A stretch of DNA of 64,000 nt from Rhodamnia argentea (lineage: Eukaryota > Streptophyta > Magnoliopsida > Myrtales > Myrtaceae). Of this stretch, positions 1 to 64,000 are shown piece after piece; position 1 is the stretch's first letter; the number at the start of each line of letters is the position of its first letter. The DNA lies in NCBI RefSeq assembly GCF_020921035.1, contig NC_063151.1, forward strand, positions 26,976,934-27,040,933, given 5' to 3'. The notes under the pieces were generated by a model. It was not told the origin of the DNA and did no database searches. It saw only the letters and a program-made list of their open reading frames with translations. The position numbers were made by a program, and so were the translations under genes.

Positions 1-397
1 TTATTTTTCCTAGGGAGGGAGAGAGATGATTTCACAAGCTTTGAGTTGTCAAATGGAGGAGAAGGAACTGAGAACTTCAGCAGCCTTTTTTTCTTTTTCT
101 TCTCAGCTATGCATGACAAGAAGCTAGAATGACTTTGCTTGTAGAAGGGAAAGGAAGATATCTCCACTTCTTCACACCAATGCCAGAGAAGCAGATTCAG
201 AGAGAAAAACCCCAGAAAGAAAGAAAAAAAAATCATATCTGACGTGAAATTTTTTTGGATTGCTCTTCGTGAACTGGGCTTTTTTGGCAACTTCCACTAT
301 ATTAAGATGTGAACAATCTGTCAAACGTCATCACCAGCAGAAGCAAGGAAAAGAAAAGATCAGAAATTGCCATCATTTGAGGTTGAGACTGATTGAG

Positions 398-400
<3 letters not shown>
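1..400 (+). promoter_or_regulatory. Upstream region and 5' leader of the EPFL gene
   Basis: No protein-coding exon was recognised here. The stretch is purine-rich and AT-rich and runs straight into the GA microsatellite that precedes the EPFL start codon, so it most likely holds promoter and 5' UTR. I could not place a TATA box or a transcription start. Confidence 0.4.

Positions 401-441
<41 letters not shown>
401..441 (+). repeat. (GA)n microsatellite directly abutting a run of ATG codons
   Basis: About 20 GA units end exactly where a GATGATGATG run begins, so the repeat is the last part of the EPFL 5' leader. GA tracts in plant leaders are known targets of BBR/BPC (GAGA-binding) factors; whether this one is bound is inference. 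Confidence 0.9.
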
Positions 442-446
<5 letters not shown>

Positions 447-1321
447 GATGATGATGGAGAAGAGAAGTTGTGGGGCTCTTGTGTTGGTTCTGCATTTGAG
501 TTGGGTCTCTGCAAGAAGCTCCATTTCCGCACAGAATGGTGGTGATCTTCATGGTGTTGCTCTTCTTCAATCTGGTTAGCTGTCTTTTTTTGCCTACTGC
601 TCAGCGCTCACTCTTTCCCTTGTGTTGAAACCCAGTTGCTTGGCTTCTTCTTCTTCTTTTTCGTGCGTATTGTCCTCTTCATTACGGCTGTTGATCTAAT
701 AATTAAAGATTGGATTTTTTTTTCCAATTCCTATTTTCCCCAACTTCTGTTTATATCTCTGAAGAATGTTTATCTGAGATACCCATTTTATAAGTCCATT
801 CGATGGACTCAGTTTGATTTTAACAGACTATTTAGGCACTCGTGTCATACTCATAACTCGATCAATCGCCTGTTGTTCCTTATCAAAGTTATCAAATTGA
901 CACAAACTACAAAATGTGATCATCTTAAAACTCTGGGGTGACTATCTTCTTCATCCTCATTTGGATTCTCGTGTCCACCATAGACACGAGCAGCATTCCT
1001 GACCCATCTTACCATATGCTCAATAATGGCTGAGTAGAGACCGATCCGTCTTCAAAGCACCCAAGGACCTTGTCAGAGAGAGCGCAGGAGATCAGGAGCA
1101 GCGAAGAGGAAGAAGGAGAAGATGGGAATCAAATGGGAGCGAGCAAGGTCGGGTCGAGGCCACCGAGGTGCGAGCACAACAAGTGCTATGGTTGCACGCC
1201 CTGCGAAGCCACCCAAGTGCCAGCCACCCACGACGGGCACACCCATGTCCGGGTCCAATACACCAACTATCAGCCCGAGGGTTGGAAGTGCACGTGCGGC
1301 CCTTCCCTCTACGCCCCTTGA
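442..1321 (+). CDS. EPIDERMAL PATTERNING FACTOR-like secreted peptide (EPFL)
   Basis: Two exons, 442-574 and 1038-1321, with a GT-AG intron and matching phase, encode 138 residues. EPFL peptides are apoplastic ligands of ERECTA-family receptor kinases and TMM; they control stomatal patterning, inflorescence growth or leaf margins. Seen here: a short N-terminal hydrophobic segment (ALVLVLHLSWVSA) that fits a signal peptide, an acidic pro-region (EEEEGED), then the mature domain starting at GSRPPRC. It has six cysteines (89, 94, 97, 100, 129, 131) in the family spacing and a C-terminal WKCTCG motif. The start is a run of five consecutive ATG codons (442-456); the first is taken here, but any would work. 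The CxxxxC-YGCTPCEA pattern sets it apart from EPF1/EPF2 and stomagen. The exact EPFL subgroup was not resolved. Confidence 0.88.
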
Positions 1322-2452
1322 CCCCTCCATAGACCATGAAGTAAAAAGACTTCTCGATTTTTCTTTCTTCAAAGTTGGTGTAATTGCTTGCGTTTTGATA
1401 TTCTAGGCTTGTGGAGCTGACCTAAGGATGATCATTGGTTTTGTTGTTTGAGCCAACTCGTGTACGGAGAGAGTGATATCGACTTAAGTTAGTGAAGTAG
1501 CAATTCTCTCCGAGTGGTTGTTAAATTTAAACTTGTTGGTAATCTGAGCTTAAATAGTATTGGGTGATTTTGAGTATCTCTTACCTCAAAAACTAGCTCG
1601 AAGGACGAAATGTTTCCTTGTTGTATTTTTTGTTGGCTTCTTTATTTTTAAAATTGATTTTTGGCTTAATTTTTTTTAATTAGAAGGGAGATTAGAATGA
1701 GCCGCCCATCTAGATCAAGTGATCCAAGGCGGTGAAGATGGAATTCTAGTTTCTCCAAAATTTGATTTATAGTGTTCAATTTTTGGGTCATTATATTTTC
1801 TTAATGGCAAATATTTGAATATTTTTAGATTTTCTTATTATATTTCTTTATGCCTTAATTTGTTGTTTTTTTAAATCAGAGGGACATTAGAATGAGCTTC
1901 AAGTGGGAATTCTAGTTTCTGAAAATTGAGGGAAATTATTTAAGTAATATTTCAATTTTGGCCTCGAAAAAAGTCAAAAAGTCAGCTTAAATGTACCTCT
2001 AGAATATCATTGTAATGACCTGTTCAATTTGAGAAAATTAGAAAGAACACCAACATAAGTGGAAAGAATATAACTCGTGAGTTCACAATTTGACAATATT
2101 CCAAATATTTCCAAATAATTTGATAATATTCCAAAATGAACCATTTACCATCTTCCCATAGAATCTGGTAAGACAATAGTTTATTTTTAGCAAATTACAT
2201 TACTTCTTTTACGTACACGAAGCGGCCTCAACAATCAACCCAAATAAGCAAAAACTTACATAAATTCCCTTTCTAGCATATGGGAATTGACGTCCGACCC
2301 CGGGTGAACTCCTGGTAATAGGAGTGACATCGGAAGCTCCACGAAAGCTAGACACAATAGATAGGACAAAATGGAGAGGGTACCGAACCATGTTTCCTAG
2401 CAAATTAATGAGGCAAAAATATCAGTAAAACGGTACATATTCATGCTCTATG
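1322..2452. other. Intergenic, AT-rich; no gene recognised
   Basis: This holds the 3' flank of the EPFL gene followed by AT-rich sequence. Two short similar segments near 1680-1740 and 1880-1920 share an AGAGGGAnATTAGAATGAGC-like phrase, suggesting an old small duplication. A minus-strand open frame at 2209-2403 next to the retrotransposon could be a remnant exon but has no recognised relative. Confidence 0.5.
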
Positions 2453-2457
2453 AGCGC

Positions 2458-3428
2458 CGTTGCGCGTTAAAATCCTTCGACAAGGCTTTGCTGGTTATGG
2501 GTTCTAGGCCCAGATTGACTATGGCCCAAAGAAGGTTGCTTGCGTGAGAATCTTTTATCGAACTTAATCCGTTCGTTTTCCGAAAAGGAGTTCTGGGTCG
2601 CTTTTGGACTGAGAGTGTCAAATGCAATAGATTTACACGTAAGGGCGCGTTACAAACGGGCTTTCGACAACTTCGACGGCCCAATGCGCAATAGTGACGA
2701 TATGTTGACAGACTTCGACGTGACCCTGGAATTGAATCGACAGGATCGGGGAATAACGTGGGACACAATGCTGGAATTCAATCGACAAAGACCCGGACGA
2801 GGAATTATAGGACACAATACCGGAATTGAATCGACAAGTATTGGATGGATGGGTGAAGGGTGCAACACCGGAATTTAATCGACGGCATCGAACCTAAAGA
2901 GCGCACGGAATCTAATCGACGACACCTAACTCTGGATATGATACTCGCCGGAATTGAATCGACGACGGAATCTCAAAGCTACGGCCTAGGCTAGGCTAAA
3001 GGCTAAAGGTTAAGAGCTAAGAGCTAGTTTGATAATGCAGGTGTTTTGGATTTGTTGTGTGTCCCCGTATCTTTGCTATTGCGAGGTATTTATAGGCAAG
3101 TTCTTTAGTAAACCGCCGAGCGGTTTCTTCCTTTGGCCCCACGCTTTGCTTTTTTCCATAAGCCACGTGGAATGACGGTTTCCTAGTCTTCGCGCCTTTT
3201 CTTTTACCTCGTGGGGATTACCGCCAACCGCTTTGATCGTGGCCTCTCTCCGCGCTTTTCTTGTTCTAGAAGGAAGTGGCGCCGGAATTTATCCCGACAC
3301 GTGGCACCTTTCTGATTGAAACGTTCCTTGCTTCGGTGTTCCTTGCTTCAGTGTTTCTTCCCGTAGCCGATTATCGCTTCCTCACGTGCTTGTCACGAGT
3401 CTCTCTTGGATTATTTTGAGTGTCAACA
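2458..3428 (-). repeat. 3' LTR of the Tat element (971 bp)
   Basis: Near-identical to 17201-18158. The inner boundary ends GTGTCAACA on the + strand. The outer boundary reads CGTTGCGCG where the partner LTR has TGTTGCGCG, so the terminal TG/CA symmetry is lost by one substitution at 2458. A minus-strand TATA box (TATAAATA) lies at 3087-3094. The part at about 2725-2965 holds six spaced copies of a GGAATTnAATCGAC-like motif. Confidence 0.93.
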
Positions 3429-3442
3429 TATGCCCCCTTAAA
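3429..3442 (-). other. Polypurine tract (PPT) of the Tat element
   Basis: On the minus strand the sequence just before the 3' LTR reads TTTTAAGGGGGCATA. The AAGGGGG core is the expected plus-strand DNA primer site. Its position next to the LTR fixes the orientation of the element. Confidence 0.75.
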
Positions 3443-3695
3443 AGATGTAAATCGAAGATTTACCTTTTTAAAATATCTTCCTCTCGGTTTGGTGATCTCC
3501 AACTGTACAAATGATGATTACGCTCTCCTTTTGATCTCTTTTCCCGAAACGCAACCTTTTCGACTTCGTACCGTCCACCGGCCCTTTTTCACCTTGGTTT
3601 TTAAGGATCTTAAAAAAGCTCCCAATTGTCGTCTTTCTTCATCGCAGCTTTTCCCTTAAACCCTAAACCCTTTTCTCTGAGCATTCCAAACTTTC
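3429..3695 (+). promoter_or_regulatory. Leader-like region of antisense PMD unit 1 with a telo-box
   Basis: On the + strand, between the LTR and the first PMD reading frame, the sequence looks like a host gene leader: pyrimidine-rich, with the telo-box AAACCCTAA at 3658-3666, about 30 bp before the ATG at 3696. Telo-boxes are typical of plant 5' UTRs and proximal promoters. No convincing TATA box was found here. Confidence 0.45.
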
Positions 3696-6419
3696 ATGGC
3701 GACCGAAACTCCCGAGTTCCTTCCTCACCAACTCATCGCCCGCTTCGATGGGATCATTAATAGTGATGATGCTGATCATTGTTTTCTCAAGTTGTTGAAC
3801 TCTCGACGAGAGCACGCCGGTCTCATTCTCGGGCCTAGTCTCCATGATCACCACCATATTCCATCATCTCTTCGGTCTTGCTTTCCAACGCGGGCCGATG
3901 AGCGCCTTCCCATTCAAGCTTCTTCGCTAAAGGACATTTGGTCCATGCCGGCTCGGCGATTTAGGAGTTTTCCGTCATTTGATGACGGGGCTTATAATTG
4001 GTTCCAAAGGCTTCAAGAGGATACTCCAACAGTTGGCCTTTGGGAAACAGCGCAAATCGTGACAGCACTTGAGGTCAGCATGTTGACTCATGATTTGAAT
4101 AGAGGTCTGCTAGGGTCCGTTACAAGCTTTTGGTCCTACTCCACTAATTGCTTCTTCTTCCCGTGGGGTCCTATGTCCGTAACCCTTCTAGATACTTTCG
4201 CCATAGCTGGTCTCTCTCCTTATGGGGCCTCGATCAAGAATCTAGGAAAAACTAAGGATTGCCCCATTTCGACGATTCTCTTGCTTATGGGAAGTTCATC
4301 GATGCCCATAGTAAAACGTCCGGGGATGTTTCCTCGAGGAACGAACAGCCTTCCTTCTTTTCCGTCGTCGAAATATCTATTCTTTAGCCCAACACTCAAA
4401 GTGTCCAAGGACTATTACGATCTCGCCCTTCTTCTAGCAAAAGGGAATCTAGTTGCCCTTGGCCCTCTTGCTCTTGCATCTCTCGTATAGGAGTGTTTCT
4501 TATGCCGCTCGGCTAATGTCGAATTCCAAAGAGGATGGTGTATTGTCGTGGCCGCTCTGGATTCTTCAATCTTGGATTGCATTTTACTTCCCTTTCATGT
4601 TTGAGAGCGTCCCTTCCTTCAATCCCAACATGGTTCCCTTGAAGCTTGGCATACGACTACTCCAAGCTGTCCCCTTGAAGGTCCCTCGGTGATGTTCGAC
4701 CTTTTCGGTTCTTTCTTCGACAACTTCTATCTCTCGAGGCCGATCGAATAGATTTCTTTCCTTACCGTTCAGGTGAATTCGATTTTTGTTTTAACTCTCG
4801 AACCTTAAAACGGTTCAACCACCGTGATTTTTGGACCTTTGTCCTCTTCCCTCGGGACCTTCCAATCGGGCTATGTCTCAAGGGAAGGTACTATCCTGGT
4901 TTTGAACCATATTCCCCCCAATACCGCGCTAGGCAGTTTGGCCTTCGACAAGCAAAGGCCCATGCCCATCCCTTATCTCATGGATTTCCCATCGATGGAC
5001 AAGAAGATCTATAACATCAAGATTGATGGGCCGTTCACCTCGCCGTGCCGAAATTACCACCATGATGCATCGGCGGTTTTCGTGGGATATCCCAACAATA
5101 CTTCGCTCCAGCCGGGCGTGACTTCCGAGTTTACGACCTGGTGGACGTCCTTTGCCTTCGAAAGCCCTTTCGAAGATGCCATCTCATCCATCCTCCAAAG
5201 CAGTCGGATACTGCCCTTCGGTCCCGCTTTGAAGAAAACTGGGAAAAAGGGGTGCCACCGTGAGCCCTTTCGATTGGTGGTCGCAAACGTCCGACGATCG
5301 TTTCGTGTGGGTCTTTTTCTTCCCCGGGTCTTCGCAGATATCGGCCCGAGGTGATTTTTACTTTATTTTCGCCGTTAGGTGATGATTCCGACGACGGAGC
5401 CGATGAGGAGACGCTCACTTCTCTTAAACGGCGAAAGATGATAGCAAAGAAGAGCAAATCTCCGGTGGAATCTCCGATAGTCCCTCGGCCTGTCGAAGCG
5501 TCTCCAGCTGTTTGTCCCGAAGATCCTTTGGTAGATCTTGATCCACCCATCGGGGTGTCTAGCAATATTGCCATTGCCGAGGATCCGTTTGCACCCGCGG
5601 CTCCTTCGCCTTTAGAGCCTCAAGGGGAACCTATTTCGATGACCCTTGCTATTGTCCCGACCCCGATAGTCGAAGCTCCTTTGATAGCTGAAAGTTCCTC
5701 AACACCCGAAGATCCTTCATCTCGCGGATATTATCTCGGGATCTTCCCCGTCGCTTCTCTTCTTCGTCGCCCATCGAAGACGTTCAAGCTCATCCACTGG
5801 CTCTTCTCGCTCTTCGGATCACCCGAGTATGCCCGAATCAAGCGGCTCACCCGACTCGTAGATTTTCAGCAACCGGGAATCATGTTATCTTGCTCCCTCG
5901 ACCTTGTTCATTCAGGGGTAGCCTCTTTTGTTGACAACCCATCGAATATTCGAAACATCCAATCCGTGATGGAGTGGTCGGTCAAAGAGGAAATCGCGCG
6001 AAGCTTCCTCAAGGCTTAGTCCGCCGGCCGAAAGCATTCTTGGAGCACTTTCCTACTCCCTTCATGCATTTTCGACGTTGTCGGGACAAGGTGCTTGCTC
6101 GTCGAACTTTCCCGATCGGCTCTTTTCTCCCGGCCCCGAGACCCAAGAGGCGAGGCAACTTGTAACTCAAGGAGAACAGTCCCTTCAATCCGCCGTCGAC
6201 GAGCTTGTCGCTTTAGATAAGAAGGAGGCTACCCTGGAGCAACAAAGGTCGGCGATAGAGAGAGAACTAGAGGAGACTCGAAGTCGGCGATCGACAAGAT
6301 TTCTCTCGTCGATCCTCTATAGAAGATCAACCGAAAACGCTCGCGGCTTCGTTAGAAGAGAGGAAACGAGCCGATTGCGCTCGGGTTATGCAGGCAGAAG
6401 TAGACCGACGTCATACTAG
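3696..6419 (+). pseudogene. Antisense PMD (plant mobile domain) gene, unit 1, degenerate
   Basis: The first frame (3696-4490) shows PMD-type blocks: an ILGP-like motif, a SFPSFDDGAYNWF block, and SFWSYSTNCFFFPWGP followed by TLLDTFAIAGLSP, which resembles the PMD phrase for a plant 'aminotransferase-like' region. Homology continues in another frame (4453-4692, PLWILQSWIAFYFPFMF) and again at 4824-5354 (PMPIPYLMDFPS, WWTSFAFESPFEDA). The gene is therefore broken by at least one frameshift near 4450-4490 and a stop near 4690. A low-complexity acidic/proline-rich tail (5351-6019) and a coiled-coil-like segment (6078-6419, EQQRSAIERELEETRSRR) follow. PMD proteins such as MAIN/MAIL1 act in gene expression and TE silencing, and PMDs are known passengers of plant transposons. 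Lies opposite to pol. Confidence 0.72.
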
Positions 6420-6631
6420 GAATATGTACATAGATAAAAATAAGAAGTTTGAACGTTTACTCGTGAACTCGCTTGAGGGAATCAAGGCGGCTTTGTATCC
6501 CGATTTTCGTCAATAAAATTTCCCCTTCTTTCTCCTTATTTTCCGTATTGCATTCTCGCCACGATCCATGTAATTGCCCACGTCCGAGTAATCGCCATCA
6601 CAATCCCGAGTCGGTTACTTCCAAAATCCCT

Positions 6632-6639
6632 TATAAATA
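6632..6639 (+). promoter_or_regulatory. TATA-like box upstream of PMD unit 2
   Basis: TATAAATA sits 15 bp before the first ATG of unit 2. This spacing is too short for a normal leader, so the true start would be a later ATG (for example near 6762), or the box is fortuitous. A tiny upstream ORF starts at 6640. Confidence 0.3.
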
Positions 6640-6653
6640 ATGATTGCCTCCAA

Positions 6654-8170
6654 ATGAACTCGCTATCAAGTTCACATGAGTACCCGCGCAGCCTTCCCCG
6701 CTTGTCGCGCTTCGACGCCTTCTCTCATAATGAGGCCAAAAGGGAACTTTCCTTATCCTTCATGGATCACCAACCCAAGAATGGTCACATAATTTTGGGT
6801 CCGCATTTCACAAGTTTGCCACCTCCCTCTTTACTGATTAATTGCTTTCCCCACTTCTCCGAAGAAGTCTTACCCTTCGAGCAATCTATTATCTGTGCCT
6901 CGCTTGGTCAGTCGAGTAACTATAGATTTTCTTCATACCCAAGCTTCGACCATCGGTTTTACAACCGGTACAAACGATTAGAAGGAGAAGCGGCTACTAC
7001 GTGGGCACGAGCCGGGATAGATGTCCTACCGTCCTTTTGCGGTACATTCATTGATCCTTCGGAGTATGGCCTCGTCGGTAGTTTGTGTTGCTTTTGGTCA
7101 CCATCATCGAACTGTTTCTTTTTGCCTATTGGTCCAGTGACCCCTACCCTTCTTGATATTTGGTTTCGACTCGGTCTTTCTCCATTTATCGATGGTGACC
7201 CTCAACCTCCGGACGACCAATTTTCCCTTGATATGTCCCGCCGCCTTGACTCGCCATATGGCGAATTCATGGATCGCCATGCTAAACCTTCGGGACCCAT
7301 TCTTCTCGAGGAACATACAGCCTTCATTTTATGTTGGCTTTGCAAATATGTCTTTTGTCTCCCCACATGTCGAATTTCCTCAGAATTTCTTGATATGGCC
7401 TATGAACCGGCATGTGGTGTTGATGTTGGCCTAGGCCGAATGTTCCGGGCTGCATTATATCGGGGATTGTCGGATGCTCAATCTTCGCCGACGAATAATC
7501 ATCCCGCCCCCTTTTCGGGTCCTTTATGGATTCTACACCATTGGGTCCGAATGTACTTTCCTCATATGTTTTTTGATCAAGCGCTCACTTTGACGATCGA
7601 ATCCTCGAAAAGGGATGATGTACCCATGGCGTTCAATCGGGCCCTTCGCTGTGCCCCCGACAATCTTACCGCTTTCGATGACTTCCTTACCGAACCGTTG
7701 TCTCTCACCAGTTTTGATTTCTCCAGGCCGCACGTCGATAATGATATCTATAGCTCCTCCAGTGCAGATCCCGATTCTTGTCTTTTCTGGATGAGCGTGT
7801 TAGCCCCGGCTGACTTAGCTATGAATTTGTCCGGTGGGGGCAAATTCTCATCGAGACTTGAGATTTATAATCCTCATTATTGTGCTCGCCCGTTCGGGCT
7901 TACTCGGGGGATTCCAATGCCGGTGGTGTATTCCATGAATTTCCCTTTCTCCGCCGCAAGAAAGAGGTAACCGACATGATGGGCCATATCGAAGTTGTTC
8001 ATGCCGTTCTCGGGCGCTTTGTATTTGTCCGCTCTCTCGACCATCCTTGTAGCACCTCATTTTTCGACAAGTGGTGGCTCTCCTATCGCTCCTCTTTGTT
8101 CTCAACCAATCTGCAATGGACGTTCTCTCGAAAGTCCGTCGACACTCATTGGGCTTATCGCATCCTCTAA
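6654..8170 (+). pseudogene. Antisense PMD gene, unit 2, nearly intact core
   Basis: A 438-codon open frame (6654-7970) runs in antisense to pol. It contains the same ordered blocks as unit 1: HIILGPHF, YPSFDHRFYNRYKRL, CFWSPSSNCFFLPIGP with TLLDIWFRLGLSP, PLWILHHWVRMYFPHMF, and IPMPVVYSMNFPFS. The C-terminal WW block (FFDKWWLSYRSSLF) continues in another frame (within 7880-8170), so a frameshift lies close to 7960. The two units differ far more from each other than the two LTRs do, so they are distinct PMD paralogues carried together and not a recent duplication. Captured host genes and element-encoded factors are both possible origins. Confidence 0.72.
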
Positions 8171-9319
8171 GAAGACTCGCTTCTTTCATTATTCCGAGCA
8201 TTATACTTGAACAACCAATTGATGAAGGTAAACCCTCCGTTGTTATAAGCAATCTGATAATGAAAGTGAGTACTCCCCGCATTCTTGCTTGATGTAATTA
8301 TTGATCCGACCTTCTTCCCGGATGATTCACCGGCTTCTGATGGCCGCACGGATGACTTACCCAACAAATCGTGGGTTGTTCATATGAACATGGCGAGTGC
8401 CTCGGCTGGCCCATCGAATACTCTTCGCTGCGACTATTCATACCTTCGCGGCAAGTGGTCACGCCCGCATGACTTACTGGGAGGAGGATATGCCTACATA
8501 TGTAACCAAGCGCCGATCGAGGATGAGATCAAAGCTCTCCTTGCTTTTCCGGCCCATTTGCCCTATCCGGTCCAATGTCGTGCCCTTGGATTTGCCATTA
8601 ATGAACTTTTCCTCACATTTAGCTCGACTTTACGGTCCTTCGAGGATAAGGCGGCGTGAACTAGCGATTATCGACAAGTTGGAAACAGATTCCCTTCTTT
8701 GCCGACAATGAGCCGGCTTATCGACGTAGTGTTCTTGATACCCCGGAAAGTGACGGTTGTACCACCCCGCAAGTACTATCTCGCACAATTGAAGGCAATC
8801 AAACAAAGAAGAGGCAATTTGCGAATCATCGCACATTGATATGATGCAAGCCGGTCATCGAAAGGAGGCAATTGTTGACGCCAATTGCAACAGTGAAATG
8901 CTACTTCATAGTTTCGTCTTGAGTCTTGAACAGACGTATTGTAGTCCGCTGTTGCTAGTTCCATATTAATGCCACCGTCCTTATCATCTTGTTCTATCAT
9001 TGAACCGCCGGTCTTAGTGTCAATTCTCCAAAGTTCATCATGACGCGATCTTCTCAGATCACCCTTTTCCATGCGGCATTTAATGAAAGGCGTCGTTTCC
9101 GATTTCTTCTTCTGAATTCAAATCGTCATGACGGTTCGTCATGGTTAATAGCCAGCGGAAAACCCGCCACTTGCGCCATTATGGTTGCTTATGTGTTTCA
9201 CCAATCGCGATATACCTTCTCGCCTCGATAACCGTCCACTATCCTTTATCGCCTCGATCGTCGGAAGGTCGTGGGCGGATACTCAAGATCGTGGGGCGAA
9301 CCGTTCCTTGGCCTTCATC
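8171..9319 (+). other. Degenerate tail region of PMD unit 2
   Basis: Only short open frames (such as 8285-8659 and 8397-8711) occur here. By position they correspond to the variable C-terminal tail of the PMD unit, but I could not recognise a domain. The last 150 bp before 9320 is promoter-like. Confidence 0.35.
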
Positions 9320-9408
9320 TATAAATAGGGTTACTTGCCCGGAGTGCGTCTTCATCCAAACCCTTCTGTCCTTTGATTCTTAGAGAAAACTTCCTCAAAG
9401 CCTTAATG
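9320..9408 (+). promoter_or_regulatory. Candidate core promoter and leader of a third antisense unit
   Basis: A TATA box (TATAAATA, 9320-9327) inside CTATAAATAGGG is followed 79 bp later by ATG at 9406, with a short leader between, the normal plant core-promoter geometry. The ATG opens only a 23-codon frame (MERASSSTASSPPTYF...). Confidence 0.45.
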
Positions 9409-10148
9409 GAGCGTGCTTCTTCTTCTACGGCTTCGTCTCCCCCTACATACTTCAGCCGTGAGTTCTCGCCTATCTAGAGGGAGATTATCTCCCTTCTGAG
9501 TTACACCTACACCATGCTGGTGGCGAAACCGCGAGCCCTCGATAGACTTCACAACCTGCTCAACCGTTCTGCGCCTCAAAATCTTCTCTCCGACCATCCG
9601 TTCCGGTCGGACTACGAAGAGTTTGTCACGCTCTTCGACTACGGGCCGGATAAGTTTCACGGAATCGCGACCATGTCTCAAGATGATCTCACCGAACATG
9701 AAGTTTGGTGTAAGATCGAAGAGATTGAGAACGGAGAAGTGGTGCACAAGGAACTCTGCAACGTCCAAGAAGCTCTCCATGCCTCTCATGCTAGCGTCCT
9801 TCAACTTCGGAACATTGTTTCCGACCGCCCGACTACCAGCCCGGCGACACACTGCGAAGGCCTCTCAAGGAAACCGAGCAACGAGAACATGAACGGGTGA
9901 AGCCTCGTGAGACCCGTTCCTTGGCTTCCATTGGGCCCCCTTTGGAGGGTCTCAAGGCCATGTTGGACTCTACCAATGGTCTTCTCGTAGGTCGAAAGAG
10001 CACCTTCGCCGGGCCGGAGGGCGAGAAGGACAGCCGGAGGCGACACTGGAAGAGTTGGTCAAGCTCATCACCGTGCGCGGAAGAGAACGCCAAGTTGGAG
10101 TGCGGGCGCGGGGCTTCGTGGTTCGTTTCAGTGAGCACTTCCAAGTGA
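9406..10148 (+). pseudogene. Third antisense reading unit of the retrotransposon, unidentified
   Basis: It starts at the ATG after the promoter at 9320, stops early, and then continues as a 128-codon frame (9514-9900) with a charged, helix-prone segment (LTEHEVWCKIEEIENGEVVH) and a further short frame (9897-10148). No family was recognised. By composition it resembles the coiled-coil tail of PMD unit 1, so it could be a detached PMD tail. It runs tail-to-tail with integrase. Confidence 0.35.
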
Positions 10149-10149
10149 A

Positions 10150-10240
10150 GGTTTGCTGGGGCGAGCAGAAGAGAGAGAGGAAGGAAGAGAGAAAGAGAGA
10201 GAAAGAGAGAAAGAGGGGGAAAGAGAGAGAGTGAGGGATG
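10150..10240 (+). repeat. GA-rich low-complexity tract between the antisense ORFs and pol
   Basis: Purine-rich GAGAGA/GAAAGA sequence separates the end of the third antisense unit from the integrase stop codon. Confidence 0.7.
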
Positions 10241-10271
10241 TATTGAAATTTTATGAATGAATTGGATTTTC

Positions 10272-11534
10272 TCACTCCTTGTCCTCTAACGCTTCCCGCA
10301 TTTCCCACATCGATGGGTGGAACTTTTTTAAATACTTCCCGTTGATTGAGCGTTGTAGTTCTCTTCCATCAATTTCCATTACTCGATATGCATTTCCCGG
10401 GAGGGCGTCTACTATCAAGTATGGTCCTTCCCACTTCGACGACCATTTGCCGAATTTTTCGCTGTCCAGGTTCATAGGCAAAATAGTCTTCCACACCAAG
10501 TCTCCCACGTCGAAACGCTTGGCTTTCGCGTGTTTGTTGTAAGCCTTGGCAACTCTTCGCTTCTGAGCCATCAATTTTTCCAGTCTTGTGGCTCGGTTTT
10601 CTCCCAATTCATCAATATTGGTGTACATCATTTCATCGTATCGCTCTTTAGCCATACCATCCTGGAGTTTTACTCTCAATGATTGCACCGTAATCTCCAG
10701 GGGTAACACGGCCTCTTGTCCATACGTTAGCATGTAGGGAGTGACCCAAGTGCTTGATCTTTTGGAAGTTCGATAAGCCCATAACACCGTCGACAACAAT
10801 GAGTCATATTCCCTTAGGTTGTCCTCCAAATGTTTTTTAATCAATCCGATGATTATTTTGTTGGAGGCTTCTGCTTGGCCATTAGCCTGAGCGTAATAGG
10901 GCGTCGAATGAATCATCTTGATACCCCTCGACTTAGCAAAGTCTCGTATTTCTTGGCTCGTGAAGACCGTCCCTTGGTCAGTAGTGATAGTCTCTGGAAT
11001 TCCAAATCGATGAATAATTCGCTCTTCGATGAACTCCCTAACCGTTTTTTGTGTCACGCTTTTATATGACGCCGCTTCAACCCATTTTGTGAAGTAATCT
11101 GTGGCTACTAAAATGAAACCGTGCTTCTTCGACGAGGGAGGATAAATTTTCCCTATTATGTCCATTGCCCAACCTCGAAATGGCCATGGCTTAATAATTG
11201 GGTTCATCGGTGCGGCGGGTACTTGCCGGATTGGTCCATGCCTTTGGCACGATTGACACCCCTTCGCGTAATCGATGCAGTCTTGGGTGATTGTTGGCCA
11301 AAAATACCCATGTCGTCTTAACAACCACTTTGTTTTCAATCCAACGTGATGTGCACCACGTATCCCTTCATGGACTTCCGTCATGACTAGCATTGCTTCC
11401 TTCCGCCCTAAGCACTTGAGAAGTAGTCCGTCGATTGTCTTTCGATACAACTCATTGTCGATCAACAAATATTTTAAGGCTTTCCTTTTGAAGTCCCTAC
11501 CGCCAGAACCCGGGTTCTTCAAGTAGTTTACCAA
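10272..11534 (-). CDS. Retrotransposon integrase (Tat pol C-terminal part), intact frame
   Basis: An uninterrupted 420-codon frame covers the integrase. Seen: a zinc-binding HHCC region (H55, H62/H63, C93, C96 in GCQSCQRHG) and the catalytic DDE core with D125 (WAMDII), D186 (TTDQGTVF) and E222 (ANGQAEASNK), giving the canonical 35-residue D-E spacing. A GPY/F-like module (KWEGPYLI) lies near the C-terminus and no chromodomain follows. Integrase joins cDNA ends to host DNA and makes the 5-bp target duplication seen at the flanks. In a working element this is cleaved from a polyprotein, so 11534 is a frame edge and not a true start. Confidence 0.9.
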   Translation of the reverse strand: MVNYLKNPGSGGRDFKRKALKYLLIDNELYRKTIDGLLLKCLGRKEAMLVMTEVHEGIRGAHHVGLKTKWLLRRHGYFWPTITQDCIDYAKGCQSCQRHGPIRQVPAAPMNPIIKPWPFRGWAMDIIGKIYPPSSKKHGFILVATDYFTKWVEAASYKSVTQKTVREFIEERIIHRFGIPETITTDQGTVFTSQEIRDFAKSRGIKMIHSTPYYAQANGQAEASNKIIIGLIKKHLEDNLREYDSLLSTVLWAYRTSKRSSTWVTPYMLTYGQEAVLPLEITVQSLRVKLQDGMAKERYDEMMYTNIDELGENRATRLEKLMAQKRRVAKAYNKHAKAKRFDVGDLVWKTILPMNLDSEKFGKWSSKWEGPYLIVDALPGNAYRVMEIDGRELQRSINGKYLKKFHPSMWEMREALEDKE

Positions 11535-11579
11535 AGGGGTTCTCCAATCTTGTTGGCCGCCGGTTTCTCCTTAGCTTTC

Positions 11580-12080
11580 GGATCGCTCAATCATCATTAC
11601 CCGGGCATCTATTGATGGTAAGGTTCTTACTTGAGTAATGATGTGGTCCGCTAATTCCTTCGATATACGATATCCCGACGCCATCCGAGCCAATTCATTA
11701 GCCTCTCGAATTTTCACTCCTCTTGACATGGATTAGCTCGTATTCGACGAACTTCGACAACAATTCTTTTGCCAGGTGGTGATGCCTAATAATGTTTTCA
11801 TTCAAACATTGATACTCACCATTTAGCCGTTTGATCACCAACTGAGAATCGCCCTTCACTTTAATTGACTCGATCCCCATGTCAATTAAAACATTCGACC
11901 CACGATCGGGGCTTCATATTCGGCTTGATTATTTGAGCATTCAAAGTCAAGCCCGATTATGAGTTTTGTTTTCTCGTCGAAAAGGTGATATGACCATGAT
12001 TCTCGCGCCCGCCGAACCGGATGCCACCGACCCATCGAAATATAATATCTAAGGCGCAATACCCGGATAATTTTCATCAT
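11580..12080 (-). pseudogene. Second RNase H (aRNH-like) domain of the Tat element, frameshifted
   Basis: Two open pieces (11886-12080 and 11698-11880) encode ECSNNQAEYEAPIVG and then SIKVKGDSQLVIKRLNGEY, a full RNase H with the expected E, D and downstream helix. It lies between the retroviral-type RNase H after RT and the integrase. Such an additional RNase H is described for the Tat lineage. A break near 11880 and an altered tail make this copy non-functional as written. Confidence 0.78.
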
Positions 12081-12251
12081 CCTCGACTTTTAAACCCGAA
12101 GGGTATTCAAGTAATGAAATCGGATATTGCCTCGCCCTTTTATCGCTTTGAGCGGCACATAAATCGATCGATTTCTATTAGAGTAAACGCCCATTTTGCA
12201 ATCCGGCCCCTAATGATTGGCCTGGACAACATGTACTTAATCACGCCTGTT

Positions 12252-13485
12252 TTACAAATTACATGTACCGTAGTCGGCAACATATAATGTCGTAATTTTG
12301 TACAAGGCGTAGTACGTTGATAAACATAGTTTTTCGATGGACATGTATCTTGTCTCGGCATCGTTGAGCATCCTACTTAGGTAGTATACGGCCTGCTCTT
12401 TCCCTTTGTCGTTTTCTTGAGCCAGCATACTCCCGATCGTTATATCAGCAGCCGATAAATACAACTTTAATGGCCGTCCCGCCTTTGGTGGCGCCAACAC
12501 TGGTGGCTTGACGAGATACTCTTTTAACCCGTCGAAAGCCACCCGATGTTTTTCTTCCCACATAAACTCTCGCTCATTCTTCAATTTGAGCAACGGGGAG
12601 AAAACTTCGATTTTTCCCGAGAGGTTAGTTATAAAACGCCGCAAGAAATTTAATTTCCCGATTAACATTTGCAACTGTTTTTTATTATCGGGAGATGGTA
12701 ATTCTGAAATAGCCTTAGCTTTGTTCATATCTACTTCTATACCTCTCTTATGAACCAAAAAGCCAAGAAAGTTGCCAGCTTTTATCCCGAAAGCGCATTT
12801 CAAAGGATTCATTTTTAACTTAAATTTGCGTATTCTTTCAAAAACTTGCTCTAAGTGGTCCGGATGACTTACCTGGTCCGTCTTGACGATGACGTCATCG
12901 ATGTAGACCTCCATAAACTCCCCAATCATATCGTGGAAGATATAATTCATTGCCATTTGATACGTAGCACAAGCATTCTTCAAACCGAAAGGCATGACGA
13001 CCCATTCGAACGTACCAATGGCCCCGGGGCATCTAAATGCTGTCTTGTGAACATCCTCCGCCGCTATGAATATCTCGATTGTACCCGTAATGCCCGTCCA
13101 TGAGGGACATCATTTCATTATTGGATGCCGAATCGATCAACATATCGGCGATGGGCATCCGGTACTCGTCTTTAGGGGTGGCCGCATTAATGTCTCGGAA
13201 ATCAACGCACACTCGGAGTTTGCCGTTCTTCTTCTTGACAGGCACGATATTTGACAACCATTCGACATACTTTGCTGGTCTTATGAATCCGGCTGAAAGG
13301 AGACGCTCGATTTCCTCCTTAACTTTAAGGATCACTTCGGGAGCGAATCTTCTAGCGGCCTGTTGGTGTGGTCGAAATCCTCTTTTAATTGGTAATCGAT
13401 GCTCAACTATGCTCCTCGAGAGTCCAGGCATCTCATGGTAATTCCAGGCAAAGCAATCCTTATATTTTTTCAATAGGTTTACCAT
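12252..13485 (-). pseudogene. Reverse transcriptase and first RNase H, one frameshift
   Basis: The N-terminal RT half is open at 13033-13485 (SNIVPVKKKNGKLRVCVDFR, LMDGHYGYN). The C-terminal half is at 12252-12995 (MPFGLKNA, catalytic YIDDVIVKT, and the RNase H start at PPVLAPPKAGRPLKLYL). Between them the frame shifts near 13050-13065, in the codons just after GYN, by what looks like a one-base insertion. Upstream and downstream coding sense is otherwise preserved across the break. The RNase H piece degrades after about 12290. Copies LTR RNA into cDNA in working relatives. Confidence 0.85.
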
Positions 13486-13489
13486 TTGA

Positions 13490-14339
13490 ACCTTGTATCT
13501 CCGATCGAGTAGTTGGCTTACATAAGTAGGTTGAGGACAGCCTCATCTCCGAGATTGACCTCTTCCAATGGGTCTTGAGCTTGAATTACCTTGTCGTCCT
13601 CCTTAATTGGTGAGTCTTCAAAATCTAAAATGCCGTCCGCAAGCTGTCGGGCTTGATCACTTTGCTCGCTTCGTAGGCCGCATACCTCTCAGCCGAGGTT
13701 TTGCGCAAATAATCGACTTTCCATCGGAAAACCGGGTCGATCGGTTCCACCGGTTCCTTTCTTGGGATCCACTCGGTACTCCCTTTGTCGAAACGGCAGA
13801 ATGCAATATCTCTTGGGTCCACTTCGAGCGGCTTAGATATGCGAAGGCAATCATCCCAAGCATCACTTTGTCCCGACCGGATATACGGGTCCAGGTAACA
13901 CAAGTCCGGGGATTTGCTTTTACATATTCCACTTTGTCCCCATTCCAAAATGCTAGCATCTGGTGAAGTGTCGATGGGACACATTGGTTTCCATGTATCC
14001 AATCCCGCCCCAACAAAGAAGTTATAAGATCCGTCGGCGTCGACAACGCAGAAAGACGTCCTCGATGTTTTAGATCCGACGGTCGTCGGCGACATATACT
14101 CCCTTTACTTCAGTAATTTCGCCAGTGAAATCAGATAACTGTATATTCGATGGGATTATTTCGTCATCATTCCTCCCGATTTTCCTGAAGAAGCGGTATG
14201 GAATGAGATTTAACGTTGAACCGCCATCCACCAAGATTACTTTCATTACGGCCGCCCGTTGATCTTGGCATTTATATTGAGCGACCTCAAGTGATTTGAG
14301 AGATCTTCCATGGGTTTCCGAATTCCATGGTCTCTTCAT
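13490..14339 (-). pseudogene. Retroelement protease and linker of the Tat polyprotein
   Basis: The 14070-14339 frame holds an aspartic-protease active-site variant, VDGGSTLNLIPY, as in other Tat-type elements where DGGS replaces DTG/DSG. The following frames (13625-14095) encode the linker to RT, rich in acidic and aromatic residues. Frame changes near 14090 and 13625 break continuity. Confidence 0.7.
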
Positions 14340-14434
14340 CGCTGAAGCAAAACCGAGCCCCTTCCTTTTCTTGCGTCGTTTCTTTATAGCCGCCGTCAGC
14401 CGAGGTCGACTCGAGTTGAAACTCGTGTGGTAAC

Positions 14435-17147
14435 TTAACTCGTACCATACAAGAGCTTAGGGGGAAACCGACACGCTAGCAGGGGTTTTAAATCGAGATT
14501 TGGATGCGGATGTTTTCGTGTCTTTGTACCCTTGTCCTCTTTTTCTTGAGTCGGGTGTGTCTCTTCTCGGTCGTCGTCGCCAAACAGATTTCTCGGCCTC
14601 CGCAGTTTGGTGTGGTTAGGAGCCGCCGCCATCGAGTCATGACCGGGCTGGAATCTCCCGTTGCCGTAGTATGCGGACCCCTGTTCTTTCTTTGCACCAT
14701 TCTCTTCTGAGTTCGGGTCAAAATTTTCTCCTTTTCTTGATCTTTCGTCACCTCATACCATGACCCTTCTACGGGGTTGCTTGGTATCTTAAGAGTGCGT
14801 CGACGATGTGGCTCATGAAGGCCTTGTCGAAAATCTCTGTCGAACTCCTTTCCCCATCCATAGTGGACTCTTTCTTGGGGATGTAGGGTTGATGGACCAT
14901 AGCTTACGTAATAATCAAACTTGCCACTTGGCTCACCTAAAGTACCAATTGTAGGGTCCCCTTCATCGTATCTCCGCTTAAACGACTTATAAACTCTCCG
15001 ATGATTGGAACTTCTTCGAGGTCCGGCACTTTCAATGTAAAAAAGCGTCTTATTGCTATGACTGGTTTGACCGCTCTTTTGGTACCCTTCTTCGTGTGTA
15101 CTCATGTTTCCCAATTTTCGCCTGCAATAAGCGCATAAATTTGTTGACGTATGGCTTTTACTCGACTTCTTTAAAGATACCATTCCAGTCATTACTGGAA
15201 AAGGATCCGCGTCTACATCCATCGGGGGTTTCCCTTTGTCTTCAGCAAATTTGATCTTTCCTTGTCGAATCGCTTCTTGAATGTTCTTTTTAAGGACTAG
15301 ACAATCCGATGTGTTATGGCTCCATGAGTGATGCCATTTGCAATACTTCTTCCCCGCTAATTCTTCTTTGGACGGTATCTTCGCCCCTTCCGTCGCCCTG
15401 ATTTGTCCGTCGGCCCAATGATATGTCGAAAATTTCTTCTCGCCCGATTCGCATCGAATGAATAATACATCGCTTCTTTTGCTTTAGCCATTATAGTTGA
15501 CTTTTCTTTCATCCTTGTCGGCTTCAGTGCTTGGCAAGTGTATGGCTTGTGATGGTTAATTGGGCGACGGCCACCTCGACGGGCTCCGTTGATTCTTCGT
15601 CGAAATCGGGTGGCTCGACAAAACTTACATCTCCTCTTCGGGTGTGCCTTTTGTCTTTTTCCTTAAGCAGACTTTCGTACTTTGTTGCCATCGTGGATAA
15701 TTCGAATAGATCCGCACATGGATGACCCACCATCCTATCTCGTATTTCGAATTTCAACCCGTTGAAAGCGAACTCGCCGAATGTTTTTTCTGGTAAAGGA
15801 ACTAAACATTTGTTCCTAGCCCGTTTAAACCTTGCAACAAACCGGTCGACCGTCTCGTTTGTCATTTGCTTCATCGTCGACAAATCTGCTACCGACAAGT
15901 TCGACACCGCTCTTTGAAACCGGCCATGAAACAAACGCTCCATCTGTTCCCATGTCAACACCGAATTGGGTGGTAATGCAAGATACCATGTAAAGGCTGT
16001 TTTCGACAAGGATAATGGAAAGAGCCTTAATTTCCAGTGATCCACATGTGTAGCATCCCCACATAGTGCTAGAACACGGTTGATATGTTCATACGTGGAC
16101 CGATCATCTTCCCCAGTAAAAAGTGTGAACTCGGGTATTTTAAACCCTCTTGGATATGGGATCGTATCCATCCAATCCGGGTATGGTTTTCGGTAAACAT
16201 TAGCCCGGTATCCTACCATTGGATCAATGTATACGGGTGTCCGGTCAAACACCGGCCGATGGTACTGCGGTTGATATGGCATTTGATATCCAGGTTGTGG
16301 AGGATGATATATGGGTTGCATAACCGGCTGAAACATTGGCTCGGGGACCTGGTGGTTGAAGGGCCCGATTCATCTGTCGATATCCAGGTCGTATGGCCCG
16401 GTGTCCATACTGTCCTTGCCCCCTGGCTTGGGGTAATTGATCTTGCCCCCTAGCCTGCCATTGCCCCCTAAAGGGTATTGCCCCCTGATTTTCGACAATC
16501 ATGGGTACCGGTTGTTCATTGATAGGGACAGGGTTATGTTGGGCAGCTACTTCCCGACGAGCAATATTCTCGTCTTGTCGAACAGGGTGTCCCGGAAGCA
16601 TAACAAGATCCGCAGGTATATCTTGTCGAATAGGATGTCTAGGGAACATACCTATGTTCGCATTTACCGGGGGTCCGGGTTCGTTGGCCGGTAACGCCTC
16701 TCTCTCGTTGCGAGAATCCGCGGAGGTGCTAAAGGCTGAGTATTCTCGTCTCCGTAAGGCCTATATTTGGCGGTGTTGTTCTTGGTAAACCGCCACTTGC
16801 TGCTGGTACGAAACCATTCCCTTCCCGAGCATGAGGTGGGTTAATTGTAATCCCATGTTGTCCTCGCAAAGACATTCGTGATACGTGTTGATGATTAATG
16901 GCCCGACAACCTCGGTCATCCGCCGTACCATGTGATCAGCAAACTCGTTCCGGACTTCTTCGATGGTCCGCCTTATCGATGTTAGCATGACAGGCGTCAT
17001 TTCGGGATTTCTCCTTGGCTCCTCAACGTTCTGTCGAGAGATCTCGACGTCCTCTTGATGGGCCGTGGATGACTCCATTCGTTGTATTTCTTCCCGGGGC
17101 TCGTCTCCACCACCGTCTATGTTGTTACGTCCTCGTGTGCGTGGCAT
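14435..17147 (-). pseudogene. Gag polyprotein region of the Tat element, interrupted
   Basis: Coding starts at 17147 (MPRTRGRNN), 28 bp inside the PBS, and is stopped at about 16758. Frame 16245-16649 is low-complexity and proline/glutamine-rich. The 15524-16336 frame holds the retrotransposon gag domain (GFKIPEFTLFTGEDDRSTYEH, KTAFTWYLALP, FHGRFQRAVS). Near 15300-15350 a zinc-knuckle-like Cys/His pattern (KYCKWHHSWSHNTSDC) follows in another frame. The 14488-15222 frame is the basic gag-protease linker (EGSWYEVTKDQ, LTRTQKRM). At least three breaks separate these pieces. Confidence 0.78.
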
Positions 17148-17174
17148 AGCACTTCTCTCGAACCGACACCAAAT

Positions 17175-17192
17175 GTCCCACCGGGCGTGCCA
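17175..17192 (-). other. Primer-binding site (PBS) of the Tat element
   Basis: Eight bp inside the 5' LTR the minus strand begins TGGCACGCCCGGTGGGAC. On the + strand the complement ends in CCA like a tRNA 3' end, as a PBS must. The tRNA species was not identified. Confidence 0.8.
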
Positions 17193-17200
17193 AAAAAGAT

Positions 17201-18158
17201 TGTTGCGCGTTAAAATCCTTCGACAAGGCTTTGCTGGTTATGGGTTCTAGGCCCGGATTGACTATGGCCCAAAGAAGGTTGCTTGCGCGAGAATCTTTTA
17301 TCGAACTTAATCCGTTCGTTTTCCGAAAAGGAGTTCTGGGTCGGTTTTGGACAGAGAGTGTCAAATGCAATAGATTTACATAGAAGGGCGCGTTACAAAC
17401 GGGTTTTCGACAACTTCGACGGCCCAATACGCAATAGTGACTGTATGTTGACGGACTTCGACGTGACCCTGGAATTGAATCGACATGATCGAGGAATAAC
17501 GTAGGACACAATGCTGGAATTCAATCGACAAGACTGGACGGGGAATTATAGGACACAATACCGGAATTGAATCGACGGTATTGGACGAGATGGGTGAAGG
17601 GTGCAACACCGGAATTTAATCGACGATACCGAACCTAAAGAGCAGACGCCGAAATCTAATCGACGACACCTAACTCCGGATATGATACTCGCCGGAATTG
17701 AATCGACGACGGGAATCTCAAAGCTACAGCTAGGCTAGGCTAAAGGCTAAAGGTTAAGAGCTAAGAGCTAGTTTGATAATGCAGGTGTTTTGGATTTGTT
17801 GTGTGTCCCCGTATCTTTGCTATTGCGAGGTATTTATAGGCAAGTTCTTTAGTAACCGCCGAGCGGTTTCTTCCTTTGGCCCCACGCTTTGCTTTTTTCC
17901 ATAAGCCACGTGGAATGACGGTTTCCTAGTCTTCGCGCCTTTTCTTTTACCTCGTGGGGATTACCGCCAACCGCTTTGATCGTGGCCTCCCTCCGCGCGC
18001 TTTTCTTGTTCTAGAAGGAAGTGGCGCCAGAATTTATCCCGACACGTGGCACCTTTTCGATTGAAACGTTCCTTGCTTCAGTGTTTCTTCCCGTAGCTGA
18101 TTATCGCTTCCTCACGTGCTTGTCACGAGTCTCTCTTGGATTATTTTGAGTGTCAACA
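17201..18158 (-). repeat. 5' LTR of the Tat element (958 bp)
   Basis: It has intact TG...CA termini (TGTTG at one end, CAACA at the other) and pairs with 2458-3428. The two LTRs differ by scattered substitutions and a few small indels, for example a shortened repeat near 17535-17560, so the insertion is not brand new. LTR length and internal GGAATTnAATCGAC-like repeats are shared. Confidence 0.95.
17831..17838 (-). promoter_or_regulatory. TATA box of the 5' LTR promoter
   Basis: On the minus strand GCCTATAAATACC is a strong plant TATA box, conserved at 3087-3094 in the other LTR. Transcription of the element would start about 25-35 bp downstream, toward lower coordinates, marking the U3/R border. 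Confidence 0.7.
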
Positions 18159-18163
18159 AGCGC

Positions 18164-19096
18164 AGATCTATTCCGCAAACCTAGAAAAATAAAGAAAATA
18201 GTATCTCGCTGACGAACATAGGTCTCTATCGCGGTGGAAATCATTTACAAGGCAACTGATATGCACGAAATAGAAGTATCACCACATGCTCGCAATATTT
18301 TTGGGGATATAAGGTGATAAATGTTACCTTTTCAGTCAAATCAAATTGCTGCATGATACTTTCTACTTTCCCAGGGTTACATTTTTTTCCAACGTCCTTG
18401 GGACGGTAAGCAGTAAATAAAGTCCATAAACTAGAAGCCATCCCTCATTAGAGAAGAAAGAGTAAAGAAAGAAGTAATTTTATTGTCAATAATTTGACCG
18501 CTTTGTAATTATTTTTTTTAGTTCAATTAAGGCGATTATTTATCAACGTAAAGTTTGTTACCCAATCTTTTTTGAAATGAGATTTGATTATTCAAACTTC
18601 ATTTGAAATTTTTGGGAAGTTAATTATTGGAAATTTTGGTTAAATGAAATAGGGAAGTGAATTCATCGCTGCGATTAATCCATGTGCCGACGCGGAGACT
18701 TGCTCTCTCATGGGAATATGAATGTATGATCACCCAAAATAGTCATCTTGTTCTTTGACTTCGTGATCCTATGATAAACAAAACGATGCATTTGATTTGG
18801 ACTGACTGACTAATGAGCGTAAAAAATCATTTGAATGGGATTGAATCATTATTTTTAGAGAGATTATTAACTAGACCAAGTAACGAGATAAACGCGTCTC
18901 ACCTAACAACACATTCTCACAATGTAATTGAAAAACATAGGCTACAATATTGTCAAACGATAAAAGATTTTTATTATCCCAACATTTATCGCAATGGGGC
19001 ATCTGATGAAACAGTCCACTAATAGTAAAATGTGACATGATCTGAGATTCGAGGGCATCACTCCCAGAAAAATCTCGCTTTACATAGACGGAAAAC
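18164..19096. other. Intergenic; orphan first-exon-like ORF on the minus strand
   Basis: A minus-strand frame at 18241-18441 begins MASSLWTLFTAYRPKDVGKK and reaches a plausible donor (GAAAAG/GTAACA). The retrotransposon lies immediately downstream of it. No family was recognised. The rest is AT-rich without visible genes. Confidence 0.3.
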
Positions 19097-19773
19097 GGGA
19101 AACTTATCAAAAAAGTCCTAAATCTATGGCAATTGTACCAATTTAGTCATAATTTTTTTTTGTTGCCAATTTAGTCCTAACCTTTTGCGATTGTGCTATT
19201 TCAGTCCATCCAACCAATATTGGCCGGTGGCGCCGGGCGTGAACGCCAGGTGGCTAGCTATCCAATATTTTAATTTTTTTTGAATTTTTATAATTTTTTT
19301 TACAAATTTTCTTTTCGTTTTTTCTTTTTCTTTTTCCCTTTTTTTTTTCTCTTCCCCCTCCCTTCCCTAACTCTAGCTGGTCGCCGATCGATGACCGGCC
19401 CGGAGACAAGGCCGAGGGGCCGAGCCTCGCCATGGCGGAGCGAGGCTCAACCTCACAAGCCTAGATCTAGGTCGGCGAGGTCGAGCCTCGCGCGGCCATG
19501 GCGGGGCTCGACCTCACCGTCGCTACCTCGCTTGGCGGGAAAAAAAAAAGAAAAGAAAAAATTACTAAAAAAATTATAAAAAAATTCAAAAAATATTAAA
19601 GTATTGGGTCGTTGGTCGGCCGGGGTCCACATCAGCACCGGTTGGCCAAAATTCGCTGGATGGACTGAAATAGCACAATTGCAAAAGGTTTAGGACTGAA
19701 TCGATAAAAAAAAAGATTTATGATTGGATTGGCACAATTACAATAGGTTTAGAACTTTTTTGGTAATTTTCTC
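19097..19773. mobile_element. Non-autonomous long-TIR element, copy A
   Basis: The ends are inverted repeats of about 50 bp: the left end reads AAAAAAGTCCTAAATC with GGCAATTGTACCAATTTAG, and the right end is its imperfect complement. A GC-rich core with CGAGCCTCGCC-type motifs sits between T-rich and A-rich flanks. Related copies occur at 29530, 30759, 31770, 32791 and 61425. No transposase ORF is present. Confidence 0.7.
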
Positions 19774-19935
19774 ATGGCAAAACTCATATTCCGGCCACGG
19801 TTCTTGCTATTCAAATTTCTCTATGAGCAACATTTTGGGGTATACAGCAAAAATGAGAAGGGTGGAACAAACCTCGAATCCGATAATACTTTCGCGTCTG
19901 TCCGTGATCGGGCATTGGACAGACTATTTCTCTGC

Positions 19936-21982
19936 TCAATTTTGTGCATTCGAAGATGACGAGTGATGAGCGTTTTGCTGGTTTGAATAATGCATCCAAG
20001 ATTTGAGCACATCATACGCTGTGAACCCAATGGCCACTGAAGGCACCACCTGCAAAACATACCCAAATATATGCATAATAACATTCAGCTCGAAACTATA
20101 TTGTTCGTCGCAGATAAATGTTTGCATTCCAAGTATGTAATCAGACTCTTCACACTACTATAATGAGTTTTCCGTGAAGAAATCTATGCGAGGATGCAAA
20201 ATTCTAATCTTAAAAAGTCTGCATGGACAGATTGATTAGCACCAGACTTGTTAAGATAGCAAATTGGCGTTCTGGATTGGCTATAACGAGAGCTTGCCTT
20301 GATGTAATTGATGCTTAAACCGGCGTACAATTGTCTCCACCCTTGATTGCGAACGATGTTCGAAAGCCCCTCTATGGTGTTCTTGAACCGGGCATTGCCC
20401 AGTTCCGCAGTCTCAGCCTGAAAATTTGAATGCAGCAAACATTGTTGAGCCTGATAGACAGAGTTGATGCGCATGTTGATGTTGGGTCGTGGTTGGTTTT
20501 CCTTTTTCGCCCTATTTGCTTGTCATGGAGATGGAGACATCAAAAGTTGAGCATCTTTCGGTGTCGGAGTTACCTGCATCTGTCGCCTCACGACGTCCAA
20601 TGGATATGTGAATGTCTGCCCGACCAACCCCGCCAAAGCGCCACAGGAGAGACGCATCACGATCGAATCTTGGCGATCCTCCGGAATCTTGAGCTTGAGC
20701 TCCTCGTAGATATAGTACTTCAAGCCGGCATACGGAAGAATCCCTACCAATGTCGGACCTGCATGGCACGTCGTATGAGAAGCGCAAAACGATCAGGACA
20801 GTCGATTATGTCTCGTGGGGACTACCTTGTCACAGGGATGTACCTATGCCTCGATAGAAAGCACGCACTCCGCCTTCTCGATAGACGTTCCTGAAGATAT
20901 GGCGAAGCCTCGGGTGTCGAGGATGAGAATGAGGATTTTCACTAGAATATGAATCCATCACCTGGCCAAACAGAGCACGTGAATATGCCAGGAAAATTCG
21001 TTGCAGATAAGGTTCATGCAAAGGTTTTGAAATTCTGCTTGACCACATGACAGAATCATCAATATGAAGAGGACACAAAGCGAAAATATGCTCTGATTCT
21101 GCTCGAAATTGAGCCAAGTTAAGAGAAATTGGAACCGATCGAGTTCTCGTGCTAGGGAGCTCGCCCTTCATTTGTCTTTCCTTCCATCGTTTGCTAGTTT
21201 TGCCTATTGCTGACCTGATAAGCAAGCTTCGTCCGAGCCAGATCCAAGGGATATGTACACAGCACAGCCGTTCCTCCGGAGGCAGAGCCCGCCAGGAGGT
21301 CGATAAAAGGACCCGTCCCAAGCGAGGGACAGTTGTCCAAGATCCAACCCCGGTATTGCTCGTACGTCATGTATTGCAGCGCTGCGTACGGGACTACCCG
21401 GATGACGCTCGCGCCATTTCCTCTACATGTTTTTTCCAGAGAACCATAAATACCCAAGTAGAATGACCATAAGTCTCCAAGAAAAACCCCATGAAACAGA
21501 GGGGATGGGGACTCACTTGTATAGCCCTTGAACACCTTCATGCCTGAGGATCTTCTTGAAGGACTCGTACACACCAATGGAACGAAATCCTTCAGTTCTG
21601 ATCTAAAACATGGGACAAACATTATCATTATACGCAAGAATTAAACTTCCCCGAGAAAATTGAAGGGACATAGCATGCCGATCGGTTCATTCTGTTCAAC
21701 TTATGTTGATTCTTATGGTCTTTTCTCCCCCCAAAAGACATCACGAACGGAAAAGACAAAAGCACCTAAAATCTTGTCCTTGCATGGCCACATTAAACGC
21801 CCAAAAAGTACCTGCAAGAGAATTTTGATCCTTTCAAGGGGCGCCACGGCAGTCTTGGCAAAGGCACCAGCAGCACCTCCAGCGATCAATTCCCTCACGC
21901 AAACTGGCAAAGCATCGACGAAGCAGTCGTCCCCATTCTCTGACCAGACATGCATGAATCTTCCCACACGGGAAGATTCCAT
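19936..21982 (-). CDS. CoAc1: Mitochondrial coenzyme A transporter (SLC25 family, CoAc1/CoAc2-like)
   Basis: Seven exons on the minus strand (21812-21982, 21517-21602, 21215-21422, 20844-20961, 20574-20758, 20298-20417, 19936-20049) give 333 residues with every phase closing; the Arabidopsis relatives are about this length. Three carrier repeats carry the signature motifs PLERIK, PLDLAR and PLDVVR, typical of six-TM inner-membrane carriers. Blocks such as [40 protein letters not shown] and [16 protein letters not shown] closely match the plant CoA carriers CoAc1/CoAc2, which import CoA into the mitochondrial matrix. The last intron uses a GC donor (AAG/GCAAGC); no in-phase GT lies nearby. The start at 21982 precedes a short leader before the first repeat ([21 protein letters not shown]). 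Confidence 0.93.
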
Positions 21983-22411
21983 GTCTTTGCTTTTGTGGGT
22001 GACTGACAGAATCGAGAATAATGGAAACCAGGAAAGAGAAAGAAAGAAAAAAAATCTGAAATGATGTTGAGGGGTTGCCCTTTGTACATTTTTAGGGAGG
22101 CTCTGAATAGTAACTCTTTCTAAAAATGGAATTTTCCTTCTTCTCTCGGTTCAATCTACCTGTAGGAAGATTAAATTAGGAAGCTCCAGAAAATGGGCCG
22201 CAAAGGACAATCATGAAATAGCATCGGTGTGAATTTAAAGTGAGTTAGGATGGTTTCGCTCAAAAATTTTGATGTTCATATTATAGCAATTGAAGATTGG
22301 CTTGGGAAATGTGAACTCTAAGAGAAGCGGTAAGTCGTTTTGCAAATTTATTTCTTTGAGCACAAGAATCTCCATTTCCAGGATTTAGTTATTTATCTTT
22401 CATAGGATTTT
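21983..22411. other. Promoter side of the carrier gene; no gene seen
   Basis: AT-rich upstream flank of the minus-strand CoA carrier. No clear TATA box was picked out. Confidence 0.4.
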
Positions 22412-22878
22412 GAGAAAATTCCAAATAAGGACCTGAAATACCCTTATTTTCTTGAAAAAGTGCCTTACCAAGGGCCTTTTTGTCATTTACGATTTAATTA
22501 TTTTGTCTTTTTTTTTTACTTTTTTTCTTTCTTTTTTCATTTCATTTTCTCTTGTGGCCGGTCTTAGGCGATGGCCGGCCTCGCCTGTGGCGATCGAGGT
22601 CGATTTCGCTCAAGCGCGGTCACCTTGACAACCACAAGGGACAGCCTCGCCCGGGTGATCCCTTGCTGGCTGCCTACAAAGAAAAAAATAAATGGGAAAC
22701 ATAAAAAATAAAATGAGAAAAAGGAAAAAAAAATTAAAAATTAAATGACGAAAATGTCCTTGGTCAAGTCATTCTTTGAAACAATAAGTGCACTTTAGGC
22801 TCTTATTAAAATAATGTCTATTTCAAGCGCTATTTGATAAAATAAGTGCATTTTAAACCCTTATTTGAAATTTTTCCT
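22412..22878. mobile_element. Second type of TIR element with GC-rich core
   Basis: The left end GAAAATTCCAAATAAGGACC and the right end TTATTTGAAATTTTTC are imperfect inverted repeats. The centre is GC-rich (GGTCGATTTCGC, GCCTCGCC) between T-rich and A-rich arms. Same architecture as copy A but different termini, so a sister family. Confidence 0.55.
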
Positions 22879-23539
22879 AAAATTTTCAATGGGCCTTCAT
22901 TGTTGGTTTTCGGTTCTGAGAAAGGTGATTCGAGGAGGATACAAGTATCTCATTCTTCTCTATGGCATGTGCATGCGGCGGTCCAATTAAGGCTATGTTT
23001 GTTTCATAGAAAATAAATGATATTTTCAAAAAAAAAAATTAAGAATATTAGCTTATATCGCTCATAGAAATAAATGAACGAAAAGTTTAGACATAAATCA
23101 TTATTGACAATGACAATGTTTTTTATTAGTAGACTATTTCAAGCTATAAAAATAATTATTTTTGGCAAATTATTTTTTTAAATTATTTATTTTTCACGAA
23201 ATAGATGAAGACTTAGAGTAAAGACAACATGACGGAGATTAGGAAAAGACAAATCGGAACATTAAATCAAAGAAATTGAAAGTGCAATAAGTGGGCCTTA
23301 CCGAACAGGTCATTCCGGGTCCAGCAAGCTCAGATCACACTGAATGGGCTCAACGCGGAGCCCAGGGCGGTTTCTGCCCAAAACGACGAGCAACGTGCCA
23401 GGTATGGGGGAGCAAAAACGACGTGCCGTACTAGAACCAGATCTCCGATCTAAAAAGCGAAAAATATGAACTCGTAATCGAGCACGAACAGTTTCGCAGT
23501 TTCGCCAAAATCTCTTCCTGATCGCAAACCCACGCATCC
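22879..23539. other. Intergenic with a small AT-rich MITE-like segment and the coatomer zeta promoter
   Basis: About 22994-23210 starts GGCTATGTTTGTTTCATAG and ends with a matching TTTTTCACGAAATAGATG arm, a MITE-like layout shared in style with 28454-28900 and 34458-34695. The following 300 bp is the likely promoter and leader of the coatomer gene. Confidence 0.45.
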
Positions 23540-26172
23540 ATGGCGCATTTCTCATCTTCTCGCGTAACTCTCTCTCTTTCTCTCTCTCTCTCTCTGTGTT
23601 CCGAGACAAGTTTTCGGTTAAACAATTTTTGATCCTCCTGAAGTTATTGACTGTCTTGTGAATGTCATCGTTTGTACTTTGTGATGCTTTGAGCAATGCG
23701 AGCTGCGGTGAGATGTTTGTGGACTTCGATTTGATTTTTCGATTTCTGTCATTGCTCGGAGTTTCAATGGAAGCTGCTTGCGTTGAGTAAGAGGCACGAT
23801 TCAGAGCTTCTGCTTGCGTATCTCTTTAGATCTGTTGGACGGTGATCTGGGTTTTGCTATTGGAGTTGTTTCGCCATGCATATTTAGCTCGATGCGGATT
23901 GAATATGCTGTGCAACTGATCTCTCTCCGCGCGCGCATGTGGAGCAGGGACTGATATTGAAAGTTTTTCGACAGTTCGATGATTTGTTATGCGTAAACAC
24001 ATCGTATTGATGTATGCTATTATACTTGTAAAATTAGATCGGATAGGTGGAGCAGTGGTTTTAAACAATTATGGATCTTAGGATTATGATTTCTTAATAT
24101 GTCAGGGCAAACTTAAGAAAATGTAAAGCTGTTCTTTTTAAGAAGTTCAATGACAGCATAACTAGAAAATGTCTAGAATTTGAAGTGTGCTCTTGAGTGG
24201 CTAAATAGATGTCAGCCCAATTATTTTAGCAGACATTATAAACTGCTTCTGTTCACTAAGATGAGATCAGTACTTAAGATTCTGATTTAGTCTCTTATGA
24301 AAACGCCTGTCTCAATTTTATTTCCTTGATAATGAGTCAATCTGTGACGACTGAGCTAATTCGGTTAAACTAATCAAATTATCTCGACTACTTAGTTGGC
24401 TGGTTTAATGGAAATAGATCAGCATTTTTTTTTTTTCTCATCACGCTCTCACGAATATCTATTTTGCCACTTAATGTGGTTGTCATTTGTGTTCATAGGA
24501 CTTGTGCCCTTTGGTGAAGAACATTCTTCTGCTGGATTCTGAAGGAAAACGTGTTGCAGTCAAATATTACTCAGATGATTGGGCCACAAATAGTGCTAAA
24601 TTAGCCTTTGAGAAATCTGTCTTCACCAAAACTTTGAAGACAAATGCTAGGACAGAAGGTACTTCATCCGTAGAAGATATGTTTATGAAGATTCTGTTAT
24701 TCAAATCCTTTTGCATTGATTTAAGTGAGTGGCGTTTCTTGTTCTATTATGGCGCTTCACCGATTTCAGGAGTTTGATACCATTTTGACTTGAGGGCGGT
24801 GTATTACATACTAACTATTTCAATCGCTGTGCTTGTAGATGTAGATGTAGATGTAGATAATATATCGCTCATGTAAGTTTCGTATCTTATGCATTTAGCC
24901 TTAGTGCAGAAGACCATACATGAATTCAGCAAGAATTTCCTTGGTTTGACACTGTATATAAACTTTGGCAATCAACTGTGTAACTGGTTGATTTCGACCT
25001 GCTCTGATGCTATGTCCTGCTTGGTGTCTGAAATGGATTTTGTCAGGCAGAGACGGAAAGGGCAAATAAGATTAGATTCGAATTGTCATGGTTTTCTTTG
25101 CCAAAATTAGCAAAGGATGCATCTTTTATATGTGGATGGATGAACAAGTTGCGTATAGCACCTTAGAAATGAGAAGTTAGTGAAGATTGCTTGGTTTATG
25201 GATATTTGGTCAGTTGGATGTCAGGTCTTGTCTTTTTTAATTATTTGAGCACTTGCAATATTGATCTAGAGCTATATTATCACTTTCAGCGGAGATCGCA
25301 ATGTTCGAAAATAACATTGTCGTCTACAAATTCGTACAAGACTTGCACTTTTTTGTGACTGGAAGTGATGATGACAATGAGCTGATTTTAGCTTCAGTAC
25401 TTCAAGGTTTTTTTGATGCAGTTGCCCTTATTCTGAGGTATTGCTGGTTTTATTTTTGGAGGATGGTCGAAATTTTGAATTTTGCAGCTCTCTAGTATCT
25501 TCATGGCTCATGTGCTTATCCTTTTTCTTCTATGTTCCACTCAGAAATAATGTTGACAAAAATGAAGCACTCGAGAATCTAGATCTTATTCTTCTTTGCA
25601 TTGACGAGATTGTCGATGGAGGGTAAATATTCCTTCTGCACTTCCGTTTAGTTAGATAGCTTCCTTTGAGGTCCATTGTGCTAAATTAGCTTCAGGAAAC
25701 CCTTCTTCAGTGAATTAGGAGGAGAAGGAAAAAGCTTGTACACTGGCTTTGTTCAAATTGGCCAAGCTTATCTAGTATCTTATATATCTGTTTCTGTAGG
25801 ATGATCCTTGAAACAGATGCCAGTACCATAGCTGGAAAAGTTGCATCCCACAGCATTGATGCTGCTGCCCCATTGTCTGAGCAGGTGTTGCATCTCTCCA
25901 TGTGTGCTTTTTCCTACTAGCAGGAATAGTTACAAGCTCTTAGATGATGCTCAATAACTGCTTCTGATAAGCTTAGCTAAATATCTCCTGATAGGAAACT
26001 ACGTCCCTGCTTTGCTTTGCTTTGCTTCTGTAGGCTTTTCTGCTATATTTATTTATCTGCATGATTGATCTAACTTCTCTACAATTATTTACTGGTTTTT
26101 AAAATCTTGCAGACTTTAACCCAAGCATTGGCTACAGCTCGCGAACATATCACAAGATCCCTCCTCACATGA
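23540..26172 (+). CDS. Coatomer subunit zeta (COPI)
   Basis: Six exons (23540-23563, 24499-24658, 25290-25437, 25545-25622, 25800-25884, 26113-26172) encode 184 residues, close to the usual 177-181. Zeta is the small longin-type subunit of the F-COPI subcomplex that coats Golgi-to-ER vesicles. Seen: [20 protein letters not shown] at the N-terminus, then [51 protein letters not shown] and the C-terminal [20 protein letters not shown]. All five introns are GT-AG and phases agree. The 8-codon first exon (MAHFSSSR) is the least certain part; the ATG lies just before a CT tract and its donor is CGC/GTAACT. Arabidopsis relatives also have a very short, variable N-terminus. Confidence 0.92.
23568..23595 (+). 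repeat. (CT)n microsatellite at the start of intron 1 of the coatomer gene
   Basis: A CT-rich tract (TCTCTCTTTCTCTCTCTC type) begins four bases after the proposed exon 1 donor. Confidence 0.85.
24835..24858 (+). repeat. Hexanucleotide tandem repeat (GTAGAT)4
   Basis: Four uninterrupted GTAGAT units lie inside intron 2 of the coatomer zeta gene. Confidence 0.9.
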
Positions 26173-26847
26173 TTTTTCTCCTTGTAATTGGTGATAAGTA
26201 TGCTGCTTCTCTTTTTAGTTTTTATCCCCCCTACCAAAGAAAAAAATATTTTTGCATGACGATTAAGTTGTTTTAACAGCCATTGGTTGATTGGGCAATG
26301 AGATTTGTGTAATTCTGGTTGGTGCAGATCTCCTATTGAAATAATTAGCATCTATTGGAGTTTTCTTGTGGGTTTCGTTACGAAAATTCTAGTGACACAA
26401 AACTCTTTGGTTATTTATTAACTCACATGATACGTGTTATGATAGCTCTCTTTTCTAGTTGGTTGCGTTGTGGGTGAGGTGCTATCGTTCAGATAGATCT
26501 TGGTTATTTTTCAGTAAGATGATCTCTGTGCATGAAATTTTGTGATAAAACTACTATATGGATGATGTGATGCGGGGAAAACCACGCATTGCATGCGAAA
26601 TGTGATGGAAACTTGAGGCATGTGTGTTTTTTTGTGAAATCCACTGTGTGTTTGGTGTCTCTCAAAATGCGATTGGCTTGATACGATATAATCTATTACA
26701 CATGTGCATTTGCTTGGCGGTTCCGTATCGAAGCAATTGATGATGGTACCTCGGTTAGGTCATACGAAAGTTGTTGGAGAGTTCATGAAAAGGGCCCTTC
26801 GAGTGGCCGGGCTATCCAGTGTGATGACATGATTCTCTTGTGTGCTG
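26173..26847. other. 3' flank of the coatomer gene; no gene seen
   Basis: Contains the 3' UTR of the coatomer gene and AT-rich sequence. No ORF with recognisable content. Confidence 0.5.
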
Positions 26848-27147
26848 TTTATGCTTGGTGGGGTGGGAAGTTAGCTGGGGTCTCCATCGCCCTGCCTGAA
26901 GAACCAAATATGGAACTTCATACGAATCAAAACGAAGCAGAATTTGACAACTGCCTTGCCTGTATTAGCGCCAATCGTATCAATTCCCTGTTTGACTGTT
27001 ATACCATGGTGGTTGAAGGATAACCATAAGCTTATTTTCATATATTGTGCCTCCGGCAAGTAACATATCATATGTCGATGAACCCTTTTATATGTATTCC
27101 TCTTTGTTGTCAAAACCCTTTAGTCCACTAAATTGAGTCGTGTCGTC
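26848..27147 (+). repeat. Direct duplication, unit 1 (about 300 bp)
   Basis: Starts TGCTTGGTGGGGTGGGAAG and shares long blocks with 27457-27790, such as GAAGCAGAATTTGACAA, TTGCCTTGCCTGTATTAG and CGCCTCCGGCAAGTA-like text. Identity is clear but well below 90 percent. The origin is unknown; no protein domain was recognised in either strand. Confidence 0.75.
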
Positions 27148-27355
27148 AGATGAGAATAAATTTGATATTTAATTACTCGACATGGCTCTTCGGGGAGACG
27201 TTGCGCAAATGTTCTAAAACAGCGTTTCTTGCCCGCAATTGGAGGATTTGTCACTAAATTAAGTTGCAATCCAAACTCTAACCTCTCGTTTGCAATCGAA
27301 ATCAATGCTTCGCTGGTTGCCCCTCCCCTTTAGCCGCCAAGCATCATCAATCTGA

Positions 27356-27358
<3 letters not shown>

Positions 27359-27388
<30 letters not shown>
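27359..27388 (+). repeat. (CT)n microsatellite
   Basis: A pure CT run lies between the two duplication units. Confidence 0.9.
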
Positions 27389-27389
<1 letters not shown>

Positions 27390-27456
27390 AGTCCTCTGCA
27401 CCCACCATTCCTCCCTCCACAACCAGCTTCAACGCTAACCTTTCGACAAGACTCAT

Positions 27457-27790
27457 TTCATGCTTGGTGGGATGGAAAGTTAGTTGGAGTCTATCGCGTC
27501 GCTAAAAGAACCGAACATAAAACTTCATACACTCCGTTTAAAGAATCAAGTATGAAACTTCATGCGAATCAAATCGAAGCAGAATTTGACAATTGCCTTG
27601 CCTGTATTAGTTCCAATCATATCAATTCCATGTTTGACTATTATATCATGGTTGTCGAAAGATCACCATGTTTGCTCATTTTTTCATATCTTACGCCTCC
27701 GGCAAGTACCATCTCATATATTGATGAACACTTCAAACATATTCCTCTCCGTTATTAAAGCCCTTTTGTCCTCTAAATCAGGTCGTCCCG
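27457..27790 (+). repeat. Direct duplication, unit 2 (about 330 bp)
   Basis: The second copy of the 26848-27147 unit carries a small internal duplication of the AAACTTCAT phrase near 27520-27560 that unit 1 lacks. No gene recognised. Confidence 0.75.
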
Positions 27791-28453
27791 TGGCTAGTTA
27801 GCCCGCCTTCTGATTGCTTCAATCCTCAATTGTTTTCAGTAAATATGCCTAGCGGGACCTTCCCTTGAGCGATACGTTACACCTAAGATTTGGACTCAAT
27901 AACTGCTCTTGCCTTTAGTTGTTAGTGCGTGCTTACTGCCGCTACTCCCACCAGTTCTCTTCCGGTCCCTTATTTCTTTGGACTGGTTCAAACCCATCCT
28001 TTTCTAGTGAAGTAGCTCTCACCTCAATAATTCATAGAATCTCTCCCATTTCCCCATCCATATTAGCGAGAATTCCACTAGAAAGATGCCCAACCAGCCC
28101 ACCCGAAACATTAACTTCGAGTCAACTACTCTTCGACACATGCAATCGCATATGCTTCCACGTCTGGTACACCTCCGATAAATAAGATTGGGTGAAAGTA
28201 GAATCTAACCCTGAATGCCTTTCGATTGATATAAACTTGCCACAACTAGAGCGTTGGTAGAGTCTAAGAGCTAAATCCGAGACGCATATATTGAAAGCTT
28301 TGATTCCAGAGGATTGTGTTCATAAATGAGCTAAGCTTATATGTTTTGGATTAGTTTGTCCATTGTAATCGAAAATTTCTTGTGCTTTAAGCAAAATAAG
28401 AAAAGAAAATATTAGCGGATATTATTTCCATATGTATTGAAACTAAGACTTAG
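27791..28453. other. Intergenic; nothing recognised
   Basis: No supported gene, RNA or repeat. Open frames here are short and lack recognisable motifs. Confidence 0.5.
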
Positions 28454-28900
28454 GGTGTGTTTGTTCGGTGGAGAAATATCATGATAAAGTAAAATATTCT
28501 CCGGGAAATCATTTTTCAGTTTTCAGGTTATGGAATTTGTTTTTCTATCTTAGGCGCACATATTTTCATTGACTACAAATGGTTTTTCGTTGAGTGATCG
28601 TCTTTAGCAAACCAAGCACGTGAAAGTTCACACAACTAATTCGCGAAAAATTCCTTCGCTGAATGTGCTTGTTTCGGAGAAAACTTAATGATTAAAAAAA
28701 AAACTTTTTCGTGAAATAATTTTTCACGAAAATGTTTTCTTCTTTTTTAGGATAGGGAATTTATTTTTCTAATTTTAAACAAGCACGCTTTCTTTGACAA
28801 CAAATGGATTTCCATTGACCGGTCATTTTCAACGAATCAAACTCTTCAAAATTTAAAAAATTCATCCGCCAAAAGTTCGCTCAGTCAAACAAACACACCT
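28454..28900. mobile_element. MITE-like element with GTGTGTTTGTT termini
   Basis: The left end AGGGTGTGTTTGTTCGG and the right end, read in complement, AAGGTGTGTTTGTTTG form terminal inverted repeats of about 15 bp around a 450-bp AT-rich body with TTTTTCACGAAAAT-type sub-repeats. hAT-like termini are plausible; I could not confirm an 8-bp target duplication. Confidence 0.55.
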
Positions 28901-29529
28901 TCTAACAATAATATGAGCCCTGCTCTAGATCACCTTCACAAGTGGATCATGTCTGATTTGAATCATACCCTTTTTCTCAGACTTCCTATCTAGAAGATCA
29001 GGCTTAGCCCGTGTCTCTCGCCATTTTCAGGTCATGATCAGTGATGAAGACTTGGTCCTCAGGGCCAAACCTAATTGCCCAAGAGACTCATTTAATTCCA
29101 GATAATAATGTCGTCCAACCCCCATTTCCCTTGAGCTTTTGCTTCGGTCTTGCTCAAAATGTCACCCCACCTCAAAGTTTGATGTGGGTCTCATGAGATG
29201 ATGCCGTGCCACTATCTATTGCAGTCTTTGCTTTTCTCATGGACAGTACAGAGTCGACTTGACAAATCAAAATATGAAAGAGAAACGACAATCCTTTATT
29301 CTTACCGAGCTGCAACAGGCTTTCTAAAAATTTTTAGGGGAATCCTCTTTAGTATGGGAAGAACTTCAAATATATCTTGTATTCGAACTTTCAAACTCAC
29401 AAGAGAATTGGTAGGGTGATGAAAATTTCGTAAGTGATAAGTTTATTTTATTGGGAAAAAAATGGTTGGATCTTAGAATGTGTAAAGAAGAAGAAGAGGC
29501 TCAAATGTATAACCAACTGAAAAACTATA
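28901..29529. other. Intergenic; nothing recognised
   Basis: No supported gene or RNA. Sequence has ordinary composition. Confidence 0.5.
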
Positions 29530-30311
29530 GGGAAAATTGTCGAAGAAGTCCTAAACTTATTGCAATCTTGCCTTTAAGCCCAAACCTTTGAATTTTATCA
29601 ATTGAGTCATAAAGATTTTCACGTTTTGAGAACTAAGTTCATTTGGCCAATTTTGATCGAAAATCGCTAACGAGCCAGCCGGCCGACGCCGACATAGTCA
29701 AAATCTAATCACATTTTAACATTTTTTTTTGAATTATTCTCTTTTTTTTTTTCTTTTCTTTTTTTTTCTTCTTTTTTTTCTTCCTTTCTTACCTCCACCA
29801 GGCTCGGGTGAGGGCCGCTCTCGCTATCCTCAAGAGAGAGATGCCCGAAGCCCGGACTAGCAAGAACAACACTCGCTTGAGGATCGCCCTCGCTAGCCTC
29901 GGGAGAGGGACGCCCAAGCCTAGGCGAGTGATGGCCGCCCTCGCCCGGGCTAGCGAGAGCAACACTTAAGGGCGACCCTCGTGTGACACCGACGACCTTC
30001 GCCGAGCTCGTCAATGGCCGGCGAAGGGAAGAAAAAAAGATAAGAAAAGAAAAGAAAAGAATAAACAAATAAATGAATCGATTTGACAAAATATTAAAAT
30101 ATTATTAAAAATTATTCAAGTCGGCGCCGGTCGTCCCAGGGCCCTACGTGGCACGTCGCCCACGTCATCAATTTATGGCCAAAATTTACAAATGAACTCA
30201 ATTAGCAAAACATAAAAATGTGTAAGACTCAATTGATAAAATCAAAAAGGGTTAGGACTGAATCAAAGCATAACTACAATAGGTTTATGACTTTTTGGAT
30301 AATTTTTTTTC
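29530..30311. mobile_element. Long-TIR element, copy B
   Basis: The left end GGGAAAATTGTCGAAGAAGT with CCTAAACTTATTGCAAT and the right end (ACTACAATAGGTTTATGAC then TTTTTGGATAATTTT) are inverted repeats. The GC-rich core has repeated CCCTCGCTAGCCTCGGGAG-like motifs between pyrimidine-rich and purine-rich arms. Same family as copies A and C-F. Confidence 0.7.
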
Positions 30312-30758
30312 GAGAAATCTAGAAACCAAACTCAAAACCTTCTATTTTGATATCACCGTGAAACGAAGGCATAAACATTGTGTTTTTACTCCAAAAATTT
30401 TAAACAGCTAAAAGGAAATGCAATACATGTTTAACGAGTCTTGATAAACAAGCGCGAGACTTTTTAAAACTACCGACATCGAATTGCAAATATGCTCTAC
30501 CGCACTTTTCGGACAAGAAAGCGTCCCGTGTATCTTTATGACGTGTCTCCACTCTCTAGCGGGCGACAGTGGTCAAATCAGTCGGAGAGATGTACAACTG
30601 CTTGGGAATCACGGCGTTTTGGTTTTAACTCGTGCCAATCCGTTCGATGACAATTAACCATTGGATGATGGAGCTTGGACCGACGAAATCATACTTCGTC
30701 ATCAACTAAACAGTACGATTCTCGCGTAGAGAACTATTCGAGGTCTGTATTTTATCAA
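30312..30758. other. Spacer between long-TIR copies B and C
   Basis: About 450 bp with no gene recognised. Confidence 0.5.
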
Positions 30759-31363
30759 GGAAAAGTATCAAAAAAATTCTTAAATATGTTATATTGATAT
30801 CAATTCGATCTCAAATCTTTTCAATTAGACCAATTTAGTTATAAACTTTTGCACATTGATACCAATTCGGTTATGGCATGGCTGACTCTAACATTTTTTA
30901 ATTTTTTTATTAGATTTTTTTCTTGTCCTTTTCTTTTTGCCGATGTCTGGCCACGTAGAGGCACCGAGCCTCGCCCTTGCCCGGCGAGGCCGTCCTAGCT
31001 TGGGCGAGGATCGAGCTCGCAAGATCTGGCAAGAGGGGCCTCATAGCGCTCGCCTTAACCCATGCGCTGCCCGGAGAGGCCGATCCTCGCCTACGGCCAC
31101 CATAAAAAATAAATGGGAGGAGAAAGAGAAAAGGAAAAAGATAATGAAATTATAAAACACAAAAGATAAAAATTAAAAACATCCACTTCAACGCCAGTCG
31201 TGCAATGTAAAATGGCCGGTATCCATGTCGGCAATTGATTGGATAGGCTGAATTAGTACCGAATTAAAAAAAAATGTTTACGATTAAATTGGTCCAATTA
31301 AAAGGTTCATGATCAAATTCGCATCAATGCAACATGATTATCGACTTTTGGGATACGTTTTCC
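30759..31363. mobile_element. Long-TIR element, copy C
   Basis: The left end GGAAAAGTATCAAAAAAATT and the right end CTTTTGGGATACGTTTTCC are inverted repeats. Both flank blocks containing GATATCAATTCGATC-like and GATCAAATTCGCATC-like text. The core is GC-rich with GAGCCTCGCC-type motifs. Confidence 0.65.
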
Positions 31364-31769
31364 GGCATATTTGCTTACATCCGAAATTCAAGTAGCCACC
31401 TTTTCTTCTAGTAGTGGCCCGGGGTCCCTTAATGCCCCCGTCAATTCCGTGCTTGAAAATCTTGTGTCGGGAGGTCATCTTCGTTGCAACTTCGTCTCTT
31501 GTTCTCAAGCGATCTAGAAGGTCAAGGGAAATCGTCCAGCACGTTACGCGTGCGAACGCCCTCTATTTTCGTGGGAAAAAATTGATCGGGGATTCTGGAG
31601 AAAGACAAATAGCGCGTGATGTTTCCACGTATTGACCCCGATCTGAACAAAGGGAAGCAAAGCAATGTTCTGTGCGGAGTCAAACGGATCCATTCGACGG
31701 ACCATCGAACACCCCAGCGAGGGTCGCACGTTTTCATACTTATATCACAAGCCAACTCGAGGGAGGGAA

Positions 31770-32190
31770 GAATTACAAAGAGAAAAAAAAAAAAAAAGTC
31801 GTAAATCCACCGTATTTATATCAATTCAGTCCTAAAACTTTTCACATTTTGATAATCGAGTTTATTTGGCCAATTTTAGTTGGTAATTGATGACATGGAT
31901 CCTAACCGTTCTACGTGGCAAGATCGAATTTGATATCGAAAATTTTTTTTTATTTTTATTTATTTTTTCCTTCCTTTTTTATATTGTTGAGGTTTATTTT
32001 AAATTTTGGATTTTTCTTTCTTATCTTTTTTATATTGTTAGCAGCCGACGAGGGCTCACACGCCATTTATTTATGAATAGATTCAATTGACAAAATGCTA
32101 AAATATTTAGGACGTAATTAGCACGATTGAAAAGTTTAGAATTAAATTGGCACAAATACGATGAGTTAGTGACTTTTTTTTTTATGTAAT
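31770..32190. mobile_element. Long-TIR element, copy D, AT-rich and shorter
   Basis: Left arm AAAAAAAGTCGTAAATCC...ATCAATTCAGTCCTAAAAC; right arm GGCACAAATACGATGAGTTAG then GACTTTTT. The GC-rich core seen in other copies is nearly absent, so this is a shortened derivative. Borders are approximate. Confidence 0.55.
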
Positions 32191-32779
32191 TATTACGATA
32201 TTTTATTTATGTTTGCTAACATAATCGTCTGTGGGTCATTTGATGCCTTAGACAAAGCAATGACGTACTAAGATTGGATGACATCTTTAGCATTTCTCAT
32301 TTTTTCAGTTAACCTATCTTTTGTTGAGGTCATGCAAACTTCGAGGTTAAGGAAGAAGAAAGGGATTGTTATATATATACACTTCAAAGTTTAAAGATGG
32401 AAATCGGAGTTAACCCATCGAAAGCTCAAATCACCACATTCATAGATATCTATTTATGATCTTATCTATCAAGATCGTGATCTTGACCTATCATTTGTTC
32501 GATTTGGTCGATATATATATATATATACATATATTTTTTTCAAACATTTTCCCCCCTTTAAAAGCCGCCTTCAGAATTTCAAAGTTTAAAATAAAGACAA
32601 GCACGAATGGGAGACGTTGGACTTGGACCCCAAGAGACGGAAACTTCCAATATGGAAATTCCTAAAACGTTTCGATATTCTTTTAATCACCTAGATTTTA
32701 AAGAAAAATTCCGAAACAAATTGCAATCGCAATTAGCTAAACGGGGCATTTCACAAACATCTCGAAAACTGCAAGTGTG
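32191..32779. other. Spacer between copies D and E; AT-rich
   Basis: Contains a TA dinucleotide run near 32510-32528. No gene recognised. Confidence 0.5.
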
Positions 32780-33710
32780 ACTATTTCGAAGAAAATTGTT
32801 AAAAAAGTCATAAACTTTTTGCTATTTTACCAATTTAGTCCTAAATATTTTAATTTTATCAATTCAATCCTAAACTTTTTTTTTTGTCGATTTAATCCTA
32901 AACTTTTTGTATTTATGCAAATTCAATCTATCCGGCCAACTTTGACGAGCTAACGCCGACGTGGATGTTGGTCCGCTCCGAGGTGAACGTCGGCATTGAC
33001 GTGGATAAATTTTAATAATTTAATATTTTTTCAAATTTTTTATCTTTATCTTTTCTGTTTTTTTCCTTTTACTTTCTCTTTCTTCTACCTCCATTTGCAC
33101 TGAACTTGTGTCCCTGCAGTAAACGATGAAACTCAAGAACAGAACGTGGAAGAAGAAGAAAGACCACGTCGCCGCCGCCGTCGCCGCCGCTGACCAACCC
33201 GACCAACTTCGATGGCCACTGCTGGCGGTAACCGGCCAGAGGCTAAGGCTGGCAAGCCTCGAGCAAAGCTCGCCCCTGCTGGCCACTAGAGGGGCGAGCC
33301 TTGCCGGCACTAGACGTGGTCTTTTTCTTCCACCACGTTTTGTTCTCGAGTTTCATCGTTTGCTGCAGGGACACGAGTTCAGTGCAAACGGAGGAACAAG
33401 AAATAGAAAGTAAAAGGAAAGAACCAGAAAAGAAAAGAAAAAATAAAAAAAGATTTAAAAAATATTATTAAAAATTATCCACGTCGGTTTCGGCATCCAC
33501 GTTAACGTCGATCGGCTCAAAATTGACCGGATGGACTGAATTAATACAAATATAAAAGGTTTAAGATTGAATCTGCACACAAAAAAGGTTTGCGAATGAA
33601 TTGGCACAAATATAAAAATTTTAGGACTGAATTGATAAAATTAAAAGGTTTATGACTGAATTGACAAAATTATAAAAGATTTTTTTGATAATTTGTCCAA
33701 CTATTTCGAA
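32780..33710. mobile_element. Long-TIR fold-back element, copy E, with 11-bp target duplication
   Basis: The element (32791-33699) is flanked by the direct repeat ACTATTTCGAA at 32780-32790 and 33700-33710. Duplications of 9-11 bp are characteristic of Mutator-like elements. The outer ends (GAAAATTGTTAAAAAAGTC and its complement GATTTTTTTGATAATTTGTC) are inverted repeats. An inner inverted repeat (33063-33170 with 33313-33421) closes around a GC-rich loop. No transposase is encoded; short ORFs inside are by-products of the GC-rich core. Confidence 0.75.
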
Positions 33711-36120
33711 AAGTTACGTCCTCATGGCGATTTCTCGAGGTCTTGTCCCGATAAATTTCAAGCATCACAGTTCCAACAAAACAATTGTAAAAAATGAGGA
33801 CCTTTCGGTTTCAATCGTCGAAAATAAGTCAAGACCGTATTATTTACCGAAAAGGGCGTCATATTGCCGCCTTTTCCAACCACTTGCCTAGACAAATACT
33901 AAAGTTTTTAAAACAGGTTTTAGGTAAGAGGGCACAAGGGAAGTGTGTCCCCGTTACTAACATCCATTTTGTTTTTTTTAATGAATGTTTTGGAACAAGT
34001 CATTATTGCTCTTCAATAAAATCGAAAAGAGAAGAAGATCAAGCAAGGCATTTATGTCCTTTGGGGATCAGATCGATCAACGTCGGACGCGTTTGACATC
34101 TTCTTGATTCTTGTAATCGAAGCCGTCTACAAGAACACGCTCTTAATACATAAGATTAACCAAATTGAAAGCCACACGAGCCCCCCCAAAAAAAAAAAAA
34201 AAAAAAACAAAAAGTCAAATTGAAAAAGCCACCAAGAAACAGTCCAAATTCCTGGGCGGGATCGCGCCTCGTAAAACCAGATTCTTAAAGGGTTCCTCGG
34301 ATTCAGTGTATTAATGAAATATTATTCTAAGCAAATTAATTATCATTAATGCTAAACCCAAAATAAATATAAAAAAAAAATAGCATAACCAACCCTCCTA
34401 GAGAACCGCCTATCCGGCGAGTCTTGCCATACAGCTGCCAGTTGAGAAAACCTTAATACATAGGTTTGTTTATCCCTCGAAAAATGAATAATTTGAAAAA
34501 TATTTTTTTGAAAACGATCGGTTGTATTCTCTTGAATTAATAAATAAATTAAAAAAATATTTTTATCATTGGTAATAATTTATTTCTATAAATTTTTGTG
34601 GACGATAAAATTACTTTTCGTTTATTCATTTTTATAAGCGATATAAAGAATCATATTTAAGAAATTATTTTTTTTTTTCATGAGGCAAACACAATCTTAA
34701 TATAATAATACTAGGATATATTCGAAAGTTAATGAAGGTCATCACCGGCTATTGACCATTGACATTAACAACAATTGGAGGCCGTCAAGGCTGGCCATTC
34801 CAAATGCCATGTGCCCCCTCAAAAACCCAAATTTTCTTGCTGATTTTTCCCTTCTCTCTTTTTTTTTTACCTTTTTTTTTGAAGTAATTTCAATCCAAGC
34901 CATCTGATCTGGCAAATCTTAGTTGGTGGTGGTAGATTTTTAAATTTAATTGCATGTGTTGGAGCACATGGGTTTCAATTTCAATAAAATGTATGGGATG
35001 GGTAGGCAGGCATGTATCAATCACAAATTTTACCATTTTAAAACAATCGAAAGCATAGTTAGTCTCTATTTCTTTTGCGAAAAATAAATAAAAATATATA
35101 TATTTTTAAAGCCAACGGCTTGCATGACTTGAAATAAGCATTTCATTAAAATTGTGTTCATTATGGATGATAACTTATCCGAATAACCGTTCATTCATTT
35201 TGAGAAGCCATATTATCGATCATTTTCAGGAAAAAATATTTTTCAAATCATTCATTCTTCCGTGAAACGAATAGAGCCTCAATGGTCGAACTCCCATTTT
35301 TGCCTTTGCTATCGGCAAAAAGAACAAAAAGATATTGTTTCACTCTCGAACGTGTCCGGACGGGTCTATTGCAAGACCGTAATTTAGTGAAAAAGCCACA
35401 AAAAAAAATTATATATGGGAATACCACTCTCTCTTGAAAACAAGATTTGGCTTCTCCGAATAGCTGTGCCTGAGAGATGCATGAGCTCGGCATTAGCTTT
35501 GAAGAATTTCTTGCCTCGATTGATGATCCCAATCCTTTGAAACCTAATCACCCTATTATACTTTATACAGTATAGTCCCGATAAGGTGAACCCCACTTGT
35601 CATTAACACTAACTAATTATCTCATACCATGATTTTACTTTGTTTCTTTGAAATAAAAAGCCTTCCATTTTCCGTTTTTGTAGGCGGGTATTAATTCTAT
35701 CTAGAAGAAGTACTTGGAAAGCAGGCGCGGTCCATTGGACTTGGGTCGATGCCACGTGGCCCTGTGGGGCCCAGGACGTACATTCAGGGGTAGGCTTTGG
35801 CTAGCTTCTCCTAAATTTCTTTTCCCGTTTGAGCGTGTATTTTTCGGACTAGATGGTGAATATACGTTGTTTCCCCTTTTTTTTTTTTTTGGTGTTTACT
35901 CGGTCTACAATTGGGTGCTGCCGCTGGACAGGTCATCTTGGAGACGAACGATGAACAGATTTGACAAAAAAAGAGAGAAAAAGAAAAGGAAAGAGGAGAG
36001 AGAGAGGGGTCCGGTGGTGAAAGAAAAGTCCTCCTCCTCCTGTTTGATGAAATAAAAACTCAAGAAGCCATTGTTGAATGTGTTTTGAAACTCCGTCTTG
36101 AGGTTGACGGACATAAAAGC
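33711..36120. other. Intergenic; one MITE-like segment, otherwise nothing recognised
   Basis: At about 34458-34695 the left end TAGGTTTGTTTATCCCTCG and the right end GAGGCAAACACAATCTTA form an inverted-repeat pair around an AT-rich body. A poly(A) run lies near 34190-34206. The minus strand at 35248-35596 has two overlapping open frames of unusual composition that I could not assign. Confidence 0.45.
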
Positions 36121-37080
36121 ACGCAGAGAGAGAGAAGCCCCCCCCGGGAATTCCTGCGGTCTGTCTTCTGCTAGCAGCTCCGTCGGAGACAGGGGCCATC
36201 TCTCTCTCTCTCTCCTTGATCTGCAATTAAAAGGAGGCTTCTTTGTCTCTCTTAATTCTTGATTCGCAAGTGGGTCTTTGTCGAATTGCTCCGAAGACGA
36301 GAAGGGCGATTTCAGGTACCCTTTTGAAATGTTTTTCTTGGGTTGGGACGTTGTGTTTGCATTTCCTTTGTGGGTCGATTTGTCTTGTCATGAAGAAGCA
36401 GCATTTTCCACCCTTCTTGTGAAGCTCATGCCTATGGTTCTAGCTGGGCATTGTCTGAGTTTTGGTGGTTCTGAATTCCGCTTGGGGACTCTTTCGAGAA
36501 TTGAATTCTTGAGCTGATTCGCCGCATCTGTTATATGCTTTTGGCTATCAATTAAAGCTGCTTCTCTTGTCCTTCAAGTATAAAATGTCATCTGTCAGAG
36601 ATGTAGGCATTGAAAAAGGGACTCTTTTAGTTCCTGATATCTCGTAGTTTAGATAAGTGCAGTGCAGTTAAGCATACAAAAGGTATTGAATGAAGTTTTG
36701 AATGTGATCCGTATTCACTCTGCGGTTTTTGAAACGAAATATTCTTCTTAAAATTAACCACATTCAATTCTTTAGGATTTTGTTGTTTCTTGTGCAATTT
36801 GTGTATAGCTTATTTAGTTTGGTGAATTGATACATATCTGTTCTGTGTATCTCATCAGGCTGTGGAAAGGTGTTGTGCATCAGTGACCCCATTGTAGTGA
36901 TTGCTGAAGTGAAAGGAGTTTAAAAGGTTAGCTCTTGGTTATCATTGGGTGGAGGTAGAAAAATGACCTGGAAACCATTACAAGAAGCACAGCTATGCTC
37001 CTTGCTGGAGTCAAGATTTAGTTCTTATGTTTAGAGGATTATATATCGGATCCCATAATCTTGTGCTGAAGTGAAGAGAG
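36121..37080 (+). promoter_or_regulatory. 5' leader region of the ALA gene, probably with a 5' UTR intron
   Basis: GA/CT tracts lie near 36125-36134 and 36200-36214. A likely donor (TTTCAG/GTACCC, intron from about 36316) and an acceptor (CATCAG at about 36854-36859) suggest a 5' UTR intron of roughly 540 bp. The last 200 bp before the ATG then belongs to the mature leader. Confidence 0.5.
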
Positions 37081-40000
37081 ATGACTCGAGGTAGGATAAG
37101 GGCAAGGATCCGCCAGAGCAACCTTTATACCTTCGGATGCGTCCGTCCCAACACTACCGAGACTCAGAACCCGCAGTCATTACAAGGCCCAGGCTATTCT
37201 CGCATTGTACATTGCAACGAGCCCCATGTGCACAAAAAGAAACCTCTGAAATACTGCTCGAATTACATATCAACCACAAGGTATAATGTCGTTACATTTT
37301 TGCCCAAAGCATTTTTCGAGCAATTTAGGAGGGTAGCGAATATTTACTTCCTTGTGGCTGCAATATGCTCTCTTTTTTCTTTTTCCCCGTTCACCCCATT
37401 GAGCATGATTGCCCCGTTGGCATTTGTTCTTGGGGTTAGTATGGCGAAGGAGGCTGTAGAAGATTGGCATAGGTTCATTCAGGATATGAAGGTTAATAAC
37501 AGAAAAGCTAGTGTCCATAAAGGAGATGGAGTCTTTGGTTATAAACAGTGGCGGAATATTGGTGTAGGGGATGTCGTGAAAGTTGAGAAAGATCAATTTT
37601 TCCCTGCAGACTTGCTTCTGCTATCATCCAGTTACGAGGACGGTCTCTGCTATGTTGAAACCATGAATTTGGATGGTGAAACAAATTTGAAAGTAAAAAG
37701 ATCGTTGGAGGCGACTTTGCCTTTGGATAGTGATGAAAGTTTCAAGGACTTTACTGGGATGATCAGGTGTGAAGACCCGAATCCCAGTCTTTATACCTTT
37801 GTGGGAAATTTTGACTATGACAGGCAGATTTATCCACTGGATCCTAATCAGATACTCCTCAGAGATTCCAAGCTCAGGAATACAGCTTATGTTTATGGAG
37901 TGGCTATTTTTACTGGTCATGATAGTAAGGTGATGCAAAATGCGACAGAATCGCCTTCCAAAAGGAGCACAATAGAGAGGAAAATGGACCGCATCATATA
38001 TGTTCTTCTTGCTGCTCTACTCGGTATCTCATTGATCAGTTCTATAGGATTCTTTGTGCAGACAAAGTACCAAATGCCCGACTGGTGGTACTTGCAGCCC
38101 GAGAACCCTATGTCCTGTTATGATCCGAAGAAAGCAGTGGCATCGGGCTTATGCCATTTTGTCACTGCTCTGATGCTGTATGGGTACTTGATACCCATCT
38201 CTCTGTACGTATCCATCGAGATGGTTAAGTTTTTGCAGGCAATTTTTATTAATGGGGACCTGGATATGTATGATGAACAGAGCGGGGTTCATGCTCATGC
38301 AAGGACCTCAAATTTGAATGAGGAGTTGGGCCAGGTGGACACGATCCTCTCTGATAAAACCGGAACGTTGACATGTAATCAGATGGATTTTCTCAAGTGT
38401 TCCATTGCAGGTACTGCATATGGTGCTGGATCCAGTGAGGTTGAGCTTGCTGCTGCAAAGCAAATGGCCATTGACCTTGAGGAGCAGGACCCTGAGATTT
38501 CCAGCACCTTCACTGTGCGGGACAACAGAAACCAGTTTGGGGCATCGGAGATTGAACTAGAGACAGTCGTTACTTCTATGTCTGGAAAGCGTAAGAAATG
38601 CGCCATAAAGGGCTTTAGTTTTGATGACAGCCGTTTGATGGAGGGAAACTGGATGAAAGAACCAAAGCCAGATATGATTCTGCTGTTCTTCCGGATACTA
38701 GCACTATGCCACACTGCGATTCCCGAGGTAAATGAAGAGACAGGTGAAATCACGTACGAAGCTGAGTCCCCTGATGAAATAGCATTTCTGGTTTCTGCTA
38801 AAGAATTTGGATTTGAGTTTTGCAAAAGAACTCAAACAAGCGTATTTGTCCGTGAAAAATATCCTTCTCCAGTTGAAAGGCAAGGAACTTGCACAGAAGT
38901 ATTTTCTGCCCCTATATTCTTCTTTGGTAACATTAATCTGACTGTCCTTGTCTTATGGTATGATTTTTGGATGTTTTCCAGGGAATATAAAATTCTGAAC
39001 CTGTTGGATTTTACCAGCAAAAGAAAGCGGATGTCTGTGATAGTGCGGGATGAGGAAGGGCAAATTCTTCTTCTGTGCAAAGGTGCTGACAGGTTGGTCT
39101 TATGATAGCACTTCATATGTCGCATCAACATTTTCAGTTTCATTATCTCATGAGAAAGCGAGTTACCTCGATTCTCTTTCAGGTGCTCTCGGGGACATGA
39201 ATTTTTATATAGGAGATGTCATACTCTGTCGTGATGACCATTTTTCTTAGACTATAGTCATTGCAACATTACAGTTTCAATTTTAATCAGTTTTTGTAGG
39301 GTTTCTTTGCATGTGATGAGCTTTGCTCATTGCCTTTTTTCCTTTTTTTCACTTATCATGGGGGCAATCAGTTAACCTTGCTATGAATGAGTACTTTGAA
39401 AACTGATGGTTAAATTTAAAAGTTTCTTCATGTTTTTCTAGCTTCTATTTTTGTACTACTGTGGATTAGGGTATACAAACAGATTTATTTGAAAGAAAGA
39501 GCTGTAAGTTAAAAGCTGATTTTGAAATAAGCATTCTCTTCCAAGAGCGGTTACCTGGAGGGTGGCACCACCATGGTGTCTCTTCTCACTTTTCTTTGAA
39601 GAACATCATCTGTGAACACTAGCACGGAATCCAGCCATCCCATCTTCATGCTCCTACTACTTTCTCTATTTAAAGTATAGATGGAGTTATGTGGCATCTC
39701 TTTGGACCCGAAGGTTAACTTTCATTCATCGTGCAGTATCATTTTCGATCGGTTGGCAAAGAACGGAAGAGTATATGAGGAAGCCACTAGCAAACATCTG
39801 AATGAATATGGTGAAAATGGGTTACGTACGCTAGCACTTGCTTATAGAAAGCTTGGAGAGTCAGAGTATTCTGCTTGGAATGACGAGTTTGTCAAAGCAA
39901 GGACTTCTATTGGAGCAGACAGAGATGCCATGCTTGAAAGGGTGTCTGAATTGATGGAAAAGGATTTGGTTCTTGTGGGTGCCACTGCTGTGGAGGACAA

Positions 40001-42408
40001 ATTGCAGAAAGGGGTAAAATAAAAGAATCGTTCTCTTGAGTTTATTTACTCACATACACCATTTAGTTATTTCATCTGAACTTGAAGGTGATATCTACTG
40101 TTTTTCCCCTATAGGTGCCCCAGTGCATTGACAAACTTGCCCAAGCTGGTCTTAAGCTGTGGGTTCTCACCGGAGATAAGATGGAAACTGCAATCAACAT
40201 AGGGTATGATGGTTGTAGCAAAAAGAAAGCTTTCCCAATACCTCTTATTTCAAGTAGAGATAATCAAGAAATTAATTTCTCGTTGGAAGTTTGGCAGAAT
40301 AGGAAACCCGATGGTTTTTCTAATCCATTGTGTCTATTGCAGATTTGCTTGCAGTTTACTTAGGCCGGGGATGAAGCAGATCTGTGTAACAGCAACAAGT
40401 CCAGACACATTAGGGCAAGACTCGAAGAAGGTAAGGCTCTGGCCAGAGAGTTTGGACATTTTGATTTGGCATAACTGTTTCATTTGACATTTATTGCACA
40501 TCGCATCATATCGTATCGCTGATCAGGCCATCAAAGAGAACATCATAATGCAAATCACCAATGCTTCACAAATGATCAAGCTAGAAAAAGATCCACATGC
40601 TGCCTTTGCACTGATAATCGATGGAAAAACTCTGACCTATGCCCTTGAAGATGACGTGAAGCATCAATTCTTAGGATTGGCAATTGACTGTTCATCGGTC
40701 ATATGCTGTCGGGTCTCTCCTAAGCAGAAGGCACTGGTAACCTTCTTTTCCTCTCTCATAATTGTCGTAGTCCTGTCTACGTTGCTGAGGCATCTTCATA
40801 TACATACAAGCTTGCAGTGCCTGTGGGTAAAACTTAAACGGAATTTTGTACTTATATTAGTAAGTCTGAACCTGACTCCAGGTGACGAGGTTAGTGAAGG
40901 AAGGAACCGGCAAGACTACATTAGCAATCGGTGATGGAGCGAATGATGTTGGCATGATTCAAGAAGCTGATATCGGCATTGGCATCAGTGGGGTGGAAGG
41001 TATGCAGGTTAGTGCCTCTTTTCCTATCTCCTTGTTAGAGCTATCATCGTGCCATCCCTGATGATTGGGGTGTGTTGGACATATGTCTTTTGATGGTTAA
41101 CATTATAGAGCATCTCCTGCTTTTGACTACGAATCTTGTTAATAATTTGAGATCATTACTGTTTGCAGGCTGTGATGGCTAGTGATTTTTCGATAGCCCA
41201 GTTTCGGTTTTTGGAGAAACTCCTAGTGGTTCATGGACACTGGTGCTACAAAAGAATAGCCCAGATGGTAATTTTGCATCTCCCTCATTGACTTTATATT
41301 TTATCCTACTTTCTCGATTTATGCTGAGCAAGCATCCAAGTGACAACAAACTCAGGGGTCGTGTGTTCGTGTCAGACATCTGTATCTCTCCTGCCCACTG
41401 ACTTTTTTATTCCCTTTTTTAATCCAGATATGTTACTTCATCTACAAGAACATAGCATTCGGTTTGACCTTCCTCTACTTCGAAGCTGTGACGGCCTTCT
41501 CTGGGCAATCGATCTATGACGACTGGTACATGATATTGTTCAATGTCTTTGTCACTTCATTGCCCGTCATTTCGTTGGGCGTATTCGAACAAGATGTTTC
41601 CGCCGAGGTTTGCTTGCAGGTAACCATTTCTTGACCACTGTAATTTTGAAAATGAACAGCAAAGAGCAATAGCTGATACCCACTTAACCTCGAGACTCTT
41701 CCATGATTGCTAATCCATGTTTCTTTCTTTCTTTCTTTTTTTCCACACTTTTTGTAGTTTCCCGCACTATATCAGCAAGGACCCAAAAATTTGTTCTTCA
41801 ACTGGTATAAGATATTTGGGTGGATGACGAATGGTCTCGTTGCCTCCATCATTGTTTTCACCATCAACGTTCTCTTCTTCTACGAGCAAGCGTTTCGCTC
41901 AGGAGGCCAAATGGCCGACATGACAGCCGTGGGAACCGTGATGTTCACTTGCATCGTGTGGGTGGTGAACTGCCAGATTGCGCTCACCATGAGCCACTTC
42001 ACATGGATCCAACACTTGTTCATCTGGGGAAGCATCGCATTTTGGTACCTGTTCCTCTTCATCTACGGATTGTTCTCTCCCATTTACACGGGGAACGTAT
42101 ACAGGATTCTCGTCGAGGTCCTTGCCCCTGCCGCGAGTTTCTGGGCAGCCACCCTCCTGGCGACGGTTACCTGTAACCTGCTTTACTTCTGTCACATATC
42201 TATCCAGAGATGTTTCTATCCCATGGATCACCACATCATCCAAGAAATCAAGTACTACAAGAAGGACGTCCGAGACCATCTCATGTGGACAAGGGAACGG
42301 TCCAAGGCCAGACAAGAAACCAAGATCGGTTTCACCGCGAGGGTGGAGGCAAAGATTAGGCTTCTGAAAGGGAGGCTGCATAAGAAGCACCTTGCCGTCG
42401 GATCGTGA
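37081..42408 (+). CDS. ALA: P4-type phospholipid-transporting ATPase (aminophospholipid flippase, ALA4-7 class)
   Basis: Ten exons (37081-38879, 38982-39092, 39737-40013, 40115-40203, 40343-40430, 40527-40736, 40882-41007, 41169-41267, 41428-41619, 41758-42408) encode 1213 residues; plant ALA proteins are about 1160-1240. P4-ATPases flip phospholipids to the cytosolic leaflet with an ALIS/CDC50 partner. Seen: the actuator-loop motif NLDGETNLK, the TM4 motif PISLYVSIE, the phosphorylated aspartate D425 in SDKTGTLT, the hinge [14 protein letters not shown], the KGAD-type nucleotide site and a C-terminal multi-TM region. The N-terminus ([25 protein letters not shown]) and [20 protein letters not shown] resemble ALA4-7 more than ALA9-12. 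Intron 1 has a GC donor (AAG/GCAAGG): the nearest GT alternative would put a stop at the next exon start. Confidence 0.93.
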
Positions 42409-44546
42409 CAGGACTCAAAGAAGGTCTTGGTTCTAGGTTGACATGGGTACATTTTTTTCTTTCACTAGGGTTTGAGGCCATTGCAGATTTCTTTGTTGTG
42501 GCCCTTTTCTTGTTCAATTTTTTGTCCCAGAAAAAAAAATTGTATATCAGATGAAGAAGCGGGGATGATTGGATTCCCTCTTGTGCACAGATAAATCTGA
42601 AGTAGTCATAACCTCCCTGTATTGTAATCTGTGTAAAATTTTGTTGAGTGATATAGTGAAATTGCTTCTTTCTGTATCAAATCTCCACTCCTGTGCTAAT
42701 TTAGGGCTTGTTTGGCAACGACTCCGATCCAAAACAGTAATTCTAATTAGAATCACATTTTCTAATTCTGTTTCTTGAATGATTTTTAGAGTATCAGAAC
42801 GCGTTTGGTAATCGCATAAAATTTCCATTTCCGAGAACAAAAAGGCGGCGAGGATTTTTTTTAAAAAATTTTTAAATTTTTTTAATTTCTTTCATATTTT
42901 TTTCAAATTTTTAAATTTTTTGCATTTTTTTGAATTTTTTTTATATTTTTAAATATCCCTCCCTTTTTAAAAATGTTTAACTTTTTTTTTCTTAAATTTT
43001 AAACTTATTTTCAGATCTAATTTTAATTTTTTTTTAAGTTTAGAAGTTCTCGTGGAAGCTCACGTGGACTTAATCTTTTAAAAAAATTAAGACTTTGTTT
43101 TTTTTTATTTTGATTTTCAAAGTTGATTCTTTTTTCCAATCAACTTTTTTTTTTTAATTCTTGTTTTTCTTTAAAACCGTTTTCAGTAACAAAATTAGAA
43201 TCATTTACGTTACCAAATATGTTTCTCATCTTTTTTGTTACGGAAAATAGAATTTAAGAATCATAATTGTTTTACTTTAGTTTGATCACTTCCGAGAAAT
43301 GGATATTAGGGATGATTAGTTTTCGATCCGATCCGGTTTCCCTCAAGAATTGGGAATCGGATCGAAGGGATCGGTTCTCAATTTTTGGAATCGGGGATCC
43401 AACCGTCGGTTGGTCCGATCCGATTTCCGAGCGGTCCAATGGAACCGGTCGTTGTTCCTATGTGATGCATAGTATTTTGACCAATATCTAAAGATGCGTC
43501 AAACAGATAAACGATGAACGCCGCTCATTTGCCTAATTCGACACCATGTGACCAACTCATCAACAGAGGAATCATTAGCGAGCGTATTTCTCTTCGAGCA
43601 CGACGTCCCGTTTTTCCATCCATCCACGACTCTGTCAAAGCCTCGGACAGAGCCAAAAGACAATCTCGGATTAAAACCTTTAGCAGAGGAAATCAATCTG
43701 ATTCGTCACGCACAAGCCAAAGTCTTTTTTAGCAAGAAGCAGTCTCACTGCCATCCCAATGCAATCTTAATTCTTCCTATTCTGTGTCCAACATCTTTAT
43801 AATTTCCAGAATTCGCGGGGGATTAGCAAAAGATATTGGACAGCTAATCGTGCTCTTGTTGCGACTATAGCTCTGATATTTGTCTACTTGAAACTGTGGG
43901 AGATTAGCAACTAGGGTCAGTGACAATGAGTAAGAAGTGATCGATAATTATGTCTATATTAAAAAAAATAAAAAATAGGTTAATCGTTCTGGTCCGATCT
44001 GATCATGTATCCACTAGAACTGGGAATTGGACCGCCGGTTCGAACGATTTCTGATTCAATCGGTCCATCTTTTTCACCCTTATGGATATGCAAGCAAACC
44101 GACTCATTTTTCTACTTCTAGAAAATGGTAAGCATGATCAAAATGGGATAAGTCAGTGTGGTGAAAATCAATCTCTCCATTCATGACTTACCAAGCCTAG
44201 ATTAATTAAGAATTAAGAATGCAACAGCCGTAAACAGAAGGCAAACCGACCACAGATTGATTATACAAAGCTGCTTAACTATAGGAATTGTCATTTATGG
44301 GGGAAGTATCAAATTCTAGGAGGAATTTCGATGGACATGCAAGGTAATTGTATTAAGTGAAAAATAAAAATAAAAATAAAATGTCGAGCGTAGTAAAATA
44401 ATATGTACTGATTAACATTTCGATGAGCAACTAAACAAGAGTCAAGACAACTAAACATATGATTAGTAACGTAATCACAATTAAAATGTCGATTAGATCA
44501 AAGATCGTCACCGTCTCGTTCGGTTCGGTATACCAACACACACACG

Positions 44547-44548
<2 letters not shown>
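42409..44548. other. Intergenic with AT-rich repeat segments
   Basis: ALA 3' UTR sequence is followed by a T-rich element at about 42704-43265 that begins GGGCTTGTTTGGCAACG and contains TAATTCTAATTAGAATCA-like sub-repeats, hAT-MITE-like. Two direct, related segments rich in GGTCCGATC and GGGAATTGGAC-type motifs lie near 43312-43450 and 43985-44070. No gene recognised. Confidence 0.45.

Positions 44549-44582
<34 letters not shown>
44549..44582 (+). repeat. (CT)n microsatellite in the CKL leader or promoter
   Basis: A pure CT run about 125 bp before the CKL start codon. A telo-box in reverse orientation (TAGGGTTT) follows at about 44659-44666. Confidence 0.85.
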
Positions 44583-44584
<2 letters not shown>

Positions 44585-44706
44585 ATCACCGGCTCAGTCG
44601 TCCCGGTTTCAATGCAATGAAGTCTCTCCTGTAGTCTCTGGATAAGAGCGCGCGTACCTAGGGTTTCTCTCCCCCTTCGCAGCAGGGCTTTGGAATTCGC
44701 TCTCCC

Positions 44707-49815
<5,109 letters not shown>

Positions 49816-50397
49816 TGAGGTTGAAGCTCGAATCACCACCCCGTTGTAAATTCGTTCATGGTATAATATTCATGCACTGAGTTTGTGAAGTCTGTTTTAT
49901 CCTGCTGGGGGGGTTCTAACTGTAGCTACACAATAAAGATTATGCTCTAAGTGAATCCCTTGATTAACCCAGCTTGGTCTGTAAGAGCTTCTACCATTCC
50001 AGCTCAGTTGTATTACATGGTTAACAGTTTTTTAACCTCTGCTTGAATCATGGTGTGAGGAGTGTCATAATGTCCGGGTTTAAACCGTTTGTACACGTTC
50101 CTTCACATTATCAAGACGAAGAGCGTGTCATGCTCTGTCAGGAAGCTGATAGGAATTTATGACATTACTTTTGGAATTGACCTTTATTTGTCTGGAGGTT
50201 GCTCATACTGTTATAATAGCAATCCCTTTTTCATGCCTGCCTAACTGAACTTTTGCGTCTAATTGACGTTTCTTGTCCGGCTGGGTTAGATTTCAAATGC
50301 TGGGTTAGATTTCACGTACAGTGGTGGCTGAGTGCTTAATGATTTTCGTTAATATCATGGAGTAGTAGAGTAGATTTACCTTAATCCATGAGGAACG

Positions 50398-50446
<49 letters not shown>

Positions 50447-52578
50447 GCACGAGGATTCAGGTTGGGTCAATCGTCAAAAAGCTAACCCAGCATTTGAAAA
50501 GGGAACCTGCCGAGGTGGACGTCTGGTACTCCATTTTGAGGAAGTGGCTTATTCACTTCACTTGACAAGGGGAGGACGAGTACTGCCAAACTTGACTCGA
50601 CTTGCATATTCGGTTCTCAAAACTTGACTCTAGCTCAATTGAGTTTATCCAGCTCGAGCTTGATTCGATAAGAAAGTGGAGATGCTCGAGCTCTATATGA
50701 GTTTGACTCAAATGCAATCAATTTATAAATAAAAGACACTCGAGTTTGAGCTCGAGATTATGTAATCTTGCAATTACTGAATATTTGTTGAGAAGGAAGG
50801 AAAACTCAATCAGGGTCGTGAGTTAGGAGGAGCTAGTTTTGACAAGATCTAGTTTGACTTGACAAGATACCTAAATGGTTCGAACTCGAAGAAGTGAGGT
50901 GAGTCGATCCCAAGTAGTCATCGAGCCGAGCTCAAGCTATATGCGACTGAGTAGCACTTGGTTTCACCCATGGGGAAAGGGGAATCTTAAAATGTGGTTT
51001 CTATAAATATATGGTCATGGGTTGTCCACATTTTCATCTGATCTTAAATGCAGACTAGGTCTCCTCTCCATCTCCATCTCCGGCTCCTAGCTCCATTAGT
51101 CTAGTAGTCGCGATGTTGTTGTGTGAGTACTTGCCAATGGACGAAGTGACGGAATGTCACTTTTGCTCACACGTTGGGTTCAGGGGAGAAAAACCAAGAG
51201 TAATGCAAGTTATATGCAAAGATCAGTTTGCAAAATTGATTTATTAAATGATCCGACAAACTGCAAGATGATATTCAAATCAGCAGGTCACACCCCGTTA
51301 CTCAGTAAGAGTTGTTTCGTAGTAAACATGGATCGTTTCAACTAGTGACAATAAACTTTGGCATGCTCAAAAACCCAAATTGTCTTGTTCCAAAGCAAAA
51401 CTCAAAACTGATTGCCCTGATGCAGTTGGTTTGGAGCTTAAGTGAGTTTGGAATGAACACGATCAACTTCTTCTACTTTATTTTTCCTTGAACACCATTG
51501 ATTTGTCTATTTGCAATTTTGCACTCAAGTCACCCTTAGTTAATGTTAATCTTTCGTTTCCTTATTGGACTCTGGATACATTTGCATGTTAGGTTCCCAA
51601 AAAATCGGCAGGAAAAACAACATTTTGAATATTTTTCCTTCCTCAGACCTGGGACTTCACACAACGTGACAATGAAGCAACCTCATGGATCATTTAAATG
51701 TTCTACATGAAGCCACCTCACGTTTTCCAAAGAACACTTACTTTAAAGCGGCCCACATCGCCATCGACAACATTTGCAGATATTAAGGTCTCCAGTTCGC
51801 CGTCAGAATTTGCCCCCTCAAAAAAAATAAAAAAATTAAAAAAAAAAATCCTCTGCCAGGGACTCTGCAAATTTTCCCTTTTGCCCCTCTTATGACAAAG
51901 ATAATCACTCTTTTGCCTATTCTCCATTTGCTTCAATCTTAATGCCAAATTCTCTGAATTGCAGCTAATATTAGATTAAATCAAATATAGGTTAGCCATT
52001 GAACCAGAAGATAAGTTAGGAAGATGTAATGGCATGGATGGAGAAAGGAATCAAGGAAAGATGCTTCCTTAAAGTCCTTGTCATTGTTAGCAATCCAGAG
52101 ATCAACTACAGAAAGAAAAGTCTCAAATGAAAGTCTTTATCAATTGTGTTTCTCAGACTTCCCATTTTCTTCTTTCTGTGCCAGAAGTCAGTGCAGATTG
52201 GTCAATTACACCCTGAACTTGAAAAGTACATAATTACTAGCATCTCTCAAGTTGGATCAACACCTTGACTATACAGATCTGATGAAACTAGATCGAGACA
52301 GGCACGATGTGGTCTACAACCACCTTAAGATTTGCTCTTTTTTTCTCCCCTCTCAGAAAAATAACAGAGACGGCAAAGAGACAGCTCCACACGAATTTGC
52401 TACATCAAGTACTAGGTTTATTTTTAAGAGAAATTGGGAGATTTGGCATTTGCAGACATGCCATATCCTCAGCACCTTTAGCCTCAAGTGAAACACAAAA
52501 CAAGGAGGAAAGAAGAAGAAGAAGAAGAAGAAGAAGAAGCACCTTTTTTTTTTACCTTTCTATCATCACCACCATTCA
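49816..52578. other. Intergenic between CKL and the DUF3511 gene
   Basis: CKL 3' UTR, then no recognised gene. A compound (TC)n(CA)n microsatellite lies at 50399-50446. The 50600-50960 stretch repeats CTCGAG/GAGCTCGAG-type motifs, a degenerate dispersed repeat of unknown class. A-rich tracts occur near 51820-51850 and a GAA run near 52515-52540. Confidence 0.5.
50399..50446 (+). repeat. Compound (TC)n(CA)n microsatellite
   Basis: A TC run passes directly into a CA run. Confidence 0.92.
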
Positions 52579-52956
52579 TCACCACCATCCATAGACAACT
52601 TGGGTACACGTGTTCTTGATCCACCTGAAGCTCTTCTTGAGGGACCCTTTCATCTTGCCCTCCACGGCGTAGGCCTTGTAGCCAGCGACCCTCGTCTTCC
52701 TCTGGAGCTCAGGGTCGCCGAAGGTCCAGCTCTTCGACGATGCAGATCCGACCCTGCTCTTGCTCTTCTTCAACTTCACCTCCTTGCCGGGCACGAACGT
52801 TGGCGGGTTCGAGGAGGAAGAAGAAGAAGACCCGGCAAAATTGGCACTGTAACTCCTCAGATCATGCATGCTGCTTGGGGCTGGCCTCCCTCCACCATAG
52901 TAGCTCTCCATCTGCATTCTCCCATCTCTGCATGACTTGGATCTGTATTCTTCCAT
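52579..52956 (-). CDS. DUF3511 domain protein (125 aa)
   Basis: One exon on the minus strand. The start chosen is the ATG at 52956 (MEEYRSKSCRDG), because DUF3511 proteins begin in this way; an in-frame extension upstream is open but lacks the usual start context. The C-terminal DUF3511 block is clear: SKSWTFGDPELQRKTRV, AGYKAYAVEGKMKGS, KKSFRWIKNTCTQVVYGWW. The middle is serine-rich and disordered. Plant-specific small basic protein of unknown biochemical role. The upstream TATA box and GA tracts (53037-53084) support this start. Confidence 0.9.
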   Translation of the reverse strand: MEEYRSKSCRDGRMQMESYYGGGRPAPSSMHDLRSYSANFAGSSSSSSSNPPTFVPGKEVKLKKSKSRVGSASSKSWTFGDPELQRKTRVAGYKAYAVEGKMKGSLKKSFRWIKNTCTQVVYGWW

Positions 52957-53036
52957 TGACCACAACACAAACCCAAGAAGCAGAAAGAAGAAAGAAGAAG
53001 AACCCACTGTGTGAAAAGTGTGAAAATTGGAGTTGG

Positions 53037-53084
53037 TATATATATAAGAGAGAGAGAGAGAGAGGACAAACTAGAGAGAGAGAG
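53037..53084 (-). promoter_or_regulatory. TATA box and GA tracts upstream of the DUF3511 gene
   Basis: Read on the minus strand, CTTATATATATACC (53037-53049) is a good TATA box about 80 bp before the start codon. GA/CT tracts at about 53047-53065 and 53073-53084 sit just upstream. Confidence 0.6.
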
Positions 53085-55013
53085 TTCTTGGGTGGGTTCT
53101 TTTCTATTTCTCTTTGACGGTGATATAATCAGAATGTATTGCCCTTTGAGTCACCCTACACATTTTTGGGTTATCGTAGAGCATTGGGAACTGCTCAATT
53201 CGAGCAGATGGCGTAGTGTGCTGCTTAACTTTTTTGAGCGTTGGGCATTTAAAGACACTTCAGGAGAGCAGTGGCATGCCGTGTATTACAACTGCATGAG
53301 CTTCCGCGACTCTGCTAATTTAACTAGTGGGGAACACGAAAAAGAAAGAAAAACAAAAGGGCAAAAAGGAAAATACAAGAAGCTGCAGTTGGTTGGCCGC
53401 TATGTTTGAACGGGCATGGAGGGCCCAGTGACCAGCTTTGGATAATTAAAGCCAGCTTTGACCGCTTACTCAGATCTTGAAGGTGACACAGCGTGGAGAA
53501 CCAACCAAACGTGCTTTGCTGATTCTTTATTTTGGTTATAGTATTAGTGCATCCTCATTCGCGACGATATAGATAAATTGAAAACGATTAGCGAACACGA
53601 GATGATTGGACTCGGTTGATTTTGCTGGAGGCAGATTGAGACCGTCGTGAATAGGCAGCGATTGTGTGCAGATGATCGAAATTCCTTTAGACTGATCACG
53701 AACCGATCAGATGGTGAGGGTTGCGGGGAGATATTTTTGCAGCTTGTGGTTGGGAGCGACTGGTGTGTTCTTGGTGGCAATTTGTTCGCTCAGGAATTGG
53801 GTTAATGAGCCTTCAATCATCTTGATTATGACAAATGGGTGGGTCCAAAAAGCACAAAAAGAAAGGCACGGTGGTTGAGCCAAAAGGGCCCTGCGGATTT
53901 GAACATTATGGCGATTATGATTGATGTTAGCTGAATCATCAACCCCTCGCGAAGAGAGCCTGTCGTTAAGAACTAAAAGAATAATTTTGGCAAAAGAAAA
54001 AGAGAATATACAACTCCACTGTAAGGCTCAGATCAAGACCTGACAATTGAAAACGATCCCATGCGTCTCGTCTCAACTCTCAGAATCCGGGAATCCATAG
54101 GATCTCCCTCAAATCACAAGATGCATCAACGAAGGATAAGTAGGATATCACAATGTACAAACGTTTCTCGTACCATCTCTTTTACATTTGCCACTATTTG
54201 AGAAAGAATATCATGTTATGATAGGTATCGGCACCTACTCATCCAGCTTCATGCGATTGTGCACAGCTAGACCAAATTCTCAATACTCAATTGCTTACTG
54301 ATTCTATTCACTGATAATCATGACTTATTTCAAACTTTAGAGAGGACAGAATGCCGATTCGCTCGACTGAATCAAGTGAGAAACCCTTAGATTTGCTTTT
54401 AATCTGATTCCTTTCTAAGAGAAGAAAATACAATAATACAGTAGTCCAGACCAAAGAAAAACTAATGATGATGACGCAGCAGTTCGAAACCTGATTGACA
54501 CTGGGATTTTTCTGTGAGACATTAATATGAACAAGAATCTGATCTAGCTGTGCACAAACGCATGAAGCCAGAAATCACTAAATCCTAAGTTATCTTACTT
54601 CCAAAAAAGGGGACAAGGGAATGAATAAAGTACCCTTTCGACGAGAGAATATAATAATCAAATAGCATGCGTTGCCTGAGAAATGAAAAGAGAGATAAAG
54701 GACCAGGCCATGCCACATTACCACTATCACACACAACATCAAAAAGTAAAGCTGTCACCAGAATGAAAAGACCATGCTTAGACCAACTAATGACTTTGTC
54801 CATAACCTTGAAGGAAAAGCATAATACAAAACCCTCCCTACAACAAAACTTGAAGCAGTATTGCAATTGCACCAGGAGAATAATGATTTAATCAACAGAT
54901 CCCTTTGGACATCAATAACTTAGGAAACTACTTTTTGAGGAACCAAAACAGAATGCTGTTAATACCTCGAGAATAACAAAAATCCCTCCGCCTAGACCAA
55001 TAAGAAAAACTCA
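53085..55013. other. Intergenic; promoter of the DUF3511 gene and 3' flank of eIF4A
   Basis: No recognised gene. Open frames here are short and lack motifs. The last few hundred bp before 55014 are the eIF4A 3' UTR or downstream flank. Confidence 0.5.
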
Positions 55014-55956
55014 TCAAAGAAGATCAGCAACATTGGACGGTAGCTCCTCGATCACCACATTGTAAAATTTCTGAATATCAAATAGCATTCTCTCATCATC
55101 TCTGGTCACAAAATTAATCGCCACACCCTTTCTTCCAAAACGACCACTTCGTCCTATACGATGGAGGTAATTTTCTGGTTGAGTCGGCAAATCATAGTTT
55201 ATAACAAGCGAGACCTGCTGCACATCAATACCACGAGCCAGGAGGTCAGTGGTGATAAGAACCCTAGAAGATCCAGAACGGAATTCACGCATAATAATAT
55301 CCCTGGTGTTCTGGTCCATGTCACCATGAGTTGCAGAGACTGTGTGGTCTCGGCTTCGCATCTTATCAGTGAGCCAGTCAACCTTCCGCCTGGTGTTCAC
55401 AAAGATAACACTTTGGGTGATGGCCAATGTCTCATAGAGATCGCACAGAGTTTCAAGCTTCCATTCTTCTTTCTCAACATTGACGTGGAACTGCTTGATA
55501 CCCTCAAGGGTGAGCTCATCACGCTTAACCAAAATCCTCACAGGTTTATTCATAAACTTCCTTGTGATCTCGAGAGCTTCTGGCGGCATAGTAGCCGAGA
55601 ACACTCCAACCTGAATCTTAGATGGCAGGAGCTGGAAAATGTCATAGATCTGCAAATGAGAAAATGCCACCGGTCAATAATGTCCTTGAAGTAGGCTCAT
55701 TAACATCAGGAGGTGAACACCAACCAGTTCAAGTTAACAGGGACCCAATGCTCACACGATGCAATAAAAACATCTAGAATTTAACAATCATGGGATGATT
55801 CGACAGATTTGACAAAAATTAACAAAAAGGCACTGCATTCATACCTAGCATCAAGAGAGGTCTCAAATACACCAGCCTTCTTTGTGGCCTTGTGGTTGGG
55901 CTTCAGCAACCCAACCTTCAAGGTCACAGGAACAAAGGCATGGGTTTGTGTGTGTG

Positions 55957-56022
<66 letters not shown>

Positions 56023-57397
56023 AGAAGTAAATCAACCAAGTCATGAATACATTTTCAGAACACAAATTTCTGCCCTGAAATTACATGAATGACGCTTCTA
56101 TAGCATCAATGACCGAGTAATCTATTATTGCCAGATTGAGAATTTTCTTTCTTGCATGATATCAATATAACATCTACAATATCCACCGCAAAATGCTCTC
56201 TTTTTTTTTTTCCCGCAGGTACGAGAAATTGTTCAACCTGGACACAGGAATTCAGGAAAATCTCAGTTTCATTGCATTTGCTCAAGCTCTAAAATAATCA
56301 TAATAAATCAGCAAAGAATACTGAGTCGAGGAAGGAAAGAAACCTGATCCTTGAAACCTCGTGAAAGCATCTCGTCAGCCTCATCCAACACAAACATTTT
56401 GATGCAGTCTGGACGCAATGCTTGCCTTCGCAGCATGTCAAAAACACGACCAGGGGTGCCAACAACAACATGAACACCACTTTGAAGAATGCGTTGATCC
56501 TCGCGAACGCTTGTTCCACCCACACAAGCATGAACCTTCACACAAAGATAATCACCAAGGGCCCGCATGACCTTTTCAATTTGTTGTGCCAGTTCCCTGG
56601 TTGGTGCCAACACCAATGCCTGGCACTGGACTAGACCATAATCAAGTTGCTGCAGGATTCCAGAGCAGAAAGTTGCTGTCTTCCCAGTTCCTGATTGAGC
56701 CTGCTGAATCACATCAAGACCCTTGCAGAAAGGAACAATTCCTCTTTGCTGGATTGCAGAAGGCTTCTCAAAACCTTCACATTAAATTGAGTAGCATTTA
56801 CAACAACTTTCAATTGATATTGTCTAACTAGACAGCAAGTTAGGTTGCCACTCTATTTAAACTCCATTGTAGAATTTAGGCACTTATGTGATCACAAAAG
56901 TCTACGAATCTACAGGGAAAACCTAGGCCACTGGATATATGTATGTGTTTGTATGTAAGCATGTTTTCAATTAGTAAATAACCAATCCGGTAAAATTGCA
57001 ACTTGGGACATCCCCAACTATAACAGTTCTCCAGTTAAACAATCTTTTTAATCAGCAGTGCCACATAGGAGGCAAACAGTAAACAAAGAAAAAAGATCCT
57101 GGAAGGTACCATAAGCATAAATGCCTCTCAAAAGGTTTTCCTGCAAACCCATTGCATCAAAACTATCATAAACTTCATCATACGAGGTGAAGAACTCCCC
57201 TCCATCAACAGACCTACAATCCATCAAGAGATTATAGTGTTATCTCCTTTGAGCCAGGAACGACACATTTTGGTACACATTTAACAAAGTCATAATACCA
57301 GAGCTACGAAATAGAAGAAAACTACTTACAATTCACTCATCTTTGCATCATACTGACGGGGATCAAATTGCGAACCTTCTGGTGCCAGTCCTGCCAT
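55014..57397 (-). CDS. EIF4A: Eukaryotic initiation factor 4A (DEAD-box RNA helicase)
   Basis: Four coding exons on the minus strand (57330-57397, 57110-57213, 56344-56774, 55014-55649) give 412 residues, the usual plant eIF4A length. eIF4A unwinds mRNA leaders within eIF4F. Seen in order: N-terminal [20 protein letters not shown], an F-Q motif with Q66, Walker A AQSGTGKT (83-90), [16 protein letters not shown] (188-191), SAT (219-221), and HRIGRSGR (364-371). An AG acceptor directly before the ATG indicates a 5' UTR intron. Intron 3 (55650-56343) carries a (TG)n(GA)n microsatellite. A TATA box and telo-box near 58600-58680 mark the promoter. Divergent to the TFIIIC gene. Confidence 0.96.
55946..56020 (+). 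repeat. Compound (TG)n(GA)n microsatellite in intron 3 of eIF4A
   Basis: A TG run interrupted once by CG is followed by a GA run, wholly inside an intron. Confidence 0.93.
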
Positions 57398-58512
57398 ACT
57401 GGATGGAAAGGACAGTATGTTCAATATCAAGATATCAATTGCGTGACTGCATGGATGCATGTGTGTCGCACGAGAGAGAGAGAGAGAGAGAGAGTTCTAT
57501 CCGCACAAGAGACATTTTTTCCAATGCAGAAAAATGTTACAGAAAAGCCAAACTTGCAGACCACTAGGACAGGGCTACAAGCATTAAATTCTGTTTCAAT
57601 TTCCGAAGAAGAACTATAAAGGGCGGCTGGTTATCTGAAATATCAGGAAAGACTCCTTGAGCACCAGTAACCACAGCGCCCACTTCTCCAGAGTTACAGA
57701 AGACACCGGAAGTCTAGCTAAGAAACGATATAATTAAAAGTACACACCATAGAGACTCTTGAATGAATATCAAGGAGCAGGGAAAAACAAACGCAAACAT
57801 AGGGCAGAAGAAGTAGGTCTTTGCAAAGCAAACGGCTTGACATGGCGAACATGGTTTCATCAAAATATTCTCCAACCAACGCTAGCCTCACATCAATGAG
57901 CATAGCAGCAGCTAACACACCGCACAAAAACTATTAATGGCTGTAGAAGAAAAACTTCAAACTCCACATCGAGCACATACCACGCACGAAAACTACTACT
58001 CGCTGTCCAAGAAAAACTTCCAAATGACGACTGAAAGAAAACAAACTTTTGAATCAGTCTGCGTTTGGAACACCAAAAACCGACGTCAAGCTACAACAAC
58101 AAAATTGTTCAAACGAAAAACAAGCCATTATACGCATGAGTTCGCCAGCGATGCTATAAAACAATGACAACAACAAACGAAGAAAGAGGACGATCTGGAA
58201 ACTGTCAGCGAACAACACTATTAATCTCCTTCCAACGAACTATCTTACAACTACAGAGAACACAGAAAAAGAAGCAAACAAAACGACCTCCACAAAAGGG
58301 CAAAAAAAAAAACGGCGAAACAAGCTGGGAAGAGGCAGAGCCAGCAGCCTCAGATCCGATACAGTGTCCGCCAAGACAAAGCGACATCAACCAACAACAG
58401 ACAAAGCCATCGAGCAATCCGAAAAACCCAAACGTTCGCAGCATGTTTAGCCATCAGATCAAACGACCACACACTCCATATTAAGACTAGAGAAAGAGAG
58501 ACAGGCAAGAAC
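57398..58512 (-). other. 5' UTR intron of eIF4A
   Basis: The leader exon probably ends at a donor CATCAG/GTTCTTGCC near 58513 and the intron runs to the acceptor just before the ATG. It contains a (GA)n run at 57472-57494 and no recognised gene. Long leader introns are common in plant eIF4A genes and often raise expression. Confidence 0.6.
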
Positions 58513-58680
58513 CTGATGGGAGAAGACGAGAATGCAAGTCGATCGAGAGAGAGAGAGAGGAGCTAAAAAGGAGGCTGATTTGGGAGTTGAAGAGGCGAAC
58601 TAGGGTTTTTCCCAAGCTCCTCGGATCTGCGCCGCGGAGCTCCAACACAGCGCGAGGGAGCGCCCCTTCCAATTTATACT
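58513..58680 (-). promoter_or_regulatory. eIF4A core promoter and leader exon
   Basis: On the minus strand a TATA box (TATAAAT, 58672-58678) is followed by a leader containing the telo-box AAACCCTA (58601-58608) and a CT tract (about 58540-58558). Telo-boxes are typical of plant translation-machinery genes. Confidence 0.7.
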
Positions 58681-59343
58681 TCCCTTTGGAAGCCCACGGC
58701 TCTTAGGTTTTCTCTCTCTCTCTCTCTTCAAGCCCCCACACAAAGAGCTAAATTTCCCATCTTGCCCTTTCTTCAACCGGGTAATTCCTCTCTCTCATTC
58801 GCATTTTTCCATTTTTTTTTTTAATTATTTGGCGAAGTTTAAACAAACCATATCCACATTTTCCACATAATTAATTAATTTGCAATCTCGCACTTTTTGA
58901 AATAAACGAATCAAGAAAACCTGATCCATCAAGAGATCTATCTAAAATATCGAGAGATTAACATGTATAATTAGTCTTAAAATTCGTCATAAATCAATAT
59001 TTTTTAATGCCATTGAAAATGCAACTCTACTTCTTTTTAATAGGTAATTTCTTTGGGAATTAGTAGGAGCCGCCCCCAATTCCCTTTGAGTAAATTTCCT
59101 AAAAATAGAGACGCGCTTTCGCTTTCGTCGGAAAGAGGGAAGATAAAATTCGCTCTCTATGAAGAGTCCCTCAGCGCCTCTGGAGTTTCGAACCCTCGAC
59201 CCTGCCGCTCTCTCCTTCCTTCCATCGCCTCTTGGCCTTCTTCCCTCCTTCACTCCACCCCCCAATTCCCGCCAAAATCACGCACCCCTCTGCAACGACC
59301 CAACGGTCGTCATCGTCTCTCTCTCTTTTGCTCTGTCTCCCCC
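58681..59343 (+). promoter_or_regulatory. Shared divergent promoter region, eIF4A / TFIIIC subunit
   Basis: About 660 bp separates the eIF4A TATA box from the TFIIIC ATG. It contains a CT tract (58709-58728), an AT-rich middle and a pyrimidine-rich TFIIIC leader. No second TATA box was clearly placed. Confidence 0.5.
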
Positions 59344-62300
59344 ATGGACTCGATCGTGTCGTCGGCCCTCGAAGAAATCTGCAGGCGGGGCAAGAGCGGC
59401 GTCGCCCTCGCCTCTCTCTGGAACGACCTCGTGCCAGCTCTCGCCTCCGCCGGCCTCGAGCTCGAGCCGGGGCTCAAGAGCGCCCTGTGGCTCAATCTCC
59501 TCGACGTTCCGGAGCTCCAATTCCGGTACTGTAGAGGCGAGAAGGACGCGTTTTGCAGTTCCACCGATCGCTCGATACAGCACGTCGAGGACGCGGAGGA
59601 GCTGGGTTTGAAGATCGTAGGCAGCGATGGTCTCAGAGGATGCTTCCTTGGCCTCTACGACGATCACCTCGCGGACTCAGAGGTCTCCAAGTCTCAGCGG
59701 AAAGCTCTCGAGCTCCTCGCCCTCGCTAGGTTCACTCTTAACTCCGCGACTTTTCTTGCTTTAGGGAAATTCCGTTGTAGCAAGAAGGCCTCATCTTGAT
59801 TTAAGATGGAATCGTGTCACTTGACTATCGAAATTTCATGTTCCTAGCTAGGTTGTTTAAAGATCGTCATTAATCGGCTAGATAGTGAAAGCTGCGGATT
59901 TGAGATGATAACTTGCTAACGGTGTATACCTGCAGAACAGCCGGAATCGCACAGAGTGAGCTTTCTAAGGTGCTTGGAATCGAGGCTAACAACTTCGCCT
60001 ATGAACTGAAGTCCCTCGAGTCTCGAAAGCTGATCACTCGGCAACCGGCGATCCTCAGAACGGGAAAAGCTCGCTGTCCAGGGGACTCTTGCAAAGTGGT
60101 TTCTACAAACTTAGTGTTTATGTCTCGCTATTCGAAGCATCTAGGGTCTCGAGGGAAGTTCGAGGTTTCGAGACAAGAGAAGAGATTGGATATTCCCACG
60201 AGTGTCGATGGGAATTCTACCGGCGAAGACGGTTTTGCTAGTGAGGGTGTTGAGGAGGAGGTGCTCGTAAAGGATTACCTACCTGCGATGAGATTAGTCT
60301 GCGAAAGACTTGAAAAAGCCGATGGCACGGTACATTAGCAAGGTTCACAAAGGTTGAGTCTGCAGAGTAATTTGGCTTACACATACTGATTTGGTTAGCC
60401 ATTGTTTTCTTCTAGGTTCTTGCTGTAAAGGATATTAAGAAGGAACTTGGCTTTGTTGGATCATCTTCAGCACATAAAGCCTGGACAACTGTAGGTTATT
60501 GACATTTATACCTGCAGTTTCGCCCCTCAGTTTGCAAACTCTCTTTAAACAGAGTCTCCTCAAGTAAATAATACTTCTTTTCCTGGATGAAATTTGGTTC
60601 AGATTCGTCGGATGTTGGAGGATGCTGGCTTCGTGAAGGAACAAGCCAGAGTTGGAGACAAGGCAAGTGTAAAAAGTATCGCGGCATATGTTTTCCTTTC
60701 ACTTGTTTGAATCCAGCATGTCTTAGATTCCACTTATTCTTTAACTTCTGTGGTGACTGATGGCTGTATTGTCATCACCTCCGAAGTATTTCACTCATAG
60801 TTAATCTTCTGAACCATGTCCTCTGATGCTCTAATCTGCATTGTCATTGTAAATCTCAAGCTTTGAACATCATGTCGGAGAAGAGATGAGAACAAGCAAA
60901 ACAACAATGATCCGACGTATACCTTTTTGCTTGATCCTTCGCTTTGAGCCTGTCAATTAGCTTGCCTAATGCTAATAGGCAGATAACAGAAAAAATTATC
61001 ATCTGAACTTATTCCAGATGCAAACACCACGTACGACATTAAGTGCATCCTGATCAGTGGCTTGGGATCTCTCTGTTTGACAGGATGAAAATTGCTTGCA
61101 ACTGGTGAAAAACTTCTATCCAAATGCCTTTGTATCTGGAGCTGAAGACATTGATAATGAGCATCAAGTAACATATGGAAGGAAAAATCATCACAATGAG
61201 ATTGTCATGGAGCTTCCTGTGCAGCAGCAAATATACCACATGGTTGCTGATTCTGGGTCTAAAGGTGTGACTTCGATGGAGGCAAGTTCGCTCTACTTAC
61301 GTATTAGTCTGCAACAAGCCTCTTACTTCACTCACATAAGTAATTTTCTTGCATATACTTCTCAAATCTATGGTCTGTAGAGTTAATTTCTTTCTTACTC
61401 TAGAAGAGTCTATAAACTTGTCGTGGAAGAACAATCAAGTCCTAAAACTTTTAAATGGTGCAAATAGGTTGTATAAAACTTGTCCATTTAGTACAATCAT
61501 ACTTTTCTTATTTTGTCCAATATAAGTGACGTAAAATATTTAATTAAAAAATATATTAGAAATTGTCCACGTCAGTGCCGGTGACCCACGTCAGTTCCGG
61601 CAGGTGAAATGGACTGAATTGACATAATTGCAAAAAGTTTAGGACTCAATTGGTAAAAAAGAAAAAAGTTTATGACTGAATTGGCACAATTGCAGTAGGT
61701 TTAGGACTTTTTGGGTAATTCTCCCACTAATATAGGTACAAGCACTGTGGTTTTCAACTGAAATGATTTCAATATTAACCGCCGCTTAGTTGATTGTGAA
61801 GATTGTGTAATTAATACTTGGGCCGATATTATTAACCAAGCTAAACTTGGTGTGAAAGTTATAGATGAACATGATGCTTATAACTTCCTTTTAAACCGAG
61901 TTGCTGTCGAAGTGCCATTTATAAATCTATGACACTTTGGTTTTAGTATAAGTGAAGAGAGTCACATATATGAAAGTACAGGAGCACTAGCCAACAGTCT
62001 TAATAGAATAAGAAATTGGTTATTGCACCATGGTTTACTAAGACCTCACTAGCTTTGGTAAGTTTGACTCGAAGAAAGATGAAACAAGGACAGAATCACT
62101 TGGCCTTAGTATTGGTTTATTCTAATTTTTTTACATATACATAATTTATGCTCACCCATATTTCTTAATTCTATCCATAACATTTGTACACTACCCTGCC
62201 ATCCACTGACTATTTCACAGGTTCAAAAGAGGCTTGGAACTAGGCTTTCGCGTTGGTTCTCGAAAAACTACACTAGGCTTGGGATGGATAGGGAGAAAGT

Positions 62301-64000
62301 AGGGGTTGTTAGGGACGAAGGAAGTAATTCAAAAGCAGTTGCCTATCGGTATCGGATCCTTGGTAATCTCAATCTTACACAGTCGGTTGGACTTCCAAGT
62401 GAAAGCCGGTGTCTCCCAGTACAGGCTGACAACCAAGCTTCTAATGTAGACTTATCTGACATAGGAGGAGTGACCTTAAGTGATTCTTCGACCGCCCAAT
62501 GTAATGGTGCTGCTGAGGAGAGTGTCCTGTTTAACCCAGAAGAGTTGCATCTAGAGCAAATGAAGTGTTTTCCTGATGAAGATGGTTATCCTGGACAAAC
62601 ACAGACGGAAGCAAATATTATTCAGGCAGCTCTGTCCTCGCCAGTTACATCATTAACTACCAATGAAATTCGAAGACGACAGAAGATATTGGATCGACTC
62701 CAGGTACCTGCATAATTTATAGCAACTCTGGAGGCAGAGAATGCTGCTGAATTTACTACAAGTTCCAGTGCTGAAGAATTATTGCTTGCTACTTTTTTTT
62801 TCTGCAGGATGAGAAGTTCATTTTGAAACGTGAGCTGTATGGTTGGCTTGTGAATCTTGAGAAGGAAAGGGGTATGACCATGTGCAGGAAAACCATGGAC
62901 AAAATTCTAAAGAAACTTGAGCAGCAAGGGCTCTGCAAACGTGTACATACGAATGATAATCCTAGCTGTAGTCGTAGTGCTGAAGTGGTCTTGCACCCAT
63001 CTGTATCCATCGAAAGTATCTCTGCAGAACTTCAAGAAAAAATCAGGTCCTTGAAACCGCCAAAACGAGGCCCGGTCAAGACTCTGGATACCATGTGTCC
63101 AGATCCTCAACCTCCCAGACCAGAAGCCACACAAGCTGATGGGTCCACTCTTGGTAAAATGGTCGGTGCAAAGTCAACCTTACAGCAGGTTAGATTAAAT
63201 AAGTGACAGAAGTGACTGGGGTCCTATTTTTTAGGGGTAACTGAGGAATGACTTTTTTGAAGCATTCACCTCATATATGTGTTCCATATTAACTTCTTTC
63301 TGTTTTTGTCATTTGGGAATTGGGATTACTGATATATGTTTGCGCGACTACTTGTAGGCAATACAAGTTTATTATCAGGAGCATGAACAAGAGCACCATA
63401 AGTATCAAGGCGACATTCTCACTGATCAGGAGACTAGAGTAGAAGAAACACATGCTACAGCAACTCACATAAGAAAGAGATTTCAAGAAGCTATATTGCG
63501 GGAGTGCACAGAACTTGATATAGGAGGATGTATGAGGAGACGTAGTCCTGCCAGACAGCTCGATAGAGCCGAACAATTCAGGGAAGGAGAAGCTGTATCA
63601 ATAGCTTCTTCCAGACTGCACGATAGTAATTTGCAGGTTTATGACAAAGCAGGGGATCATCCAGCAGATATTGAAGAGTCTGAGCCTAAAAAAAGCAAAG
63701 TGTGTACTATGTCCATTAACAGGAATGCGTCTTCAGCTATGAACCCAATATTTCGAAGAAGGTTTACATGGACAGATGAAGCGGATAGGTATGTAACATG
63801 TTACACAATCTGGACAAGTTAAGGGTTTTACATCGTTCTACCTTGTCAACTCCAAGCTTCAGTACTTCTGTTTGTCTTTCTGTAAAGAAGATACATGACT
63901 CCTTTATACTATGCATGGTGTCCATTGTGTTTTGGTTGTTGACTATTCCTTAATCTTTCTCAGGAAGTTGGTAATCCAGTACACAAGGATCCGTGCAGTA
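59344..64000 (+). CDS. B-block-binding subunit of TFIIIC (N-terminal part, runs off the window)
   Basis: Nine exons so far (59344-59729, 59936-60329, 60416-60490, 60603-60662, 61084-61281, 62221-62703, 62808-63188, 63358-63788, 63964-64000+) give 815 codons of a protein usually about 1800 aa. It recognises the B box of tRNA genes and recruits Pol III. The start MDSIVSSALEEICRRGKSGV matches plant homologues, and 59344 is the first ATG of that context. Seen: a winged-helix B-block domain (about 125-165: AQSELSKVLGIEANNFAYEL, ESRKLITRQPAIL), VKDYLPAMRLVCERL, VYYQEHEQ, and the beginning of a Myb-like block (RRRFTWTDEADRKLVIQYTR). Intron 5 has a GC donor (GAG/GCAAGT) and intron 4 probably has one (AAG/GCAAGT). 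Confidence 0.9.
61425..61725. mobile_element. Long-TIR element, copy F, inside TFIIIC intron 5
   Basis: Left end GGAAGAACAATCAAGTCCT; right end TTTAGGACTTTTTGGGTAATT. They are imperfect inverted repeats matching the termini of copies A-E. About 300 bp; the core includes CACGTCAGTGCCGGTGACCC. It lies wholly within the intron and does not disturb splicing signals. Confidence 0.6.

Follow-up and report, generated by a model that had tools for sequence, protein, structure and literature searches.

The window analyzed here, a 64,000-nucleotide stretch of Rhodamnia argentea contig NC_063151.1, carries a Tat-clade LTR retrotransposon at positions 2458-18158, on the minus strand. Three open reading frames (unit 1, unit 2, and ORF3) lie on the plus strand between the integrase and the 3' LTR and are oriented opposite to gag-pol. 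The element is organized as follows.

2453..2457, no strand: target site duplication AGCGC on the 3' side of the element, the same 5-mer as at 18159-18163
2458..3428, minus strand: 3' LTR, 971 bp, a direct repeat with 17201-18158
3696..6513, plus strand: unit 1, PMD, about 940 aa (940 in copy L031), identified by PF10536, with bounds from the alignment of copies
6676..8294, plus strand: unit 2, PMD, a paralogue of unit 1, about 539 aa (539 in copy L031), identified by PF10536
8295..9405, no strand: gap between unit 2 and ORF3 (intron or spacer), without a significant plus-strand codon signature
9406..10148, plus strand: ORF3, 248-287 aa across the aligned copies, with a charged C-terminus, identified by its ATG and pN/pS; its end in the window copy is approximate
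10272..11570, minus strand: integrase (PF00665, PF17921)
11698..11913, minus strand: second RNase H (aRH), RVT_3-type (PF13456)
12252..13109, minus strand: reverse transcriptase and RNase H (PF00078, PF17919)
15524..16369, minus strand: gag (PF03732)
17175..17192, minus strand: candidate primer binding site, 8 nt inward from the end of the 5' LTR, read from the sequence
17201..18158, minus strand: 5' LTR, 958 bp, a direct repeat with 2458-3428
18159..18163, no strand: target site duplication AGCGC on the 5' side of the element, the same 5-mer as at 2453-2457

The two LTRs are ~95% identical (K2P distance, 0.047), giving an insertion age of 1.8 to 3.3 My under assumed substitution rates. An extra RNase H lies between RNase H and integrase (PF13456 between PF17919 and PF00665), and the available text of PMC6317226 defines Tat elements by a Ty3/gypsy arrangement of pol to which a further RNase H is added; by its domain order the element thus belongs to the Tat clade of Ty3/gypsy, as the original prediction had proposed.

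Both units code for PMD proteins at the place and on the strand first predicted, and both score above the curated Pfam cut-off for PF10536 (34.9 bits) in an HMM search. The reading frames of the two units are broken in the window copy, and the matches there come from single open frames (unit 1, 3681-4487, E 4.4e-12, 46.3 bits; unit 2, 6477-7967, E 7e-18, 65.3 bits). Copy L031 has longer open frames and was used for full-length comparisons; its unit 1 covers profile positions 2-346 of 347 (E 7.8e-26, 91.5 bits), and its unit 2 matches in two stretches (E 4.3e-24, 85.8 bits), the best of which spans profile positions 18-190. The PMD forms the first half of unit 1, and the remainder includes a basic stretch (KRRK-x3-KKSK) from aa 577, a putative nuclear signal, and a charged C-terminus. 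In L031, units 1 and 2 share 33% identity over 521 aligned columns with an E value of 2e-59, such that their common ordered blocks are far beyond chance; in the comparison with host PMD rows, the identity between the units is 34-35%. These blocks are common to both units as originally listed, except that NCFFFPxGP is slightly wrong, with unit 2 having NCFFLPIGP. A fold prediction for the unit 1 PMD from a 17-row alignment is too poor for use (pLDDT, 38.6), and the one chain recovered in a profile search of the PDB (E 0.025) is taken as a chance match.

ORF3, which starts at 9406, falls within the span of the original prediction without being named in it. A Pfam search with ORF3 gave no match above the cut-off. 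Weak sub-cut-off matches in the Pfam scans of the element (PTase_Orf2, APG6_N, Rx_N, RecG_N, and Ty3_capsid) were set aside. The idea that ORF3 is a tail of unit 2 is unsupported, as ORF3 showed no homology to the C-terminus of unit 1 (hhalign probability, 0.9%).

The double-PMD antisense layout is a property of the family. At least 84 integrase-bearing places in the genome hold one or both units, and among the matches listed, a same-strand unit 1 lies upstream of 81 of 87 unit 2 matches, 75 unit 1-unit 2 pairs lie within 200 bp of the window copy's offset, and seven pairs contain a unit less than 66% identical to that of the window. The pairing is also found in copies just 48-62% identical in protein. 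Relatives lacking both units, which had been named as a sign of recent passengers, are the minority: 17 of 20 fetched copies (chosen without regard to insertion recency) keep both units, but 13 of 97 integrase matches, among the matches listed, have neither. The latter include all four listed integrase matches at 66% identity or less, so the cassette can be claimed for the family but not for the wider clade. A search of IMG/VR contigs for relatives yielded 36 pattern matches, none of which was confirmed.

The two units are also old. Their divergence from one another is well beyond that of the copies, and together with their shared position in diverged copies this bears out the earlier proposals of two old paralogues and long-term retention. 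Unit 1 is 23-28% identical to four host PMD rows of R. argentea, presumably members of PMD-B and PMD-C, and a branch with 100/98 support parts 13 unit rows from these four in an unrooted tree that carries long-branch warnings. This split is unchanged when either host pair is dropped, and in this unrooted tree of rows from the one genome the units do not group with the host rows, which presumably represent genic PMD-B/PMD-C, the group to which MAIN/MAIL belong.

Variation among copies shows that the antisense ORFs encode proteins kept by purifying selection. Variants common to several copies were sorted from single-copy variants, and pN/pS was calculated on the former. The PMD half of unit 1 has a pN/pS of 0.27, with 123 silent, 71 replacement, and no stop variants, and 121 of 194 at third codon positions; ORF3 is at 0.25, and the integrase control is at 0.23 (91 silent, 40 replacement, and 2 stop variants). 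Selection is weaker on the C-terminal half of unit 1 (0.54) and on unit 2 (0.55), and the contrast between shared and single variants is not significant for either (P = 0.10 and P = 0.09, respectively). The purifying selection predicted for the PMD blocks is thus present, more strongly in the unit 1 PMD half than in unit 2. When the same DNA is read in three incorrect ways, pN/pS is 1.8-2.2; the gap at 8295-9405 is at about 1, and none of its plus-strand frames has a significant codon signature. The codon-position signal broadly tracks the three ORFs, in two different frames of the antisense strand. Start and stop codons are conserved in 17 or 18 of 18 copies, which is weak evidence at 89-97% identity; the ORF3 ATG is present in all 18, as is the KRRK of unit 1, and the KKSK that follows is present in 17.

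Several components of this arrangement are already in print: Gypsy elements have been described with PMDs and Tat elements with antisense ORFs, and a counter-silencing role has been suggested. Gypsy elements encode PMD-A1 and PMD-A2 (Ikeda 2017, PMC5418596), although neither the strand nor two PMDs per element is described in the available parts of that report. Retand elements (Vicient 2025, PMC11963269) similarly have a long region from pol to the 3' LTR with antisense ORFs, often more than one, as is the case for the three ORFs here; in the portions available, however, 57 of 104 antisense ORFs contain Transposase_28, with no PMD listed, and that domain (PF04195) is reported in 97% of Retand clusters. 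PF04195 was absent from the frames scanned here, and a genome search for Transposase_28 gave no matches, as did its control searches. Ogre elements (Neumann 2019, PMC6317226) also have a second RNase H between RNase H and integrase, and 57% of them carry a PMD, a frequent trait and not a strict definition, which the element shares in its PMD-bearing extra ORFs; a primer binding site for tRNA-Arg is a further Ogre character. The sections available do not say how many PMD ORFs an Ogre element has or on which strand they lie. MAIN and MAIL1, the PMD-C proteins of Arabidopsis, are likewise two paralogues of the PMD family, and they are described in the available text of PMC8616336 as interacting and acting in silencing. 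They are host genes, however, whereas the units are element borne and set apart from the R. argentea host rows, a comparison that did not include the Arabidopsis sequences. No earlier description of a double-PMD antisense cassette was found in the literature searched, and a key 2011 paper lies outside that search.

We tentatively favor, at somewhat less than even confidence, an antisense accessory cassette of the Tat family, in which a PMD pair and a charged protein have been kept by selection on their protein sequence as the family spread. Transcripts would begin within or beside the 3' LTR and proceed in the direction opposite to gag-pol, and the cassette proteins would be made from them; these may enter the nucleus, as the conserved basic stretch of unit 1 suggests, and influence host chromatin or transcription in trans such that the element is expressed. 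One possible mode is competition with the host MAIN/MAIL1-type PMD complex, although the low identity of unit 1 to both unit 2 and the host PMDs means that a shared partner is not assured. TE-made PMDs have been suggested as counter-silencing factors (PMC8616336, and for MULE elements PMC5418596, in the parts available), and VANC21 of VANDAL21 is an element-encoded anti-silencing protein (PMC8616336) of the kind proposed here. VANC21, however, is a different protein from a DNA transposon and its action is reported, whereas for the units such an action is a proposal.

The same selected proteins could instead serve the replication cycle by bringing the integration complex into the nucleus, guiding the choice of target, or exporting RNA, which is a real, if lesser, possibility. 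Selection and the unit 1 basic stretch fit it equally well, and a function in regulation or import has been put forward for the antisense ORFs that such elements carry (PMC7264820 and PMC11963269, as far as their available text goes). However, this analysis shows no link between the units and integrase, and the known host PMDs take part in the silencing of TEs and in gene expression, according to the literature available in part, which favors a chromatin role.

It is unlikely that these are once-useful genes now decaying, with selection in the past and the proteins made by no current element, but the reading frames give this some substance. Not one of the 17 fetched copies tested combines open frames for unit 1, unit 2, and ORF3, and near-full-length frames are present in one copy for unit 1, three for unit 2, and five for ORF3; the window LTRs date to 1.8-3.3 My on assumed rates. 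Nearly all indels inside the ORFs, single and shared alike, are frame-shifting, such that indel length failed as a coding test, and these indels count against selected proteins unless they are partly assembly errors. Some one-base indels do recur in copies that are not closely related, and part of them may therefore be assembly noise; moreover, copies L030 and L032 have no frame-shifting indels across the three ORFs and L023, L033, and L034 have one each, and the sample is just 20 copies, not picked for recent insertion.

A more specific version is quite doubtful: the units would be the two Gypsy PMD clades, PMD-A1 and PMD-A2, side by side in a long-carried cassette and working as a pair, a mobile counterpart of the interacting host proteins MAIN and MAIL1, and with the third protein as partner they would blunt PMD-dependent silencing.

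It is highly improbable that antisense RNA is the working product, with double-stranded RNA tuning or silencing the element. Such a role has been proposed generally for antisense ORFs (PMC7264820) and phased siRNAs from PMD genes are reported in tea (PMC10673657), both in the text available, but an RNA function alone does not yield a codon signature in three ORFs and two frames that is absent from the gap, and this reading is largely refuted. Recent capture of host PMD genes by one element is barely credible. LTR elements are known to capture genes (PMC7264820, in the part available), but a recent capture is already contradicted here by the split from the host rows, with the stated reservations on the tree, and by units at the same place in many diverged copies; the codon-level selection likewise marks these as selected proteins and speaks against both newly acquired passengers and a role of antisense RNA by itself.

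In plants, PMD proteins serve as silencing factors and are related to retrotransposon proteins. A family with two diverged PMDs, codon-level selection, and at least 84 integrase-bearing places that hold one or both units shows that these PMDs matter to the element as proteins. Sorting shared from single-copy variants is a simple way to tell, in other Tat elements, whether an antisense ORF is a genuine gene or a product of chance. If the units were a PMD-A1/PMD-A2 pair, they would link element PMDs functionally to the host silencing pathway, and the family supplies concrete sequences with which the counter-silencing and domestication scenario may be tested.

The antisense PMD genes lie within a Tat-clade element, the clade being assigned from domain order, which has a sense order of gag, reverse transcriptase (RT) with RNase H, a second RVT_3-type RNase H, and integrase. 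The 6.8 kb between the integrase (ending at 10272) and the 3' LTR hold three plus-strand ORFs, whose bounds are taken from fetched copies of the element because all three are broken in the window copy; copy L031 has longer open frames. The features, in window positions, are as follows.

2458-18158, minus strand: LTR retrotransposon, defined by LTRs, target duplication and domain order
2458-3428: LTR, 971 bp
17201-18158: LTR, 958 bp
3696-6513, plus strand: unit 1, 940 aa in L031
6676-8294, plus strand: unit 2, 539 aa in L031
ATG at 9406, plus strand: ORF3, 248-287 aa in six copies

A 5-bp target duplication, AGCGC, is present at both ends of the element, and its two LTRs differ by a K2P distance of 0.047, corresponding to an age of 1.8 My under an assumed rate of 1.3e-8 substitutions per site per year, or 3.3 My under an assumed 7e-9. 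Unit 1 begins 267 bp from the LTR, 159 bp separate units 1 and 2, and ORF3 follows after about 1.1 kb (8295-9405). The plus strand of the ORF3-integrase interval is purine-rich at about 10160-10234, translating as repeated K, R and E. Frames open from the usual ATG are found in 1 of the 17 fetched copies for unit 1 (at least 900 aa), three for unit 2 (at least 520 aa) and five for ORF3 (at least 240 aa), and none of the 17 has all three open. The unit 1 frame of L031 includes three one-base linker insertions that are absent, or nearly so, from 16 of the 18 aligned copies.

For both units the window frames score above the Pfam cut-off for PMD (PF10536), and coverage of the domain is more complete in the L031 frames. 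Aligned over 521 columns, units 1 and 2 share 33% identity (E = 2e-59). In a tree of 17 sequences (eight of unit 1, five of unit 2 and four host PMD sequences from outside the element; rooted for drawing only), unit 1 forms one group (support 98/99) and unit 2 another (100/98), and the branch separating both from the host sequences has support of 100/98, although long branches meet there, as the tool warned. The same three groups are recovered when either host pair is omitted (unit 1 support 97/99 and 94/99), so the units are either old paralogues of one PMD type, which differs from the type of the host genes in the tree, or the result of two captures from it. Elsewhere in the genome, a tandem cluster of PMD genes lies outside the element at G000:C2:29030914-29056372 (L001-L005), about 2 Mb from the window, with open frames of 706, 637 and 525 aa in L001, L002 and L004 and one stop inside the match in L003. 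G000:C5:20147435-20149480 has a 773-aa open frame, with two tandem PMD front halves and a PMD rear part containing one stop.

The arrangement is widespread in the source genome (347 Mb, 74 contigs). Twenty copies were fetched, chosen as the best unit 1 matches apart from the window's own. In 17 of them the order of unit 1, unit 2 and integrase is preserved; L017 and L019 carry deletions, and the remainder is absent from L018 within its 10 kb. Genome-wide there are at least 143 unit 1, 87 unit 2 and 99 integrase matches, in lists that score best candidates only, split a few copies into two fragments and count the window copy. For 81 of the 87 listed unit 2 matches, unit 1 is located 1.5-8 kb upstream on the same strand, and in 75 of those 81 pairs the offset is within 200 bp of the window copy's 2796. 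Of the 99 listed integrase matches, 97 were used (fragments C1:8639154 and C4:27123351 were left out): 57 are accompanied by both units, 25 by unit 1 alone, two by unit 2 alone and 13 by neither, these 13 including all four integrases of the 97 at 66% identity or less. Seven listed pairs have one or both units less than 66% identical to the window's, three of them with both at 48-62%. The two-unit layout thus predates the subfamily split, a reading that extends to these subfamilies and not to more distant relatives. The copy at G000:C9:13466889-13474798 is a mosaic, with unit 1 56%, unit 2 85% and integrase 95% identical to the window's, which suggests recombination between subfamilies.

Selection on the ORFs was assessed in 18 copies (17 fetched plus the window) by sorting two-state sites into those with the rarer state in one copy (single), taken as mostly post-insertion changes or errors, and those with it in at least two (shared), taken as mostly inherited from the active lineage.

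Variants by region: shared silent/replacement/stop; shared pN/pS; single pN/pS; pN/pS with CpG-context sites removed
Unit 1 PMD half: 123/71/0; 0.27; 0.60; 0.20
Unit 1 C half: 71/79/5; 0.54; 0.76; 0.61
Unit 2: 87/102/1; 0.55; 0.74; 0.53
Integrase: 91/40/2; 0.23; 0.59; 0.11

The single-variant ratios are all below 1. Shared and single variants differ in the unit 1 PMD half (p = 3e-5) and integrase (p = 2e-5), with p only 0.10 and 0.09 in the unit 1 C half and unit 2, and wrong readings of the unit 1 PMD DNA (two other plus frames and the sense strand) give shared-variant ratios of 2.15, 1.79 and 2.06. ORF3 has 60/30/2 shared variants, 58 of the 92 at third positions, and a pN/pS of 0.25 versus 0.87 for single variants. 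In a scan by 300-nt steps the favoured codon phase broadly tracks the ORFs: one phase spans the first 2 kb of unit 1, with little signal in its C-terminal third; unit 2 has a different phase, two of its five steps being weak; and beyond unit 2 a gap without clear phase precedes the ORF3 and integrase phases. When the regions are divided more finely, bias is not significant within the linker of unit 1, the C-terminal pieces of unit 1 or the tail of unit 2 taken separately, and the first part of unit 1 is biased in single variants too (p = 2e-3). The unit 2-ORF3 gap has a pN/pS of 0.8-1.3 in three frames and no codon-position bias, and may be an intron joining unit 2 and ORF3 or a spacer.

Counting against the reading of these ORFs as selected proteins, nearly all of their indels are frame-shifting, many shared indels among them. 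Unit 1 has 26 frame-shifting events in the window copy, 19 in L025 and 16 in L029, and none in L023, L030, L032, L033 or L034. This one-base indel load (window 3696-6513, L025, L029) is very uneven among similarly diverged copies. Certain one-base indels are seen again in copies other than nearest relatives, a pattern that recurrent slippage, or errors in assembling repeats, would account for; others are in close relatives. The window frame breaks call for caution, as they may reflect slippage hot spots or noise from repeat assembly.

PMDs in Gypsy elements have been described as two clades encoded by them alone (PMC5418596), in 57% of Ogre elements (PMC6317226), and in consensuses from ten species (PMC9289625, citing Steinbauerova 2011). 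In Retand elements Transposase_28 predominates in the antisense ORFs and the passages cited do not list PMD (PMC11963269), whereas units 1 and 2 here encode PMD; Transposase_28 has no matches in the source genome, versus at least 150 for PMD by the same search method, with controls lacking signal in both. Our literature search found no description of two antisense PMD ORFs in one element, or of selection on such ORFs, although Steinbauerova 2011 may already show antisense PMD ORFs.

What the analysis establishes is that the genes exist and that their protein sequence is under selection. In unit 1 an acidic stretch precedes KRRK-x3-KKSK, which starts at aa 577 (all 18 copies retain KRRK and 17 retain KKSK) and suggests nuclear entry. 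The host PMD proteins MAIN and MAIL1 are reported to interact with one another and with the phosphatase PP7L, and to be required for silencing and for the expression of some genes, and a role of element-made PMDs against silencing has already been suggested in this literature (PMC8616336, PMC7156037, PMC5418596). The main rival explanation is that the units serve integration or nuclear import. Because of the basic stretch, the host PMD roles and the published counter-silencing suggestion, the likeliest reading of the units is as nuclear regulators: the element's PMD proteins would enter the nucleus and regulate the element's own expression, perhaps competing with the host PMD complex. If the indels are real, either many copies would have spread with the help of others while lacking functional accessory genes, or these genes would now be decaying.
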